Origin: Halococcus sediminicola
Lineage (GTDB): Archaea; Halobacteriota; Halobacteria; Halobacteriales; Halococcaceae
Length of the DNA stretch: 64,000 bases
Reading direction: 5' to 3'
Assembly: GCF_000755245.1 (NCBI RefSeq)
Contig: NZ_BBMP01000022.1
Coordinates: 744,001-808,000, forward strand
The position numbers were made by a program, and so were the translations under genes. Shown piece after piece: positions 1 through 64,000 of this stretch. How positions within the stretch are numbered: the first letter of the stretch is position 1; each line of letters opens with the position of its first letter. The notes beneath the pieces are model-generated. The model had not been told where the DNA came from, did not search any database, and saw nothing but the letters and a program-made list of their open reading frames with translations.

Positions 1-1021
1 TTTCGACCGCGACCCCGCCGTCGGCGGCCGTCTCCGGTTCGCCCCGCCCGCCCTCGTCGGCGTCGGTCGGTTCGCGGTCGACGAGGCGGCCGTCGCTGTC
101 GTAGGATGCGCGTTCGAGTTCCTCGACCTCGCAGTGTTCGCCGACACTCGTTTCGAGTGCCTCGGCGAGGTCGACGAACTTCTCGGTGGGGATCCAGCCC
201 TCGGCGACGAAGGCGTTCTGCGTGGTCGCAAACGAGAGCGGTGCCTCGCGCTTTTCGACCTCGATGGCGAGTTGCTCTTCGGCCGCCAACAGGAAGTCGG
301 CGTGCTCTTCGCGGAGCGCGTCGATGTCGTCCTCGACGCTCTCGATCTCCCCGTCGAGGTCGGCGCGGCGCGCTTCGAGTTGTGAGACGTACTCCGTCGG
401 TGCACCCTCGCCGTCGGGCACCTCGATGGCCGCGAACTCCGCGCCGACGAGCACGTCTTCGAGCACGTCCTGTTCGCCCTCGGCCGGCTCGGCGAACACC
501 GCGATGGCGTCGCCCTCGGCGAACAGTTCGTAGCGGGCGACGTCGTCGGCGGCGTCGAGCGCGTCGCGGACGGCGCTCTCGTCGCCCTCGCCGACGCGCG
601 TTTCGAGGTTCTCGTAGCCGGTGAGGAGGTCGAGGTCGATGCCGAGCGCCTCGATGGGGGCCATCGCGCCGATGCGCTCGTCGACCGTGCGACGCTCCTC
701 GCGGAACTCCTCGCGGCGGTCGTCGAGCGTGTTGACCTCTCCACGGATCGATTCGAGCCGATCGTCGACGTCGACCGATCCTACCTGTGCCTCGCGGTCG
801 GGATCCACGTCGAGGATCGACTGGAGCGAGCGGACCGTGACGAGGCGTTCGGCGGCCCCGTCAGCGCCGGCGATCGGGTCGCCGGGGTCGAATCCCTCCC
901 ACTCGCCGTCGTAGTCGGTCACGTGAACCAGTCGGAGATCGTGGATCGTCTCGATGACGTCGTCGAGCACGCGGTTCGCGCCGGTGACCGACACCCGGCT
1001 CATCCGTTCGGGCCTAAGCAT
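1..1021 (-). CDS. atpI: A-type ATP synthase subunit I, N-terminal part (cut by window edge)
   Basis: The membrane-embedded stator/proton-path subunit I (a-subunit) of the archaeal A-type ATP synthase. About 340 codons are visible; the protein begins MLRPERMSRVSVTG and continues with a long, acidic, partly coiled-coil cytoplasmic arm, as in the soluble N-terminal half of the family. The membrane half lies beyond the window. I chose the ATG at 1021-1019 because the family usually starts with this MLRPERM-type sequence; an in-frame ATG at 1003 is the alternative. The start overlaps the stop of atpH by 8 nt, which suggests coupled translation in one operon running leftwards. Family identity is clear from the N-terminus and the gene order. 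Confidence 0.9.
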   Translation of the reverse strand, partial: MLRPERMSRVSVTGANRVLDDVIETIHDLRLVHVTDYDGEWEGFDPGDPIAGADGAAERLVTVRSLQSILDVDPDREAQVGSVDVDDRLESIRGEVNTLDDRREEFREERRTVDERIGAMAPIEALGIDLDLLTGYENLETRVGEGDESAVRDALDAADDVARYELFAEGDAIAVFAEPAEGEQDVLEDVLVGAEFAAIEVPDGEGAPTEYVSQLEARRADLDGEIESVEDDIDALREEHADFLLAAEEQLAIEVEKREAPLSFATTQNAFVAEGWIPTEKFVDLAEALETSVGEHCEVEELERASYDSDGRLVDREPTDADEGGRGEPETAADGGVAVE

Positions 1022-1340
1022 GAACTCTCTCGACGAAGCGCTCGACGACGTACTCGACGGTTTCGTCGCGGCGCTCTCTGGCCTGTGCTTCGAGTTGCTC
1101 GCGTTCGTCCTCGCCCGCGGCGAGGATCTCCTCGCGCTCTCGTTCGATCTCCGCGCGGGCCTCCTCGAAGCGCTCCTGTTCGAGTTCGTCGGCCTCCGCG
1201 CGGGCCTGTTCGCGGATCTCTTCGGCCTCCTCGCGGGCCTCGGCGATGCGCTCTTCGCGCTCGGCTTTGGCCCGTTCGAGAATCTCTTCGGCCTCCCGCT
1301 CGGCACCCTGGATTCGGTCGAGGACCTCTGGTCTCGCCAT
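1014..1340 (-). CDS. atpH: A-type ATP synthase subunit H (peripheral stalk)
   Basis: A 108-residue, highly charged protein starting MARPEVLDRIQGAEREAEEI. Nearly the whole length is Glu/Arg/Ala heptad-like coiled coil, as expected for subunit H (AhaH/NtpF type), which pairs with subunit E to form the peripheral stalk that holds the catalytic head against the membrane motor. It is the first gene of a leftward operon and overlaps atpI by 8 nt. The reading frame stays open far upstream of the ATG at 1340, but that stretch is Arg/Ser/His-rich and lies in an intergenic repeat, so I do not accept it as coding. Confidence 0.92.
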   Translation of the reverse strand: MARPEVLDRIQGAEREAEEILERAKAEREERIAEAREEAEEIREQARAEADELEQERFEEARAEIEREREEILAAGEDEREQLEAQARERRDETVEYVVERFVERVHA

Positions 1341-1735
1341 TCTTCCGCGAGGGTTGTGTGAGCGGCTATTTGGTAGTTGCGAATGTCTCCGGTCATTGTG
1401 GTCCTGCTGTGCTGGTGCTGTGGGGCTATGCTGGTGCTTGTACTGACCGTGGCGCGTGCTCGTGCTCGTGTGCGAACGAAGTCTTGAGCATCGAGCGCGC
1501 ACCGGCCCGAGGGATGAGCGACGCGAACGAAGTGAGCGGAGCGAATCGGTTGGGGAGGAATGTGGCTGTCGCGGGGCGGTGGTGGGCTGACAGGTATTGA
1601 ACCGCGAGTGAATGAAATGAGCGAGCGGAAGTTTTTGGTCCAGATTTTTGCGAGGAGTGGTGGCCGACCGCAGGAAGGCCACCCGACGAGTAAAAAGGTG
1701 GGAGTTTATCCTACGGGCGGTCGGAGTGGGGGGCA
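1341..1735 (-). repeat. Intergenic repeat, copy R1 (modules A, C, D; minus orientation)
   Basis: This 395-base spacer between divergent genes (atpH leftwards, methyltransferase rightwards) holds no convincing gene. Read on the minus strand it shows module A at about 1704-1621 (T-run, TTTTTACTCGTCGGGTG, then a GGTGGCC/GGCCACC hairpin, then CTCGCAAAAATCTGGACC), module C at 1565-1541 (CCTCCCCAACCGATTCGC) and module D at about 1472-1447 (a GAGC-rich alternating tract). The same modules recur in the same order in copy R4 (48844-49084). The A-run end lies about 40 nt before the start codon of the next plus-strand gene, as in R4. The spacer must also carry the promoters of both flanking genes. Confidence 0.8.
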
Positions 1736-2356
1736 ATGGGTGTCCTCGAAAACAAGGCGCGGGCGCGAGTGTTCTACAAGTACCTCTCGAAAGTCTACGA
1801 CGAGATCAACCCCTTCGTCTGGAACGAGACGATGCGGGCCGAGGCGCTCTCGCTGTTCGACATCGGCGAGGATGACCGCGTGCTCGATGTGGGCTGTGGC
1901 ACAGGATTCGGGACCGAGGGCTTGCTCGAACACACCGAGCGCGTGCACGGCATCGACCAGAGCGCCCACCAGCTCGAACAGGCCTACGCGAAGTTCGGTA
2001 GGAGCGGTCCCGTCAAGTTCTACCGCGGCGACGCCGAGCGGTTGCCCTTCGCCGACGATGTCTTCGATGCGGTCTGGTCGTCCGGCTCCATCGAGTACTG
2101 GCCCGACCCCGTGGCGACGCTGCGGGAGTTTCGCCGAGTGGTGAAGCCGGGCGGCAACGTGCTGGTCGTGGGTCCCGACGCGCCGAAATCCACCCTCTTC
2201 GGCCGGCTCGCCGACGCGATAATGCTGTTCTACGACGAAGCGGAGGCCGACCGGATGTTCGACGCGGCGGACCTCGACGTGGTCGAACACCGCATCCAGC
2301 AGGCCAAGCCCGGCAGTCCACGAGCCATCACGACGCTCGCGCGCGCTCCCGAATAA
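1736..2356 (+). CDS. Class I SAM-dependent methyltransferase
   Basis: A 206-residue protein with a Rossmann-fold methyltransferase core. Motif I, VLDVGCGTGFG, is at residues 49-59; an acidic post-I region (HGIDQSAHQLEQA) and the DAVWSSGSIEYWPD segment follow, then KPGGNVLVVGP. The N-terminus (NKARARVFYKYLSKVYDEINP) resembles the UbiE/MenG-like quinone methyltransferases, and small proteins of this kind are often annotated as membrane-quinone methyltransferases in haloarchaea. The substrate cannot be read from the sequence. The gene starts with ATG about 40 nt after the end of repeat R1 and converges on the pilin-like gene with only 8 nt between the stops. Confidence 0.85.
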   Translation: MGVLENKARARVFYKYLSKVYDEINPFVWNETMRAEALSLFDIGEDDRVLDVGCGTGFGTEGLLEHTERVHGIDQSAHQLEQAYAKFGRSGPVKFYRGDAERLPFADDVFDAVWSSGSIEYWPDPVATLREFRRVVKPGGNVLVVGPDAPKSTLFGRLADAIMLFYDEAEADRMFDAADLDVVEHRIQQAKPGSPRAITTLARAPE

Positions 2357-2364
2357 CTAACTGG

Positions 2365-2817
2365 CTACGCCCGCGCCGTCGATACTGGCTCTCCTTCGGC
2401 GTAGATCTTCACGGTTACGCGTGAGCCGGCGCTCGGCTGTGGCGAGTTCGTCGTGCTGGCGATGGTTAGCGAGGCCGTTTCACCGGCCGTCCAGCGGTCG
2501 TCGCTTTTCGCGTTGAACGGACCGCTGGGTGGGCCTCTGAAACCCGCTACCCCCGTTGCGGGAACGTCCGGCTGCTTTTCGAGTGGTTCGCCATCGATGG
2601 AGATTCTCACCGTGAGTTCGCCCACGTCGAGGGGGTCACCGCTGTGATGTGTGAGGTTGATCTCGTTCCCGGTGCGCTCGGCGGTGATGGCGGCCTCCGG
2701 CGCGTTTCCCCCATTATCGACACCGATGGCGAACGCACCGACCACCGCGGCGAGCACCACGGTGACGGCGACGAGCAGGACGACGCCGACCACCGGGGAG
2801 ACTGCGCGGCGGGACAC
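2365..2817 (-). CDS. Archaeal type IV pilin-like protein
   Basis: A 150-residue protein that starts MSRRAVSPVVGVVLLVAVTV. The short basic leader, an RRAVSP processing-type junction and a single roughly 20-residue hydrophobic stretch are the hallmark of haloarchaeal pilins (Pilin_N/DUF1628 group). The leader would be cut by a prepilin peptidase and the hydrophobic helix would pack into a filament core. The rest is a small, Thr/Ser-rich extracellular domain with a likely beta fold. It probably acts in surface adhesion or as a minor pilin; no pilus assembly genes are nearby, so the partner machinery is encoded elsewhere. Confidence 0.85.
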   Translation of the reverse strand: MSRRAVSPVVGVVLLVAVTVVLAAVVGAFAIGVDNGGNAPEAAITAERTGNEINLTHHSGDPLDVGELTVRISIDGEPLEKQPDVPATGVAGFRGPPSGPFNAKSDDRWTAGETASLTIASTTNSPQPSAGSRVTVKIYAEGEPVSTARA

Positions 2818-2843
2818 ACAGCGGGTGGCCCTCTCTTGCTATT

Positions 2844-4157
2844 TCAACGTTCGTCTGTCGGGCGGGTGGTGCGTGTCGTCCGGTTCGTGGTCGGCGAGAA
2901 CCCCGTCTCGATGCCGACGCGTCCTTCGTCCGTTTGTGCGACGACGGTGGCGGACTCGTGTGGGGCGACCGTCCAGAGGCGGCCGTCCGTGCCGGTGCGT
3001 CCGACGGTGCGGTTGGCGACGGTGATGCGTCCATCGACCGGTTCACCCGCACGGTTCGTGAGCGCGAGTTCGAGCGGGCCAGTAGGGTAGGTGCGGTTGA
3101 CGGTCAAGCGGAGGTTGCCGGCGGTTTCGTGTAACGGCTCGGCCGTGGGCGTCCCCGAGAGACGCTTTCGTTGCTGTTCGGCGAACACCTCGCCCGAGCG
3201 GCGGTCGAGATGGGTCGTCAGTCGGCCGTGGCCGTAAAACAGCGTGAAGCGATAGATGCCCGCCCGGCGGTCGCCGCTCGAATCGGTCGTTGCCGAGTTA
3301 TTCCACGTCCACGGATACCGCTCGGCCACGCGGTCGAGCGCGGCGGTGATGTCGGTCAGCTTGCCCGCCGCGGTGTCGTTGCGCTCGGTCGGCAGGTACG
3401 CCTCGCGGTAGTAACGCCCCTCGTCGACCGTCGCCAACACGACGCCCTCATCGGTGGTCTCGACGTACAGTTCGAGCGTTTCGAGCCGTTCGTCGGGGGC
3501 CGTGCCGACGCCCTCGAGGTCGGGCGCCGTCGATGCGTCGAGCGGGATCGTGTTCTCCCCGCGCAGCGTCGCGGCGATGCGACCCCGCACCGGACCACGC
3601 AGCGTACCGAGTTCGACGCGGCGGTTGCGCGCCCAACTCGTCGCTGGCTGGTCGTCGATGGTCGAGCCGGGAATCGCGCGTGCGCGCTCGGTCACGCGGT
3701 CGGCGGCCGCACCGAGCCGTCCGGCCGCCGTGTCGATCCGTGCGAGTTCGACGACGAACTCCCGTCCCGCGATCGTCCCGTTGTTGTACTCTCCCACGGC
3801 GGTCGCCTGACGCCGCTGCAGGCCGTCGATGCGGCCCTCGATGCGGGTGGCGCTCCGCCGAAGCATGGCACGGCGCGTGGCCGTCGAGTCGATCGTGGCG
3901 AAGCGCTCGTCGAGGACGAGCTGGCGGTGTTGGCCCTCCAGACGACGAGTATCGAGCGCGAGCGCGCCGGAGACGTCGAGGGTCGCCCGTCGGTAGGAAG
4001 CTGTCTCGAGCGCGTCCGGCCCGACCGTCAGATACTCGCTCGTGTTCGTCGCCGGCGTCGCCGGCCGGGCGTGCTGGCGGTCGCCGACTCCCGGAACCGC
4101 GACGGCCCCTCCGGCGAGCAGACAACAGCACAGTACCACGGCGAGCGCACGACGCAT
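2844..4157 (-). CDS. Secreted haloarchaeal protein of unknown function
   Basis: The protein has 437 residues from the ATG at 4157. It begins MRRALAVVLCCCLLAGGAVA, a clear signal peptide, followed by a large Arg/Glu/Ala-rich region with probable helices and an Asn-Arg-Thr-rich C-terminus (NRTTRTTRPTDER). No catalytic motif is visible. I chose this start because the signal peptide begins there and a TATA-like element (minus-strand TTTTAAT, 4183-4189) lies 26-32 nt upstream, as in leaderless haloarchaeal genes; the open frame continues further but without sensible protein character. It is divergent from a membrane-anchored HTH regulator, which suggests a regulator-target or sensor-partner pair. 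It may belong to the DUF7096-type haloarchaeal families, but I cannot confirm this. Confidence 0.75.
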   Translation of the reverse strand: MRRALAVVLCCCLLAGGAVAVPGVGDRQHARPATPATNTSEYLTVGPDALETASYRRATLDVSGALALDTRRLEGQHRQLVLDERFATIDSTATRRAMLRRSATRIEGRIDGLQRRQATAVGEYNNGTIAGREFVVELARIDTAAGRLGAAADRVTERARAIPGSTIDDQPATSWARNRRVELGTLRGPVRGRIAATLRGENTIPLDASTAPDLEGVGTAPDERLETLELYVETTDEGVVLATVDEGRYYREAYLPTERNDTAAGKLTDITAALDRVAERYPWTWNNSATTDSSGDRRAGIYRFTLFYGHGRLTTHLDRRSGEVFAEQQRKRLSGTPTAEPLHETAGNLRLTVNRTYPTGPLELALTNRAGEPVDGRITVANRTVGRTGTDGRLWTVAPHESATVVAQTDEGRVGIETGFSPTTNRTTRTTRPTDER

Positions 4158-4182
4158 TGACGAGAGAGAACGAACGGGCGCT

Positions 4183-4189
4183 ATTAAAA
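4183..4189 (-). promoter_or_regulatory. TATA-like promoter element of the secreted-protein gene
   Basis: On the minus strand this reads TTTTAAT and lies 26-32 nt before the chosen ATG at 4157, the spacing of a leaderless haloarchaeal transcript. The surrounding sequence is otherwise G+C rich. Confidence 0.45.
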
Positions 4190-4260
4190 CCATGCCGCCA
4201 GCGGATGGCGAACAGGTCAAGGATGAAAACTGTTTTCGCGTCGGACCGAAGACAGACCGT

Positions 4261-5343
4261 ATGCGCTTTCGGGCGGTGCTCGTCGTTCTCATCCTCGTGG
4301 CCGTCGTCGCCACACCGGTGGTTGGGCAGGTCACACCGGACCCAGCGCGGCTCACGCCGGCGGTACGGGCGGAGACCGGTCAGCCGAGCAGTGTGACCAA
4401 CACGACCATCGCCATCCACCCGCAGCCGAACGGCGACGCACGAGTTCGCGTGTCGGCGGCGTTCGTCCTCGACGATGCGAACGATTCGTCGGCGTTCCGG
4501 GCGCTCGGTCGGGAGTTCGAGGAGGGCAACGCCGGCTTCTCGGTCGGTGCGTTCCGGCAGGCAGCCAACGAGTCGAGCGTCGTCACCGGTCGGTCGATGA
4601 ACGTGACGAACGTGACGCGAAACGCGACGATCGTCGGCGAGAACGCGAGCGGAGCCGACACCGGACGCCTCACCCTCGGGTTCAAGTGGACGAACTTCGC
4701 CCGAACGAACGGCGACCGGCTGGTCGTCGGCGACGCGTTCAACACCACCCGCGGGACGTGGCTGCCGGGTCTGACGGCGAATCAGACCCTGGTCCTCGAA
4801 TCGCCGTCGGGATACACCGTCACCCGCTCGCCGGTCGGCTTCACCAACGGTACGCTCGCGTGGGAGGGACCGACGACGTTCGAACCGGGGTCGCCGACGG
4901 TCGTCTTCACCGACCGGGACGGCCCGAATCCGACCCCCGACACCGGCGGCGGGCCGCTGGCGTCGCTCCCGCCGCTCGCGCTCGGGGTCGCCGCCGTCGC
5001 GCTCACCGCCGTCGTCGGGGCCTACGCGCTCGCCCGACGCGACGGAGATGAGGCGGGAACCGACGGGCGACCCGTCGATGAGCCGACGAACGAACCCTCG
5101 TCCCTGGCCTCGGAGCCGTCACCGACGGAGACGGAACTGCTCTCGGACGAGGAGCGTGTCGAGCAGCTGCTCGAAGGTAACGGCGGTCGAATGAAACAGG
5201 CCGCCATCGTGAGCGAGACCGGCTGGTCGAACGCGAAGGTCTCCCAGTTGCTCTCGGCGATGGCCGACGAGGGCCGCGTCGAGAAGCTCCGCATCGGGCG
5301 CGAGAACCTCATCAGTCTTCCCGGCGATGGAGACGGCGACTAG
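4261..5343 (+). CDS. Membrane-anchored HTH regulator with secreted sensor-like domain
   Basis: A 360-residue protein. Residues 1-23 form a signal peptide (ends TPVVGQ), about 24-230 form an extracellular domain rich in Asn-X-Thr/Ser sequons (VTNTT, NVTNVT, NATIVGENAS), 236-258 form one membrane helix followed by ARR, and about 295-355 form a winged helix-turn-helix (MKQAAIVSETGWSNAKVSQL then EGRVEKLRIGRENLI). The order implies an outside sensing domain joined through the membrane to a cytoplasmic DNA-binding domain. Such one-component membrane HTH proteins are common in haloarchaea but mostly uncharacterised. It is divergent from the secreted protein at 2844-4157, separated by about 100 nt that could be its operator region. 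Confidence 0.85.
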   Translation: MRFRAVLVVLILVAVVATPVVGQVTPDPARLTPAVRAETGQPSSVTNTTIAIHPQPNGDARVRVSAAFVLDDANDSSAFRALGREFEEGNAGFSVGAFRQAANESSVVTGRSMNVTNVTRNATIVGENASGADTGRLTLGFKWTNFARTNGDRLVVGDAFNTTRGTWLPGLTANQTLVLESPSGYTVTRSPVGFTNGTLAWEGPTTFEPGSPTVVFTDRDGPNPTPDTGGGPLASLPPLALGVAAVALTAVVGAYALARRDGDEAGTDGRPVDEPTNEPSSLASEPSPTETELLSDEERVEQLLEGNGGRMKQAAIVSETGWSNAKVSQLLSAMADEGRVEKLRIGRENLISLPGDGDGD

Positions 5344-5388
5344 CGCCCTTTCGGAACCGTTAACATCCGCGCGATGAGTGGGTTTTTC

Positions 5389-6183
5389 ATGAAGGTCCTC
5401 ATCGCGGTGGCGGAGGTGGCAGAAGTCGAGGACGACTTCGAGATCGATGGGTTGGCCATCGACGACCGCTATCTGAACTACGATCTCAACGAGTGGGACG
5501 ACTACGCCGTCGAGGCGGGCGTCCAGATTCAAGAAGCCGGCGACGACGTGGAGGTCGTCTCCGTCACCATCGGACCCGAACGCGCCGACGAGACGATCCG
5601 GATGGCGCTCGCCAAGGGCGTCGACCGTTCAATCCGGGTCTGGGACGACGAGTTAGAGAGCGTCGACTACCTCGACAGCGAGACCAAAGCCGACGTGCTC
5701 GCGGCGGTCGTCGAGGAAGAACAGCCGGACCTCGTGCTCACGGGCGTCCAGTCCGACGATACGGCGTTCGGCGCGACCGGCGTGAGCCTCGCCGACGAGA
5801 TCGGCTTCGAGTGGGCCGCCGTCGTCAACCATCTGGAGTACGAACCGGGAAGCGAGACCGCATCGGTCCACCGCGAACTCGAAGGCGGCGTCGAGGAACT
5901 CACTGACGTCGAACTCCCTGCCGTGCTCACCATCCAGACGGGCATCAACGAGCCACGCTATGCCAGCCTGCGGGGGATCCGACAGGCCCAGTCCAAGGAG
6001 ATCGCGCCCAAGACGCTCGACGAGTTGGGTCTCGACGCGAGCGTGACCGAGAGCGCGGTGACGCTCACCCAGCTCTACGAACCGGAGACCGAAAGCGACG
6101 CCACGCTGTTCGAGGGTGGTCCCGACGAGGAGGCCAGCCAACTCGCCGACCTCCTGCGGGACAAGGGGGTGGTCGAGGGATGA
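5389..6183 (+). CDS. etfB: Electron transfer flavoprotein, beta subunit
   Basis: A 264-residue protein of the EtfB/FixA family, beginning MKVLIAVAEVAEVEDDFEID. With EtfA it binds FAD and AMP and carries electrons from acyl-CoA and other dehydrogenases to the quinone pool. The family segment around DVEVVSVTIGPERADETIRM and the C-terminal signature-like VELPAVLTIQTGINEPRY are present. I prefer the ATG at 5389 over the one at 5374 because the family starts with this beta strand. The stop overlaps the start of etfA (ATGA at 6180-6183), so the pair is translationally coupled. Confidence 0.92.
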   Translation: MKVLIAVAEVAEVEDDFEIDGLAIDDRYLNYDLNEWDDYAVEAGVQIQEAGDDVEVVSVTIGPERADETIRMALAKGVDRSIRVWDDELESVDYLDSETKADVLAAVVEEEQPDLVLTGVQSDDTAFGATGVSLADEIGFEWAAVVNHLEYEPGSETASVHRELEGGVEELTDVELPAVLTIQTGINEPRYASLRGIRQAQSKEIAPKTLDELGLDASVTESAVTLTQLYEPETESDATLFEGGPDEEASQLADLLRDKGVVEG

Positions 6184-7148
6184 CGGTGCTCGCCATCGCC
6201 GAACACCGCCGCGGCGACCTCCGCGACGCGAGTTTCGAACTGATCACCGCGGGCCGTGACCTCGCCGATTCGATCGGTGGCGACCTCCACGTCGCCGTCA
6301 TCGGCGGCGAGGTCGGGGCGTTCGCCGACGAACTCGATCGGGAGGGCGTCGACGCGATCCACACGGTCGCGGAGGGCGAGGAGTTCAACCACGACGTCTA
6401 CACGCAAGCTGTCGAGGCGCTCTACGACGAGGTCGCGCCCGACGTCCTCCTCATGCCGAACACGGTCAACGGCCTCGACTACGCGCCAGCCGTCGCCAAC
6501 GGTCTGTCGCTGCCGCTCGTGACCGACGCCATCGACGTCGACTACGGCGATACCCTCGACGTCACCCGCGAGATGTACGGCTCGAAGGTCGAGACGGTCG
6601 TGGAAGTCGACGCCGACCGGGTGGCCATCAGTATCCGACCCGGTGAGTGGCCGCCCGCCGAGGGGACGGGCGACGCCGACGTGCGGGAGTTCGACGTCGA
6701 CATCGACGAGTCGGCCGTGCGCTCGACGGTAACGGGCTTTCAGGAAGTCGGCGGCGGCGATGTCGACATCACCGACGCCGAGGTCCTGGTGAGCGTCGGC
6801 CGCGGCATCGAAGAAGAAGAGAACATCGCGCTGGTCGAGGAGTTGGCCGACACGCTCGGCGCGACGCTGTCGTCGTCGCGGCCGATCGTCGACAACGGCT
6901 GGCTGCCGAAGAACCGACAGGTCGGCCAGTCAGGGAAGGTCGTCACGCCCGAAGTGTACATCGCCATCGGGATCTCGGGCGCTGTCCAGCACGTCGCCGG
7001 GATGAAAGGCGCGGAGACCATCGTCGCCATCAACACCGATTCGAGCGCACCGATCTACGATCTCGCCGACTACGGCATCGTCGACGACCTCTTCGAGGTG
7101 GTCCCCGCGCTCATCGAGGCGTTCGGCGGCGACCCGCCCGACGTCTGA
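6180..7148 (+). CDS. etfA: Electron transfer flavoprotein, alpha subunit
   Basis: A 322-residue EtfA/FixB protein. The N-terminal half (MTVLAIAEHRRGDL) forms the AMP-type domain, and the C-terminal FAD-binding half shows VSVGRGI, SSRPIVDNGWLP, QVGQSGKVVTPEVYIAIG, SGAVQHVAGM and AINTDSSAPI, all diagnostic of the FAD site. It forms the heterodimer with EtfB and delivers electrons to the membrane quinone pool. The start overlaps the etfB stop by 4 nt. Downstream a 7-bp inverted repeat (7149-7169) could end the transcript before the convergent pcm gene. Confidence 0.95.
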   Translation: MTVLAIAEHRRGDLRDASFELITAGRDLADSIGGDLHVAVIGGEVGAFADELDREGVDAIHTVAEGEEFNHDVYTQAVEALYDEVAPDVLLMPNTVNGLDYAPAVANGLSLPLVTDAIDVDYGDTLDVTREMYGSKVETVVEVDADRVAISIRPGEWPPAEGTGDADVREFDVDIDESAVRSTVTGFQEVGGGDVDITDAEVLVSVGRGIEEEENIALVEELADTLGATLSSSRPIVDNGWLPKNRQVGQSGKVVTPEVYIAIGISGAVQHVAGMKGAETIVAINTDSSAPIYDLADYGIVDDLFEVVPALIEAFGGDPPDV

Positions 7149-7169
7149 AAACGCCGCTCCCGGGCGTTT
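7149..7169. terminator. Hairpin between convergent etfA and pcm, possible bidirectional terminator
   Basis: AAACGCC (7149-7155) pairs perfectly with GGCGTTT (7163-7169) across a 7-nt loop. The element starts directly after the etfA stop and has A/T tails on both sides. Whether it works as a terminator in an archaeon is an inference. Confidence 0.45.
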
Positions 7170-7178
7170 CTGGCCGCG

Positions 7179-7802
7179 CTATCCGCCCTGCATCCGCACG
7201 AACCGCACGCCGCCGTGGGTTTCCCTGTCGAATCCGCCATCGGCCCGCCGGCGAGCGCGGACGAGCGTCTGGCGGCCATCACCGATGGGGGCGACGATTG
7301 CCCCGCCGGGACGGACCTGTTCGACGATCGCCTCGGGGATTTCGGCCGCTGCACACGTGAGATAGGCCCCGTCGTAGGGGGCGTGTGCGGCCCAGCCGTC
7401 GTGGCCGTCGCCGACGCGGATGGCGACGTCGTAGCCCAGTTTCGAGAGGCGCTCGCGGGCGCTCGCGGCGAGCGATTCGTGATACTCGACGCTTCTCACT
7501 TCGCCCGCGATCGCGGCCGTGACGGCGGCGTGATAGCCACAGCCGGTCCCGATTTCGAGGATCGAATCCGCAGTACTGGGCGCGAGCAGGTCGGTCATCA
7601 TCGCCACCATGTGCGGTGCGCTGATGGTCTGGTTTTCGCCGATCGGCAGCGGGCGGTCGTCGTAGGCGTTTTTCGAGCGACTCTCGGGCACGAACTCGTG
7701 GCGTGGAACGGCCAAGAGCGCCTCGCGCGTCGCATCGCGCTCGATGCGACCCTGTTCGTCGAGGCGGGCGACGAGCCGCTCGCGCGCTACCTCGTGGTCC
7801 AT
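7179..7802 (-). CDS. pcm: Protein-L-isoaspartate O-methyltransferase
   Basis: A 207-residue protein that methylates isoaspartyl residues in damaged proteins as the first step of their repair. It shows the family signature PIGENQTISAPHMVAMM, SAM motif I ILEIGTGCGYHAAV, SVEYHE and the RPGGAIVAPIG segment. Translation probably starts at the ATG at 7802-7800, because this overlaps the stop of the upstream zinc-ribbon gene as TGATG; an ATG at 7817 is the alternative. This copy looks catalytically intact, unlike the second Pcm-like protein at 16029. Confidence 0.93.
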   Translation of the reverse strand: MDHEVARERLVARLDEQGRIERDATREALLAVPRHEFVPESRSKNAYDDRPLPIGENQTISAPHMVAMMTDLLAPSTADSILEIGTGCGYHAAVTAAIAGEVRSVEYHESLAASARERLSKLGYDVAIRVGDGHDGWAAHAPYDGAYLTCAAAEIPEAIVEQVRPGGAIVAPIGDGRQTLVRARRRADGGFDRETHGGVRFVRMQGG

Positions 7803-8446
7803 CACCAGACCGACCACGCCGAACTCGACTCGTCGTCGGCGTAGACACGGTTGACGTCCTTGGCGAAGGCCATGTCGCCCTCGTGGTCGAGGCGGTCGAA
7901 CCCGTAGCCCTCGGCGTCCGCGCGGAGGTGGATGCCCTTCACAGTGAAATTCTCGTCGGCGAGGTCCTCTCGCTCCCCGACGGTGAACTCGTAGTCACCC
8001 GGCACGCGGAGTTCGATGCCGCGCGTCTCGTCGCCCCCTCCAGAAGGATTGAGCGTCACGTCGACGGCGACGTTGCCGACGACGCGCGTCCAGACGGTTT
8101 CGATGTCCTCGACGGTGGCCTCGTCGGTGCGTCCGCCCTGGACTTCGAGGCTCGTGATGCGCACGGTCAAGAGCGCCTCGGGCGTATCGAGGACGAACTC
8201 CTCGCCGACCGCGAGTCGCTCCTCGCGAGGGATCTCGGTCGTCGTCGAGAACGATTCGCCGTCCTGCGAGACGATGACGTCGCGCTGTTCGGTGTCGGGT
8301 GATTCGAGGCGCGTCTTGTGGACGTGGCCACACTCGCCACAGCGGACGGTCGCCTGGCCGCCGGATTTCAGCAGTTCGTGGACAACGGGTGTGTCGGGTG
8401 AACACGCCGGGCAGGTAGTGCCGACGCGCTCGGTGGCTTCGCTCAT
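7802..8446 (-). CDS. Haloarchaeal zinc-ribbon protein (HVO_0476-type family)
   Basis: A 214-residue acidic protein. The N-terminus has two Cys pairs, CPAC (about residues 12-15) and CGEC (about 36-39), giving a zinc ribbon; the rest is a beta-rich domain with ESPDTEQRDVIVSQDG and repeated strands, without a known catalytic motif. The family is conserved in haloarchaea next to pcm, and its stop overlaps the pcm start (TGATG), so the two are co-translated. A role in nucleic-acid or protein binding is possible, but I cannot say which. Confidence 0.8.
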   Translation of the reverse strand: MSEATERVGTTCPACSPDTPVVHELLKSGGQATVRCGECGHVHKTRLESPDTEQRDVIVSQDGESFSTTTEIPREERLAVGEEFVLDTPEALLTVRITSLEVQGGRTDEATVEDIETVWTRVVGNVAVDVTLNPSGGGDETRGIELRVPGDYEFTVGEREDLADENFTVKGIHLRADAEGYGFDRLDHEGDMAFAKDVNRVYADDESSSAWSVW

Positions 8447-8488
8447 GGATGGTCTATCGCCCCAACGAATAAAAGCCCGTGGCGTTCG

Positions 8489-9454
8489 CTACGCCCCGTT
8501 CGCTTCCGGAAGTGCTAGTTCCTCCCCGTCGGCATACACCGTTGGGTCGCGGAGGATGCCGTCGAGATGGAGCGGTGCTTGCGTGTCGCCGCCGATGCCG
8601 TGGTCGTCGCCGATGGCGATGTGCACTGTGCCAGCAGCCTTCTCGTCCAGCAGCACCGACCCCACTAGTTGAGAGATGGCAGCGTTCGTCCCGATGCCGA
8701 GTTCGGCGAGATTGTAGGCGTCGTCGCCGACTTCCTCCGCGCCGCGCTCGACCTGTTTGCGGATTCTTTCGTCCTCGATGTCGGTCACGAACCCGCCCTC
8801 GACGGTGAACTCGATGGGCGTATCGACCAATCCGTGGGGCATCATCGTGCCATCGACGACGTAGGTCCCGTTCGCGTTCTCGGGGCTGACGAACACCTCC
8901 CCGGCAGGGAGATTCGACATCGCGCCCGCCTCGTGGACGATGCCCGTGTCGGCGAGCCACTCGTGTTCGCCCGGCTCGAACGTGATGTCCGTCCCCGCGG
9001 GCGAGGTTACGCGAACCTCGCTGGCGTCGGCGACCGCATCGAGTACCGTCTCACAGCTCTGCTCGATGGCACGGTAGTCGGTATCGAGGCCGGTGGTGAA
9101 CACCGATTCGGTGATGCCGGGCAGGGTTGCCACGCGCGCGCCGGCCTCGTTGGCTCCCGAGCGGGCGCGCGTGTGACTCAAACTCTTGGTGGTGGGACAG
9201 AACACGACGTCCGCCCCGCGCATGGCCGCGGCGACGGGTGCCGGCGGTTCGGTGCCGTGCTGGTCCCCCGGCGGGTACTGCAGCAAAACCACCTCGTCGG
9301 TCACCGCACGCGCGGCGTCGTACAGCGCGCGCCCGATGGGAAGGCGCTCGTCGTCGGTGACCACGGCGCAGGATTCCTCGGCCCCGAGCGCGAGACACTG
9401 ATTGATTGCCGTTTCGGCGGCGCTGTCGAGCGTCGCGTCGGTCGATTGGCTCAT
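8489..9454 (-). CDS. Aminopeptidase, M29/aminopeptidase T-like
   Basis: A 321-residue protein that resembles the COG2309 (thermophilic aminopeptidase, M29-like) metallopeptidases. These bind two metal ions and remove N-terminal residues from peptides in the cytoplasm. Supporting segments are LPAGEVFVSPENANGTYVVD, a region that carries metal-binding acidic residues in the family; NLAELGIGTNAAI; and the C-terminal GTVHIAIGDDHGIGGD, where the His/Asp cluster fits the family's metal site. Its neighbour on the right is the divergent GAPDH gene. The exact substrate preference is not visible. Confidence 0.82.
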   Translation of the reverse strand: MSQSTDATLDSAAETAINQCLALGAEESCAVVTDDERLPIGRALYDAARAVTDEVVLLQYPPGDQHGTEPPAPVAAAMRGADVVFCPTTKSLSHTRARSGANEAGARVATLPGITESVFTTGLDTDYRAIEQSCETVLDAVADASEVRVTSPAGTDITFEPGEHEWLADTGIVHEAGAMSNLPAGEVFVSPENANGTYVVDGTMMPHGLVDTPIEFTVEGGFVTDIEDERIRKQVERGAEEVGDDAYNLAELGIGTNAAISQLVGSVLLDEKAAGTVHIAIGDDHGIGGDTQAPLHLDGILRDPTVYADGEELALPEANGA

Positions 9455-9587
9455 GCGTCATCGATGAGGTAGCGGTGTGTGAGGCTTTCGGCCAGTTCCG
9501 ACCGTCGTCGAGCCGCCGTGGTCGATTTCACCCGGAAAACGGGCGACAGTAGAAACGATTATCCCGGTCGGTCGAGGAGTTCGAGAC

Positions 9588-10601
9588 ATGCTCAGCGTCG
9601 GCGTCAACGGCTACGGCACCATCGGCAAGCGCGTCGCGGACGCGGTCGTCGCCCAGCCGGACATGGAACTCGTGGGCGTAGCGAAGACACGACCGAACTT
9701 CGAGGCCGAACGCGCCGTCGAAAAGGGTTATCCGCTCTACGCCGCCATCGAGGAGCGCGCCGGAAAGTTCGAGGAAGCCGGCATCGACCTCGCGGGACTG
9801 GTCGAGGAACTCGTCGAGGCGGCGGACGTGATGGTCGACGCCACGCCCTCGGGTATCGGCGCGGAGAACAAGTCCCTCTACGACGAGTACGACACGCCTG
9901 CGCTCTACCAGGGCGGCGAGGATGCCGATCTGGTGGACACGAGCTTCAACGCCCGCTCGAACTTCGCCGACGCCGTGGGGACCGACCACGTGCGCGTCGT
10001 CTCGTGCAACACCACAGGGTTATCGCGGCTGGTCGCCCCGCTCGAAGAGGAATACGGCATCGAAAAGGTGCGCGCGACGCTCGTCCGGCGCGGTGGCGAC
10101 CCCGCACAGAGTTCGCGGGGGCCCATCAACGACATCCTGCCCGACCCGCGCACGCTGCCCTCCCACCACGGTCCCGACGTCCAGACCATCTTCCCGGACC
10201 TCGCTATCGATACCTTAGGACTCAAGGTGCCCGCGACGCTGATGCACACCCACTCGATCAACGTCACGCTGACTGGGGACGCCACCGCCGACGACGTACG
10301 GGAGTTGCTCGAAAGCCAGTCGAGAACGTTCGTAATTTCTGAGGGGATGGGCATCGACGGCGCAGGGAAGCTGAAGGAGTTCGCGCTCGATGCCGGCCGA
10401 CCAAGGGGCGACCTCTGGGAGAACTGTATCTGGGGCGAGTCGGTTTCGGTCGAGGGCGACGACCTCTATCTCTTTCAGGCCATCCACCAGGAATCCGACG
10501 TCGTGCCCGAGAACGTCGACGCGGTCCGTGCGGTGGCGGGCACGGCCGACGCCGACGAGAGCATCCGAACCACGAACGACGCGCTCGACATGGGTCTCTG
10601 A
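9588..10601 (+). CDS. gapB: Type II glyceraldehyde-3-phosphate dehydrogenase
   Basis: A 337-residue archaeal-type GAPDH. The Rossmann motif is [14 protein letters not shown] (about residues 7-20); the active-site segment SCNTTGLSR places the catalytic Cys at about residue 140; HTHSINVTL follows in the catalytic domain. It interconverts glyceraldehyde 3-phosphate and 1,3-bisphosphoglycerate; in haloarchaea the archaeal-type enzyme is generally linked to gluconeogenesis. It is a single gene with its own ATG at 9588, divergent from the aminopeptidase. Confidence 0.94.
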
Positions 10602-10740
10602 GCGGGCCTGTCGAACCCCCTGCTACACTTTCGCCGGCGAGGGCCGCGGCGAGGTTCGCATCGATCGATATCGAAGTCGGATGAGTGCGCCAACCGCGCT
10701 GACGCGAACCCTTTTGTCCCGTGCGCGCCTACCGATAGCC

Positions 10741-11121
10741 ATGCAACCGGGCGACCGCGACGACCGCGACCCCTTCGACGACATCTTCAGCGAGATCGAG
10801 CGGATGATGGACGGTATGATGGGTGGCAACGTCGACGTTCGAACCGACACCGTGGGCACCGACGCCCACGTCGACGTCCAGGAGGACGGCGACCTCGTGC
10901 GCGTCATCGCCGACCTGCCGGGCGTCCCGAAGGAAGCCATCGACCTCACCTGCGACGGCCGGCGCGTCACCATCGAGGCCGCGAGCGACCGTCACGAGTT
11001 CGACGAGCGCGTCTCGCTGCCGGTTCGCGTCGACGAACGGTCGGCGAACGCCACCTACAACAACGGTATCCTGGAAGTCACCTTCGAGCGCGCCGACACC
11101 TCCGCCGACATCGATCTCTAA
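10741..11121 (+). CDS. hsp20: Hsp20/alpha-crystallin small heat-shock protein
   Basis: A 126-residue small chaperone that holds unfolding proteins without ATP. A short Met-rich acidic N-terminus (MMDGMMGG) precedes the alpha-crystallin domain, seen in DVQEDGDLVRVIADLPGVPK and in the diagnostic strand region NATYNNGILEVTF near the C-terminus. A TATA-like CTTTTGT lies about 30 nt before the ATG, consistent with a leaderless mRNA. Nine nt after the stop a T-run begins that belongs to repeat copy R2. Confidence 0.92.
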   Translation: MQPGDRDDRDPFDDIFSEIERMMDGMMGGNVDVRTDTVGTDAHVDVQEDGDLVRVIADLPGVPKEAIDLTCDGRRVTIEAASDRHEFDERVSLPVRVDERSANATYNNGILEVTFERADTSADIDL

Positions 11122-11127
11122 CACGTA

Positions 11128-11352
11128 CCTTTTTACTTCGGGGGTTCGCGCACTCGCTTCGCTCGTACGCTCAACCCCTCGCAAAAATCTACGCTAAAAA
11201 CCTCCCGCTCACTCGCGCTCCGCGCTCGTTCACGGCGAACCGCGCTCGCTGCACTCGCGCGGACAGGACTGCTCCCCGCGACCGCCACGCACAGCACCGC
11301 CGAAGCCCTCAATCGCTCGTTTCACTCGCTTTTTCGCCCTTCATCCACCAGG
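11128..11352 (+). repeat. Intergenic repeat, copy R2 (modules A, B, E; plus orientation)
   Basis: The spacer between convergent hsp20 and thiL is filled by the repeat. Module A (about 11128-11210) starts with a T-run right after the hsp20 stop, has a GGGGTT/AACCCC stem and the conserved TCGCAAAAATCTACGCTAAA block. Module B (11235-11268) contains the hairpin CCGCGC/GCGCGG with an 11-nt loop. Module E (about 11288-11352) contains CACAGCACCGC, GAAGCCCTCA and CGCCCTTCATCCACCAGG, shared with copy R3. The thiL coding region begins 27 nt further right. Confidence 0.8.
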
Positions 11353-11379
11353 ACCACACCGCTGCTAGCCGGTGCACCG

Positions 11380-12249
11380 CTACCCGTGGGTGTACCCGCG
11401 GTCGGGGAGTGTCTCACCGTCGAGGGTGACGCCCGACTCGACGACCGTTCCGATGCGCGCGATGGCCACGGGCGACTCCTCACGAACCGCTTCGAGGGTG
11501 GTCTCGGGAACGGTGAACAGCAACTCGAAGTCCTCGCCGAAGAACACGCCCAGCTCGCGGCTCTCCTCTGGGTCGGCGGCGATCGCCTCGACCGACCCGT
11601 CGACGGGTAGCGATCCACTGACACACATTCCGCAGCCGCTCGCCTCGGCCAACTGGTGTAGCGAACGCGCGAGACCGTCGCTTACGTCCATCATCGCACC
11701 TGCGTGGGGGCCGATTGCCCGCCCGGCCGCGATTCGAGGGTCGAACCGAAATAGTTCGTTCGCGCGCGCGATGTCGCCCGCCTCGAACAACTCCAGCGCT
11801 GCCGCGCTCCGCCCGAGCGTGCCGGTCACACAGACGGCCTCGCCCACCTGCGCCCCCGACCGAAGTACTGGACCGTCGGCTCGCCCGAGCACCGTCGTCG
11901 CCGTGGTGAACTCGTCGTGTGTGTCGAGGTCGCCGCCGACGTACTCCGCATCGACCGATTCGCAGACGTCGCTCGCACCCGCGACGAACGCCGTCAATTC
12001 GTGTTCGTCGAGTTCGGGGGCGGCGTAGACCGCGACCGCCGCACGGGCCGCCCCGCCCATCGCCGCCACGTCCGACAGCGAGGCCGCGACCGCCCGCCAG
12101 CCCGCGGTGTATCGGGTGGTGCCCGCCGGAAAGTCGGTCGTCGCGTGGAGCATGTCGGTCGTGAGCAGCCACTCGTCGAGGACCGCACAGTCGTCGCCCG
12201 CCCCCGTGACGCGCCCCGAGAGCAGTTCGAGCGCCGCCCGTTCGTCCAT
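11380..12249 (-). CDS. thiL: Thiamine-monophosphate kinase
   Basis: A 289-residue ATP-dependent kinase that converts thiamine phosphate to thiamine diphosphate, the last step of cofactor synthesis. The PurM/ThiL-fold motifs are present: TGAGDDCAV (residues 15-23), LLTTDM, AASLSDVAAMGG (about 55-66) and MMDVSDGLARSL in the C-terminal domain, then FFGEDFELLFTV. The length fits a somewhat short member of the family. It converges on hsp20 across repeat R2 and diverges from the membrane protein at 12353. Confidence 0.93.
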   Translation of the reverse strand: MDERAALELLSGRVTGAGDDCAVLDEWLLTTDMLHATTDFPAGTTRYTAGWRAVAASLSDVAAMGGAARAAVAVYAAPELDEHELTAFVAGASDVCESVDAEYVGGDLDTHDEFTTATTVLGRADGPVLRSGAQVGEAVCVTGTLGRSAAALELFEAGDIARANELFRFDPRIAAGRAIGPHAGAMMDVSDGLARSLHQLAEASGCGMCVSGSLPVDGSVEAIAADPEESRELGVFFGEDFELLFTVPETTLEAVREESPVAIARIGTVVESGVTLDGETLPDRGYTHG

Positions 12250-12352
12250 GCCCCTCTCACAAAGCGGCGGGGCAAAACCCGTCCGGTTCGTCCGAGTGCG
12301 TGCCGTGAGCGGGTTTCGGAGGGTTCATGCCACGGTCGGTCCTTCGGCGAAT

Positions 12353-13369
12353 ATGATACGCGGCGGCAACCTCAGAGCGACGCTCGTCGGTTTCGCGGGC
12401 GCGCTCTTCGCGCTCGCCGTCCTCTCGTGGCTCGTCGGCATCGAGGAGATCCTCGACGCGCTGTCGATGGCCAACCCGCCCGTCGTGCTCGTCGTGATCG
12501 GGGTCGCGGCCTGCTGGCTCACGGCGTGGGGCCTCTCGCTGCGCACGGTACTGGGCGTGCTCGGTGCGCCCATCACGATACCGGCGGCCGTGCTCGTCTT
12601 CGCGGGCGCGACCTTCGCCAACAACGTCACGCCGTTCGGGCAGGCCGGCGGCGAACCGGTGAGCGCGCTGCTGGTCTCGCGGGCCTCCGACAGCGAGTAC
12701 GAAACAGGACTCGCGGCCATCGCCAGCGTCGACGCGCTGAACTTCGTCCCCTCCATCGTGCTCGCGCTCATCGGACTCGGCTACTTCGCCACCACCATCA
12801 CCTTCGGCGAGAACCTCGAACTCGTCTCGTTCGTGGTCGTCGGCTTCGCGGTCGCCGTGGTGCTCGCGGTCTACTTCGGCTGGACGAACCGCTATCGCGT
12901 CGAGCGGGCCGCCGTCGACGTGCTGACGCCGCTCGCCAGACGGATCGGCGCGGTCGTGCCGCGACTCTCCCCGCCGACCCACGAGTCGCTCGAACGCCGC
13001 ATCGAGGGCTTCTTCACGGCCGTCGAGCGCGTCGGCACCAATCCCCGAGAACTGCTGCTCGCGCTCGGTTTCTCGGCGGCCGGCTGGGTCGGTCTCGCGA
13101 CCTCTCTCTGGCTCTCGCTCTTTGCGCTCGGCTACACCGTCCCGGCGGCGGTCGTGCTCGTGGCCATTCCGGCGGGGGCGATGGCCGGCGTCACGCCCCT
13201 TCCCGGTGGTCTGGGTGGCGTCGAACTAGTCCTCGGCGCGCTCGTCACCGCGACCTCGGGCGTGCCGCTGGCGACCGTGACCGCCGCCGTCCTCATCCAC
13301 CGCGGCGCGACCTACGTACTGCCCACCGTCGTCGGCGGCGGCACGGCGGCCGTGCTTGCCGACCGCTGA
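12353..13369 (+). CDS. LPG synthase-type (UPF0104) integral membrane protein
   Basis: A 338-residue protein with about eight hydrophobic helices, the first at residues 9-29. It has the features of the lysylphosphatidylglycerol-synthase transmembrane (AglD/UPF0104) family: FANNVTPFGQAGGEP after the third helix and MAGVTPLPGGLGGVE near the C-terminus. Archaeal members include transferases or flippase-like proteins for lipid-linked sugars; the substrate here is unknown. The ATG at 12353 was chosen because the first membrane helix follows directly; the frame is open further upstream. A second, different family member is at 59461-60468. Confidence 0.85.
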   Translation: MIRGGNLRATLVGFAGALFALAVLSWLVGIEEILDALSMANPPVVLVVIGVAACWLTAWGLSLRTVLGVLGAPITIPAAVLVFAGATFANNVTPFGQAGGEPVSALLVSRASDSEYETGLAAIASVDALNFVPSIVLALIGLGYFATTITFGENLELVSFVVVGFAVAVVLAVYFGWTNRYRVERAAVDVLTPLARRIGAVVPRLSPPTHESLERRIEGFFTAVERVGTNPRELLLALGFSAAGWVGLATSLWLSLFALGYTVPAAVVLVAIPAGAMAGVTPLPGGLGGVELVLGALVTATSGVPLATVTAAVLIHRGATYVLPTVVGGGTAAVLADR

Positions 13370-13469
13370 CCGGACGACTCCCGCCGGTCACCACCGAACC
13401 CGACGGTGGCGGCTCCCGATACGAGTGGACAACGACGCGCTTAAACCGCGCGCCGAGCGTTTTGGGAGT

Positions 13470-13925
13470 ATGGCAACGCTCTACGACGTTCCGGCGAACG
13501 CGCTCATCGAGGCCGTCGCCGCGGAACTTCCCGCAGCAGTCGAACGGCCCGAGTGGGCGAGATACGTGAAGACCGGCACGGGCCGCGAACTCCCGCCCGA
13601 ACAGGACGACTTCTGGCAGACCCGCGCCGCGAGCCTCCTGCGGCGTGTGGCCATCGACGGCGAGATCGGCGTCGACCGGCTCACGACCGCGTACGGTGGC
13701 TCGAAGGGTGGCTCGAACAGATATCAGGTCGCCCCGCCGAAATCCACCGAGGGGAGCGGCAAGATCATCCGTACCGCGCTCCAGCAGCTCGAAGAGGAAG
13801 GACTGGTCGAGACCGCCGAGGGCGAGGGTCGCCGCATCACGCCCGAGGGCCGGAGCCTGCTCGACGAGACCGCCGGCGAGGTGCTCGCCGACCTCGACCG
13901 CCCGGACCTCGAACGCTACGCCTGA
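13470..13925 (+). CDS. rps19e: 30S ribosomal protein S19e
   Basis: A 151-residue protein typical of archaeal S19e: MATLYDVPANALIEAVA at the N-terminus, RPEWARYVKTG, QTRAASLLRRVA, and YGGSKGGSNRYQVAPP with the winged-helix end TALQQLEEEGLVE. It is part of the small subunit head. A TATA-like TTAAACC about 28 nt upstream fits a leaderless transcript. It converges on the polyprenyl synthase with 20 nt between the stops. Confidence 0.95.
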   Translation: MATLYDVPANALIEAVAAELPAAVERPEWARYVKTGTGRELPPEQDDFWQTRAASLLRRVAIDGEIGVDRLTTAYGGSKGGSNRYQVAPPKSTEGSGKIIRTALQQLEEEGLVETAEGEGRRITPEGRSLLDETAGEVLADLDRPDLERYA

Positions 13926-13945
13926 TTCGGTTCTTTTCGCGGCGC

Positions 13946-14788
13946 TCAGCGCTCGCGCACCACGACGAACTCCGCGAGGTCGCGGAGGTAGTCGGCCGCT
14001 TGCTCGTCGGCCACGGCGACCGAATCGAGTGCCGACAGCGCCGCGTCGGCCGTCCGCCGGGCGCGCTCGGTGCCTTCGTCGGGTTCGAGGTCGGTGATCT
14101 CGACCAGCGACGGGCGCTCCATCGCGCTGTCCTGTCCGGTGGGCTTGCCGAGTTCGTCGGCGTCGGCGGTCGCGTCGAGCACGTCGTCGCGTATCTGAAA
14201 GGCGACTCCGACGCCCTCGGCGTACTCGCCGAACGCCTCCACAGTGTGGTCGTCGGCCTCGGCCGCCACCGCCCCCAGTTCCGCCGCTGCTCGAAAGAGC
14301 GCGCCCGTCTTCCGGCGTGCGAGGTCCATGTACTCGTCTTCGGTGGTGGGATGGGCGACGAGTTCCGTGGCTTCGCCTTCACCGAGTTCGACCAGCGCCT
14401 CCGCGACGACCTCCATCGCGCGCTCGTCGGTCGCGAACAGCGCGAACGCCTCGCCGAGCAATCCATCCGACGTGATGAGCGCCGGGCCGTACCCGAAGGA
14501 TGCCCACGCGCTGTCGGTACCCCGGCGGACGGGTGAGTCGTCGATGATGTCGTCGACCACCAGCGAAGCGGTGTGAACGAGTTCGATGCCGACGGCGAAA
14601 TCGACCGCGCTCTCGGGGTCGCCGCCGGCGGCCTCGCAGGCCAACATCGTGACCGTCGGGCGGACGCGCTTGCCGCCCGAGAGCGCGGCGTGGGCGATCC
14701 GTGCGCCGAGCGTGTCGGGTTCGACCACCTCACAGACCGCTTCGAGGCGCTCTTCGACCAGCGCCCGCCGGCGTTCGAGATCGTCCAT
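13946..14788 (-). CDS. idsA: Polyprenyl (geranylgeranyl/farnesyl) diphosphate synthase
   Basis: A 280-residue trans-prenyltransferase. The substrate-binding GGKRVRP, the first aspartate-rich motif DDIIDD and the second motif IRDDVLD are intact. The enzyme condenses isopentenyl diphosphate with allylic diphosphates, giving C15/C20 chains for archaeal lipids, carotenoids and quinones; product length cannot be told from sequence alone. I prefer the ATG at 14788 (MDDLERRRALVEERL) to one at 14809. It is divergent from squalene synthase, which uses C15 products. Confidence 0.9.
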   Translation of the reverse strand: MDDLERRRALVEERLEAVCEVVEPDTLGARIAHAALSGGKRVRPTVTMLACEAAGGDPESAVDFAVGIELVHTASLVVDDIIDDSPVRRGTDSAWASFGYGPALITSDGLLGEAFALFATDERAMEVVAEALVELGEGEATELVAHPTTEDEYMDLARRKTGALFRAAAELGAVAAEADDHTVEAFGEYAEGVGVAFQIRDDVLDATADADELGKPTGQDSAMERPSLVEITDLEPDEGTERARRTADAALSALDSVAVADEQAADYLRDLAEFVVVRER

Positions 14789-14915
14789 CGTGCACCCTTC
14801 GGGTGGCATCTGAAAGTAGGTGACGGTTACCCGTTTTCGGCGTTCGTGCGGGCCGAGGCGCTCGAAGCCCGTGCCTTTCTCAGGACTTTTGTAGCTCAGA
14901 CGCCAACTAACGTCA

Positions 14916-15962
14916 ATGATTACCGATGCATCGACCGGTTCCGAGAGCGAGTGGTGTCACGAGGCGCTCGACGGCACCTCCCGAACGTTCGCCATCACCG
15001 TCGACCTGCTTGACGAACCGATGGCGACACAGATCTGTGTGAGCTACCTGCTCTGCCGGGTCGCCGACACTATCGAGGACGCCGGCCACATCCCGCCGGA
15101 AACACAGAGCACGCTGCTTCGCACCTACGACCGCGCGCTCGACCCCGACGACGACCTCGATATCGCGGCGTTCGAGCGAGCCGTCGACCCGTGGCTCCCC
15201 GACGAGGGCGGCGAGGACTGGCGCGTGGTCGCTAACGCCTCCCGCGTGGTCCGCGCGTTCGAGGCGCTCGCACCCGACGCGCGCGCGGCGGTGCTCGACC
15301 CCATCCGCGAACTCGTCTCTGGGATGGCGCTGTTCGTCGAGCGCCACGCCGACACCGATGGCCTTCGTATCGAGACGGTCGAGGAACTCGAAGAGTACTG
15401 CTGGTACGCCGCCGGCACGGTCGGCACGCTCGTGACGAACCTGCTCGCCCGCGACGCCGCGCCCGAACGGGTCCGCGAACTCCGCGAACACGACCGTGCC
15501 TTCTCGCTGCTGCTCCAACTGGTGAACGTCGCCAAAGACGTCAGCGACGACTACCGCGAGGAGAACAACGTCTACCTCCCCGCGACGTGGCTCCGCGAGG
15601 CGGGTGTCGACCCCGAGAGAGTCTGTGATTCGGACAACACGGCGGCGGTCGCGGGCGTCATCCGACGGGTCGCCGGGCGGGCACGAAACTACGCCGGCGA
15701 CGCCCGCCGGTATCTCGACGCCGCACCCGAAACGAACGGCAACACGCTCGCGGCGTGGGCGGTACCCTACCTGCTCGCGCTCGGCACGCTGCGCGAACTC
15801 GACGCGAACGCCGAGGACGTGCTTCGGGAGGGTGGGGTGAAGATCTCGCGCGCGGAGGTGCTCGCCGTCGTCAGCCGGTTCGCGGGCGACGAGCGACCCT
15901 CGCTCGAAGCGCTGGGAACGACCATCGCCAGCCAGCCGTATCACGCAGCGAGTAAGCCCTGA
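14916..15962 (+). CDS. Squalene synthase (farnesyl-diphosphate farnesyltransferase)
   Basis: A 348-residue enzyme of the squalene/phytoene synthase family. The first aspartate motif is in LLCRVADTIEDAGHIP, and the second is in LLLQLVNVAKDVSDDYREEN, followed by VYLPATWL, which points to squalene rather than phytoene synthase. It joins two farnesyl diphosphates head-to-head; haloarchaea carry squalene and its reduced forms in the membrane. A TATA-like CTTTTGT is about 24-30 nt upstream. It neighbours the polyprenyl synthase, a fitting source of its substrate. Confidence 0.88.
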   Translation: MITDASTGSESEWCHEALDGTSRTFAITVDLLDEPMATQICVSYLLCRVADTIEDAGHIPPETQSTLLRTYDRALDPDDDLDIAAFERAVDPWLPDEGGEDWRVVANASRVVRAFEALAPDARAAVLDPIRELVSGMALFVERHADTDGLRIETVEELEEYCWYAAGTVGTLVTNLLARDAAPERVRELREHDRAFSLLLQLVNVAKDVSDDYREENNVYLPATWLREAGVDPERVCDSDNTAAVAGVIRRVAGRARNYAGDARRYLDAAPETNGNTLAAWAVPYLLALGTLRELDANAEDVLREGGVKISRAEVLAVVSRFAGDERPSLEALGTTIASQPYHAASKP

Positions 15963-16028
15963 ACGGCCGGGGACGCGAACACGACTGCAGGCACGTGATT
16001 CAAGGCGGCGCGAAGCGAGAATGCAGGT

Positions 16029-16766
16029 ATGGAGCCTGCGGCGGTGCGCGAGGACATGGTCGACGGTCTCGAACACGAGAGCAAGGGCGTCGTCGAGAGC
16101 GGCGCGCTCAGCGTGGCGATGCGGAACGTGCCGCGCCACGAGTTCCTCGCCGAGGAGCGTGCGGCCTACGCCGACCGGACCACCGAACACGCGAACACGC
16201 GCGTGCTCGCGCCGAGCACCGTGGCACGCCTGTTCGAGGCACTCGCGCCCGCGCCTGGCGACAGCGTGCTCGTCGTCGGCGCTGGCGTCGGCTACACGGC
16301 CGCGGTGGCCGCCGAGATCACGGGGCAGGAGCACGTCCACGCGGTCGATATCGCCCGGCGTCTCGTAGTCGATGCACGGACGAACCTCGCGCGGGCGGGC
16401 TACGGCGGCGTGCTCGTCGACAGGCGCGACGGGGCACACGGCCTTCCGGAGTACGCACCGTTCGACCGGGTGCTCCTCGAAGCCGCCGTGGTGCGACCGC
16501 CGCACGCGCTCGTCGAGCAGCTCGCCCCTGGCGGACGGCTCGTCGCGCCCGTGGGGAACCACGAGCAGTCGCTCGTCGCCGTCGACGAAGGGGGCGGGCG
16601 CGAGCGGTTCGGCCCGGTGCGGTTCGCGCCGCTACTCGTCGAGGGCGAACAGTCCGATGCCGTCGAGCGCAACAGGACCGTACGGGAAGACCGCGAGCGC
16701 ACACGAGCGAGCGCTCAGCGGCGCAACGGCTGGGAACACGACTGGATCGACTGGGATTCCACGTAG
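16029..16766 (+). CDS. Pcm-like methyltransferase paralogue, divergent active site
   Basis: A 245-residue protein related to protein-L-isoaspartate methyltransferase: RNVPRHEFLAEE, motif I-like VLVVGAGVGYTAAVAAE, HAVDIARRLV and LAPGGRLVAPVGN are kept. The QTIS-type signature that is intact in the Pcm at 7179-7802 is replaced here by HANTRVLAPSTVARL. This suggests a changed substrate or loss of isoaspartyl repair. The C-terminus is charged and ends WEHDWIDWDST. It stands alone between squalene synthase and the secreted beta-helix protein. Confidence 0.78.
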   Translation: MEPAAVREDMVDGLEHESKGVVESGALSVAMRNVPRHEFLAEERAAYADRTTEHANTRVLAPSTVARLFEALAPAPGDSVLVVGAGVGYTAAVAAEITGQEHVHAVDIARRLVVDARTNLARAGYGGVLVDRRDGAHGLPEYAPFDRVLLEAAVVRPPHALVEQLAPGGRLVAPVGNHEQSLVAVDEGGGRERFGPVRFAPLLVEGEQSDAVERNRTVREDRERTRASAQRRNGWEHDWIDWDST

Positions 16767-16859
16767 CCGCTCGCCGGCAACGAGGCCCGTGGCGGCCGTT
16801 ACCGTGTCATGACACCGACTACCATTCGCGCACACTCCCCGGTCTCAACGCCGCCAGAG

Positions 16860-16973
16860 GAATTCTTACAAAGAAAACGAAAGTGCATTTATCTCGATTC
16901 GAGACGAAATGCTGTCTATGGAAACTGAAAAATACGTAAGTGTAACTAACTGGCCAGAAGCGGTATTTTACAA
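16860..16973 (+). promoter_or_regulatory. AT-rich upstream region of the secreted beta-helix gene
   Basis: This stretch is far more A+T rich than the rest of the window. It holds two TATA candidates, CATTTATC near 16884-16891 and GTATTTTA near 16962-16969. The second would put transcription start at about 16990, close to the second ATG of the gene (16992) instead of the first (16974). The composition could reflect a horizontally acquired promoter or a strong, regulated one. Confidence 0.4.
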
Positions 16974-19136
16974 ATGCCTAATGACCAGACGATGCCACGC
17001 GACGGAGTACGCAACGATAGCGATAGCACAGAGGAGAGTTTCGCACCGAGCCGACGATCGTACCTGAAGGCCGCCGGCGCGGCCGCCGTGTCGGTACCGC
17101 TGCTCTCCGGGGAGGGGGCGGCGGCGACCGAGCGCCACGGGATCAGCTTCGACAACGTCGTGGATATGGTCGAGGCCGGCGCGGACCCGAACGGCAACGA
17201 GGCGTGTGACGGCGCGCTCCAGTCGGCCGCGGGCAGCAACACACTACTCAAGTTCCCGTCGGGAACGTACAAATTCACCGAGAAGAACGTCATTAGCGGC
17301 GGGAACGTCGGTATTCTCGGCGAGGGCGACGTCACCTTCACCGTTCCCAGCGACTTCGACGACAAGCTGCTGGCCATCAACGGTGGAACGGGCGCACTGG
17401 TCGAGAACATCACCATCGACCAGAGCGGCGCGACCCCGAACATCCAGGTCGCCCCCGACGACGGACTCGAAGTTCACGACGTCACCATCACCGGCCAGAG
17501 CCTCGAATCGAGCGACAGCGCCGAGGACGCGTTCACGCCGATGGTGCGTTCCTCCGGTGGCGAGGGGACGGTCTCGAACCTCGTCGCGCACAACGAGGGC
17601 CGGATGGGTGCCTACGCCCGCACCGGTGTCTGGATCGGCCAGGAACACGCAGGGACCGTCACGCTGCGTAACTGCAACGTCGAGGGATTCTCGAACAACG
17701 GCGTCTACGCCAGCCGCACCCCCGGCGTAGTGAAGGTCGAGGGCGGCACCTACAAGAACAACGACCTCTCGCAGGTCCGCATCGGTAGCTCGGGCAGCTA
17801 CGTCGACGGCGCGACCATCGAGACCGACGTCTCCGACAGCCGCTCGCCGAACCCCGAGGACATGCTCAACGGCTCGGGCATCCGCCTCGAAAGCGACCGC
17901 GGCGGCTCCGGTGCCGTCGTCCGCAACTGTGACATCCGCGTCGGTCCGAACGTCAACGCCGACGGCGGGATCCAGATATTCGGCAACTACGGCGAGTTCA
18001 CCATCGAAGACACGCGCGTCGAGTACAACCCGCAGGGCTACTCGATCCGCGCGAAGTCGGGCGGTTCCGGTGGCGCCACGCTCCGAAACGTGAGCGTCAC
18101 CGGCGACGCGACCGACTGGGTCGGCGTCCTCATCGAGGACCGTCCCGGAACGACCGTCGAAGGCTGCTGCATCCAGCAGACCGGCAGTGGCCGGACGGGT
18201 CTCGCGCTCGACAACTGTGACGGCAGCACGGTCACGAACTGCACCATCAACGCGAGCGCACAGGCGGTCCGCATCAACGGCGGCGGCGTGAGCGTCAGCG
18301 GGATCGAAAAGAGCGGCACCTGCCCCGCCCCGAGCCTCGGTTCGTCGAGCTACAGTGGCTCGTCCGATGACTCGTCGACGGACGAATCGTCGTCGGACGA
18401 CACTGAGAGCTCGTCGGACGATTCCGACGACTCGTCGGAGGACTCGTCGAGTGATTCCTCGGACGAGGAATCGACCGAATCGAGTGACAGTTCTAGCGAC
18501 GAGTCCGATTCGTCGGACGATTCCGACGACTCGTCGGAGGACTCGTCGAGTGATTCCTCGGAAGACGATTCGAGCGACTCCTCGAAGGACGACGGTGCAG
18601 GCTCCGACGAGGAACTGAGCGGCGACATCGATGAGTCCGAGGTTCCCGAACCCTCCGACAGCGCGAACTTCGTCGTCACCGACACCGACTCGTCGGGCGG
18701 ACGCATCCCCTACGAGGTCCAGACGAGCGGCGACATCGAGAAGGCCGGAACCGGCGACGCGACACAGGACTCGAACGACGAGATCTCCGGCAAGACCGCC
18801 TCGGGCGGCGTCAACGAGTGGCGTGACGCCTACGAGTACGAGGGCGAGATCGTCGCACTCGAAATCGAGGACCGCGCGACCATCAAGCTCGACGGCGACG
18901 AGAAGACCATCACCGTGATGGGCGACGACGACAGCGGTACCGACTACTCGCTCGAAGTCACCGGCACGCTCGAACACGCCGACGACTCGACCGATCCGAT
19001 CGCCGACGACGGCAGCTCGGTCTCGGGCGGCGTCGGCAGCTTCCGCGACGAGTACACGTACACCGGCAGCCTGCTGCAGGCGTCGATCGAGGACTCGGTC
19101 TCGATCACCACCGACCCCGAGACGCTCGAGGGGTAA
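16974..19136 (+). CDS. Tat-secreted right-handed beta-helix surface protein with Ser/Asp linker
   Basis: A 720-residue protein. A twin-arginine signal (SRRSYLKAAGAAAVS, RR at about 27-28) is followed by a parallel beta-helix region (about 60-450) with repeated Asn/Thr/Gly-rich turns such as VSNLVAHNEG, VTLRNCNVEGFSNNGVYAS and VRNCDIRVGPNVNADGG. Next come a Ser/Asp/Glu-rich linker (about 459-545) and a C-terminal region that appears to hold two related beta modules: RIPYEVQTSGDIEKAG and SGGVNEWRDAYEYEGEI, compared with YSLEVTGTLEHAD and SGGVGSFRDEYTYTGSL. Beta-helix folds of this type often bind or cleave polysaccharides, but no lyase catalytic pattern is evident. It is likely a cell-surface or cell-wall protein. 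The start could also be the ATG at 16992. Confidence 0.85.
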   Translation: MPNDQTMPRDGVRNDSDSTEESFAPSRRSYLKAAGAAAVSVPLLSGEGAAATERHGISFDNVVDMVEAGADPNGNEACDGALQSAAGSNTLLKFPSGTYKFTEKNVISGGNVGILGEGDVTFTVPSDFDDKLLAINGGTGALVENITIDQSGATPNIQVAPDDGLEVHDVTITGQSLESSDSAEDAFTPMVRSSGGEGTVSNLVAHNEGRMGAYARTGVWIGQEHAGTVTLRNCNVEGFSNNGVYASRTPGVVKVEGGTYKNNDLSQVRIGSSGSYVDGATIETDVSDSRSPNPEDMLNGSGIRLESDRGGSGAVVRNCDIRVGPNVNADGGIQIFGNYGEFTIEDTRVEYNPQGYSIRAKSGGSGGATLRNVSVTGDATDWVGVLIEDRPGTTVEGCCIQQTGSGRTGLALDNCDGSTVTNCTINASAQAVRINGGGVSVSGIEKSGTCPAPSLGSSSYSGSSDDSSTDESSSDDTESSSDDSDDSSEDSSSDSSDEESTESSDSSSDESDSSDDSDDSSEDSSSDSSEDDSSDSSKDDGAGSDEELSGDIDESEVPEPSDSANFVVTDTDSSGGRIPYEVQTSGDIEKAGTGDATQDSNDEISGKTASGGVNEWRDAYEYEGEIVALEIEDRATIKLDGDEKTITVMGDDDSGTDYSLEVTGTLEHADDSTDPIADDGSSVSGGVGSFRDEYTYTGSLLQASIEDSVSITTDPETLEG
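18411..18562 (+). repeat. 53-bp direct repeat in the Ser/Asp linker coding region
   Basis: Positions 18411-18463 and 18510-18562 are identical over 53 bp, offset by 99 bp (33 codons). The repeat keeps the reading frame and encodes the acidic Ser/Asp linker. It indicates recent internal duplication, so the linker length probably varies between strains. Confidence 0.85.
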
Positions 19137-19305
19137 CGACACTCCGCGGGGTCGTCCCGTTCTTGCGCGCTATCGATTCGAGGCATTCGAGCGGTCGCCC
19201 TCCGTTGGTCGACCACCACGTCGCCCTGAAAAGCACTCCTTCTCCGCTGGCGCTACGGACGTACGACGCTATCGGCCGTGATTCGACCCATCGACGAGTA
19301 GAGAG

Positions 19306-20247
19306 TCACATCTTGTAGCCGAGGTCTTCGAGCCGGTCGGCCACCACGTCGCTGTCCATGTTCATGTCCGCCGGCTCCGTTTCGTCGCCGCGCTCGGGTT
19401 CGTGCTCGGGTTCCTCGGCGACGACCTCCCGGCGCGAGCCGTTGGTGTGGGTGAGCCACGGCACCGAGAGCAGTTCGTCGGTGTAGATGCCCGGCGGGTG
19501 GCCGTACTCGCGGAAGGGAATCGGGAACGATCGCTCGCCGATCATCTGGCCGTGATCGGCAGTGACGACCGTCTTGCCGCCGAGCGTTTCGAGGAGGTCC
19601 TCGACGTGCGGGAGCACCGCATCGAGGTTCTCGACGAACGCGCGCCGGAGCGCCGTATCGGAGAGATCGAGTCTCCCGCTATTGACGGCGTCCCACGCTC
19701 GCAGGTCGTTGAGTTCGGGGTGTTCGCGGCCGGTCGGGCCGATGGCCGGGAAGTGTGGCTGGAGGAAGTGGACGAACAGGCGCTTGTCGGGGTACTCCTC
19801 GGCGGCGCGTTTCGCGTGCTCGGCGGCCGTCTCGGGACGGACCGTGTTGAACTCGTCGTCCCAGCCGTCGCGCCAAACGTTGATTTCGGCGTGGAAGGTC
19901 GCGTCGACGTCGCCACGGTTACGATTCCAGTAGAGCATCGGCGTCGCGGCCACGTACACCGTGTCGTGCATCTCGCGGCCGTCGAAGTTGGCCTTGAAGA
20001 ACTCGCTGGTCATCGACCCGCGCGAGCGCCGGCGTTCGAGGGTCCCGGGCAGATCCGACCGCGCCGCGAAGGCGTCATACCGGCAGGCATCGAGGATGAG
20101 GAGGTTGTCCCAGTCGGCCGCCATGACGTCGACGCCGTCCGGGTTGTACGTCCGGCGGTGGAGCCGGGTGTGGTAGAGTCGATTCAGTTCGCGGACGAAG
20201 AGTTTCGGTTCGGCGAGTGCGCGCCGCAGCTGCCGCAGATCGTACAT
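19306..20247 (-). CDS. Sulfatase/alkaline-phosphatase-superfamily protein
   Basis: A 313-residue protein with no signal peptide. The fold signature is NLLILDACRYDAF (first metal-ligand Asp, about residue 53) and VVTADHGQMIGE (DH pair), with LFVHFLQPHFPAIGP between them. Haloarchaeal members of this group often lie in surface-polysaccharide or glycosylation regions and may act on sulfated or phosphorylated sugars, but the substrate is not known. There is no classic sulfatase CxPSR site; ACRYD takes that place, so it may be a transferase or a non-formylglycine hydrolase. It converges on the beta-helix surface protein. Confidence 0.8.
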   Translation of the reverse strand: MYDLRQLRRALAEPKLFVRELNRLYHTRLHRRTYNPDGVDVMAADWDNLLILDACRYDAFAARSDLPGTLERRRSRGSMTSEFFKANFDGREMHDTVYVAATPMLYWNRNRGDVDATFHAEINVWRDGWDDEFNTVRPETAAEHAKRAAEEYPDKRLFVHFLQPHFPAIGPTGREHPELNDLRAWDAVNSGRLDLSDTALRRAFVENLDAVLPHVEDLLETLGGKTVVTADHGQMIGERSFPIPFREYGHPPGIYTDELLSVPWLTHTNGSRREVVAEEPEHEPERGDETEPADMNMDSDVVADRLEDLGYKM

Positions 20248-20272
20248 TGTGTGGTCCGTCCGTTCGAGAACA

Positions 20273-20278
20273 CATAAA
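20273..20278 (-). promoter_or_regulatory. TATA-like element of the sulfatase-like gene
   Basis: Minus-strand TTTATG, within GGTTTATGTG, lies 26-31 nt before the start codon at 20247, the spacing of a leaderless haloarchaeal promoter. Confidence 0.45.
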
Positions 20279-20358
20279 CCACCGGTATTCGCCGCTCGCG
20301 TCGGTCTGCGATTCGGTCCTGCCTGCTTCTCGCTGACGAGTTAGCGTCGACAGAAAGC

Positions 20359-20430
20359 GCCCGAGGCGGGATTTGAACCCGCGTCATCACCGTGACAGGG
20401 TGATATGATGGGCCACTACACCACCCGGGC
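20359..20430 (-). tRNA. tRNA-Asp (GTC)
   Basis: On the minus strand the 72-nt sequence starts GCCCGGGTGG and ends CCCGCCTCGGGC. The acceptor stem pairs GCCCGGG with CTCGGGC (one G-U), the anticodon loop is CTGTCAC between TCACC and GGTGA, giving anticodon GTC (Asp), and the T-arm is GCGGG-TTCAAAT-CCCGC. No intron is seen and no CCA is encoded. Confidence 0.95.
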
Positions 20431-20455
20431 AACACTCCCTCGTATTCCGGATACA

Positions 20456-20465
20456 CCCTTAAGGG
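20456..20465 (-). promoter_or_regulatory. Probable promoter of tRNA-Asp
   Basis: A palindromic CCCTTAAGGG, preceded on the minus strand by an A-rich BRE-like GTTTGAAAA, is centred about 30 nt before the tRNA 5' end. This is the expected place for an archaeal TATA box. Confidence 0.45.
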
Positions 20466-20586
20466 TTTTCAAACGCTGCCGACTCCGGGGCCCAAAACGC
20501 TATATCCCGTGGCCGCCTCGATGTGGGTGAGCGCGAAAGCACCGGCCGCGTCGCCGACGAACGCGAACGGTTCGTCGGCAGCAACG

Positions 20587-20595
20587 CTTAAGTTT
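20587..20595 (+). promoter_or_regulatory. Candidate promoter of the rpoH-rpoA'' operon
   Basis: CTTAAGTTT in an otherwise G+C-rich spacer, about 60-70 nt before rpoH. It would give a 5' leader of roughly 35-40 nt. The remaining spacer from 20248 to 20655 holds only tRNA-Asp and these promoter elements; no other gene is visible. Confidence 0.4.
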
Positions 20596-20655
20596 CCCCG
20601 TCGAATAGGATCTGTAGTCTCTCGTGATAGCAACTTCTCCCCCGGATAGGTACAC

Positions 20656-20886
20656 ATGGTAGAGGTCAGCCAGCACACGCTCGTTCCCGAGCACACGCTC
20701 GTCGAGGACGACGACGAAATCGACGCGCTGCTCGCGGAGTACGACATCAGTCGCACCGACCTCCCGAAGATAAAGCGTACGGACCCGGCGCTGCCCGACG
20801 AGGCGGCAACCGGCGACGTCGTCCGCATCGAACGGGACTCACGAACGACCGACCGCGCGGTGGTCTACCGACTCGTCATCGAATAA
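20656..20886 (+). CDS. rpoH: DNA-directed RNA polymerase subunit H
   Basis: A 76-residue protein (archaeal counterpart of the C-terminal part of eukaryotic Rpb5). It starts [18 protein letters not shown] and has the family core [12 protein letters not shown] and [12 protein letters not shown]...VYRLVIE. It sits at the jaw of RNA polymerase. It is the first gene of the polymerase operon, and its stop overlaps the rpoB'' start (TAATG at 20884-20888). Confidence 0.96.
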
Positions 20887-22445
20887 TGAACAGGGAAACA
20901 AGACGCTCGATATCGAGGGAGTACTTCTCCCGTGAACGGCTCGCAGAACACCACTTCAGTTCGTTCAACGCCTTTCTCAACGGCGGCATGCAGCAGGTCG
21001 TCGACGAGAAGGAGACCATCGACACGGACATCGGCGACAAAGAAGGCGAGGAGCCGGTCTTCGTCGAACTCGGCGATGTGCGGGTGGTCACACCCCGCGT
21101 CCGCGAGGCCGACGGGAGCGAAGAACGGCTCAACCCCCAGGAGGCACGACTCAGGAACATCACGTACGCCGCGCCCGTCTTCATGGAGATGGCGGTCGTC
21201 GTCGGCGGCGAGGAAGAAGAAGAGCGCGTCGTCGATACCACGGAAACCCAGATCGGGCGCATGCCGATCATGGTCGGCTCGGACAAGTGTAACATCGCCG
21301 ACGCCTCCGACGAAGAGCTCATCGAACTCGGCGAGGACCCCGCCGACCCCGGTGGCTACTTCATCGTGAACGGCTCCGAGCGCGTGCTGATGACCAGCGA
21401 GGACCTCGCACCCAACAAGATTCTCGCTGAGTACGACTCGAAGTACGGCGACGAGATCCAGGTCGCCAAGACGTTCAGCCAGCGCCGTGGCTACCGCGCG
21501 CTGGTGCTCTGTGAGCGCAATCGTGAGGGGCTGCTCGAAGTGTCCTTCCCGAGCGTCTCGGGATCGATCGACTTCGTGACTCTTGTGCGCGCGCTCGGTC
21601 TCGAATCCGACGAGGAGATCGTTCACCGGGTCTCGGATGACCCCGAAGTCGTGAAGTTCATGCTCGAAAACCTCGAAACGGCGGAGGTCCAGACCGAGGA
21701 AGCGGCCATCGAGACCCTCGGCGAGCGCGTCGCCTCGGGCCAGGGCAAGAACTACCAGTTGAAGCGGGCGAACTACGTCATCGATCGATACCTCCTGCCC
21801 CATCTCCATGAGGAGGGCGTCGACGACGAGGACGTGCGCATCAACAAGGCCTTCTACCTCTGTCGGATGGCCGAAGCCTGCTTCGAACTCGCTCTCGACA
21901 GGCGAGAAGCCGACGACAAGGACCACTACGCGAACAAGCGCCTCAAAGTGTCGGGCGACCTGATGACCGACCTGTTCCGCACGGCGCTGAACAAACTCGC
22001 GCGCGACGTGAAATACCAGCTCGAACGGGCGAACATGCGCAATCGGCAGTTGTCGGTCAACACGGTCGTTCGTTCCGACGTGCTGACCGAGCGGCTCGAA
22101 CATCCGATCGCGACCGGCAACTGGGTCGGTGGCCGTTCTGGAGTGTCGCAGCTCGTGGACCGGACCGACTACATGGGCGTGCTCTCGCACCTCCGACGGC
22201 TGCGTAGCCCGCTCTCGCGGAGCCAGCCACACTTCGAAGCGCGGGACCTGCACGCCACCCAGTGGGGGCGCATCTGTCCCTCCGAGACGCCGGAAGGGCC
22301 GAACTGTGGGCTCGTGAAGAACTTCGCGCAGGCGATGGAGCTGTCGCAGGACGTCGAGGACGAACGGGAACTCAAACGCGAACTGTCGTCGATGGGGGTC
22401 GAGGGGATTCCCGGCATCGAGGGCGTCACACCGAGCGCAGATTGA
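20886..22445 (+). CDS. rpoB2: DNA-directed RNA polymerase subunit B''
   Basis: A 519-residue protein equal to the N-terminal part of the second-largest polymerase subunit, split as usual in haloarchaea and methanogens. Visible family segments are [49 protein letters not shown] and the end [20 protein letters not shown], which reaches the fork region before the split. It is coupled to rpoH at its start, and rpoB' follows after 1 nt. Confidence 0.97.
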
Positions 22446-22446
22446 T

Positions 22447-24282
22447 ATGAGCAGCCAAAGCCACGCACGCGACGCGAAAGTCTACGTCAATGGTAGTTTG
22501 GTCGGCACGCACGCCGACCCCGAACAGCTCGCCACCCAAGTCCGCGAGGCGCGCCGGCGCGGCGACGTCGCGGGAACGGTGAACGTCTCGGTCAAGGACG
22601 GTACCAACGAGATAATCATCAACGCCGACGCGGGACGGGCGCGCAGACCGCTCATCATCGTCGAGAACGGCGAGCCGCTCATCACCGAATCGGAGGTCGA
22701 GTCGCTCGTCGACGGGGAGACCGAGTTCGAGGACCTCGTCGAGCGGGGGTACATCGAGTTCATCGACGCCGAGGAGGAAGAGGACATCCTCGTGGGTGTC
22801 GACGAAGAGGACCTCACGGACAATCACACCCACCTCGAAATCGATCCCCAACTCATCTTCGGCATCGGTGCGGGGATGATCCCGTACCCAGAGCACAACG
22901 CCTCGCCCCGGATCACGATGGGTGCGGGGATGATCAAGCAGTCGCTCGGGTTGCCTTCGGCGAACTACCGCATCCGCCCGGACACGCGCCAGCATCTACT
23001 GCACTACCCGCAGCTGTCGATGGTCAAGACCCAGACCACCGAACAGATCGGCTACGACGACCGGCCGGCCGCCCAGAACTTCGTCGTTGCCGTCATGAGC
23101 TACGAGGGGTTCAACATCGAGGACGCGCTCGTGCTCAACGAGGGGTCGGTCGACCGCGCGCTCGCGCGCTCACACTTCTTCCGCACCTACGAGGGCGAGG
23201 AGCGTCGGTATCCGGGCGGACAGGAGGATAGGTTTGAAATCCCCGACGACGATGTGCGCGGTGCACATGGCGAGGAGGCCTACAGCCATCTCGACGAGGA
23301 TGGACTCGTAAACCCCGAAACACAGGTCGGCGAGAGCGCCGTGTTGCTCGGGAAGACCAGCCCTCCACGATTCCTCGAAGAGCCCAACGACATGGGCGGA
23401 CTCTCCCCACAGAAGCGCCGCGAGACGAGTGTCACGATGCGCTCGGGCGAGTCGGGCATCGTGGACACGGTGACGCTGATGCAGGGCGAGGACGGCTCGA
23501 AGCTCTCGAAGGTCTCGGTCCGGGACCAGCGGATTCCCGAACTCGGCGACAAGTTCGCCTCCCGGCACGGTCAGAAGGGCGTGGTGGGCCACATTGCGCC
23601 CCAAGAGGACATGCCATTCACCGAGGAGGGCGTCGTGCCCGACCTCGTCATCAACCCGCACGCACTGCCCTCGCGGATGACCGTCGGTCACGTTCTGGAG
23701 ATGCTCGGCGGCAAGGTCGGTTCCTTGGAGGGCCGCCGGGTCGACGGGACGGCCTTCACCGGCGAGGACGAAGAGGAACTCCGCTCGTCGCTCGAAGAGC
23801 ACGGCTTCGATTCGAGCGGCAAGGAGATCATGTACTCGGGCGTCACGGGCGAGAAGATCGACGCGGAGATCTTCATGGGGACCATTTTCTATCAGAAACT
23901 CTATCACATGGTCTCGAACAAGATCCACGCCCGTTCCCGGGGACCGGTGCAGGTCCTCACTCGTCAGCCCACCGAAGGGCGCGCCCGCGAGGGTGGCCTG
24001 CGGGTCGGCGAGATGGAACGGGATGTTTTAATCGGGCACGGTGCGGCGATGGCGCTCAAAGAGCGCCTGCTCGACGAATCGGATCGAGAGTTCATCTACG
24101 TCTGCGGGAACTGCGGGATGAGCGCGGTCGAGAACGTCGAGCAACGCCGGGTGTACTGTCCAAACTGCGGCGAGGAGACCGACATCCACGAGATCGAGAT
24201 GAGCTACGCCTTCAAGCTCCTGCTCGACGAGATGAAAGCTCTGGGCATCGCCCCGCGGCTCGAACTGCTGGATGCGGTCTAG
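22447..24282 (+). CDS. rpoB1: DNA-directed RNA polymerase subunit B'
   Basis: A 611-residue protein, the C-terminal part of the second-largest subunit. It carries [17 protein letters not shown], the conserved [13 protein letters not shown] (hybrid-binding and nucleotide-path Lys/His), [17 protein letters not shown], and a zinc-binding tail YVCGNCGMS...YCPNCG. It joins subunit B'' to form one functional half of the active cleft. The gene follows rpoB'' directly and precedes rpoA' by 27 nt. Confidence 0.97.
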
Positions 24283-24309
24283 CTGTACTACCACTACTAC
24301 CAACAACAC

Positions 24310-27264
24310 ATGAGCACCAACGCAACCCCCAAAGAGATCGGCGCGATCGACTTCGGGCTGATGAACCCGGAGGAGTACCGCGACATGAGCGCGACGAAGA
24401 TCATCACCGCCGACACCTACGACGACGACGGCTACCCCATCGACATGGGGCTGATGGACCCGCGTCTGGGTGTGATCGACCCCGGACTGGAGTGCAAGAC
24501 CTGCGGCCAACACTCGGGGTCGTGTAATGGCCACTTCGGCCACATCGAACTCGCCGCGCCCGTCATCCACGTCGGCTTCACAAAGCTCATCCGGCGGCTC
24601 CTGCGAGGGACCTGTCGCGAGTGTTCGCATCTGCTGCTCGACGAGCACGAGCGCGACGAGTTCGCCGAGCGCCTCCAGCGGGCGCGCGATCTCGACAACG
24701 ACGTCAACGACGTGACGAAGGCTGCCATCCGGCAGGCCAGAAAGACCGACCGCTGTCCGTTCTGTGGCGCAGAGCAGTACGACGTCCAACACGAGAAGCC
24801 GACGACCTACTACGAGGTCCAGGACGTGCTCGCCGCCGAGTATCCCCAGCTCATCGCCGAGGCGATGCAGCCCGACGAGGAGGAAGACCGGCCGGCGACC
24901 TCGCCACAGGAACTCGCCGACACGACCGACATCGAGCTGTCGCGGATCAACGAGATTCTGGGTGGGGAGTTCCGCCCGCGCGAGGAGAGCCGGAAGGCCA
25001 TCGAACGCGCGCTCGATGTGGATCTCTCCGAGGAGGACCTCAACAAACTGATGCCGAGCGATATTCGGGATTGGTTCGAGGACATCCCCGACGAGGACGT
25101 CGAGGTACTGGGCATCAACTCGGAGCGCTCGCGGCCGGAATGGATGATTCTGACTGTGCTTCCGGTGCCGCCGGTGACGGCACGACCCTCCATCACGCTG
25201 GACAACGGTCAGCGGAGCGAGGACGACCTGACGCACAAACTGGTCGACATCATCCGCATCAACCAGCGGTTCATGGAGAACCGTGAGGCGGGTGCCCCGC
25301 AGTTGATCATCGAGGACCTCTGGGAACTGCTCCAGTACCACGTGACGACCTTTATGGACAACGAGATATCGGGCACGCCGCCGGCGCGTCACCGCTCCGG
25401 CCGGCCTCTCAAAACGCTCTCCCAGCGGCTGAAGGGCAAGGAGGGCCGGTTCCGTGGGAGCCTCTCGGGCAAGCGCGTGAACTTCTCGGCCCGCACAGTG
25501 ATCTCGCCGGACCCCACTCTGAGTCTGAACGAGGTCGGCGTTCCCGAACGGGTCGCAAGCGAGATGACCCAGACGATGAACGTCAACGAGCAGAACCTCG
25601 AAGAGGCGCGCCAGTACGTCCGGAACGGTGCCGAGACGCACCCGGGCGCGAACCGCGTCATCCGGCCCGACGGGAAGGTGATGAAGATCCTCGACCAGGC
25701 CAAAGACGAGCTCGCCGAGCGCATCGAGCCGGGCTGGCAGGTCCAGCGCCATCTCTCCGATGGGGACATCGTGATCTTCAACCGCCAGCCGTCGCTCCAC
25801 CGAATGAGTATCATGGCCCACGAGGTGGTCGTGATGCCGTACAAGACGTTCCGGCTCAACACCGTGGTCTGTCCGCCCTATAATGCTGACTTCGACGGCG
25901 ACGAGATGAACATGCACGCCCTCCAGAACGAGGAGGCGCGTGCGGAGGCGCGGGTCCTGATGCGGGTCCAAGAGCAGATCCTGAGCCCCCGGTTCGGCGA
26001 GAACATCATCGGCGCGATCCAGGACCACGTTTCGGGTACCTATCTCCTGACTCACGACGACTCCACGACGGGCGGCATCCCGCGGTTCAACGAGACGCAG
26101 GCGCTCGACTTGCTGCGTGCGACGGGCGTCGATACGTTGCCCGAGGACGACGGCGAGGACGAGCAGGGGAGACCGTACTGGAGCGGTCGGACCATCTTTT
26201 CCGAACTGCTGCCGAGTGCGCTGACCCTCGAATTCACGAGTTCGACCGGCGACACGGTCGTCATCGAGGACGGCGAACTCGTCGAGGGCACGGTCGACGA
26301 AGACGCCGTCGGGGCGTTCGGCGGCGAGATCGTCGACACCATCGTCAAGCAGTACGGTGAGACGCGCGCTCGCGTGTTCATCAACGAGGTCGCCTCGCTG
26401 GCGATGCGCGCGATCATGCACTTCGGTTTCTCCATCGGCATCGACGACGAGTCGATCCCCGACGCCGCCGAGGCACAGATCGGCGAGAGTATGGACAACG
26501 CTTACGAGCGCGTCGAGGAACTCATCGCCACCTACGAGAACGGCGACCTCGAAAGCCTGCCCGGCAGAACCGTCGACGAGACCCTCGAAATGAAGATCAT
26601 GCAGACGCTCGGGAAGGCCCGCGACGCGGCGGGCGACATCGCCGACGAGCACTTCGACGAGGACAACCCGGCGGTCATCATGGCCGAGTCGGGCGCGCGT
26701 GGCTCGATGCTCAATCTCACGCAGATGGCCGCCTGTGTGGGTCAGCAGGCCGTTCGTGGTGAACGCATCAACCGTGGCTACGAGGACCGCACGCTGAGTC
26801 ACTACGAGCCGAACGACCTCTCGGCGGAGGCTCACGGTTTCGTCGAGGACTCCTACCGGAGCGGGCTCACTCCTAGAGAATTCTTCTTCCACGCGATGGG
26901 TGGCCGCGAGGGGCTGGTCGATACCGCAGTGCGAACCTCGAAGTCGGGCTATCTCCAGCGCCGACTCATCAACGCGCTCTCCGAACTCGAAACGCAGTAC
27001 GACGGCACAGTCAGAGACACCTCGGACAACATCGTCCAGTTCGAGTTCGGCGAGGACAACACGAGTCCGGTGAAGGTCTCGTCGAGCGACGACAACGAGA
27101 TCGACGTCGATGCGATCGCCGACAGCGTGCTCGCCGCGGAGTTCGAGGACGACGGCGCGTCGTTCGTCGACCGGGCAACGAACCTTTCGGAGAGCGCCGA
27201 CGACCGCATGGACCGCGACCAGCCGAGTGCGCCCATCGACGTTCCGGAGGTGGGCGATGACTGA
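24310..27264 (+). CDS. rpoA1: DNA-directed RNA polymerase subunit A'
   Basis: A 984-residue protein, the N-terminal part of the largest subunit. Zinc sites [20 protein letters not shown] and CRECSH...CPFCG are near the N-terminus. The catalytic magnesium loop [12 protein letters not shown] is intact, as are [16 protein letters not shown] and the bridge-helix region ([13 protein letters not shown]). A central acidic insertion, [20 protein letters not shown], is of a type common in haloarchaea. The stop overlaps rpoA'' by 8 nt. Confidence 0.97.
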
Positions 27265-28438
27265 GATCGATAGTGAAATAGAGAGCACCGTCGAGGCGAC
27301 CGACCTCCCGAAGCGACTCAAAGAGGAGGTCTACGAGAGCATCGAGGCGCGCGACGTCACCGACGAGCAGGCGGTCTCGATCGCCGAAGCCGTCGAATCG
27401 CGCTATCTCGACACGCGCGTCGAGCCGCTCGATCCCGTCGGTACCGTCTCCGCACAGTCGATCGGCGAGCCGGGAACGCAGATGACGATGAACACGTTCC
27501 ACTACGCGGGTGTCGCCGAGATCGACGTCACGCAGGGGCTGCCCAGGCTCATCGAACTCGTCGACGCCCGGAAGACGCCCGATACGCCGATGATGACGGT
27601 GTATCTCGACGACGAGTACGCAGACGAACGGGAGATGGCTCACGAGGTCGTTTGGAACATCGAATCGACGCGCATCCTGGCGCTCGGCGACGTCTCGACG
27701 AACGTCGCGGACATGCTCGTGCAGGTGAACCTGAACGAGCAGACCCTCGACGAGCGGATGCTGTCGGCCGAGACGGTCGCCGAGATCATCGAGGACTCGC
27801 TGGGCGTGGAAGTCACGCAATCGGGGACCACCGTCGAGTTCGGTCCCGAACAGCCGAGTTACCGAAGATTACTCCAGTTGGTCGAGGAACTCCGCGAGAT
27901 CGTCTTCAAAGGTCTCGAAGAGGTCTCGCGGGTCGTCATCAGGAAGGAAGAACTCGAAAACGGCGAGGAGTTCATCCTCTACACCGAGGGGTCGGCCTTC
28001 GGCGACGTCCTCGACATCGAGGGCGTCGACGCCTCGCGGACGACCTGCAACAACATCCACGAAGTGTATCGGAACCTGGGTGTGGAGGCCGCCCGCGAGA
28101 CCATCATCGACGAGACGATGAACACCCTCGAAGAGCAGGGACTGGGCGACGTGAACATCAGACATCTGATGCTTGTGGCGGACATCATGACCGCCGAGGG
28201 GACCATCGAGTCCATCGGTCGCCACGGCATTTCGGGCAACAAGGATTCGGTGCTCGCGCGCGCGGCCTTCGAGGTCACCGTCAATCACCTGCTCGACGCC
28301 GCGGTCCACGGCGAGGTCGACGACCTCAACGGCGTGACCGAGAACGTCATCGTCGGCAAACCCATCAAACTCGGCACCGGTGACGTGAACCTGCGGATGG
28401 GCGGTGCGACCACCGACGACTCCGGTCGCGCGGACTGA
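27257..28438 (+). CDS. rpoA2: DNA-directed RNA polymerase subunit A''
   Basis: A 393-residue protein, the C-terminal part of the largest subunit. It starts [11 protein letters not shown] and carries the trigger-loop region [54 protein letters not shown] and the C-terminal [19 protein letters not shown]. The ATG at 27257 overlaps the rpoA' stop by 8 nt; the frame is open further upstream inside rpoA', but the product there is not polymerase-like. Confidence 0.96.
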
Positions 28439-28469
28439 GCGCGTTTCGACTGCGAACACCTCACTCATC

Positions 28470-28889
28470 ATGCGTGTCACGCTTTCGGATACCGCACTCC
28501 GCCACATCGCCCTGTTCGAGGATGTGACGGGTGCGAACGCCGTCGACTGTCTCGTCGGCGACGGGCGCGTCTGCTTTCTGGTGGCCGCCGGCGAGATGGG
28601 CGACGCCATCGGTCCCGACGGGACGACCGTCGCACAGGTCGAAGAGCGACTCGACAAGCGCGTTTCGCTCGTCGAGCACGCCGACACGCCCGAGTTGTTC
28701 GTCGCCAACGCCCTCGCACCCGCGGTGGTGCACAACGTGACCATCAGCGAGAACGCTTCGACCGTGGCCTACGCCGAGGTCGATCGGGCCGACACCGGCG
28801 TCGCCATCGGACGAAACGGGGAGACCATCGAGACCGCTCGCCGGCTGGCGGAGCGTCATTTCGACATCGACGACATCGAACTGGCCTGA
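28470..28889 (+). CDS. nusA: NusA-like transcription factor, KH domains only
   Basis: A 139-residue archaeal NusA made of two KH-type RNA-binding domains, lacking the bacterial N- and C-terminal parts. It starts MRVTLSDTALRHIALFED; the KH loops are MGDAIGPDGTTVAQVEE and VAIGRNGETIETARRLAE. It is the sixth gene of the polymerase operon and may act in transcription elongation or termination or in ribosomal RNA handling. The ATG at 28470 lies 31 nt after the rpoA'' stop. Confidence 0.95.
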   Translation: MRVTLSDTALRHIALFEDVTGANAVDCLVGDGRVCFLVAAGEMGDAIGPDGTTVAQVEERLDKRVSLVEHADTPELFVANALAPAVVHNVTISENASTVAYAEVDRADTGVAIGRNGETIETARRLAERHFDIDDIELA

Positions 28890-28919
28890 ATCGAACGGTC
28901 TCGATCTTCGTTTGAAACC

Positions 28920-29110
28920 TGCTGTCGGCGTCGTGTTCGATGCTACCGCAACGCTGCGAAAGCCGACGACAATGAGAAACCGCCACCGTACTGCACGGCC
29001 CACATTCCTCCCCAACCGATTCGCTCACTTGCTGCGCTCGTTCGCTCGTCCCTCGCGCGTTCTCCGGCCTGCGGCCGGATTCATCGCGCACCACCACCGT
29101 TGTGACGAAC
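28920..29110 (+). repeat. Intergenic repeat, partial copy R6 (module C) with hairpin
   Basis: This lies inside the 304-nt spacer between nusA and rps12, which has no gene. Module C (CCTCCCCAACCGATTCGC, about 29007-29024) is followed by GCTCGTTCGCTCGTCCCTCG-like sequence, also seen in R1 next to its module C. At 29063-29079 there is a perfect TCCGGCC/GGCCGGA hairpin with a 3-nt loop. Modules A and B are absent. A promoter for rps12 follows it. Confidence 0.65.
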
Positions 29111-29160
29111 GACAGACGTGATTCGGAAGGCGTCCATTCTCAGAGCAGCCCGAAACGGGA

Positions 29161-29194
29161 GGCATAAGTATGCCCATCGGATAAACAGGGCATA
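29161..29194 (+). promoter_or_regulatory. rps12 promoter with overlapping inverted repeats
   Basis: A TATA-like CATAAGTA (29163-29170) is embedded in GGCATA-AG-TATGCC (29161-29174). TATGCCC (29169-29175) also pairs with GGGCATA (29188-29194), which runs up to the first base of the rps12 start codon. The spacing implies a leaderless rps12 mRNA with an operator-like palindrome across the promoter. Confidence 0.5.
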
Positions 29195-29622
29195 TGGCCA
29201 ACGGCAAGTACGCAGCGCGGAAACTCAAAAAGGACCGCCAGAACCATCGGTGGTCCGACTCGAAGTACGCCCGTCGCGCCCGCGGGCTGAAGGAGAAGAC
29301 CGACGCGCTCGAAGGCGCGCCACAGGGCCGGGGCATCGTCCTCGAAAAAGTGGGCATCGAAGCCAAACAGCCCAACTCGGCGATCCGCAAGTGCGTCCGG
29401 GTCCAGCTCATCAAGAACGGCAAGCAGGTCACCGCCTTCTGTCCCGGTGACGGCGCGATCTCGTTCATCGACGAGCACGACGAGGTCACCATCGCCGGCA
29501 TCGGCGGCGCGAAGGGTCGTGCGATGGGCGACCTCTCGGCGGTGAACTACAAGGTCGAGAAGGTCAACGGTGTGTCGCTCATCGAATTGGTCAGAGGGAA
29601 CGCGGAGAAACCCGTCCGATGA
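29194..29622 (+). CDS. rps12: 30S ribosomal protein S12 (uS12)
   Basis: A 142-residue protein of the decoding centre. Family segments are [40 protein letters not shown] (the conserved PNSAxRK loop), [19 protein letters not shown] and [19 protein letters not shown]. It overlaps rps7 by 4 nt (ATGA). The promoter with palindromes lies immediately upstream, which suggests it starts its own transcript besides read-through from nusA. Confidence 0.97.
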
Positions 29623-30230
29623 GCGAATCGGAAGCTCCCGAACCCGACCAGCCCGCCGGCGGCGAGGAAGCCACCGGTGCGAAGCTGTTCGAGCGCTGGG
29701 ACGTGACCGGGATCGAGTACGCCGACCCATCCACCGAGCGCTACATCACCGTCACTCCGGTCGAGCACACGATGGGTCGCCACGCGGGCAAGCAGTTCCA
29801 GAAGAGCGAGGTCTCCATCGTCGAGCGGCTCATCAACCGGCTGATGCAGACCGACGAGAACACGGGCAAGAAACAGCAGGCCACGCGCATCGTCCGCAAC
29901 GCCTTCGACCTCGTCGCCGAGCGCACCGACGAGAACCCGGTGCAGGTGCTCGTCACCGCCGTCGAGAACGCCGCCCCGCGCGAGGAGACCGTCCGGCTGA
30001 AGTACGGCGGGATTTCGGTCCCGCAGGCCGTCGACGTGGCTCCTCAGCGCCGGGTCGACCAAGCGCTGATGTTCCTCGCCAAGGGCACCCACGCTGCCTC
30101 GTTCAAGTCGCCCACGGACGCCCACGAGGCGCTCGCCGACCAGCTCACGGGTGCGGCGAACTACGACGTCCAGACGTACGCCATCAACCAGAAAGAGGAA
30201 AAAGAGCGCGTCGCGGCCGCCGCGCGCTGA
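29619..30230 (+). CDS. rps7: 30S ribosomal protein S7 (uS7)
   Basis: A 203-residue protein that nucleates the small-subunit head. A haloarchaeal acidic N-terminal extension ([20 protein letters not shown]) precedes the S7 core, with [39 protein letters not shown], and [16 protein letters not shown]. It is coupled to rps12. A T-rich stretch (CTTCGTTTTCGTTTTATTCC, about 30242-30261) follows the stop and could end the transcript. Confidence 0.96.
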
Positions 30231-30302
30231 CCGTTCGGACTCTTCGTTTTCGTTTTATTCCGTTCCATCGCGCTCGACGGCCTCCGAATCAGCAGTGACG
30301 AC

Positions 30303-30313
30303 TATTATATAAA
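30303..30313 (+). promoter_or_regulatory. Strong TATA box of the DUF6230/DUF6114 cassette
   Basis: TATTATATAAA is the most A+T-rich promoter-like element in this part of the window. It predicts transcription start near 30335-30342, which is just before the small ORF at 30347 and about 195 nt before the first large gene of the cassette. Confidence 0.6.
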
Positions 30314-30346
30314 TCGCCGTGTATAGCGGGGGGAACAGTCACAGGC

Positions 30347-30544
30347 ATGGGTACAGTTGGTACGGGTGTCATGGACGGTGTCGTAGCGCGGGGCGTCGAC
30401 GCGACGCAGGGACCACCACGCGGACGTCTCGTCGGGGTCGGCGTGCGTGGCGAGCCACCGATGGCGGTGGCGGATCGAGGTCGACACCGTTCGGACGAGC
30501 GCACTCGACGGTACACGACAGGAATGATACACAATGTACGATAA
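30347..30544 (+). CDS. Possible leader ORF of the surface-protein cassette
   Basis: A 65-codon reading frame that begins MGTVGTGVMDGVVARGVDAT and ends TTGMIHNVR. It starts a few nt after the predicted transcription start and its stop lies 11 nt inside the next gene, the arrangement of a coupled upstream ORF. It has no hydrophobic segment or known motif and is Arg/Gly/Val-rich; its acidic content is lower than usual for a haloarchaeal protein. It may instead be an untranslated, structured 5' leader. Confidence 0.3.
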   Translation: MGTVGTGVMDGVVARGVDATQGPPRGRLVGVGVRGEPPMAVADRGRHRSDERTRRYTTGMIHNVR

Positions 30545-31211
30545 GAAAGTCTTGGCGAAGGGGACGGCGGTCTCGTTCGGCGTCGTCGCGCTCGTGGCGA
30601 TGCTCATCGTGAGCAGCGGTATGGCCTTTGCCGCACCGCTCAGCGGCATCGGTGGGTTCACCATCAACGCCGACGAACTCCGGGGCGACGACCTGTACCT
30701 CTATCCGGGCGTGAGCGACACGAGCGAGCGCGAGGGCATCCCGGTGGCGACCGCGGAGTTCTCCGCGGTCGAGATCGACGGTCTCGAACTCACGAAGTCC
30801 TTCGAGGACATCCCGGCCATCGGCGGCAACGCGCGGGTCGTGATCACGAGCACGGATACGGTGACGGCCGACTCGCTACTAGTGAAACAGAGCAAGCTCA
30901 CGGCCGACAGTTCGACGTTCAACGGGCTGCTGATCGACGAGGAGAACGCCGATCGGCCGAGCGACCAGTTCAAGCAGGTCGCTCCCTCGACGGCCGAGCA
31001 GCGCACCGAGGGTGTCGACGCGGGCCAGCCGCCGAAGACCCTCGACCTCTCGAACGCCTCGAACCCGGGCATCGTCCTGCAGAACGCGTCGATTCAGGCC
31101 CACTACCAGGCCGTGAACGAGATCTCGATTCCGGGCATCACGCTCGCCACCGAGTACGACGCCAACGGTGACGGCGACTACACCGACGACGGCGACGTCA
31201 CGTTGAGCTAA
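30534..31211 (+). CDS. DUF6230-type secreted/membrane-anchored protein
   Basis: A 225-residue protein. It starts MYDKKVLAKGTAVSFGVVAL with one N-terminal membrane segment or signal (about 12-34) and then a beta-rich extracellular domain with AEFSAVEIDGLELTKSFED, KLTADSSTFNGLLID, SNPGIVLQNASIQAHY and a Ca-binding-like tail DANGDGDYTDDGD. The pattern fits DUF6230, known mostly from actinobacteria, where it sits next to DUF6114 genes, as it does here. Function is unknown; it is probably a surface protein. A strong TATA box lies about 220 nt upstream. Confidence 0.7.
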   Translation: MYDKKVLAKGTAVSFGVVALVAMLIVSSGMAFAAPLSGIGGFTINADELRGDDLYLYPGVSDTSEREGIPVATAEFSAVEIDGLELTKSFEDIPAIGGNARVVITSTDTVTADSLLVKQSKLTADSSTFNGLLIDEENADRPSDQFKQVAPSTAEQRTEGVDAGQPPKTLDLSNASNPGIVLQNASIQAHYQAVNEISIPGITLATEYDANGDGDYTDDGDVTLS

Positions 31212-31247
31212 CGACGGTCGATACGTTTTTCCACCACGACACACAGA

Positions 31248-33251
31248 ATGGTCGAAATGACACGCTCCGGGTCGTCGGGCGACGGGACGGTTGGCAAGCG
31301 ACGCGCCCGATTCGATCGCTGGCGCAGCGGCCGGCCGTTCGCCGGCGGCGCGCTGTTGGTGCTGGCCTCGCTCGTTATCGCGTGGATCCCCATCAACATC
31401 GCGCCCGACACCATCCTGATCGGCGAGACGCTCTCGCCCATCGGGCTGTTGTTCGCCGCGCTGGTCTTTCTGTGTGGCATCTTCGCGCTCACGCGACCCG
31501 GCAACGCGGACATCTTCGGGATCTTCGGCGTGCTGTTCTCGATATTCTCGCTGTACGGCGCGCTGGGCGGGCTCGGAATCGGCCTCGTGCTCGGCATCAT
31601 TGGCGGCGTCCTCTGTTATGCGTGGCGCGACGAGGACGACGGCGAGGGTGGCTCGGGCGGCCGCGAAACAACCGAGAGCGACTTCGATTTCGCCAGCGAG
31701 GACGATTCCGAAGAGGACGACTCGGGCGGGCTGTTCGGCACGCGCTCGCGCGCACAGCGTACGGTGAGCGTCGACGGAGGCGATGCAGGCGAACGAACCG
31801 CGTCGGTCGCTCTCTTGCTCGTTTCGGTGGTGGTCCTCAGCGTGTTCGCCCATCCGCTGATGGCCGCAGCGGCCCGCGACTTTCCCGAACAGGAGAGCAT
31901 CGACGGGACCGTCGTCGTCGCCGAGGAGTTCTCGGGCAGCGGGTTCAACCACGAGAACGTCACGACCGACAGCTCGAACCGTGAGAGCGTCCCGGCGGGT
32001 CAGTTCTCGTTCGAGAGCGACGTGAACATAGAGGGGATGACGGTGTACAAGAACTTCCGTGGCGGCCCGGATGGGGCCTCGCATCTCACCATCAAGGGGT
32101 CGTCGGCGTCGGCTCCCGATGGTCTGTCACTGACGGCCTCGGAGGCGTACTTCGGCCGGCTGGGTATCGGCAAGGACCCGGTGGTCATCCCGGCGGCGCG
32201 AAAGAAGTGGTCGACGTGTCCCGGCGAGGATTTCCTGTTCTCGGTCGGTGATCTCGGACCGCTGCCCGGCCCGCCCATCGATTCGAGCAAGGTGGTGACG
32301 AACACGCATCAACTGTCCGCATCGACGATCACCATCGAGGACCTCGAACTCACGATGCAGGGCGGGACGAAGTCGACGAGCGTCTCGGGAACGCCCGAGT
32401 GTACCAAGAACCCGGTCGAACCGGTGCTCGACCTGTTCACCGCAAACGCGCTCGCGCTGCTGACCGACGAGGGTGTCGTCAGCCCGAACGTGACGACAAA
32501 CAACGTCACGGTCGGCGAGTTCGCGGCCCCCGCCACGGTCGAACGCAACGAGACCTACGACGTGAACGCGACCGTGACGAACGCGGGCTACATCGAGGAC
32601 GAGACGACCGTCACGTACCGCCGCGCCGGCGAGACGCTGGCCCGGCAGAACGTCACGCTCGATCCCGACAACGAGACGACCGTCTCGTTCGAGGACCTCG
32701 GTACGGAGGACCTGAGCGCGGGCGAGTACGAACACGCCATCACGGCCGGCGAGAACGACGCCACCGGCACGCTCACGATAACCGAATCGAACACCACGGC
32801 CAACGCGACGAACACCACGGCCAACGCGACGACCGCGTCCACCAACGCGACGAACGCCACCGGTCCGACGAACGCCTCGACCGACGCGACGAACGCCTCC
32901 GCCAACACCACGAACGAATCGGCCGACGGGGCCGATACGAACGAGACGGACACGCCGACCGCCGACGCCACCGAGACGACGTCGACGGGCGAGCAGACGA
33001 CCACGGCATCGGCCGAAACGGCGGCCGAGGCGTCGTCCGACGAAACCGCGTCGGCGACCACGACGGCTGCAACCCCGTCGCCGACGGCGACCGAATCGCC
33101 GAGCACGACCACGGAAACCGCTACCGCCGAAGCGTCGGGGGCCGAGACCACGACGACTTCCGAACCGACGACCACGACCGCTCCGCAGACCACCACGAAC
33201 GGTTCGTCGCTCCTCGGAACCGTGGTGAGCGCCGTTTCGGGTCGAGAATGA
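31248..33251 (+). CDS. DUF6114-type membrane protein fused to surface domains and Thr-rich stalk
   Basis: A 667-residue protein. Residues about 24-126 form a DUF6114-like unit (WRSGRPFAGGALLVLASLVI and three further helices, ending GGVLCYAWRDED). An acidic linker follows, then another helix (about 184-204) and an ectodomain (about 213-395) whose SDVNIEGMTVYKNF stretch resembles the DUF6230 protein encoded just upstream. A CARDB-like beta domain (about 425-500, NATVTNAGYIEDETTVTYRR) and a long Thr/Ala/Ser/Glu-rich stalk complete it. The protein would anchor a glycosylated stalk outside the cell. The ATG at 31257 is an alternative start. Its stop overlaps the next gene (ATGA). Confidence 0.7.
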   Translation: MVEMTRSGSSGDGTVGKRRARFDRWRSGRPFAGGALLVLASLVIAWIPINIAPDTILIGETLSPIGLLFAALVFLCGIFALTRPGNADIFGIFGVLFSIFSLYGALGGLGIGLVLGIIGGVLCYAWRDEDDGEGGSGGRETTESDFDFASEDDSEEDDSGGLFGTRSRAQRTVSVDGGDAGERTASVALLLVSVVVLSVFAHPLMAAAARDFPEQESIDGTVVVAEEFSGSGFNHENVTTDSSNRESVPAGQFSFESDVNIEGMTVYKNFRGGPDGASHLTIKGSSASAPDGLSLTASEAYFGRLGIGKDPVVIPAARKKWSTCPGEDFLFSVGDLGPLPGPPIDSSKVVTNTHQLSASTITIEDLELTMQGGTKSTSVSGTPECTKNPVEPVLDLFTANALALLTDEGVVSPNVTTNNVTVGEFAAPATVERNETYDVNATVTNAGYIEDETTVTYRRAGETLARQNVTLDPDNETTVSFEDLGTEDLSAGEYEHAITAGENDATGTLTITESNTTANATNTTANATTASTNATNATGPTNASTDATNASANTTNESADGADTNETDTPTADATETTSTGEQTTTASAETAAEASSDETASATTTAATPSPTATESPSTTTETATAEASGAETTTTSEPTTTTAPQTTTNGSSLLGTVVSAVSGRE

Positions 33252-33622
33252 GCACCGAACGACTGGGGCTGTCGGTCCATCGGGCACGGTTCGGCGAGTG
33301 GCGGGCATCGCGACCGTTTCTTGGCGGTGCGTTGCTGGCGCTCGGCGGCGTCATCGTCGCACTCGTGCTGATATTCTCCGCGGGCATCACGTTCGCACGG
33401 GCCAACCCGTCGGCGCTCGCGCTCGTCGCGGCCGTGTCGACCTTTCTCTGTGGCGTCTTCGCGCTCTCCCGGCCCACGCTTTCGGGAGTGCTCGGCGTCG
33501 CCGGCGTCGTCTCGGTTGTCGTCTCGCTGGTCGGCACGCCGTTCGGGGCCGTCCTCGGCGTGGTGTGCTCGATTCTCGGCGGCAACCTCTGCTATGCGTG
33601 GCAACCCGGAACGGATGGCTAG
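33248..33622 (+). CDS. Small DUF6114-like membrane protein
   Basis: A 124-residue protein with four hydrophobic helices. The family-like entry FGEWRASRPFLGGALLALGG and the final segment CSILGGNLCYAWQPGTDG closely match the membrane unit of the preceding protein (GGVLCYAW), so the two are paralogues. Its ATG at 33248 overlaps the stop of that gene by 4 nt, which indicates coupled translation. No catalytic residue is apparent; it may form part of the same membrane complex. Confidence 0.75.
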   Translation: MSTERLGLSVHRARFGEWRASRPFLGGALLALGGVIVALVLIFSAGITFARANPSALALVAAVSTFLCGVFALSRPTLSGVLGVAGVVSVVVSLVGTPFGAVLGVVCSILGGNLCYAWQPGTDG

Positions 33623-33719
33623 TACCGTTCGACAGCGAAATCACATCTGCCGCGGTTCGAAAAGCCGGGATAGGAATCGAATCAGCTCGTGCAACGGTGT
33701 TCGGTCGTTCGTCCGACAG

Positions 33720-33726
33720 TATAAAT
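33720..33726 (+). promoter_or_regulatory. TATA box of the acidic single-helix protein gene
   Basis: TATAAAT with a following G+C-rich stretch predicts transcription start near 33750, about 50 nt before the gene at 33803. Confidence 0.5.
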
Positions 33727-33802
33727 CCTCACGCCCCAGAGCACGACCGATGCCAGCGCCGGGTACGTCCCGTCCTCGGTCGCCTGTCCGTCGGGTGGAG
33801 CG

Positions 33803-34327
33803 ATGAGCGACGATGACGACGGCTTCGTTTTCGGCGACGACGATGACGGATCGCTGTTCGGCTCGGTGGATAGCCTCGAACGTGGTTCCGAGCGGCGTTT
33901 CGGGACGGACGACTCCGATTCCGCCGCTGCCGGCCGGTCAGTCTTCGAGGGAACCACTGCAATGGTCGCGGCGGTCGTGGTGGTCGTCGTACTGGTCGCC
34001 GTCGGGACGGTGGCTTATCCGCTCGTACTGGACGCGCTCGATACCGGCGGAGCGACCGACGGGCGTGCGCCGAGCGACGGCGATTCGGCCGGCGTTTCGA
34101 CGCCGGCGACGCCGACCGAACCGCCGGTGACGAAGATCGTGATGACTGTCACCGAGTCGGCGGCCGCTCCAGAATCCGGCCAGGCGACGACTTCGGGGAC
34201 GACGCGGTCAGAGCGAACGGCGAGTTCGAATGCCGAACCCACTCCTACCGAACGACCGACCGCCTCGGCCGAGGAGTTCCCGGCCGGCGAATCGGCCGAC
34301 GGGACCGACACGGCCGATGGCGCGTAG
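33803..34327 (+). CDS. Acidic single-membrane-helix protein with Thr/Ser-rich ectodomain
   Basis: A 174-residue protein. The N-terminus is very acidic (MSDDDDGFVFGDDDDGSLFG), one hydrophobic helix follows (about 53-75, MVAAVVVVVVLVAVGTVAYP), and the rest is a Thr/Ser/Pro/Ala-rich tail that is likely O-glycosylated outside the cell. No family is recognised. It follows the DUF6114 genes and shares their stalk-like composition, so it probably belongs to the same surface cassette, though it seems to have its own promoter. It converges on the DUF5781 gene. Confidence 0.7.
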   Translation: MSDDDDGFVFGDDDDGSLFGSVDSLERGSERRFGTDDSDSAAAGRSVFEGTTAMVAAVVVVVVLVAVGTVAYPLVLDALDTGGATDGRAPSDGDSAGVSTPATPTEPPVTKIVMTVTESAAAPESGQATTSGTTRSERTASSNAEPTPTERPTASAEEFPAGESADGTDTADGA

Positions 34328-34338
34328 CGCGTCGGTCG

Positions 34339-35088
34339 TCAGTCGGCGGCGTAGCCGGTTCGAAGGACGTACTCGCGGGTCGCGTCGACGAGTGCTTTCC
34401 GGTACTGGCTCTCGTCGGGATCGGCGACGAGTTCCCGAAAGCGGTGTTTGAACGCCGCGAGGTCGGTTCCCGGAGCGTCGTCGGCGGCGGCGTGGGCGAG
34501 GTCGTAGAGGCGGTGGTCGCTCCCGATGCAGTCGTGGCGTTCGAGAAGGGCGAGCGCGAAGGCCGCGTTGACGGCCGTGATTTCGGGGTCCGACGCGGGC
34601 GTCAGCCGCGTCCAGCGCGGTGGGTCCACCGGCCTGTCGGCGAGCGCGCCGGCGAGGCTCGATTCGAGAAAGGCGATCAGTCTCGTCGCCGGTCCGACCC
34701 GCAGCGTGATGTCGTCGGCGTAGATGTCCTTCATGTGGTTCGCTATCTGATGACAGTGAACGAGTTGCCGGCGCTCGACCGAGTGACCCGCGAGCGCGAG
34801 CGAGAGCGCCTCCTCGGTCGACTGGATGTGTGAGGGATGGGATTGCTCGTACCGGCGCATGTGTGAATACTCGTGCAGCGCGAGCGAACGCGCCATCGCG
34901 CTGGTCGCGGCCTGTCGGGAGATGTTCAGCACGTGGCGGTCGTCGTAGTGGGCGCTCCACGTCCGCGAGTCGGGATCCGTGCGGACGTGGACGTGAACCG
35001 GGAGCGCGAGGTCGTGTTCGGTCTCGAAGAGGTCCCGTGCCCCGAGGAACGGTTCGGTCGGGCCGGGCGAATGCACGCGAACATCCAT
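34339..35088 (-). CDS. DUF5781-type protein with HExxH motif
   Basis: A 249-residue protein starting MDVRVHSPGPTEPFLGARD. Residues 72-76 read HEYSH, an HExxH zinc-metalloprotease-like motif inside a helix (MARSLALHEYSHMRRYEQ), with downstream acidic residues (STEEALSLALAGHS) that could supply a third ligand. There is no signal peptide, so it would act in the cytoplasm. The family is conserved in haloarchaea beside fusA, but its function is not established. It is divergent from fusA, with about 135 nt between the starts. Confidence 0.8.
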   Translation of the reverse strand: MDVRVHSPGPTEPFLGARDLFETEHDLALPVHVHVRTDPDSRTWSAHYDDRHVLNISRQAATSAMARSLALHEYSHMRRYEQSHPSHIQSTEEALSLALAGHSVERRQLVHCHQIANHMKDIYADDITLRVGPATRLIAFLESSLAGALADRPVDPPRWTRLTPASDPEITAVNAAFALALLERHDCIGSDHRLYDLAHAAADDAPGTDLAAFKHRFRELVADPDESQYRKALVDATREYVLRTGYAAD

Positions 35089-35223
35089 GTGTTCGTTTAA
35101 CAGGGGCGGGAGGGTATGATTCTTGTGCCGGCACGACTCCGGTCGACGACTGGTCCGTGTCGCTGCTGTCCGCTCCGGCGAAACAGCACCCTTTTGACCC
35201 TCCTTCCGGTACGAATTGCCATA

Positions 35224-37410
35224 ATGGGCCGACGTAAGAAGATCGTTCAGGAATGCGAGCGGCTGATGGACAATCCGGAGAACATCCGGAACATCGCCAT
35301 CGCCGCACATATCGACCACGGCAAGACCACCCTCACCGACAACCTGCTCGCGGGCGCGGGCATGATCTCCTCGGACCTCGCCGGCGAGCAGTTGGCGATG
35401 GACACCGAAGAGGACGAGCAGGAACGCGGTATCACCATCGACGCGGCGAACGTCTCGATGACCCACGAGTATCAGGACACCAACCACCTCATCAACCTCA
35501 TCGACACGCCGGGTCACGTGGACTTCGGTGGCGACGTCACGCGGGCGATGCGGGCGGTCGACGGCGCGCTGGTGGTCGTCGATGCGGTCGAGGGGACGAT
35601 GCCCCAGACCGAGACCGTGGTACGGCAGGCGCTGCGAGAAGGTGTCAAACCTGCGCTGTTCATCAACAAGGTCGATCGCCTGATCAACGAACTCCAAGAG
35701 GGGCCCGAGGAGATGCAGGAGCGCCTGCAAACCGTGATCGGCGACGTCAACGAACTCATCCGCGGGATGGCCGAGGACAAGTACGAAAACGAGGGTTGGA
35801 AGGTCTCCGTACAGGACGGCACTGTGGCCTTCGGGTCGGCGCTCTACAACTGGGCGACCAGCCTGCCCCAGATGCAGGAGACGGGCATCGACTTCGCCGA
35901 CATCATCGAGTACAACCGGAACGACAACATCGACGAACTCCGCGAGCACTCGCCGCTCTCGAACGTCGTCCTCGACATGGTCGCCGAACACTTCCCGAAC
36001 CCCGTCAAGGCCCAGCCCGAGCGGGTGCCCACCGTCTGGCGTGGCGACGACACCACCGAACTCGCCGAGGGGATGCGCCTCGTCGACGACGAGGGTGATG
36101 TCGTCTTCATGGTGACCGACATCGGTATCGATCCCCACGCCGGCGAGATCGCCACCGGACGCCTGTTTTCCGGGACTCTCGAACGCGGACAGGACCTCTA
36201 CGTCTCGGGGACTGCGGGGCAAAACCGCATCCAGTCGGTGGGTATCTTCATGGGTGGCGAGCGCGAGGAGGTCGAGCGCGTTCCCGCGGGGAACATCGCC
36301 GCCGTCACCGGGCTTCGGGACGCGATCGCCGGTTCCACAGTGTCGTCGGTCGAGATGACGCCGTTCGAGTCCATCGAGCACATCTCCGAACCGGTCATCA
36401 CGAAATCCGTCGAGGCACAGAACATGGACGACCTGCCGAAGCTCATCAAGACCCTCCAGCAGGTCTCGAAAGAAGACCCCACGATTCGAGTGGAGATCAA
36501 CGAGGACACCGGCGAGCACCTGATCTCGGGACAGGGCGAACTCCACCTCGAAGTCATCACCCAGCGCATCGAGCGCAATCAGGGCATCCCCGTGACGACT
36601 GGTGAACCGATCGTCGTCTTCCGCGAGGCCGTCCAGGAACCCTCCGAGACGGTCGAAGGCCAGTCGCCGAACCGTCACAACCGCTTTTACCTGACCGTTG
36701 AACCGCTCCCGGAGGACGTCGTCGAGACGCTCAAACGCGGCGAAGCGTCGATGGACATGCCCGAAACCGAACGCCGCGAGGCGCTTCAGGAAGCCGGCAT
36801 GGACAAGGACACCTCCCAGAACGTCGAGACTATCCACGGCACCAACATCCTCATCGACGACACGAAGGGCATCCAGCACCTCAACGAGACGATGGAACTC
36901 GTCGTCGAGGGCTGGGAAGAGGCGCTCGACGACGGTCCCCTCGCCGCCGAACCCGTTCAGGGGACCATCATCCGTCTCGAAGACGCCCGCCTGCACGAGG
37001 ACGCCATCCACCGCGGTCCGGCGCAGGTCATCCCGGCGGTCCGACAGGCCGTCCACGGCGCGCTCATCGACGGCCGTATCTCGATGCTCGAACCGATCCA
37101 GAACGTGCGTATCGACGTTCCCTCCGAACACATGGGTCCCGCTTCCGGCGAGATCCAGGGCCGCCGTGGCCGCGTCGACGACATGTATCAAGAGGGCGAT
37201 CTGATGGTCGTCGAGGGCGTCGCGCCGGTCGACGAGATGATCGGCTTTGCTTCCGACATCCGCTCGGCCACCGAGGGCCGTGCCTCGTGGAACACCGAGA
37301 ACGCCGGCTTCCAGGTGATGGCCGACAACCTCCAGCCCGACACGATCATGGAGATCCGCGAGCGCAAGGGCATGAAGCTCGAACTGCCCGCGAGCGTCGA
37401 TTACTTCTAA
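35224..37410 (+). CDS. fusA: Translation elongation factor 2
   Basis: A 728-residue GTPase that drives ribosomal translocation. It starts [17 protein letters not shown], as in archaeal EF-2. The G-domain motifs are [18 protein letters not shown] and NKVDR. The diphthamide loop [12 protein letters not shown] carries the His (about residue 596) that is modified in archaea and eukaryotes. The frame is open before 35224 but is not EF-2-like there. A TATA-like CTTTTGA about 27-33 nt upstream fits a leaderless start. A T-run of repeat copy R3 begins within 10 nt of the stop. Confidence 0.97.
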
Positions 37411-37413
37411 AAC

Positions 37414-37613
37414 CTCCACTTTTTTACTCGTCGGGTGCGCTCGCTTTGCTCGCGCACCACTCCTCGCAAAAACCTGGACTAAAAACTTCCGCTCGCAAAC
37501 CACGCGAGCGGTGAACCGCGCTCACTTCGCTCGCGCGGACAATTCCTACCACAACCCGCACAGCACCGCAGAAGCCCTCACTCCCGATGGTCGTTCGCCC
37601 TTCATCCGCCAGG
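37414..37613 (+). repeat. Intergenic repeat, copy R3 (modules A, B, E; plus orientation)
   Basis: This fills the spacer between convergent fusA and the small membrane gene. Module A (37414-37500) has the T-run, TTTTTACTCGTCGGGTG, a GGTGCGC/GCGCACC stem, CTCGCAAAAACCTGGAC and TAAAAACTTCCGCTCG. Module B (37511-37548) has the CCGCGC/GCGCGG hairpin with an 11-nt loop. Module E (37557-37613) shares CACAGCACCGCAGAAGCCC and CGCCCTTCATCCGCCAGG with copy R2. Best-preserved copy for defining the family. Confidence 0.85.
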
Positions 37614-37671
37614 TTCCGCAAACCACTCACCACCGCCGCTACCGCGGCCGCACCGCAGCCGCGGTGGCGAC

Positions 37672-37890
37672 TCAAAACGGCAGATAGCGGTCGTAGAGAT
37701 CGTCTATCTGGTGGTTGATGTCGTCGCCGTCCTGTGACCCCCACGGGTTGCGCGAGAAGTAGTACATGCTGGCGAGGATCACGCCGATGGTGACGGCGAA
37801 CCGCGGCACGGCGGCGCTGAGGACGAACGCCGAGAGACCGGCTATCAGCCCGGAAACGAGGACGTCCACGATCTGGTGGGCGACGGACAT
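37672..37890 (-). CDS. Small two-helix membrane protein
   Basis: A 72-residue protein that starts MSVAHQIVDVLVSGLIAGLS. Two hydrophobic segments (about 10-32 and 34-48) are followed by a polar tail ending DDINHQIDDLYDRYLPF. Similar small proteins with an acidic 'DDLxxxx' C-terminus are common in haloarchaea; the one at 42067 also ends with a DYAIDDLF pattern. Function unknown. A minus-strand TATA-like GTTTAG is located about 25-30 nt upstream. Confidence 0.7.
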   Translation of the reverse strand: MSVAHQIVDVLVSGLIAGLSAFVLSAAVPRFAVTIGVILASMYYFSRNPWGSQDGDDINHQIDDLYDRYLPF

Positions 37891-37946
37891 GCGGTCGGTA
37901 GCGCCGGCACGGGCCTAAACGGTTCGGACGCGAGCGAAATGTGGGT

Positions 37947-37954
37947 GTTTATCA
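37947..37954 (+). promoter_or_regulatory. Candidate promoter of the ACT-hom operon
   Basis: GTTTATCA lies 24-31 nt before the ATG at 37978 (12-codon leader ORF) and about 60 nt before the ACT-domain gene. It predicts transcription start at or next to 37978. Confidence 0.45.
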
Positions 37955-37977
37955 CCGCCGCTGTGTGACCCTTGGGC

Positions 37978-38016
37978 ATGTATCGAGCAGAGGGGCGAAC
38001 GGAGGTGGGTCGATGA
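37978..38016 (+). CDS. 12-codon leader ORF overlapping the ACT-domain gene start
   Basis: The frame encodes MYRAEGRTEVGR and stops with a TGA that overlaps the ACT-gene ATG (ATGA, 38013-38016). Its ATG sits at the predicted transcription start, so it could be read as a leaderless mini-ORF. It contains a perfect Shine-Dalgarno-like GGAGGTG (38001-38007) that could let ribosomes start the downstream gene. Amino-acid content gives no obvious attenuator run. It may be an untranslated 5' leader. Confidence 0.35.
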   Translation: MYRAEGRTEVGR

Positions 38017-38540
38017 GCGACCCATCGGCGTCGCTCTCGACCTATACTGTTCGACTCGAACTCGTCGACGAACCCGGCGAGTTGCTCCGCGCGCTCGACC
38101 CGATCGCCGACAACGGCGGCAACCTCCTCTCGATCTTCCACGAGCGCGGCTCGCTCACTCCCAGAGGCCACATCCCCGTCGAGGTCGATCTGGAGGCGAC
38201 GCCCGAGCGCTTCGAAACCATCGTCGCGGCCCTGCGCGAGGCGGGCGTGAACGTCATCCGGGCCGGCGCGGAGCGCTACGGCGAGGAACTCACGGTCATC
38301 CTCGTCGGCGATCTCGTCGAGACCGACCTCTCGGATACCCTCTCGCGCGTCGAGTGTGCGAGTGCCTCCGTGGCCGACGTCGCGCTCTCGGCACCCGATG
38401 GGACCGACGAGCCGTCGAGCGCGCGACTCCGACTGGCGACCGAGACCGGCCAGCGCGAGCGCGCGCTCGACACCGTTCGGACGGTTGCCGACGAGAAGGA
38501 CCTCCACCTCGTCGAACCGCTGGCGGGAGGTGACCGATGA
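38013..38540 (+). CDS. ACT-domain amino-acid-binding protein
   Basis: A 175-residue protein with two ACT-like regions: YTVRLELVDEPGELLRALDP (about residues 10-30) with GNLLSIFHERG, and a second beta-alpha unit from about 95. ACT domains bind amino acids and modulate enzymes. Its stop overlaps the start of homoserine dehydrogenase by 4 nt, so it is likely the regulatory partner of that enzyme, sensing an end product such as threonine; this is an inference. The start at 38013 is preceded by GGAGGTG with a 5-6 nt gap. Confidence 0.85.
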   Translation: MSDPSASLSTYTVRLELVDEPGELLRALDPIADNGGNLLSIFHERGSLTPRGHIPVEVDLEATPERFETIVAALREAGVNVIRAGAERYGEELTVILVGDLVETDLSDTLSRVECASASVADVALSAPDGTDEPSSARLRLATETGQRERALDTVRTVADEKDLHLVEPLAGGDR

Positions 38541-39487
38541 ACCTCGCCGTCGTCGGTTGCGGTGCGGTCGGGCGCGCGGTCTGTGAACTCGCCGGAAGCT
38601 ACGGCCATCGCGTGACCGCGCTCGCCGACTCGACGAGCGCGGTCGTGGCTGCGGATGACATCGACGTCGAGGCTGCTCTCGACCGGAAATCAGAGGATGG
38701 AACCGTCGGCTCGGGCGACCCAGACGAGGTACTCGCCAGCGACTACGACGTGCTCGTCGAGGCCACGCCGACGACGCTCGGCGACGCCGAACCCGGTTTC
38801 AGTCACGTGAAACGCGCGCTCGCCCGCGACGCCCACGTCGTGCTGGCGAACAAGGGCCCGGTCGCCGAGCGCTACGGCGACCTTCGTGCCGCAGAGCGCG
38901 ATAGTGCTGGTACTGTGCTGTTCGAGGCGACCGTCGGCGGGGCGATTCCGGTGCTCTCGACGGTCGCCGACCTCGGTGCCGAGGACGTGACGGCGGTCCG
39001 TGGCGTTCTGAACGGGACGGCGAACTTCATCCTCTCGCGGATGAGCGCCGAGGGCCTCGATTACGAGCACGTGCTCGCTGAGGCGCAGGATTTGGGAGTC
39101 GCCGAAGCCGACCCGGCCTTCGACGTCGAGGGCACCGACGCCGCGCTCAAGTGCGTCATCCTCGCGAACGTGCTCGGCGACGGCGACGTGACTCTCGCCG
39201 ACGCGCAGGTCGAGGGGATCACCCGACTCACGCCGAGCGCGCTCGACTTGGCGAGTGAGGACGGTCGCACGGTGCGCCTCGTCGGCGAAGTCACCGACGG
39301 TGACCCTCCGACTGTGCGCGTCGGCCCGCGACTCGTCCCCGAGCACGGCACGCTCGCGGTGACGGGCACCCAGAACATCGTCCAGTTGGAGACGCGCCAC
39401 GCCGGGCAGTTGAACCTCAGCGGGCGCGGTGCGGGTGGGCGGGCGACGGCGTCGGCGGTGCTCGCGGACGTCGGTCGACTCTCCTGA
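38537..39487 (+). CDS. hom: Homoserine dehydrogenase
   Basis: A 316-residue NAD(P)-dependent enzyme that reduces aspartate semialdehyde to homoserine on the way to threonine and methionine. The Rossmann motif AVVGCGAVGRAV is at the N-terminus; VVLANKGPVAERYG, FEATVGGAIPVL, GVLNGTANFILSRM and EADPAFDVEGTDAALKCVIL are all family signatures with the catalytic Lys/Asp region. The C-terminal ACT domain of bacterial enzymes is missing; the upstream ACT protein may replace it. A GGAGGTGA site just before the ATG lies inside the ACT gene. Confidence 0.94.
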   Translation: MNLAVVGCGAVGRAVCELAGSYGHRVTALADSTSAVVAADDIDVEAALDRKSEDGTVGSGDPDEVLASDYDVLVEATPTTLGDAEPGFSHVKRALARDAHVVLANKGPVAERYGDLRAAERDSAGTVLFEATVGGAIPVLSTVADLGAEDVTAVRGVLNGTANFILSRMSAEGLDYEHVLAEAQDLGVAEADPAFDVEGTDAALKCVILANVLGDGDVTLADAQVEGITRLTPSALDLASEDGRTVRLVGEVTDGDPPTVRVGPRLVPEHGTLAVTGTQNIVQLETRHAGQLNLSGRGAGGRATASAVLADVGRLS

Positions 39488-39560
39488 GCCGAGGCCGAAA
39501 CCGTCGGCATTCGGGTCGAATCGGCCGTGTTCGCCCGATTCGCTGCGTGCAGTATCGTAA

Positions 39561-39570
39561 TCGTTTTAAC
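39561..39570 (+). promoter_or_regulatory. Probable promoter of tef1a-rps10
   Basis: TCGTTTTAAC in the spacer after hom predicts transcription start near 39593, about 27 nt before the tef1a ATG. Confidence 0.45.
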
Positions 39571-39619
39571 CGAAACCACAGTAACCATCCGACATAGCGC
39601 CACTGCGCGTGAGACACCA

Positions 39620-40885
39620 ATGGCAGACAAACCACACCAGAACTTGGCCGTCATCGGCCACGTCGACCACGGAAAGAGCACGCTCGTCGGACGACTCCTC
39701 TACGAGACGGGGAACGTTCCCGAGCACGTCATCGAACAGCACAAAGAGGAAGCCGAAGAACAGGGCAAGGGTGGCTTCGAGTTCGCCTACGTGATGGACA
39801 ACCTCGCCGAGGAGCGAGAGCGCGGTGTCACCATCGACATCGCCCACCAAGAGTTCGACACGGACGAATACTACTTCACCATCGTCGACACCCCTGGTCA
39901 CCGCGACTTCGTGAAGAACATGATCACGGGCGCGAGCCAGGCCGACAACGCCGTGCTCGTCGTCGCCGCCGACGACGGCGTCCAGCCCCAGACACAGGAG
40001 CACGTCTTCCTCGCTCGAACCCTCGGGATCAACGAACTCATCGTCGCGGTCAACAAGATGGACCTGGTCGACTACCAGGAGAGCCGCTACGAGGAGGCCG
40101 TCGAGGAGGTCAAGGGTCTGCTCGGGCAGGTCAACTTCGACACTGACGACGCGAGCTTCATCCCCGTCTCGGCGTTCGAGGGCGACAACATCGCCGAGGA
40201 AAGCGAGAACACCGACTGGTACGACGAGGAAACGGTACTGGAGGCACTCAACGACCTCCCCGAGCCGCAACCGCCGACGGACGCCCCTCTGCGACTGCCG
40301 ATTCAGGACGTCTACACCATCTCGGGCATCGGTACTGTGCCGGTCGGCCGTGTCGAAACCGGCGTTCTCGCGACCGGCGACAACGTCTCCTTCCAGCCCA
40401 GCGACGTGGGCGGCGAGGTCAAGACCGTCGAGATGCACCACGAGGAGGTTCCCCAGGCCGAACCGGGCGACAACGTCGGCTTCAACGTCCGCGGCATCGG
40501 CAAGGACGACATCCGCCGCGGTGACGTCTGTGGACCGGCCGACGACCCGCCGACGGTCGCCGAGACCTTCCAGGCACAGGTCGTCGTGATGCAGCACCCG
40601 AGCGTCATCACGTCGGGTTACACACCGGTGTTCCACGCCCACACGACGCAGGTCGCCTGCACGATCGAGTCGATCGACTCGAAGATCGACCCGGCCAGCG
40701 GCGAGGTCGACGAGGAGAACCCCGACTTCATCCAGTCGGGTGACGCTGCCGTCGTCACCGTGCGCCCGCAGAAACCGCTCAGCATCGAGCCGTCGAGCGA
40801 GATCCCCGAACTCGGGAGCTTCGCCATCCGCGACATGGGTCAGACCATCGCTGCCGGCAAAGTGCTCTCGGTCGACGAAGCATAA
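39620..40885 (+). CDS. tef1a: Translation elongation factor 1-alpha
   Basis: A 421-residue GTPase that brings aminoacyl-tRNA to the ribosome. It starts [20 protein letters not shown]; the G motifs are [17 protein letters not shown] and NKMD, and [20 protein letters not shown] is switch I. Domains 2 and 3 follow ([37 protein letters not shown]). The upstream part of the open frame is not EF1A-like. It overlaps rps10 by one base (TAATG). Confidence 0.97.
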
Positions 40886-41193
40886 TGCAGCAAGCGCGCG
40901 TCCGCCTCGCCGGCACCAGCCCCGAGGACTTGGACGACATCTGCGACGATGTCCGCGAGATCGCCACCAAGACCGGTGTCAATCTCAGCGGGCCGATCCC
41001 GCTGCCGACGAAGGAACTCGAAGTTCCGTCCCGAAAATCGCCCGACGGCGAGGGGACCGCGACGTGGGAGCACTGGGAGATGCGCGTCCACAAGCGGCTC
41101 ATCGACCTCGACGCCGACGAGCGCGCGCTCCGCCAGCTCATGCGCATCCAGGTGCCAAACGACGTCAGTATCGAGATCGTCCTCGAAGACTGA
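40885..41193 (+). CDS. rps10: 30S ribosomal protein S10 (uS10)
   Basis: A 102-residue protein of the small-subunit head. It starts [40 protein letters not shown] and [20 protein letters not shown] match uS10. It overlaps the tef1a stop and is usually paired with tef1a in archaea. Confidence 0.97.
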
Positions 41194-41245
41194 GCGGCTC
41201 GATTTTCACCCCTAACGCTTTCAATCGTGAGCGACGAGTCGGTGT

Positions 41246-41854
41246 ATGGGTCGTCTCGCCGGTAGCCCGACCGTCCAGACGCTTGCGGTGATGGCGGTCG
41301 TCTTTCTCGCCCAGCAGGTGGTCGGACTGGTCGGCGCGATGGGGTTTTTCTTCGTGCTCGGGCCAAGCGTGCCGCTCCGGCCGTGGGCGCTCGTGACGAG
41401 CGTTTACGCGCACGGTAGCCTCGCCCACCTTTTGGGGAACGCTACGATGCTCGTCCTCGTGGGGTTGATCGTCGAATCGTTTACCTCGAACGTTCGCTAT
41501 CACGCCTTCTTCGTTGCGACCGGTGTGCTCGCCGGGCTTGCTCAGGTCACGCTGGTGCCGGGAAGCCGGGTGCTCGGCGCGAGCGGTGCGATCTTCGCCT
41601 TTCTGGGCTATCTCGTCGCCGCCAACCCGGTGTCGAGTTCGATGCTCGACGGGCTTCGACTGAGCCGGCGCGCCCAGTTGGCGATATTCGCCGTGCTCGC
41701 GGTCGCGGTCACGGCGTTGACTGGTGCGCCGGGCGTGGCGCTCGTGGCACACTTCACCGGGTTCTTGCTGGGATTGCTCGCCGGTCGTCTCGGCGTCTTA
41801 GCGACCGGACGGCGGCGCGGACAAACACAACATACAAGCGGGCCGCCCGGGTAG
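41246..41854 (+). CDS. Rhomboid-family intramembrane serine protease
   Basis: A 202-residue membrane protein with about six helices. The catalytic Ser is in GASGAIFAFLGY (Ser113), the catalytic His is in LVAHFTGFLLG (His169), and the HLLGN motif (residues 61-65) supplies the oxyanion Asn. Rhomboids cut single-pass membrane proteins within the bilayer; haloarchaeal members have been linked to surface glycoprotein handling, though the substrate here is unknown. The Arg/Gly tail is cytoplasmic. tRNA-Ala follows after 9 nt. Confidence 0.9.
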   Translation: MGRLAGSPTVQTLAVMAVVFLAQQVVGLVGAMGFFFVLGPSVPLRPWALVTSVYAHGSLAHLLGNATMLVLVGLIVESFTSNVRYHAFFVATGVLAGLAQVTLVPGSRVLGASGAIFAFLGYLVAANPVSSSMLDGLRLSRRAQLAIFAVLAVAVTALTGAPGVALVAHFTGFLLGLLAGRLGVLATGRRRGQTQHTSGPPG

Positions 41855-41863
41855 AGTCAATGT

Positions 41864-41935
41864 GGGCTCGTAGATCAGTGGCAGATCGTCTCCTTCGCAA
41901 GGAGAAGGCCTCGGGTTCGAATCCCGACGAGTCCA
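41864..41935 (+). tRNA. tRNA-Ala (CGC)
   Basis: The 72-nt sequence starts GGGCTCGTAGATCAGTGGCA and ends CGACGAGTCCA. The acceptor pairs GGGCTCG with CGAGTCC and the discriminator is A. The anticodon loop is TTCGCAA between TCTCC and GGAGA, so the anticodon is CGC (Ala). The T-arm is CGGG-TTCGAAT-CCCG. No intron is seen. A T-run follows within 7 nt. Confidence 0.95.
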
Positions 41936-41939
41936 TCCT

Positions 41940-42030
41940 ACTTTTTGTGCGGCTTCGCTCGTCTTCGACTCGCTCAGCCGAGCAAAAACGTAGTGAAAAA
42001 CCGCACCGCTCGCCCGCCGCCACTCCAAAC
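41940..42030 (+). repeat. Degenerate repeat copy R7 after tRNA-Ala
   Basis: The order T-run, GTGCGG, GAGCAAAAACGTAGTGAAAAA, CCGCAC-CGCTCG echoes module A of the dispersed repeat (T-run, stem arm, GCAAAAAC...AAAAAC block, CCGCTC), but here the outer arms GTGCGG/CCGCAC enclose the A-rich block. It starts 5-7 nt after the tRNA and could act as its terminator. Confidence 0.4.
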
Positions 42031-42066
42031 CGCGAAAAATAATATTCCGGACGACACAGTATCGAT

Positions 42067-42348
42067 ATGGTGTCTGCAGAGCTGGTATTTCTCGCAGCGA
42101 CGGCGGTCCAAATCGTCTTCACGCTGCCCGTGCTCTTCGACAGAGGATCGACCGTGCCGCGCGAGACAAGCGTGCCGACGGCGTTCGTCTGGTTCGTCTA
42201 CGCGGCCACCTACGTCACGATCTCGTTCCCGTTGGCGGCGGTTGCGAGCGCGCTCGGCGGTGCGCTGTGGGTGGTCGTCGCCCTCTTTCGTGGTCGCCCG
42301 TCGAAACAGGACCTCGACTACGCCATCGACGATCTGTTTTCGGAATGA
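42067..42348 (+). CDS. Small membrane protein, unknown
   Basis: A 93-residue protein with an N-terminal hydrophobic helix (MVSAELVFLAATAVQIVFTL), a second and third segment (FVWFVYAATYVTISFPLAAV; LGGALWVVVALF) and a short polar tail, GRPSKQDLDYAIDDLFSE. No family is recognised. An AT-rich patch (AAAAATAATATTCCGG) lies about 20-30 nt before the ATG and may be its promoter. Confidence 0.7.
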   Translation: MVSAELVFLAATAVQIVFTLPVLFDRGSTVPRETSVPTAFVWFVYAATYVTISFPLAAVASALGGALWVVVALFRGRPSKQDLDYAIDDLFSE

Positions 42349-42398
42349 GCCGGTCGAGAGACCGTCGGGGATTTAGGCCGCTTCGACCTATCGACCCC

Positions 42399-42665
42399 AT
42401 GCCGCGTCCGAAATCCTCCTTCGATCGCCTGCGCCCCTTCCAGTTCCGCCAGCCGGACGAGGTGCTCGACCCCGACACGATGTACACGGTGTACGAGATC
42501 GCCCGCCTCCTCCAGGGACTCGACCCCGACACCGAACTCGACGTCGAGACCGAGTCCATTTTGCTCGACTGGGCGATTCCGTGGCTGGTGAAGAACTCCG
42601 ATGCGCTCTGTTTCGGCGACCCCGCAAGCGACGACGAACCCGGTCACTACGGGCTGCTCGACTGA
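42399..42665 (+). CDS. Small acidic haloarchaeal protein, unknown
   Basis: An 88-residue protein beginning MPRPKSSFDRLRPFQFRQPD. The core, TMYTVYEIARLLQGLDPDTE, is helical, and the end DEPGHYGLLD is acidic. No catalytic motif and no membrane segment are visible. A TATA-like ATTTAGG lies about 27 nt before the ATG. It converges on surE with only 4 nt between the stops. The composition supports a real gene, but the function is unknown. Confidence 0.7.
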   Translation: MPRPKSSFDRLRPFQFRQPDEVLDPDTMYTVYEIARLLQGLDPDTELDVETESILLDWAIPWLVKNSDALCFGDPASDDEPGHYGLLD

Positions 42666-42669
42666 GCGA

Positions 42670-43464
42670 TCACCGACGCGACGGCTGCTCGCCGTACGAT
42701 TCGGCGAGCACGTCGAGCGCGTCGTGGCGTTCGGTCGTGTGCGGGGCGGTCAGCGGCGAGACGCTGACGCGACCCTCGAAGACTGCCCGGCGGTCGCTTC
42801 CCTCTGGATCGGGGATCTCGCCGTCGGCCATGCGCCCCCAGATGCGGTCTCTGAGCGTGAGTCCCTCCTCGCCAGCCACGGCGGTCATCTCGTAGACTTT
42901 GGAGGGATGGGTGATCTCCATACCGGCGCGTTCGTCCCCGTTGACCTCCGGAACCGGTGCGTTGACGTTCAGGTAATCCGCTTGCTCGAAGATGCCGTCG
43001 CCGAGCGCGTTCCCGACGAGGTGGGTCGTCGCGCGGACGGCCTCGTCGTACTCGCCTTCGCGGGCGGCGTACTCCCGGAAGTCGACGTCGCCACCCGGGA
43101 TGTAGAGCGAGACGGCGATCGCCGGCACGTCGAAGAAGGTCGCCTCGACGGCGGCGCTGATGGTGCCCGAGCGCCCGAGAACGTATTCGCCGAGGTTCGC
43201 GCCCTGATTGCAGCCAGAGACCACGAGGTCGACGTCCTCACAGAGCGAGCCGAGACCTGCAACCACGCAGTCGGCGGGCGTGCCCCGGACGGCGTGGCCG
43301 CGGTCGTGCTCCTCGACGACGACGCGGCTGGAGAGCGTGCGCCCGACGGCGCTCTGGTCCTCGGCGGGTGCGACGACCGTGACCTCGTGGTCGGCGAGCG
43401 CATCGGCGAGCACCCCGATTCCCGTGCTCTCGATGCCGTCGTCGTTCGTCAGCAGGATGTGCAT
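42670..43464 (-). CDS. surE: 5'/3'-nucleotidase SurE
   Basis: A 264-residue metal-dependent phosphatase that removes phosphate from nucleoside monophosphates. The N-terminal NDDG (residues 7-10), APAEDQSAVG (conserved Ser) and VSGCNQGANLGEYVLGRSGT (Asn and the metal loop) are intact. It is cytoplasmic. The start codon has no close upstream gene on the same strand; rsm22 ends 71 nt upstream. Confidence 0.94.
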   Translation of the reverse strand: MHILLTNDDGIESTGIGVLADALADHEVTVVAPAEDQSAVGRTLSSRVVVEEHDRGHAVRGTPADCVVAGLGSLCEDVDLVVSGCNQGANLGEYVLGRSGTISAAVEATFFDVPAIAVSLYIPGGDVDFREYAAREGEYDEAVRATTHLVGNALGDGIFEQADYLNVNAPVPEVNGDERAGMEITHPSKVYEMTAVAGEEGLTLRDRIWGRMADGEIPDPEGSDRRAVFEGRVSVSPLTAPHTTERHDALDVLAESYGEQPSRR

Positions 43465-43535
43465 ACCACGTGTGCGGTGGGCGCTCGCAAAAGCACACCG
43501 CTAAGGGCCATCGGCGGGCGAGTCGGGCGAAAGCC

Positions 43536-44933
43536 TCAGACGGGAATTCGGTCGACGACCGTCTCGTCGTCGACGACGAGATTGTACGATCCCTCGTCGT
43601 CGTTCCAGAGCACGAGCACGTTCTCGAATTCGAGGAGTGCGCCGTAGTCGGCGTCCGAAAGCGCCCGATTGAGCGCCGTCTCGCGGGTGAGCACCGCGTA
43701 GTGGTCGACCGCCTCGCTGCCGTCGCTGATCTTGAAGAGGGGATTACCATCCGACAGCGAGTGACTGAGTTTCGCGGCGATGCAGTCGACGCGACTGGAG
43801 ACGTGGCGCTCGCTCTCGGCCATCTTCGCCACCCGGTTCGGGTCGGGTGTGAACTCGATGCGCCGTTTTCCGTCCGTGCGAAGAACCGAGTACGAATACT
43901 GGACGTCGACGTTGACGAATGCACTCCCCTCATCGGCGGCCGCGGCGAGGCGGCGCTGGAAGGGCGGCACGTCGAGGTCGCCCTGCACGTCGAACGACCA
44001 GCCCCTGTCGGTCGGGACGTGGCCGGGCCAGAGGCGGACGGTCGGTGCGTACGCCGTCGCCGGGCCATCGTCACAGAGCGCGCGCTCGATCTTCCGAAGA
44101 CCGATCGACGTCTCGCGGTCGGCTGGCGCGACGGCGACGAGCGAGCCGTCGGGCGCAAGCACATCGAGATAGCGCTCCGTGACCCCGACCGGGTCGTCGA
44201 GTTCGCTCAGCACGTTCGCCAGCATCACGAGGTCGTATTCGCCGTCGAAACCGAACGCCTCGGCGCTCGTGCGATGAACGGTCGGATGGAAATTCTTTCC
44301 AGTAGTATCGAGCAGCGCTTCAAGCACGTCCGCGGCGTCGCTCGGTTCGACCGCATGATACTCACAGAGCGCCTCGTCGGGGAGGAAGTCGGCGAGACCG
44401 AGCGCCGGTCCGCCGACGCCAGCGCCCACGTCGAGCACCCGGAGGTGATGGTCGAGCAGGCCGTCACGCGCGAGGTCGGCGAGAACATACTGGATGGTCG
44501 CGTAGTAATCGGGAAGGTGGTAGATGGCGTAGGCGAGCGCCGTCTCGCGGTCGTAGTGTACCGACTCGCCGGCGAAATACGATTCCTTGACTTCTCGAAT
44601 CCGCTCGCGGAGGCGCTCGCCCGACTCGCCCGTCGGCCAGCCGGCCCCGTACTCGTCGACGAGCAGGTCTTCGAGCGCTCTGGCGTGCGGTTCGGGCAGT
44701 ACTGCGACGCCAGCGAAATCGGTTGTGATTGGCTCCCCGGAGGCGGGCACGAAGGTGCCGTCGTCGCGTTCGACGAGCGCGAGCTCGGGGGCCGACTCGC
44801 GGAGCACCTCGCGGACGACGGCGGGATGAGGACGACCGGAAACGTACTCGTGGATCTCCTCGGGATCGATGGGTCGCACCTCTCGGAGGTAGTTCGCGTT
44901 CGCGCGGACCGCCGCGCGCTGGTCGTCGTTCAT
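43536..44933 (-). CDS. Rsm22-type small-subunit rRNA methyltransferase-like protein
   Basis: A 465-residue protein with a SAM-binding core: LRVLDVGAGVGGPALGLADF (motif I, about residue 163), EYHAVEPSDA and YDLVMLANVLSELDDPVG. The N-terminal helical part precedes it, and the C-terminal part is beta-rich. It resembles the Rsm22 family linked to mitochondrial small-subunit assembly, but the Cys cluster seen in other Rsm22 proteins is not visible, so it could differ in mechanism. Its start overlaps the tyrA stop by 4 nt. Confidence 0.78.
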   Translation of the reverse strand: MNDDQRAAVRANANYLREVRPIDPEEIHEYVSGRPHPAVVREVLRESAPELALVERDDGTFVPASGEPITTDFAGVAVLPEPHARALEDLLVDEYGAGWPTGESGERLRERIREVKESYFAGESVHYDRETALAYAIYHLPDYYATIQYVLADLARDGLLDHHLRVLDVGAGVGGPALGLADFLPDEALCEYHAVEPSDAADVLEALLDTTGKNFHPTVHRTSAEAFGFDGEYDLVMLANVLSELDDPVGVTERYLDVLAPDGSLVAVAPADRETSIGLRKIERALCDDGPATAYAPTVRLWPGHVPTDRGWSFDVQGDLDVPPFQRRLAAAADEGSAFVNVDVQYSYSVLRTDGKRRIEFTPDPNRVAKMAESERHVSSRVDCIAAKLSHSLSDGNPLFKISDGSEAVDHYAVLTRETALNRALSDADYGALLEFENVLVLWNDDEGSYNLVVDDETVVDRIPV

Positions 44934-45664
44934 CGCTTCTCGCGCGCCTCACGGTACAGCTCCTCGATTCCTGCCCCGTCGGCATCGGCGATGCGTGCGG
45001 CGGCCTCGGCGACCGCCCCCGCACCGTCGAAGCGCTCTTGAATCTCGCCGTAGACTGCCGGCGACCCCGAGAGGACCTGCCCAGCGAGTTCGTCGAGCGG
45101 GCCGGAAATCGGGGTGTGAAACTCCTCACGGACGTCTTCGGCGGCGAGCGCGTAGGCGAGCACGGCCGCGTGCGCGCCGGCCTGGACCGTCTCCATCGCC
45201 CGATCGTGCTCTGCGGCGCTGGTCTCGAAGAGCGTGTTTTCGGCGGCGAGCGCCGCTCGGATTTCGTCGGTCGCCGGGCCGGCGGCGTCGGCGACCACCG
45301 CGATGCGGCCGGGGGCGTTTTCGGGCGCGAAGAGCGGGTGGAGGCTCAGTCGCTCGCGGTCGGGGGCGTGGGTTCCCATTGCAGCGAGCGGTTCGGCCAT
45401 GCTCCCGGTGACGTCGACCACGGCGCGCTCGGCCCGCGGCGCGTGCTCGGCGATGGCGTCTTCGGCGGCGGACATCGGCACGGCGAAACAGACGGTATCG
45501 AACCGCTCGTCGGTATCGAGCGCCGTCGATTTCGCGTCGAGCCGTTCGGCGACCGCCGCGGCTTGCTCGGGGTCGGTGTCGGTGACGGCGATTTCGGTCG
45601 TTCCGGCGAGCGCGCGGGCGAACCACTCGCCCATCGTGCCAGCGCCGACGACGAGAAGAGTCAT
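44930..45664 (-). CDS. tyrA: Prephenate dehydrogenase
   Basis: A 244-residue NAD(P)-dependent enzyme that converts prephenate to 4-hydroxyphenylpyruvate in tyrosine synthesis. The N-terminus MTLLVVGAGTMGEWFARALA is the nucleotide-binding fold; FAVPMSAAEDAI, VVDVTGSMAEPL and SLHPLFAPENAP follow, the last carrying the family's conserved His. It is short and lacks a C-terminal ACT domain, so feedback control may be absent or separate. It is coupled to the Rsm22-like gene. Confidence 0.88.
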   Translation of the reverse strand: MTLLVVGAGTMGEWFARALAGTTEIAVTDTDPEQAAAVAERLDAKSTALDTDERFDTVCFAVPMSAAEDAIAEHAPRAERAVVDVTGSMAEPLAAMGTHAPDRERLSLHPLFAPENAPGRIAVVADAAGPATDEIRAALAAENTLFETSAAEHDRAMETVQAGAHAAVLAYALAAEDVREEFHTPISGPLDELAGQVLSGSPAVYGEIQERFDGAGAVAEAAARIADADGAGIEELYREAREKR

Positions 45665-45712
45665 TGAGTGTGTGTTTCGGCGGCGGGCAAAAGCCCCTTC
45701 GAGTGGTCCCGA

Positions 45713-46870
45713 CTACTCGACGCGGAGGCGTTTCGGGTAGTCGGTGAGGTTCTCGTAGCCATCCTCCGTGACGAGCACGAAGTCCTCGACGCGCACGCCG
45801 CCGACGTCCGGATGGTAGAGACCGGGTTCGATGGTGATGACGTTGCCCGCTTCGAGTTCGCCACCCTCGAAACTCAGGCTCGGCATCTCGTGGACCGCGA
45901 GCCCGACGCCGTGACCGGTTCCGTGGATGAAACCCGTCTCGGTCTCGGGGTCGTCCTTGAGTGTCGGCTCGCCGGCATCCTCGTAGACGTCACAGACCGC
46001 GTCGTGGACCGCCTCGCCCGTCGCGCCCGGCTCCACCACGTCGAGCGCCGCCTCCAGCGCCTCCTCCGAGAGGTCGTACCACTGCTCCACTCTCTCGCTC
46101 GGCTCACCCTTGACGAACGTCCGCGTCATGTCGGCGTGATACCCTGTACTAGTGCTCTGCGGAAAGATGTCGACGATGATAGGTTCGTCGGCGGGGAGGG
46201 GACCGCTGCCGTCGTTGTGCGGGTCGGCGGCGTCGGCACCGCCGGCGACGATGGTCTCGCCGGAGGTGTAGCCGTGCTGGAGCAGCGTCGTCTCGACGGC
46301 GGTCTTGACGCGCTCGGACGTGAACGGCTCGCCGTCGGTGACGAGCCGGCCGTCCTCGATGTCGGCCCCGTGGATGGCGTTCTCGGCGGCGACCATCGCG
46401 CGCTCGTTGACCCGTTGGGCTTCCCGCATCTTCTCGATTTCCTCGTCGGTCTTGACCGCACGGATGTCGACGAGGACGCCGTCTTCCTCGGCGGTCACGT
46501 CGACATCCTGCTCGCGGAGTCCGTCGGCGGTCCCGACCGGGAACCGCTCCGGGACGAGCAGCGAGTCGACGTCGTGGTCGTCGAGAAAGCGTCCGAGCAT
46601 CTCGGTACCTGCCTCGCGCCCGCCGGCGTCGTCAGCGTAGTCGGCGTGCCGAGAGACGGTCGCGGCGCGGCTCTCGGTCTTCGCGCGGCCGTATTCGAGC
46701 GCCGACACCAGAAGGTGGGTGTCGCCGTCGTAGAGCGTGACGAAGGGGTCGGGTGCGACGAACCCGGAAAGGTAGCGCTGGTCGGGGTCGTCGGAATCGG
46801 CATCGAGTAGATAGCCGTCGGCATCGTACTCGGCGAGTTCCGCGTCGAGCGCGGCGAGGTCCGGATCCAT
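45713..46870 (-). CDS. pepQ: Xaa-Pro dipeptidase-type M24 metallopeptidase
   Basis: A 385-residue aminopeptidase-P/prolidase-like enzyme. The five metal ligands of the pita-bread fold are visible: Asp in PIIVDIFPQ, Asp in YHADMTRTF, His in HGTGHGVGL, Glu in VITIEPGLY and Glu in GVRVEDFVLV. A creatinase-like N-terminal domain precedes it. It cleaves peptides with proline. The start at 46870 is divergent from the GH15 gene; the reading frame continues upstream only as an antisense shadow. Confidence 0.92.
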   Translation of the reverse strand: MDPDLAALDAELAEYDADGYLLDADSDDPDQRYLSGFVAPDPFVTLYDGDTHLLVSALEYGRAKTESRAATVSRHADYADDAGGREAGTEMLGRFLDDHDVDSLLVPERFPVGTADGLREQDVDVTAEEDGVLVDIRAVKTDEEIEKMREAQRVNERAMVAAENAIHGADIEDGRLVTDGEPFTSERVKTAVETTLLQHGYTSGETIVAGGADAADPHNDGSGPLPADEPIIVDIFPQSTSTGYHADMTRTFVKGEPSERVEQWYDLSEEALEAALDVVEPGATGEAVHDAVCDVYEDAGEPTLKDDPETETGFIHGTGHGVGLAVHEMPSLSFEGGELEAGNVITIEPGLYHPDVGGVRVEDFVLVTEDGYENLTDYPKRLRVE

Positions 46871-46951
46871 GGCGAAATTTCGACGGTGGCGACCAAAACG
46901 ATGGCGTCTCGCGGTCGGGAGCGTTATGAGGCCGCCACCGCAGCCCTCCGT

Positions 46952-48799
46952 ATGGATTTCCTCCCTATCGGCGACTACGGCGTCGTCGGCAACCTCGAAA
47001 CCTGTGCGCTCGTCGGACGCGACGGGACGGTCGACTGGTGGTGTCTCCCCCACGTCGAGTCGTCGAGCGTCTTCGCCGGCATCCTCGACCCGGACGTGGG
47101 CGGGCAGTTCACGATTCAGCCCACCGGCGAGTTCGAGAGTGATCAGGAGTACATTGAGCGGACGAACGTGCTCGAAACGGCTTTCACGACCGAATCGGGC
47201 ACGGCGACTGTCACCGACTTCATGCCGGTCGTCGGCGAGCAACAGACCCTCGACATCGCCGAGAATACCCTCTATCGGCGCGTCGAGTGCGAATCGGGGT
47301 CCGTGGAGATCGAGACGACCTTCGCGCCACGCTTCGACTACGCACGCGCCGAGACGACCGTCGAGACGGTCGATGGCGGCGTTCTCGCACACGGCAACGG
47401 CGAGGAGCTGTTCTGTCAGAGTGAGGCCACATTCGACATCGAGGACGGGACGGCGACCGGAACGGCCGATCTCGACGAGGGCGACGTTGTCTGGATCATC
47501 TGTCAGTACGGCGAGCGCGAGCGCCTTGACCGCAGGGAAGCAGAGGCGATGCGAGAGGCAACCGTCGAGTTCTGGAAGGGTTGGGTCCATCACTGTACGG
47601 ATTCGGAGCGCTGTCTGTTCTACGGGCCGTGGCACGACCTCGTGATTCGCGCGGAACTCGTACTCAAGATGTTGATGCGCCGCGAGACCAGCGCCATCGC
47701 CGCCGCGCCGACGACCTCGCTGCCCGAGGAAATCGGTGGCGAGCGCAACTGGGACTATCGGTTCAACTGGATTCGGGATGCGGCGTTCACCGTGCAGGCG
47801 CTCCACGAACTCGGCCACGCCGCGGAGGTCGAGGACTTCTTCGAGGAGTGTCTCGACCGCATCGTCGATGGCGAGTCGGGCCGCGTCGAACAGCCCTTCT
47901 ACGGGGTCGACGGCGAGGATCTCCCCGACGAGGAGGAACTCGACCACCTCGCCGGCTATCGCCACTCCTCGCCGGTGCGCATCGGCAACGCGGCTGGCGA
48001 CCAGCGCCAGCTCGACGTCTACGGCGAACTCGTCTTGGCGATTCACGAGACCACCCAGTACGGCGAGACCCTGACCGAGGAGAACTGGGACGTACTCAGG
48101 GACGTCATCGACCACGTTTGCGAGGTCTGGGACGAACCGGGCTACGGCATCTGGGAGGACCGGGCCGACCCGAAACAGTTCGTCTACTCGAAGGTGATGT
48201 GCTGGGCCGCCATCGACCGGGCGCTGACGATGGCCGCGGCGACCGACTACGAGGCCCCGACCGACGAGTGGGAATCCGTCCGCGGCGACATCGAGGAGCG
48301 CGTACTCGACGAGGGCTTCGACGAGGAGATGAACAGCTTCACGCGTTCGTTCGAGACCGACAACGTCGACGCCTCGCTGCTTCGCCTCCCTGTCGTCGGC
48401 TTCCTCGAACCGGACGACGACCGCATCGTGGGCACCATCGAGGCGGTCCAAGATCACCTCGCAACCGAGGACGGGCTTGTCTATCGCTACGACACCGACG
48501 ACGGACTCGACGGCGAGGAGAACCCGTTCGTCCTCTGCTCGTTCTGGTTGGTGGATGCGCTCGCGCTTGCCGGTCGCCGCGAGGAGGCCCGTAACCTCTA
48601 CGAGGACGTGCTCGAACACGCGACTTCGCTCGGTCTGTTCGCCGAGCAGATCGACGAGGAGACCGGCGAGCAGCGAGGCAATTTCCCGCAGGCGTTCAGC
48701 CATCTCGGCCTCATCAACAGCGCCATCTACGTCAGCGAGGGCGCAGACCCCCGGACTCCGACCCCCATCGGCGTCGATGCGCCCGACAGCACCAGCTGA
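46952..48799 (+). CDS. Glycoside hydrolase family 15 (glucoamylase/trehalase-like)
   Basis: A 615-residue protein. It begins MDFLPIGDYGVVGNLETCAL, as in GH15 proteins, with the substrate-site segments GERNWDYRFNWIRDAAFTVQ, PGYGIWEDRADPKQFVYSK (catalytic Glu region) and NFPQAFSHLGLINSA near the C-terminus. It has no signal peptide, so it acts on intracellular alpha-glucans or trehalose. I preferred the ATG at 46952 over a GTG at 46886 and an ATG at 46901, because the family sequence starts here. Which glycoside is the substrate cannot be decided. Confidence 0.88.
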   Translation: MDFLPIGDYGVVGNLETCALVGRDGTVDWWCLPHVESSSVFAGILDPDVGGQFTIQPTGEFESDQEYIERTNVLETAFTTESGTATVTDFMPVVGEQQTLDIAENTLYRRVECESGSVEIETTFAPRFDYARAETTVETVDGGVLAHGNGEELFCQSEATFDIEDGTATGTADLDEGDVVWIICQYGERERLDRREAEAMREATVEFWKGWVHHCTDSERCLFYGPWHDLVIRAELVLKMLMRRETSAIAAAPTTSLPEEIGGERNWDYRFNWIRDAAFTVQALHELGHAAEVEDFFEECLDRIVDGESGRVEQPFYGVDGEDLPDEEELDHLAGYRHSSPVRIGNAAGDQRQLDVYGELVLAIHETTQYGETLTEENWDVLRDVIDHVCEVWDEPGYGIWEDRADPKQFVYSKVMCWAAIDRALTMAAATDYEAPTDEWESVRGDIEERVLDEGFDEEMNSFTRSFETDNVDASLLRLPVVGFLEPDDDRIVGTIEAVQDHLATEDGLVYRYDTDDGLDGEENPFVLCSFWLVDALALAGRREEARNLYEDVLEHATSLGLFAEQIDEETGEQRGNFPQAFSHLGLINSAIYVSEGADPRTPTPIGVDAPDSTS

Positions 48800-48843
48800 G
48801 GCGAGCATTCGAAGCCGGATAGCTGGTGTTTCCCTGGCGGTTG

Positions 48844-49084
48844 CCGTGGCGCGCGCTCGCGCTCGTGTGTGAGGAACGGCGAGCACTGAGCGCGAACACC
48901 GTGCGAATCGGCTGGGGAGGTATGTGGGCGGTGCGGTACTGAAGAAGAATCGTCCGCGCGAACGGAGTGAGCGCGGTTCACTGCGAACGAGCGTGCAGCG
49001 CGAATGAGCAGGAGTTTTTAGTCCAGGTTTTTGCGAGGAGTGGTGCACGCTCCGCGCGCACCCGACGAGTAAAAAAGTGGGAGT
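48844..49084 (-). repeat. Intergenic repeat, copy R4 (modules A, B, C, D; minus orientation)
   Basis: It lies in the 322-nt spacer between GH15 and aroA, which has no gene. Read on the minus strand: module A (49084-49005: T-run, TTTTTACTCGTCGGGTG, GGTGCGC/GTGCACC stem with one G-U pair, CTCGCAAAAACCTGGAC), module B (48980-48951, CCGCGC/GCGCGG hairpin), module C (48928-48903, CCTCCCCAGCCGATTCGC) and module D (48872-48844, GAGCGCGAGCGCGCGCCAC). The A-run end is about 40 nt before the aroA ATG, as R1 is before its methyltransferase gene. Confidence 0.85.
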
Positions 49085-49121
49085 CCGGCAGTCTGATAGC
49101 CCCACCGTCCGAGAGGCGGGT

Positions 49122-50414
49122 ATGAACGCCGACATCGGGGCTTCGCGCGTGAGCGGCACGGTCCGAGCACCGCCGTCGAAGAGCTACACCCATCGGGCGA
49201 TCCTGGCGGCGGGCTACGGTGACGGCACCACGCGGATCGAGCGGCCGCTCGTCTCCGCCGACACGCGTGCGACGGCGCGGGCTGTCGCAGCGTTCGGCGG
49301 GCGTGTCGAGGGCCTCGCGGACGACAGCGAGCGCGTCGAGATCGAGGGATTCGGCCGTCCTCACACACCGGGAGACGTCGTCGACTGTGCCAACAGCGGA
49401 ACGACGATGCGCCTCGTCACGGCGACGGCGGCGCTCGCCGAGGGGTTGACGGTGCTCACCGGCGACGGATCGCTGCGCTCGCGCCCGCACGGGCCGCTGC
49501 TCGCTGCGATCGAGGGTCTGGGCGGACGCGCCGAGAGCACGCGTGCGAACGGGCAGGCCCCGCTCGTGATCGGCGGACCGGTGGACGGGGGGCGGGTTTC
49601 GATGCCCGGCGACGTCTCCTCGCAGTTCGTGACCGCGCTCTTGATGGCCGGCGCGCGCTCGGAAGATGGAATCGAGATCGACCTCGAAACCGAACTGAAA
49701 TCCGCGCCGTACGTCGACATCACTCGGGAGTTGCTCGCCGATTTCGGCGTCGAGACCGAGGTTAAGGAGAGTGGTTTCGCGGTCGGGGGTGGGCAAGCCT
49801 ACGATGCGGACGGCCAGTATCGCGTGCCGGGCGATTTCTCCTCAATGTCGTATCTGCTCGCCGCGGGCGCGCTCGCGGCCGACGGCGAACTCTCCGTGGA
49901 GGGTGCGCGGCCGAGTGCGCAGGGCGACAGTGCCATCGTCGGAATCCTCGAACGGATGGGCGCGGACATCGCGTGGAACCGTGAGGACGGTACGATCTCG
50001 ATCGCGCGCACGGGTTTGCAAGGTATCGAGATCGACGTCGGCGACACGCCCGACCTCCTGCCGACGCTCGCCGTTCTCGGGGCCGCGGCCACCGGCGAGA
50101 CGCGGCTCGTGAACGCCGAGCACGTGCGCTACAAGGAGACCGACCGCGTGAGCGCGATGGCCGACGAACTCGAAGCGATGGGCGCGAGCGTCACCGAACG
50201 GGAGGATTCACTCACGATACACGGCGACCGGTCGAGTCTCCGGGGCGCACGCATCGACGGTTGGGGTGACCACCGCATCGTGATGGCGCTCGCGGTCGCC
50301 GGACTGATCGCCGAGGGGACGACCACCATCGTCGGCGCGGAACACGTCGACGTCTCCTTTCCGGGATTTTTCGACGTGCTCGACGAGGCCGGTGCCGACG
50401 TGAGCCTCGACTGA
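49122..50414 (+). CDS. aroA: 3-phosphoshikimate 1-carboxyvinyltransferase (EPSP synthase)
   Basis: A 430-residue enzyme of the shikimate pathway that joins phosphoenolpyruvate and shikimate 3-phosphate. It shows [86 protein letters not shown] and [13 protein letters not shown], the usual active-site set. It is followed by aroC after 56 nt, so the two steps before chorismate are adjacent. The transcript may start in or after repeat R4. Confidence 0.95.
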
Positions 50415-50470
50415 CCCACGGGCGTTGCGGCGATTGCAACCTTCAAATCCGTGCGTCCCGACGACCGTCC

Positions 50471-51715
50471 ATGAACGGCAACGAGTTCGGCCGGCTCTTC
50501 CGGATCACGACCTTCGGCGAGAGCCACGGCGAGGCGATGGGTGTCACGGTCTCGGGCTGTCCCGCGGGACTCGAACTCGACGAAACGGACATCCAGCACG
50601 ACCTCGACCGACGAAAACCCGGCCAGTCACGGATCACGACCAGTCGCGGCGAACCGGATAGTGTGGCCATCAAAAGCGGCACGCAGGACGGGTTCACTAC
50701 TGGGACGCCGATCGGGATGGTCATCCAGAACAAGGACGCGCGTTCGGGCAAGTACGAGCCGTTCATCACCGCCCCCCGCCCATCGCATGGGGACTTCACC
50801 TACTCGGCGAAGTTCGGCACCAGAAACTGGGGCGGCGGCGGGCGCTCGTCGGCCCGCGAGACCGCAAACTGGGTCGCCGCCGGCGCGATAGCGAAGAAGA
50901 TACTCCGAAGCGAGGACGTCGAAATCCGTGCTCACGTCAACCAGATCGGCGACATCGAGGCTCCAGACGTGAGTTTTGAGGCAATGGGCGAACACGTCGA
51001 AGAGAACGAAGTCCGGTGTGCCCATCCTGCAACCGCCGAGAAGATGCGCGAGAGGATCGACGAGTATCAAGAAGCGGGTGACTCCATCGGCGGTGCCATC
51101 GAGTTCGAGATTCAGGGTGCGCCCCGCGGGCTGGGTGCGCCCCGGTTCGACTCGGTGCCGGCGCGACTCGGGCAGGCCATGCTGAGTGTGCCCGCCGCGA
51201 CCGGCTTCGAGTTCGGTTTGGGGAAAGAAGCCCGGCGCTATCGCGGTAGCGAGCGCAACGAGGACTGGAAATTCGAGGAAAGCGAGGCCCAACGGGCCTC
51301 GGAAACGTCGAGCAGGGAGCAAAGCGACCCGCGAGACAGAGGCGACCCGATTCCCGTCGGCAACGACCACGGCGGCCTCCAAGGGGGAATCACGACCGGG
51401 CAGCCGATCCGCGGCGAGGTCACTCTCCACGCACCGACCTCGATCCCGCAAAAACAGACCACCGTCGACTGGGAGACCGGCGAGGAGAAGGAGGCACAGG
51501 TCATCGGCCGTCACGACCCCGTGCTCCCGCCGCGCGGCGTGCCCGTCGTCGAGGCGATGGCCGCGCTCACGATGGTCGACTTTCTCCTTCTGGGTGGGTG
51601 CGTCAACCCCGACCGGATGGACGGGCAGGTCGGCGAGTACGACACCTATTACCACCCGTCGAGTCCCGAAAACGACCCCGACGCGCCGACGAGTGCGGAA
51701 CCGACCGAGGACTGA
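50471..51715 (+). CDS. aroC: Chorismate synthase with internal insertion
   Basis: A 414-residue FMN-dependent enzyme that makes chorismate. It shows FGESHGEAMGVTVSGCPAG, GGGRSSARETANWVAAGAIA, VGNDHGGLQGGITTGQPIRG and RHDPVLPPRGVPVVEAM, all family signatures. Between RGSERNEDWKFEE and VGNDHGG there is an extra stretch of about 22-26 residues (SEAQRASETSSREQSDPRDR), Arg/Ser/Glu-rich, in a surface loop that is normally short. The catalytic blocks are intact, so the protein is probably active. The C-terminus is acidic. Confidence 0.94.
   Translation: MNGNEFGRLFRITTFGESHGEAMGVTVSGCPAGLELDETDIQHDLDRRKPGQSRITTSRGEPDSVAIKSGTQDGFTTGTPIGMVIQNKDARSGKYEPFITAPRPSHGDFTYSAKFGTRNWGGGGRSSARETANWVAAGAIAKKILRSEDVEIRAHVNQIGDIEAPDVSFEAMGEHVEENEVRCAHPATAEKMRERIDEYQEAGDSIGGAIEFEIQGAPRGLGAPRFDSVPARLGQAMLSVPAATGFEFGLGKEARRYRGSERNEDWKFEESEAQRASETSSREQSDPRDRGDPIPVGNDHGGLQGGITTGQPIRGEVTLHAPTSIPQKQTTVDWETGEEKEAQVIGRHDPVLPPRGVPVVEAMAALTMVDFLLLGGCVNPDRMDGQVGEYDTYYHPSSPENDPDAPTSAEPTED
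51277..51350 (+). repeat. Palindrome-containing insertion inside aroC
   Basis: CGAGGCCC (51283-51290) and GGGCCTCG (51294-51301) form a perfect 8-bp stem with the loop AAC. The following AACGTCGAGCAGGGAGC and GACCCGCGAGACAGAGG are unlike the flanking coding sequence. The whole is a multiple of three and encodes the Arg/Ser/Glu-rich extra loop of chorismate synthase. Confidence 0.6.
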
Positions 51716-51787
51716 CGGCCGCCCGCCTGCGTCTCTTGTTCACATGTTAATGTGGGCCTTTATCACGTCGTCCCGTGAGGGACGGGT

Positions 51788-52261
51788 ATGACGCGCAACG
51801 CACTGATGTCGGCCATCGGTCTGCTGGCGCTCGGGGCGCTCGTGGCCACGATACTCGGAACGTATCGGATCCTCTCGTACATCGCCGCCCTCCTCATCGT
51901 CGGCGTCGTCGCCAGTTCGTCCATCGAGCGTGGGGAGAGCGAGTTCGACATCGCCCCCTACGGCGGGTTGGTGGCGCTACTGGGAGGGACTTTCTTCGTC
52001 GGCCTGACGGCCATCTGGTTGCTCTGGACGCCCGGCCAGACGGAGTACACCTACCTGTTCGGGATCCCGAAGGCGACGCTCGCCTATCTCCTCTTCATCT
52101 GGCTCGTTCCCCTCCTGGGAGCCATCCTCTACTCGCTTCGCTTCCCGGCCATCGGGGGCGACGACATCGTCGACGGCATCATGCAGCGGGCGCGCTCGGC
52201 ACAGGAGGGACGACGACTCCCGCTCGTGCCCCAGCGAACCCAGCGGGAGGGTGACGACTGA
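51788..52261 (+). CDS. Small multi-helix membrane protein, likely symporter partner
   Basis: A 157-residue protein with four or five hydrophobic helices (MSAIGLLALGALVATILGTY; ILSYIAALLIVGVVASS; LVALLGGTFFVGLTAIWLLW; LAYLLFIWLVPLLGAILYSL) and a charged tail. It ends with TGA directly before the ATG of the sodium:solute symporter, so the two are one operon. It resembles in position and size the small accessory membrane proteins that sit next to some SSS-family carboxylate transporters, but no named family is recognised. Confidence 0.75.
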   Translation: MTRNALMSAIGLLALGALVATILGTYRILSYIAALLIVGVVASSSIERGESEFDIAPYGGLVALLGGTFFVGLTAIWLLWTPGQTEYTYLFGIPKATLAYLLFIWLVPLLGAILYSLRFPAIGGDDIVDGIMQRARSAQEGRRLPLVPQRTQREGDD

Positions 52262-53827
52262 ATGATTCCCCTGCAAGCGATCCCGGTCGCCGACGACCCG
52301 TTCGTGCTCCTCTTTGGCTCGATCTATCTGCTCATCGTCCTCGCCATCGGTGCGTGGGGCTACATGCGCACGAGTTCGACGAAGGACTTCCTCATCACCG
52401 GGAAGTCGATCGGCACGTGGGTGCTCGCGCTGACGGCCTTTTCGGTGATCCAGTCGGGCTTCGGTTTCGTCGGCGGCCCGGAACTCATCTACGCCTACGG
52501 GACGACCTCCTTCTGGATCTTCCTCACTGCCCCGCTGGGGTTCGTCGTCACGTGGGTCGTCCTCGCAAAGCGAATGCGGGTTCTCGCCGACATCCGCGAC
52601 GTGCTCACGCTCGCCGACGGGATGTACGTCCGCTACGAGAGCGCGTGGGTTCGTGGGCTGACGGCGGTCGCGGTGGTCATCGGCGTCATCGCCTATCTCG
52701 CTACCAATCTCGCCGCGCTCCAGTACGTGATGCGCGCCATCTTCGGAATCCCCGTGATCTTCGGGCTGTTCGGCGGTGCGCTCATCCTCCTGCTGTACAG
52801 CATGCTCGGCGGGATGATCGCTGGCGTCTGGACGGATTTCGTGCAGGCCATCACGATGATCGTCGGTGCGGTCATCGTCTTCTTCTTCGCCATCTCCTTC
52901 GGCGGCGGCATCGCCAACATCTCCAGCAACCTCGCCAGCGCCGACCCCGCGCTCGTCTCTCCGTTCGGTACTCTGGGGGTCGAGACGGCGCTCGCCGCCC
53001 CCATCCTCGGCGGACTCGGCTGGTGGATCATGTTCTCCATCGGGGCGGCCGGCCAGCCACACCTCATCACGAAGTTCTACATGAGTCGCAACCTCAAAAT
53101 CCTCCGCTGGGGCGCGCCCATCGCCGCCATCTCGTACGCGGTATCGAGCCTGCTCGCGCTCTCGACGGGACTCTCGCTGCGGTCGATGGTCGAGGCCGGT
53201 GAAGTGTCCGCCCCGTCGAGCGCCTCGATCGCCGGGCCGGTGTTCGTCCTCGAATATACTCCGGGGGTGGTCGCCGGGCTGATCCTCGCCGCGCTGCTGG
53301 CGGCCATCATGTCCACCAGCGATTCGTTCCTCAATATCGGCGCGGCCGCCATCTCGCGGGACATCCCGCGCGCGTTCGGGCGGACCATCGACGACGACCG
53401 CACCGAACTCCGGGTCACGCAGGCCGCGCTCGCGGGGCTGACGGTGCTGTCCACGCTCGTGGTCTTCTTCTCCGACGAACTGGTCGGCATTTTGGGCACC
53501 ATCGGCTGGGGCTTTTTCGCCGCCGCCATCTTCCCCATCGCCGCGCTCGGCATGAACTGGAAGGGCGCGACCAAGGAGGGAGCCATCGCCGCAGTGGTCG
53601 TCGGGATGGGCATCAACATCGTCTTCAGCGCCGTCCCGCGTATCGCCGAGACCGCCGGGGCCGCGTTCGGCGGCGCGCTCAGCGGCTTCTACGGCGGCCT
53701 CTTCGGCGGGCTTCCCGTCGGAGCCACGGCGCTGCTGGCGGCCATCGTCGCGTTCGTCGGCGTCTCGCTCGTGACTCAGTCGAACGCGCGCGTGCCCGAG
53801 GACATCGCCGCCCTCATGGACCGATGA
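52262..53827 (+). CDS. Sodium:solute symporter (SSS family)
   Basis: A 521-residue protein with about 13 membrane helices. Family features are LLIVLAIGAWGYMRTSSTKD, DFLITGKSIGTWVLALTAF, GVWTDFVQAITMIVGAVIVF and LLAAIMSTSDSFLNIGAAAI, the last with the conserved sodium-site Ser/Thr. It carries a small solute in with sodium. The acyl-CoA synthetase just downstream makes a carboxylate plausible. The stop overlaps the next small gene by 4 nt (ATGA). Confidence 0.9.
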   Translation: MIPLQAIPVADDPFVLLFGSIYLLIVLAIGAWGYMRTSSTKDFLITGKSIGTWVLALTAFSVIQSGFGFVGGPELIYAYGTTSFWIFLTAPLGFVVTWVVLAKRMRVLADIRDVLTLADGMYVRYESAWVRGLTAVAVVIGVIAYLATNLAALQYVMRAIFGIPVIFGLFGGALILLLYSMLGGMIAGVWTDFVQAITMIVGAVIVFFFAISFGGGIANISSNLASADPALVSPFGTLGVETALAAPILGGLGWWIMFSIGAAGQPHLITKFYMSRNLKILRWGAPIAAISYAVSSLLALSTGLSLRSMVEAGEVSAPSSASIAGPVFVLEYTPGVVAGLILAALLAAIMSTSDSFLNIGAAAISRDIPRAFGRTIDDDRTELRVTQAALAGLTVLSTLVVFFSDELVGILGTIGWGFFAAAIFPIAALGMNWKGATKEGAIAAVVVGMGINIVFSAVPRIAETAGAAFGGALSGFYGGLFGGLPVGATALLAAIVAFVGVSLVTQSNARVPEDIAALMDR

Positions 53828-54291
53828 CCGAGGACCCCACCGACCCCATCACGGCGCGGTTCACCGAGTGGTTTCGCAAGCGGCCCACGTCGCTCGAATT
53901 CTGGGAACTGGCCGTCGGCGAGCATAGTTTGGGATGCTGTTTCGCCGGCGAATCGTTCAGTTCGTTGCTGCTGCGGGCGGACATGGGCGAATCGACCCGA
54001 GATGCGCTCGACGACTGTGCGACGATCGACGAGTGCGTCGCGCTCGACGACCGAAATTTCACCGTGCCGCTGTCGTCGGTGACGGCGCTTCGACTGCGCG
54101 AGGGAACCAGAACCCGACGCGCGCAGTTGACCGTCGCGTGGAATGAGGGGGCCACGGGCGACACGTCGTGGACCCTCTCAAACACCGCCCGTGGAGCACC
54201 ACAGACCGACCTCGTTCGCACGCTCGCCGACCGCAATGGGCTGGCCGATGCGGACGTCGGCATCGACTCGCCCCGACTCGCCTTCCTCTGA
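53824..54291 (+). CDS. Hypothetical protein in the symporter operon
   Basis: A 155-residue soluble protein starting MTEDPTDPITARFTEWFRKR. It has no signal peptide and no membrane helix. The middle has a Cys pair (GCCFAGESF) and a third and fourth Cys (DDCATIDECVALDD), and the end is DADVGIDSPRLAFL. No family is recognised. Its start overlaps the symporter stop by 4 nt, so it is co-translated with the transporter. It may be a regulator or a cytoplasmic accessory of transport. Confidence 0.7.
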   Translation: MTEDPTDPITARFTEWFRKRPTSLEFWELAVGEHSLGCCFAGESFSSLLLRADMGESTRDALDDCATIDECVALDDRNFTVPLSSVTALRLREGTRTRRAQLTVAWNEGATGDTSWTLSNTARGAPQTDLVRTLADRNGLADADVGIDSPRLAFL

Positions 54292-54328
54292 GACGAACGG
54301 TTTTGAATACCCTCGACCAACAGAAGCT

Positions 54329-55966
54329 ATGACATGGACACTCATGCTCGATGACGAAAGCTACGAAACCGCTCGCGAGCGCTTCGCGTGGGATTTTCCG
54401 GACGACTACAACCTCGCGACGGATCTCGTGGGAAAACACGACTCCAAGGACCCGGCGCTGTATCAAGCATACCCGGACGGTCGCCGTGAGACGTACACGT
54501 TTGGCGACCTCGACGCGCTCTCGGATAGGCTGGCGAACGGGCTTGCCGAGCGCGGCATCGAACGCGGGGACCGAGTGGCGGTCGTGCTGCCACAGCGTCC
54601 CGCAAACCTGCTCACGCATCTGGCGTGCTGGAAACTCGGCGCGATCTCGCTCCCTCTCTCCGTGCTGTTCGGGACCGATTCCCTGCGTTACCGTCTCGAC
54701 GACAGCGGCGCGCGGGTCGTCGTCACCGACCCCGCCGTCACCGAAACGGCGCTGGCGGTGGCCCCCGACTGTGATTCGCTCGAACACGTCGTCGAGGCGA
54801 CGCCAGGTGGGGTCGAGGAAGCAGACGAATCGACCGACGGCGCGCTCGCGTTCGTCGACCTGCTCGGGGATGAAGGATTCCCCGTCGCCGCCACCGATGC
54901 CGACACGCCGGCGGTCATCCTCTACACGAGCGGTTCGACCGGCCCGCCGAAGGGCGTGCTTCATTCTCATGGGGTCTGGGTCGGCCACTGTCCGGCGTTT
55001 TCGATGTACTTCGAGGGGGACCTCGACGGGGTCTACTGGACGCCCGCCGACTGGGCGTGGATCGGTGCGCTCGGCGACCTCGTTTTCCCGGCGCTGCACT
55101 ACGGCCAGCCGGTACTCGGCTATCCGATGGAAGGGTTCGACCCCGAGAAAGCGTTCTCGCTGATGGCCGAGTTCGACGTCACGGGGGCGTTCGTCCCGCC
55201 GACGGCGATTCGCATGCTGATGGGCGTCGACAACCCCTCGAACTACGACCTCGCGCTCGAAGCGGTCTGTTCGGGTGGCGAACCCCTCACTCCCGAAATC
55301 ATCGAGTGGGCCGACACGGAACTCGCGGGCGTCGTGGTCAACGAACTCTACGGCCAGACGGAGGCGAACCTGCTCGTGACCAACAGACAAGAGTGGTTTC
55401 CGGCCCGAGCGGGCAGCATGGGGAAACCGGTCCCGGGCCACGAGGTGGCCGTCGTCGACCCCGCGACCGGCGAGAAACGCCCGACCGGCGAGGTGGGTGA
55501 AATCGCCGTCGAGCGCGACGGCGACCCCGTAGTGTTCCGCGAATACTGGAACGAACCCGAAAAGACCGCCGCGGCCACGGTCGGTGACTGGCATTTGACA
55601 GGGGACCTCGGGAGCAAGGACGAAGAGGGCTACCTCTGGTTCAAATCGCGCGACGACGACGTCATCATCACGAGCGGCTACCGCGTCGGACCGGGCGAGG
55701 TCGAGCGGGCGATTCTCGACCACGAGGGTGTCGAGCAGGTCGGTGTCGTCGGCGTGCCCGACGAGACCCGCGGCGAGCGCATCAAGGCGTTCGTCCAACC
55801 CGTGGGAGATGGCTCGGACACGCTACGCGAGGAGATTCGAGACCTCGTGCGCGAACGACTGGCGAAATACGAGTATCCCAGAGAGATCGAGTTCGTCGAT
55901 AGCCTCCCACAGACCACTACCGGGAAAATACAGCGCCGGAAGCTCCGCGAGCGGGACAACGAGTAG
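54329..55966 (+). CDS. Acyl-CoA synthetase, AMP-forming
   Basis: A 545-residue adenylate-forming enzyme that activates a carboxylic acid to its CoA thioester. It shows VILYTSGSTGPPKGVLHSHG (P-loop), VVNELYGQTEANL, WHLTGDLGSKDEEGYLWFK, DDDVIITSGYRVGPGEVERA and TTTGKIQRRKLRE with the catalytic Lys near the C-terminus. It resembles acetyl- or medium-chain acyl-CoA synthetases. It starts 37 nt after the small protein of the symporter operon, suggesting uptake and activation of the same carboxylate. Confidence 0.9.
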   Translation: MTWTLMLDDESYETARERFAWDFPDDYNLATDLVGKHDSKDPALYQAYPDGRRETYTFGDLDALSDRLANGLAERGIERGDRVAVVLPQRPANLLTHLACWKLGAISLPLSVLFGTDSLRYRLDDSGARVVVTDPAVTETALAVAPDCDSLEHVVEATPGGVEEADESTDGALAFVDLLGDEGFPVAATDADTPAVILYTSGSTGPPKGVLHSHGVWVGHCPAFSMYFEGDLDGVYWTPADWAWIGALGDLVFPALHYGQPVLGYPMEGFDPEKAFSLMAEFDVTGAFVPPTAIRMLMGVDNPSNYDLALEAVCSGGEPLTPEIIEWADTELAGVVVNELYGQTEANLLVTNRQEWFPARAGSMGKPVPGHEVAVVDPATGEKRPTGEVGEIAVERDGDPVVFREYWNEPEKTAAATVGDWHLTGDLGSKDEEGYLWFKSRDDDVIITSGYRVGPGEVERAILDHEGVEQVGVVGVPDETRGERIKAFVQPVGDGSDTLREEIRDLVRERLAKYEYPREIEFVDSLPQTTTGKIQRRKLRERDNE

Positions 55967-55967
55967 A

Positions 55968-56183
55968 CTACCAGTAGGGATTCGAGAGCCATCGCCGCGA
56001 CCGTGCACCGATGGCACTCATCGCCACGACGACGAGGGCCACCAGCGCCAGTACGGCCGCTGTCGCCAGTACGGTGACCGCGGTCGGTGCGAGGACGTTC
56101 AGCGCGAGCACGGCGAGGCTCCCGATGCCCGCGACGAAGGCGAGACCGACGACGAGCGTGGCGAACGGCTGTGAAAGCCGCAT
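55968..56183 (-). CDS. Small two-helix membrane protein
   Basis: A 71-residue protein, MRLSQPFATLVVGLAFVAGI, with two hydrophobic helices (about 8-30 and 33-56) and a basic tail ending ARSRRWLSNPYW. It converges on the acyl-CoA synthetase, with 1 nt between the stops. No family is recognised; small proteins of this kind are frequent in haloarchaea. Confidence 0.7.
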   Translation of the reverse strand: MRLSQPFATLVVGLAFVAGIGSLAVLALNVLAPTAVTVLATAAVLALVALVVVAMSAIGARSRRWLSNPYW

Positions 56184-56340
56184 TCAGGCACTCCGTGGTC
56201 GGTGGCCGTGGTCGCTGCCCATGCGGGCGGAGGTGACGAGGTGCATCTTCGTGGGACGGTCGACATCGCCGGCGTGCATAAGTAGCGTGGTCGGACGCGC
56301 GAGCCACGGCGTTCAAGAGCACCGCCCACCGAGTGCGGCC

Positions 56341-57084
56341 ATGACAACAGTCGCCGTCCTCTGCAATGGGCCACACGAGGGCGTGCTGGCCGATCTCGCG
56401 GCGTCGACGCCGCTCGCCGGGAGCGAGACCGCCGACCTCTACGCCGCGATGTGTGCCGACGTGTTCCGCGCGGTCGAGACGAGCGCGAGCGACCTGCTCG
56501 TCAACTACCGCCCGAACGAGTCGGACGACGCCGAAGCGAACCTTCGCGCGCTCGCCGAAGCAGCCCTCGAACACCCCGACGCGGTGCGCTACGAGAAGCA
56601 GGTCGGCTCGACGCCCGCCGCCCGCGTCGGCAACACGATGACTCACCTGCTCGAAAGCGAGGAGGCGAGTTCAGCGATGGTCGTCGAACCAACCGCGCCG
56701 TTCCTCACCCGGGGTGACATCGACGGGCTGGCGATGAAGCTCCGCCGGAGCGACGTCGTGCTCGGACCCGCCTCGGAAGGCCGAGTCTATGCCGCCGGCT
56801 TCTCATCACCCATCGATTTCACCGATGCCTACACGCCGCCGGCAGTCGAGACGCTCACCGCCCGCGCGAACGACGCCGGTCTCGACGTCGATTACGGCCC
56901 GACGATTTCGATTATCGAGACCCACGCGGACCTCGTCGGGGCGCTCTCACTCGTCCGCGCGCGCCGCCGGGCCGGCCGCGACGTACCTCGCCACACCGCC
57001 GCGTGTTTCGACGAATTCGGGTTGGCACTCGTCGAAGAGGACGGCGACCTCGACGTGTCGAGAGCGGACACCGACAGCCCTTAG
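56341..57084 (+). CDS. DUF2064-type nucleotide-sugar transferase-like protein
   Basis: A 247-residue protein resembling the DUF2064/glycosyltransferase-A-fold group. It begins MTTVAVLCNGPHEGVLADL, has SAMVVEPTAPFLTRGDIDGL and SDVVLGPASEGRVYAAGF (compare the family GPAxDGGxYLIG), and ends with a helical region. Family members may act on nucleotide-activated sugars or related metabolites, but no substrate can be given. The DDG element typical of many members is modified. It precedes tRNA-Ser by 24 nt. Confidence 0.75.
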   Translation: MTTVAVLCNGPHEGVLADLAASTPLAGSETADLYAAMCADVFRAVETSASDLLVNYRPNESDDAEANLRALAEAALEHPDAVRYEKQVGSTPAARVGNTMTHLLESEEASSAMVVEPTAPFLTRGDIDGLAMKLRRSDVVLGPASEGRVYAAGFSSPIDFTDAYTPPAVETLTARANDAGLDVDYGPTISIIETHADLVGALSLVRARRRAGRDVPRHTAACFDEFGLALVEEDGDLDVSRADTDSP

Positions 57085-57108
57085 ACGCCTGCCGGGGTAG
57101 TCGTGGCT

Positions 57109-57195
57109 GCGGTGGGGTGGCAGAGTGGACGATTGCGCCTGTCTTGAAAACAGGTGGCCTATGGCCTCATGGGTTCGAATCCCATCCCCACCGCG
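57109..57195 (+). tRNA. tRNA-Ser (TGA)
   Basis: The 87-nt sequence starts GCGGTGGGGTGGCAGAGTGG and ends CCCATCCCCACCGCG. The acceptor pairs GCGGTGG with CCACCGC; the anticodon loop CTTGAAA lies between CCTGT and ACAGG (anticodon TGA, Ser); the long variable arm, GTGGCCTATGGCCTC, is class II, as required for Ser; the T-arm is ATGGG-TTCGAAT-CCCAT. No CCA is encoded. Confidence 0.95.
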
Positions 57196-57255
57196 TTTTC
57201 GGTGAACGCACACGACTGGCGTAGCGAGGAGTGCCGTGACCGAAAAATGCGACCC

Positions 57256-57317
57256 GCTGGATTCGAATCAGGGAGTGGAGCGAACACGGTGAGCGAAACG
57301 ACTGTGGTTCGAATCCT
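57256..57317 (+). other. Possible decayed tRNA-like fragment after tRNA-Ser
   Basis: Two copies of TTCGAATC lie 45 nt apart here (GATTCGAATCAG at about 57260-57271 and GGTTCGAATCCTCCC at about 57306-57320), like the T-loop block of the tRNA-Ser just upstream. Neither has an intact T-stem or acceptor stem. They could be remnants of a tRNA 3' end left by an integrated element, or chance. The rest of the 57196-57387 spacer shows only the promoter of the next gene. Confidence 0.3.
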
Positions 57318-57387
57318 CCCCTGTATTTGCCCGTGACCACGCACGACGAGCAGCAACGCTTTTGCGGCGACCGACCAGTTCTGAACC

Positions 57388-57708
57388 ATGGCCGACTGGC
57401 CCCACGACCCCGACGGCGAGGAGGGAAGCGAAGGGATGCGCAAGTACGGACAGGCAGTCATCGCCAAGAAAGTCGACGAGGAGGGAGACTTCCCGCTCGA
57501 CGTGTCTGCGTTCGTCGACGAGCACGGCGACGACCCGATTCGCCTGAATCACGAACGGGTCGTGAGCCTCGACGAAATCTTCGCTGGCGTCGAGAACGAC
57601 GAGATCGCCGACATCCAGTCGATGCACCGGCAGGTCGGCGCGGCGATGCGCGAGAACGGTCTCTGGGAGTACGACACCAACGCCGAGGGTCCCGGTAGCG
57701 AGGCCTGA
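57388..57708 (+). CDS. DUF5785-type haloarchaeal protein
   Basis: A 106-residue acidic protein that begins MADWPHDPDGEEGSEGMRKY. The stretch MRKYGQAVIAKKVDEEGDFP and SMHRQVGAAMRENGLWEYD match the DUF5785 family of haloarchaea. It is soluble with mixed alpha/beta character and no known activity. A TATA-like CTTTTGC lies about 27-32 nt before the ATG, consistent with a leaderless mRNA. It is followed by the envelope gene cluster. Confidence 0.75.
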   Translation: MADWPHDPDGEEGSEGMRKYGQAVIAKKVDEEGDFPLDVSAFVDEHGDDPIRLNHERVVSLDEIFAGVENDEIADIQSMHRQVGAAMRENGLWEYDTNAEGPGSEA

Positions 57709-57763
57709 TTCATCGGTCGGCGCGGACGAAAGCACCTAAGCGCCGTCGGCTGGATGGACGTGC

Positions 57764-59197
57764 ATGACCGGCGGTACCGACTCCACGCGCCCGTCCGCCG
57801 GCCTGTTCTCGCTGCGGCAGGTCCTCGCTATCGGCTGGGTGACGCTCACCACGGTCGTCTTTTTCAATGTCCTGATCAAGCTCGTCGATCGCCAGTTGTT
57901 CGGCACGAACACTCGGATCCCGAAGTTCTGGCCGCTCAGCAAGTTCACCCTCCGCATCGAGCGACTCCCCATGCCGGAGGCCCCGCTGCTCGCTGCCATG
58001 GCGCTCGCGGTCTTCGTCGTGGCGACCGTCTACCTGCTCCGCACCGACCGCACCTCCGTCGTTCCGGTCGTCATCGCCGGCGTCGCTCTCCTCGTGCTCA
58101 CGACGCTCACCCACGGCGTCGGACCGGGCCTGCTCAGGCCGCTCTCGGCACCCGGGAGCTACGAGCGAGCGGCCATCGGCATCGCCGATCCCGGGGGGTA
58201 CTACGAGGCCGCCGTCACGGTGACCGACCCCGTCCGGTTCCTCGAAACGTTCGAACAGCGTCAGCTGAGTCTGCCGCTGCACGCACGCACCCACCCGCCG
58301 GGCGCGGTGTTCACTTTCTATCTCTTCGAGGTACTGCTTCCCTCCTCGCTCGCCGTCTCGCTCGCCGTCGGGGGTCTCTCGCTCGCGCTCGCGGCGGTCC
58401 TTCTCTTCGGCGTGCTCGAAACGTACTATCCCCGGGATGTCGCTCAGTTCACGACGTTTCTGTTCGTGCTTTTGCCCGCGATTCAGATCTACGCGCTGAC
58501 GACGCTCGACATCGTGATCACGGTCGTGATGCTCGGGGCGATCTACTGCTTCACGCGCGAATCGCAACTCGTCGCGGCACTCGGTACGCTCGCCTGCGTG
58601 TTCGTCGCTTCGACACAGACGTTCGTCTTCGTCTTCATCGTTCCTGTGCTCGCCGCGCTCGCGGCCATCCGCCCCGCGAAACGCCGTCCGCTCGTGGTCG
58701 TCCTCGTCGGGCTGGTCGGTGCGTACGTCCTGCTCGCGGTCGTCTTCGGCTTCGACTATCTGGATTCGTTCGCCATCGCCTCCCAGCAGCAAAACCCCGA
58801 AGGCTTTCTCCTCTTCGCCGAGCCGCTGCGCTATCTCTACACGCGCATCGAGGACGTCGCCGAGATCGTCCTCTTTTTCACGCCGTATCTGGGCCTGCTC
58901 GCGTTCGCCGGCGCGCGTGTTCTCTGGCGAAGCGCACGCGGCCTCAGCACACACGACCGCGAGCCGCTCGTGCTGTTCGGCGCTGCGGTCGTCTCCATTC
59001 TGGGCCTGTTCGCCGGCGGCGTCTATCACACCGGCGAGACCGCTCGCGGCGCGCTCTTCGTCTATCCGTTTTTGCTGATTCCGGTCGCCGCCGCGCTCCG
59101 GGCCGCCGACGCTACCGCGCGTCGGAAGGCGTTGCTGGCGGCAGCGGTGTTCGGGCAGGCATTGTTGATGCAACTCGTCGGCGATTACTGGTGGTAA
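57764..59197 (+). CDS. Polytopic membrane protein, GT-C/GT39-like
   Basis: A 477-residue protein with about eleven hydrophobic helices. Between them are extracellular loops such as QRQLSLPLHARTHPPGAVFT, whose His/Pro/Gly motif is like those of PMT/GT39-type and related GT-C transferases that use polyprenyl-phosphate sugars; the DE motif typical of the first loop is not obvious. It could transfer sugar from a prenyl-phosphate donor to the surface. It is next to genes for prenyl-phospho-pentose synthesis and flipping (59461-63258). Confidence 0.7.
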   Translation: MTGGTDSTRPSAGLFSLRQVLAIGWVTLTTVVFFNVLIKLVDRQLFGTNTRIPKFWPLSKFTLRIERLPMPEAPLLAAMALAVFVVATVYLLRTDRTSVVPVVIAGVALLVLTTLTHGVGPGLLRPLSAPGSYERAAIGIADPGGYYEAAVTVTDPVRFLETFEQRQLSLPLHARTHPPGAVFTFYLFEVLLPSSLAVSLAVGGLSLALAAVLLFGVLETYYPRDVAQFTTFLFVLLPAIQIYALTTLDIVITVVMLGAIYCFTRESQLVAALGTLACVFVASTQTFVFVFIVPVLAALAAIRPAKRRPLVVVLVGLVGAYVLLAVVFGFDYLDSFAIASQQQNPEGFLLFAEPLRYLYTRIEDVAEIVLFFTPYLGLLAFAGARVLWRSARGLSTHDREPLVLFGAAVVSILGLFAGGVYHTGETARGALFVYPFLLIPVAAALRAADATARRKALLAAAVFGQALLMQLVGDYWW

Positions 59198-59202
59198 GAC
59201 CC

Positions 59203-59412
59203 ATCTTTTGCTGCACTCAGTCGCGCTACGTGCTCCTTCGCTGGCAAAATCTGGACCAAAAGCCGTCGTCACCTCCTTTGGAGGTTCCTCGGCCCGCTCG
59301 CTCACTCACTCCGTTCGCTCGCGGTTCGATAACTACCCGCTACCACACCGCGACAGCCACACACCTCCCCAACCGATTCGCTATCGCTCACACACGAGCG
59401 CGAGCGCGCGCC
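59203..59412 (+). repeat. Intergenic repeat, copy R5 (degenerate module A, modules C and D)
   Basis: It fills the 263-nt spacer between convergent genes. A degenerate module A begins with CTTTTG 9 nt after the stop of the membrane gene and keeps TGGCAAAATCTGGACCAAAA. ACTCCGTTCGCTCGCGGTTC resembles B or its flank. Module C (59357-59381, CACACCTCCCCAACCGATTC) and module D (59387-59412, CACACACGAGCGCGAGCGCG) follow in the same order as in R1 and R4 read on their minus strand. Confidence 0.65.
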
Positions 59413-59460
59413 AACAGCAGGTAGTATGTCATGGCTTGACCACCGCAGCCCGGACCAATA

Positions 59461-60468
59461 TCAGGCTTCGGTACTCGAACCCGTCAGGAGCTTGTGCGCG
59501 CTGAACACGACGAATCCGAGCACGGCGGCGTACCAGAGCGTGCCGACGCGGATGACCATCGTCGCGCCCACTGCAATGGGTTCGGTGATACCGAACGTCA
59601 GGAGGACGCCGGCCATGCTCGCCTCCGCCGCGCCCAGTCCTCCAGGAAGCATGCTCACCGCGCCGACGACCGACCCGAGCGCGAAGACGAACACGCCCAC
59701 GAGGAGGGAGGTCTCGACACCGAACCCTCGGAGGGTAAGCCAGAGCGCGACGCCCTCGAGACCCCACGCAACGACCCCGAGGAGTGTGGCCACCGAAAGG
59801 GGGCGGAGCCGGAAGAGTCGGTAGGTGCTCTCGTAGAGCGTTTCGAGCGCCTCTGCATACTCACCGATTATGGGAACTGATTCGGCCCACGCGAGCAGGC
59901 GCAGACAGCCCGCCCGCCACTGGAGCAGCCCGATCCCGAGCGCGAAGACGACGGCGACCCCGACGAGAACCGCGGGCGAGCGCCCGTAGGCCACCACGCC
60001 GAGCGCGGCCAGTAGCGACAGCGAGAGCAGGTCGGTGATGCGTTCGGCTCCAACCACGGAGGTCGTCCGGCTCGCTGGCACACCCGCCTCGTCGCGCAGC
60101 AGCCACGCCTTCCAGACCTCGCCCGCCTTGCCGGGCGTGACGACCATCATCAGACCGCTGAAGAAGACCGTGAGGCTCGTCTTCAGGGGAACACGAATAT
60201 CGAGTTCGCGCAGGTAGAACTCCCACTTGGCGAAGCGAAAGCCGTAGCCCACGGTCGTGAGCGCGATGACCGCGCCGAACGCCCACAGCTCGAAGCGCGC
60301 AAACGCCTCGATGACCTGCCCGGCGTCGGCGAGGACGAACAGCGCCGCGAACACTACCACTGTCAACACCGCCGTCACCCAGACGCCGTGCTCACTCACC
60401 AGCCGCCGGATGCGCCCCGTCCGGCCGTCGGACGCCTCTGCCTGCTCGCCGTCGCGGTACTCGCTCAT
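59461..60468 (-). CDS. LPG synthase-type (UPF0104) membrane protein, possible lipid-sugar flippase
   Basis: A 335-residue protein with eight or so helices. The family motifs are FFSGLMMVVTPGKAGEVWKA and SMLPGGLGAAEASMAGVLLT. Members in bacteria flip lysyl-PG; archaeal members (AglD-type) act in lipid-linked sugar processing. It is the last gene of a leftward three-gene unit with the PHP protein and the UbiA protein, all with TGATG/ATGA overlaps. In this context it could translocate a prenyl-phospho-pentose. That role is an inference. Confidence 0.85.
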   Translation of the reverse strand: MSEYRDGEQAEASDGRTGRIRRLVSEHGVWVTAVLTVVVFAALFVLADAGQVIEAFARFELWAFGAVIALTTVGYGFRFAKWEFYLRELDIRVPLKTSLTVFFSGLMMVVTPGKAGEVWKAWLLRDEAGVPASRTTSVVGAERITDLLSLSLLAALGVVAYGRSPAVLVGVAVVFALGIGLLQWRAGCLRLLAWAESVPIIGEYAEALETLYESTYRLFRLRPLSVATLLGVVAWGLEGVALWLTLRGFGVETSLLVGVFVFALGSVVGAVSMLPGGLGAAEASMAGVLLTFGITEPIAVGATMVIRVGTLWYAAVLGFVVFSAHKLLTGSSTEA

Positions 60469-61106
60469 CGTAGCTCCCCGAGTGCTCGCCGGGCCTGCTG
60501 GACCTTTGTGGCGACGTGCCCCGAGAGATAGCGCCCGCGCCCGCGCGGCGTCGTCGTCCGTTCACGAATAGCGTCTCGAAGCGACCCTTCGAACTCCGTC
60601 GCCGCGCGCCCGACCTCCATCGGAAAATGTGCGTCGCTTCCTCCTGTAATGGCCAGTCCGTGATGGGCGGCGAACGCACGCGCCTGCCGGTTGAACAGCG
60701 GGCGTACACACCGGGAGTTCGTCGCCTCGATGCCGTCGACCGCCGCCGCGAGTTCGGGAAAGTTCCGGTCGTAGAACTGCCGCATCGTGTCGAACGGATG
60801 GGAGAGCACCGCAATTCCCCCTTGGTCGTGGATGTCGTCGATCACGGTGAGGGGGTCCGTCTTCGGCGGGGCCTCCTCGACGTCGATACCGAGCAGGTGA
60901 CCTTGCGTGGTCGTCACCTCGACGCCCGAGACCACGTCCAACTCGGGAGGCGCGTGCTCGCGGACGCGCGCGACGTTGTCGAGCGTGTCGTGGTCGGTCA
61001 CGACGATACCATCTAGCCCGGTGTTCGCCGCGGCCGCAGCGACTTTCTTCGGGGGAGTGGCAGAACACGGCGAAGCGTCGGTGTGCACCTGCAAATCGTA
61101 GCGCAT
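60465..61106 (-). CDS. PHP-domain metal-dependent phosphoesterase
   Basis: A 213-residue PHP protein. Metal ligands are visible: DLQVHTDAS (His8, Asp10), VVTDHDTLD (Asp38, His39, Asp40), SGVEVTT (Glu63), GHLLGID (His70), and later VLSHPFD and GGSDAHFP. PHP proteins hydrolyse phosphate esters in several pathways. The ATG at 61106 overlaps the stop of the UbiA-type gene as TGATG, and its own stop overlaps the LPG-type gene by 4 nt. It could remove the 5-phosphate from a prenyl-phosphoryl-phosphoribose made by the upstream enzyme. Confidence 0.88.
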   Translation of the reverse strand: MRYDLQVHTDASPCSATPPKKVAAAAANTGLDGIVVTDHDTLDNVARVREHAPPELDVVSGVEVTTTQGHLLGIDVEEAPPKTDPLTVIDDIHDQGGIAVLSHPFDTMRQFYDRNFPELAAAVDGIEATNSRCVRPLFNRQARAFAAHHGLAITGGSDAHFPMEVGRAATEFEGSLRDAIRERTTTPRGRGRYLSGHVATKVQQARRALGELR

Positions 61107-62023
61107 CAGCCGAACACCCCGACCACCCACGCGCGCGGGCGGCCGTAGAGGACGACGACCGCGATGAGTCCCCAAAAGAGGAAGTTGACGAGGAGCTGTC
61201 GGTCCACCAGCAGCGCGCCGGGCGACGCACCACCTTTCGTGGTGTAGACGAGGTGGTGATAGCGAAAGACGCCGAAGAAGGCGAAGGGCAGCGTGAGCAT
61301 CATCGCTAGTTTCGCGCCCGTGAACGTGTAGATGGAGTAGGACATCAGCAGCGTCGAGATGACGACCCCCAACAGCTGGTCGAGCGTCTCGGGGGTATAC
61401 TCGGCGAGCGTCGCACGTGTCTCGCCGGGCACCTCGCTTGCGGCGAACTCGTGGCGGCGCTTGCCGAGCGCCAGCAGGAGGGCCGCGAGGAACGTACAGA
61501 CGACGAGCCACGGGCTGAGCGCGACGCCGATGGCGACCACGCCCGCCACCGCCCGCAGCACGAACCCGATGGCGATGAGCAGCACGTCGACCAGCACGAC
61601 GTCCTTGAGATACAGCGAGTACGCCGCGTTCTGGACGAGATAGGTGGCGATGACCGCCACAAATAGCGGGCCGAGCGCGTACGAGAGCGCGAAGCCCGAG
61701 ACGAGCAGTCCGATGGCGAACGCGCCCGCTGCCTGCACGCTCACCTGCCCACTGGCGATGGGGCGATTGCGTTTTTCGGGATGTTTGCGGTCCTCCTCGA
61801 CGTCGCTGATGTCGTTGAAGATGTATGTCGCGCCGGCGACCGCACAGAACGCCGCCACGGCGATGGAGACTCGACCCCACGCCATCGGGTCGAACAGCTG
61901 TTTCGAGAAGACGATGGCGATGAGGATCACGCCCTGTTTGTACCACTGCCACGGACGGATCTCGTAGGCGAGACCGGCGGCCGTGCGCACGAACCCGGCC
62001 TGCTGTGTCTGCGCCTCACCCAT
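61106..62023 (-). CDS. UbiA-family decaprenyl-phosphate phosphoribosyltransferase-like protein
   Basis: A 305-residue membrane protein with about eight helices. The metal-binding motif FNDISDVEEDRKHPEKRNRP (around residues 69-88) has the DRxHPxKRxRP form of decaprenyl-phosphate 5-phosphoribosyltransferases, not the NDxxDxxxD...PxRP of lipid-ether or quinone UbiA enzymes. It would join a polyprenyl phosphate and PRPP. A minus-strand TATA-like GTTTATG (about 62048-62054) is 25-31 nt before the ATG, so this is the first gene of the operon. It runs divergently from the epimerase gene. Confidence 0.85.
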   Translation of the reverse strand: MGEAQTQQAGFVRTAAGLAYEIRPWQWYKQGVILIAIVFSKQLFDPMAWGRVSIAVAAFCAVAGATYIFNDISDVEEDRKHPEKRNRPIASGQVSVQAAGAFAIGLLVSGFALSYALGPLFVAVIATYLVQNAAYSLYLKDVVLVDVLLIAIGFVLRAVAGVVAIGVALSPWLVVCTFLAALLLALGKRRHEFAASEVPGETRATLAEYTPETLDQLLGVVISTLLMSYSIYTFTGAKLAMMLTLPFAFFGVFRYHHLVYTTKGGASPGALLVDRQLLVNFLFWGLIAVVVLYGRPRAWVVGVFG

Positions 62024-62163
62024 TACTCGTCATCGCGGGCCGCGAAGCATAAACCTGACCGATTGATACGCACCGTTCCGGACGGTTTCAGGCGTGAGAA
62101 TCACTCACGGGCGGTCGTATCGTATCGGTAGATAGTTGAAACGCCCCCCTCTACGACGAGCCA

Positions 62164-63258
62164 ATGCAAGCACACGCACACGACGACGAACGACTCACCG
62201 AACCCGGCTCGCTGCTCGTCACCGGTGGCACGGGCTTTCTGGGCCTGCACACCTGCGAGTACTTCAAAGAGCGCGGCTGGGACGTGACCGCGTTCGACCT
62301 CAAGCCGTTCAAACCCGAAGACGAGATCGAGGGCGTCGACTTCGTCGAGGGCGACGTGCGCGACGAGGAGGCGGTGAGCGCGGCCATCGCGGAGTCAGGG
62401 GCCGACGCCATCGTCCACACCGCCGCCGCGCTCCCGCTTTGGGACGACCAGCGCATCCGCGAGACCACCATCGACGGCACGCGCAACGTGCTCTGGGCCG
62501 CCAAGGACTCCGATGTGGAGCGCGTCGTCTACGTCTCCTCGACGGCCGTCTACGGCACGCACGACACTCATCCCATCACCGAGGAATCGCCGCTCGACGG
62601 CGTGGGAGCCTACGGCGAGGCGAAGATCGAAGCCGAGAAAATCTGTGACGACTTCCGTCGGATGGGCCTCTGTGTGCCCATTCTGCGCCCGAAGACGTTC
62701 ATCGGGCCGAAGCGCCTCGGCGTCTTTCAGGTACTCTTCGACTGGATCGAATCCGGCGCGAACGTCCCGATGGTCGGCTGGGGCAACAACCAGTACCAGC
62801 TGATGCACGTCTACGACCTCGTGCGCGCGATGGAGTTCATGTTCGCAGAGGACGAAGACGACGTGAACACCACGTTCAATGTCGGAGCCGAGGAGTTCGG
62901 CACGATGAAGGAGGACTTCCAGGCACCGATCGATTATGCAGGGACCGGCAAGCGCACCGTCGGAACGCCCACGCCGCTGACGGTCACCGCGCTGCGTGTG
63001 CTCGAAAAACTCAATCTCTCGCCGCTGTACCCGTGGGTCTACGAGACCGCCCACGAGGACTCCTACGTGTCCGTCGAGAAACTGAAATCGCTCGGCTGGG
63101 ACCCCAAGTACTCGAACAAGGAGGCGCTCGTCGAGACCTACGAGTGGTATCTCGAAAACTACGACGAACCCGAAAGCGAGGGCACAGGACTCGACCACCG
63201 CGTCGCGTGGGATCAAGGTGCACTCGCGCTCGTCAAGGGCGTCTTCAAGCTCATCTGA
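62164..63258 (+). CDS. NAD-dependent epimerase/dehydratase
   Basis: A 364-residue extended SDR protein. It has LLVTGGTGFLGLHTCEYFK (nucleotide fold), FVEGDVRDEEAV, the active-site VYVSSTAVYG and AYGEAKIEAE (Tyr-x-x-x-Lys). The C-terminal substrate domain ends TYEWYLENYDEPESEGTG. It probably epimerises or oxidises a nucleotide- or lipid-linked sugar. Its position, divergent from the decaprenyl-phosphoribosyltransferase-type gene, makes a sugar step in the same pathway plausible, but it is not homologous to DprE1. Confidence 0.85.
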   Translation: MQAHAHDDERLTEPGSLLVTGGTGFLGLHTCEYFKERGWDVTAFDLKPFKPEDEIEGVDFVEGDVRDEEAVSAAIAESGADAIVHTAAALPLWDDQRIRETTIDGTRNVLWAAKDSDVERVVYVSSTAVYGTHDTHPITEESPLDGVGAYGEAKIEAEKICDDFRRMGLCVPILRPKTFIGPKRLGVFQVLFDWIESGANVPMVGWGNNQYQLMHVYDLVRAMEFMFAEDEDDVNTTFNVGAEEFGTMKEDFQAPIDYAGTGKRTVGTPTPLTVTALRVLEKLNLSPLYPWVYETAHEDSYVSVEKLKSLGWDPKYSNKEALVETYEWYLENYDEPESEGTGLDHRVAWDQGALALVKGVFKLI

Positions 63259-63322
63259 GCGCCGTCGGTCGCCGTAGACAACCAAAGCGCGGATACCGCG
63301 CCGCCGCCAACCCTCACCAACC

Positions 63323-64000
63323 GTGACGAACACGCAGATAACGCTCGTGCAGATCGACAACTACGGCCCGTGGACGGTCACCCCGGAGCCACGGCGCGAG
63401 GTCGACCTCCAGACCCTCCAGTCGCGGCTGTACGCCGACCTCTCACAACTGTTCGGCAACCGCGACGGCTACGTCTTCTTCTCGCGGTTCGACAACATGG
63501 TCGCCGTCACGAACGGCATCGACACCGATACTCACGCGATGGTTCAGGAGTCGGTCGGCAATCGCTATCCGGTGACGGTGAGCCTCTCGGTCGGTACGGC
63601 CCCAGCGCCCACGGAGGCCATCGAGACCGCGAGCGAACAGTTACAGGCCGCCGGCAGCGCACAGGCCAGTGACAGGCGCGAAATCCTGCGCGGCGAGCCG
63701 ATCGCCGAGTCGAAACGGACCGACGAGGACGTCCAGATCGCCCACTTCGACGTCAACGACGCCACGGGGAAGTACACCGACAGGCTGAACGAGTTCGATA
63801 CGTTCATCAACATCGAACAGAGCTACGCCGAGTTGATGCGCTACCTGCGCGAGACGCATGACTCGCTGTCCTTCTTCGTCGGCGGCGACAACATCATTGC
63901 CGTCTGTCCGATGCTCGACGGGGACGCCTACCACGACGCCATCACCCACGTCAGCGAGGCGGTCGGCGTCGAACTCAAGGTCGGCGTGGGACGAGCGGGC
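63323..64000 (+). CDS. gch3: GTP cyclohydrolase III, N-terminal part (cut by window edge)
   Basis: 226 codons are visible. It starts from a GTG at 63323 and reads TNTQITLVQIDNYGPWTVTP, the typical start of archaeal GTP cyclohydrolase III, followed by LYADLSQLFGNRDGYVFFSR and FFVGGDNIIAVCP. The enzyme converts GTP to the formylamino-pyrimidine phosphate used for riboflavin and the deazaflavin F420. No ATG start is available here, so I accept the GTG. Two duplicated GGDEF-like half-domains are partly visible; the C-terminus is beyond the window. Confidence 0.88.
   Translation, partial: MTNTQITLVQIDNYGPWTVTPEPRREVDLQTLQSRLYADLSQLFGNRDGYVFFSRFDNMVAVTNGIDTDTHAMVQESVGNRYPVTVSLSVGTAPAPTEAIETASEQLQAAGSAQASDRREILRGEPIAESKRTDEDVQIAHFDVNDATGKYTDRLNEFDTFINIEQSYAELMRYLRETHDSLSFFVGGDNIIAVCPMLDGDAYHDAITHVSEAVGVELKVGVGRAG

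Follow-up and report, generated by a model that had tools for sequence, protein, structure and literature searches.

The EF-2 gene (35224-37410) of Halococcus sediminicola is followed, 3 nt past its stop codon, by a noncoding block that recurs behind and between other genes. This raises the question of what such a block is and what it might do at these positions. We analyzed the surrounding window of 64 kb (C22:744001-808000; the draft genome totals 3.76 Mb and is split into 27 contigs), in which the encoded EF-2 is 96% identical to that of Halococcus morrhuae. A sequence-only reading of the window had named blocks A to E, described a dispersed, modular family of seven intergenic copies, and left open whether it was a MITE/REP-like element, a chromosome-organizing site, or a small-RNA or terminator family. 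The named blocks are present at every place that it gave (Table 1), and within the window exact or near-exact A motifs are confined to these copies. Behind EF-2, module A reads CCAC-TTTTTT-ACTCGTCG-GG..hairpin..CC-ACTCCTCGC-AAAAA-CC-TGGACT-AAAAA.

Table 1. Modules of the repeat family in the 64-kb window, and the IS200-type loci elsewhere in the genome.
Feature	Position	Strand	Basis or remark
Copy R1, module A	1626..1703	-	covariance model R1, 88.6 bits
Copy R1, module C	1541..1558	-	exact match
Copy R2, module A	11124..11206	+	covariance model R1, 56.4 bits
Copy R2, module E	11290..11346	+	pattern search
Lone module C and following hairpin	29007..29024	+	exact match
Copy R3, module A	37414..37491	+	covariance model R1, 98.9 bits; sequence
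Copy R3, module B, hairpins CCGCTCG..CGAGCGG and CCGCGC..GCGCGG	37487..37543	+	sequence reading; order analysis
Copy R3, module E, CACAGCACCGCAGAAGCCCTC-hairpin-GCCCTTCATCC, Halococcus-specific tail	37559..37607	+	pattern search; hairpin grammar
Diverged A-type core, CTAC-TTTTT-hairpin-AAAAA-CGTAG-TG-AAAAA	41940..42000	+	sequence; below reach of covariance model R1
Copy R6, module A	49009..49082	-	covariance model R1, 82.5 bits
Copy R6, module B hairpin	48947..48984	-	inverted repeat of 37508-37545, 89%
Copy R6, module C	48903..48920	-	1 mismatch
Copy R6, module D	48847..48882	-	inverted repeat of 59378-59413, 89%
Copy R7, degenerate module A (TTTT..GCAAAATCTGGACCAAAAG)	59203..59262	+	sequence; genes
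Copy R7, module C	59364..59381	+	exact match
Copy R7, module D	59378..59413	+	inverted repeat with 48847-48882
Four IS200-type Y1 transposases (PF01797)	C23:153200-158053 and C3:3320-3670		57-58% GC surroundings; contigs without family copies

The A copies in the window occupy two kinds of site. Two of them separate divergent genes: the copy at 1341-1704 (genes 1014-1340 on the minus and 1736-2356 on the plus strand), whose A end adjoins the TATA-like TTTATCC of the plus-strand gene, and the copy at 48844-49084 (genes 45713-48808 on the minus and 49122-50414 on the plus strand). The other A copies lie behind the 3' ends of genes or a tRNA. For example, module A of R2 stands 2 nt behind the stop codon of an HSP20 gene (10741-11121, Pfam HSP20) and that of R7 behind a stop codon at 59197, both in convergent pairs. 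The block at 41940-42030, described before as a fragment, is indeed there but carries a complete, though diverged, A core (outer stem CTAC/GTAG) directly behind tRNA-Ala (41863-41938). Because this complete core was missed by our covariance model, A-type cores are undercounted. Module C (CCTCCCCAACCGATTCGC) is present at 1541(-), 29007(+), 48903(-) and 59364(+). The window also holds tandem repeats inside a gene (18411-18604), which encode a Ser/Asp-rich stretch near the end of gene 16992-19136.

The family extends far beyond the window. The 200-nt query 37414-37613 gave 54 matches in the genome, and a covariance model of block A (R1) gave at least 55 at E <= 0.0031 (150 of 3429 candidates scored), so that the figure of seven copies was too low. 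Blocks A and C are more than chance matches: 484 kb of sequence contains the pattern T5-N-A5-N-A5 18 times and none of five permuted patterns, and the C pattern, at up to 3 mismatches, has 38 genome matches compared to 1 for the reversed pattern. Block D (GAGCGCGAGCGCG) was considered as a specific module and is weak as one, its core sequence being common in genes, where it has many matches with 1-2 mismatches. The modular character and single module order held across 57 genome copies, which are arranged as A-(B)-E or A-(B)-C(-D), with one copy read as A-C-D-B. The A-B-E arrangement accounts for 37 of the 57; E and C never occur together in one copy, and both follow A on the same strand, never on the opposite one.

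Module A is found across the class, whereas its tails are more restricted. Among 116 Halobacteria genomes, model R1 matches 97, which represent 40 of the 45 genera (E <= 0.01); in a sample of the phylum it matches 26 of 33 same-order genomes. Tail C (CCTCCCCARCCGATTCGC, at most 1 mismatch) is present in 40 of the 116 genomes and 18 of the 45 genera, with up to about 35 copies per genome and 0 matches for a reversed control. Tail E is essentially limited to Halococcus (35, 35 and 46 copies), with one single match elsewhere. Beyond the order, module A matches came from ten genomes only, all in a single family (f14); these matches are weak (E 6e-5 to 7e-4) and may be chance or a distant relative.

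What is conserved in module A is its folded shape, while the letters change. On the top strand, defined as the strand of the upstream gene, the first half consists of an outer trinucleotide, 2 nt, T5, ACTC(S)TCG and GG..apical hairpin..CC, and the second half of ACTC(S')TCGC, A5, 2 nt, the complementary trinucleotide, 3 nt and another A5; the outer stems of the core are inverted. The two A5 tracts are 8 nt apart (A5-N8-A5), which gives U5-N8-U5 on the opposite strand. The outer trinucleotides, whose letters were parsed independently of the model structure, complement each other completely in 69 of the 87 distinct copies; with shuffled partners the average is 28.7 and the highest value 38. They fall into seven types (CCA/TGG, GTA/TAC, GCA/TGC, GAA/TTC, CGA/TCG, GGA/TCC and CTA/TAG). 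RNAalifold on a MAFFT alignment returned the apical stem only; the longer structure was named by hand and then tested. Over 94 distinct aligned rows, 85.2% of pairs in the whole structure are standard. The covariation score of these rows is 0.273, compared to 0.070 for shuffled versions (0 of 500 shuffles as high) and at most 0.059 for slid versions. Both figures lean to the model because the alignment was fitted to it. The outer and apical stems covary. The T5:A5 stem is paired as well, but its pairs practically never swap to other pairs, whereas neighboring pairs do, and the second A5 is kept although it has no partner in the model. We read this invariance, together with the kept second A5, as pointing to a requirement for T-tracts as sequence on both strands.

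The fold has a strict strand polarity. The bottom strand, opposite the T-run, is the better folder in 86 of 87 copies with RNA parameters and in 84 of 87 with DNA parameters. Its hairpins follow a grammar of a tandem GA/GA mismatch, exactly 2 bp and a GNA triloop. In module A, 73 of 75 apical loops are triloops, and 59 of the loops are GNA, 52 of them on the bottom and 7 on the top strand. Of 50 tandem mismatches, 44 are TC/TC when read on the top strand and hence GA/GA on the bottom strand; 43 lie exactly 2 bp from the loop. Tail E, which is unrelated to A, repeats the same grammar: among 81 distinct hairpins there are 71 triloops, TC/TC makes up 52 of 60 tandem mismatches, and 47 of 49 are 2 bp from the loop. 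Counts of loops on perfect stems give no clear excess, and the grammar becomes visible once 2x2 mismatches are allowed. Among hairpins that combine a 4-bp stem, a 2x2 mismatch, 2 bp and a triloop, the mismatch is GA/GA in 39 of 70 intergenic cases, a set enriched for the family since part of the DNA was taken around copies, compared to 9 of 268 coding cases.

These features suggest that the folded molecule is bottom-strand DNA. Tandems of 5'-GA-3'/3'-AG-5' form sheared pairs. RNA hairpins usually prefer tetraloops, and the loops here are triloops; because RNA energy parameters also favor the bottom strand, the DNA reading rests on loop size. DNA mini-hairpins of the d(GCGAAGC) type, in which two or more G-C pairs close a GNA or GNNA loop, are ultra-stable and contain a sheared G-A pair in the loop (PMC4686876). 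The family shares with them the 2 bp, the GNA triloop and the sheared G-A pair. The mini-hairpins are known mainly as a biophysical motif, whereas here the motif is a class-wide genomic feature joined to a tandem GA/GA. A GA-GNA hairpin 15-mer, GCGAACGNAGTGAGC, also occurs in 11 and 5 copies in two genomes of a family outside the order (G185 and G206, family f12), with 0 for the control; this second lineage may use the same hairpin grammar.

The position of module A relative to genes is exact. For 35 of the 57 copies whose flanks were long enough, the start of A is -4 to +14 nt away from the stop codon of the neighboring gene on the T-run side, and a further copy (L008) follows a tRNA; as the sequence-only reading had it, copies are intergenic. 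The arrangement of flanking genes is codirectional at 23 copies, convergent at 18, divergent at 10 and other at 6, and 8 of the 10 divergent copies begin 32-52 nt before a start codon. Upstream genes assigned by Pfam include M50 peptidase, EF-2, PCNA, SUI1, TRAM, Rad51/RadA, Fe-S assembly, 2Fe-2S ferredoxin, TFS-type and HSP20; others we take from sequence reading to be aconitase, citrate synthase, succinate dehydrogenase, thermosome, DNA polymerase B, a Cdc48-like protein and others. Most are core genes that are presumed to be highly expressed. In the 3' flanks of EF-2 from 74 haloarchaeal genomes, a sample chosen independently of the model, the architecture occurs in 16, 5-11 nt behind the stop codon, and a mirrored control in 0; this is far above chance for a few dozen copies per genome.

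We propose that module A serves haloarchaea at large as a bidirectional terminator/insulator of transcription with a folded DNA hairpin at its center, a reading to which we would give an even chance. The proposal builds on invariant T-tracts that enter the hairpin from both sides, and on precedents in other archaea. T-stretches are intergenic terminators in Haloferax (PMC7237163), and in Methanococcus good binding of aCPSF1 requires two U-tracts, which also give the highest termination (PMC8716108). The family resembles these U-tract terminators in having T4-T6 right behind genes (a U4-U6 tract directly downstream of the gene at 35 of the 57 copies and in the 16 EF-2 flanks) and two U-tracts in one direction. 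The known terminators are described without a required hairpin. In the family, by contrast, a covarying hairpin stands between the T-tracts, the architecture is fixed, the copies carry repeat-family tails, and the layout is bidirectional. The plus-strand T5 lies about 6-12 nt behind the stop codon on one side of the imperfect hairpin, and the minus strand presents its two T5 tracts, 8 nt apart, on the other. In the proposed mechanism, RNA polymerase arriving from either side would transcribe a U-tract on meeting the hairpin or cruciform, which could act as a barrier that holds it on the U-tract, and would then release. In divergent regions, the element would keep two promoters apart. The accessory tails (E, or C-D) would be lineage-specific additions.

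Among the options considered at the outset, a terminator-type element fits best because the T-tracts are invariant in sequence and stand directly behind stop codons. Some observations count against it. Ten of the 57 copies lie between divergent genes, and a strand-polar GA/GNA fold with 100-nt tails does not obviously meet any need of a terminator. In addition, where a gene of this genome has no A, a T5 within 80 nt is usually missing as well (16 T5 starts in 125 flanks), so that T5 is not a universal stop here. In C22:1-420000 and the window, TTTTT is also concentrated 21-30 nt upstream of start codons, a zone that holds 12 of the 24 occurrences within the final 100 nt; leaderless genes with T-rich TATA boxes would be expected to show this. 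Because termination alone does not explain the long tails and the strict strand polarity, there is room for a process that involves single-stranded DNA.

Copies of the family are rearrangement breakpoints in chromosomes. In two other Halococcus genomes, the junction of gene and copy is often kept and the downstream gene is not: the neighbor is kept at 9 of 35 copy junctions compared to 16 of 30 other gaps of at least 100 nt (Fisher p = 0.04), and across 41 of 48 short gaps. Six of 10 broken junctions with a conserved upstream copy continue into DNA that follows another copy of our genome on the same strand, against a background of 0.025; since two pairs are common to both species, the six represent four independent cases. 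A chromosome-organizing side effect is therefore real, since copies act as breakpoints. Orthologous copies differ in subtype, outer stem and hairpin yet stay paired (for example, GTACC/GCTAC in one species and GAACG/CGTTC in another). The simplest reading is that copies spread and become homogenized by recombination or gene conversion between them, which would produce the breakpoints, and that selection maintains pairing.

One alternative is that the family is a REP- or PATE-like element that moved as single-stranded DNA, its folded bottom strand being the substrate of an HUH (Y1/RAYT-type) transposase and its sites behind stop codons merely tolerated. We consider this unlikely, although it would account for the imperfect hairpins with one strand polarity throughout A and E, for the 50-odd similar copies and for the modular tails. 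The placement within a few nt of housekeeping stop codons is very exact for such an element, and orthologous sites persist although their outer stems and hairpins differ between species. Comparison of orthologous sites showed neither a clean empty site nor a target duplication, and flanks that have no copy are too diverged to reveal a duplication. All 55 A matches listed are on seven contigs that hold core genes (C22, C7, C26, C6, C11, C21 and C2; 2.37 Mb in sum), and the remaining 1.39 Mb has 0 among the matches listed where about 20 would be expected under an even spread. The four Y1 transposases are on copy-free contigs, and as candidate parents they failed: none of the four PF01797 loci has A, BLAST or covariance-model matches. 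With no parent transposon found at these loci, 1.39 Mb without copies among the matches listed and positions that follow upstream housekeeping genes, the MITE/REP option is less likely.

Like the REP/BIME and GTAG/CGTC-tagged repeats of bacteria, the family is made up of numerous short palindromes that are imperfect, intergenic and frequently placed 3' of genes (PMC3733652, PMC2817692). The defining tag at the hairpin end is different: GTAG is absent from alignments A1 and A2, and the CGTC-like part varies between G and C (ACTCSTCG); CGTC occurs in one S variant only. A Y1 (IS200/IS605-type) gene flanked by repeats was not found at the four PF01797 loci, and no linked RAYT was found. The paired T5/A5, the GA/GNA grammar and the one main orientation relative to the upstream gene further set the family apart. 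PATEs and SMRs of Haloquadratum walsbyi are haloarchaeal, transposase-free repeats that contain palindromes, near-terminal in PATEs (PMC3119063). PATE palindromes match IS605-type ends, whereas the family has no significant match to the IS200-type loci compared, and its copies follow core genes. We infer that the family works like a terminator, resembles REPs in form and fails on the REP and PATE features examined. Integron attC sites are imperfect bottom-strand hairpins directly behind a stop codon, with a variable apical part, R and L boxes and an integrase gene. The family shares the bottom-strand hairpin behind the stop codon and the variable apical part, but is dispersed behind housekeeping genes, and no cassette array was seen.

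No described family matches, as the sequence-only reading had suspected. A scan of the window against Rfam at gathering score returned tRNAs only, and nothing was found in the open-access literature searched; neither the RepRanger paper nor a paper on palindromic repeats (PMC3733652) has a word starting with 'halo' in its text. The 'intergenic repeats' of virus HF1 and pL6 (PMC7230728, PMC11431627) were considered and rejected as AT-rich promoter repeats or unrelated. There is a fair chance that the module A family is new in its DNA-hairpin part.

Two further explanations fare worse. Copies could be topological sites that absorb or relieve supercoils behind strongly expressed genes, as E. coli BIMEs do with gyrase. 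They are capable of forming cruciforms, are limited to core-gene contigs, and lie behind genes presumed to be highly expressed and between divergent promoters; such a role would leave the invariant T5 tracts on both strands unexplained, and we think it quite improbable. Least credible is a transcribed bottom strand with hairpins that act in RNA, in the 3' UTR of a convergent gene or as a small RNA: that strand has a good RNA fold (surpassing the top strand in 86 of 87 copies), tandem GA pairs are good in RNA too and 18 of 57 copies are between convergent genes, but the mixed arrangements (23/18/10/6) offer no consistent promoter or host transcript, the loops are triloops with RNA-type tetraloops rare, and the window scan found no Rfam family.

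Returning to the bidirectional terminator/insulator, archaeal terminators are, to our knowledge, not regarded as needing a hairpin, and we know of few cases in which selection on structured DNA could be demonstrated. In this family, many natural variants directly display the covariation, the strand polarity and the loop grammar, which makes a role of folded DNA in ending transcription testable. The copies also provide named recombination breakpoints that help explain rearrangement of haloarchaeal chromosomes. We speculate, as a tentative possibility with the balance against it, that the GA/GA-2 bp-GNA DNA hairpin represents a new class of signal, selected on one strand across haloarchaea, that makes U-tract termination bidirectional and fixes gene boundaries while chromosomes rearrange there.
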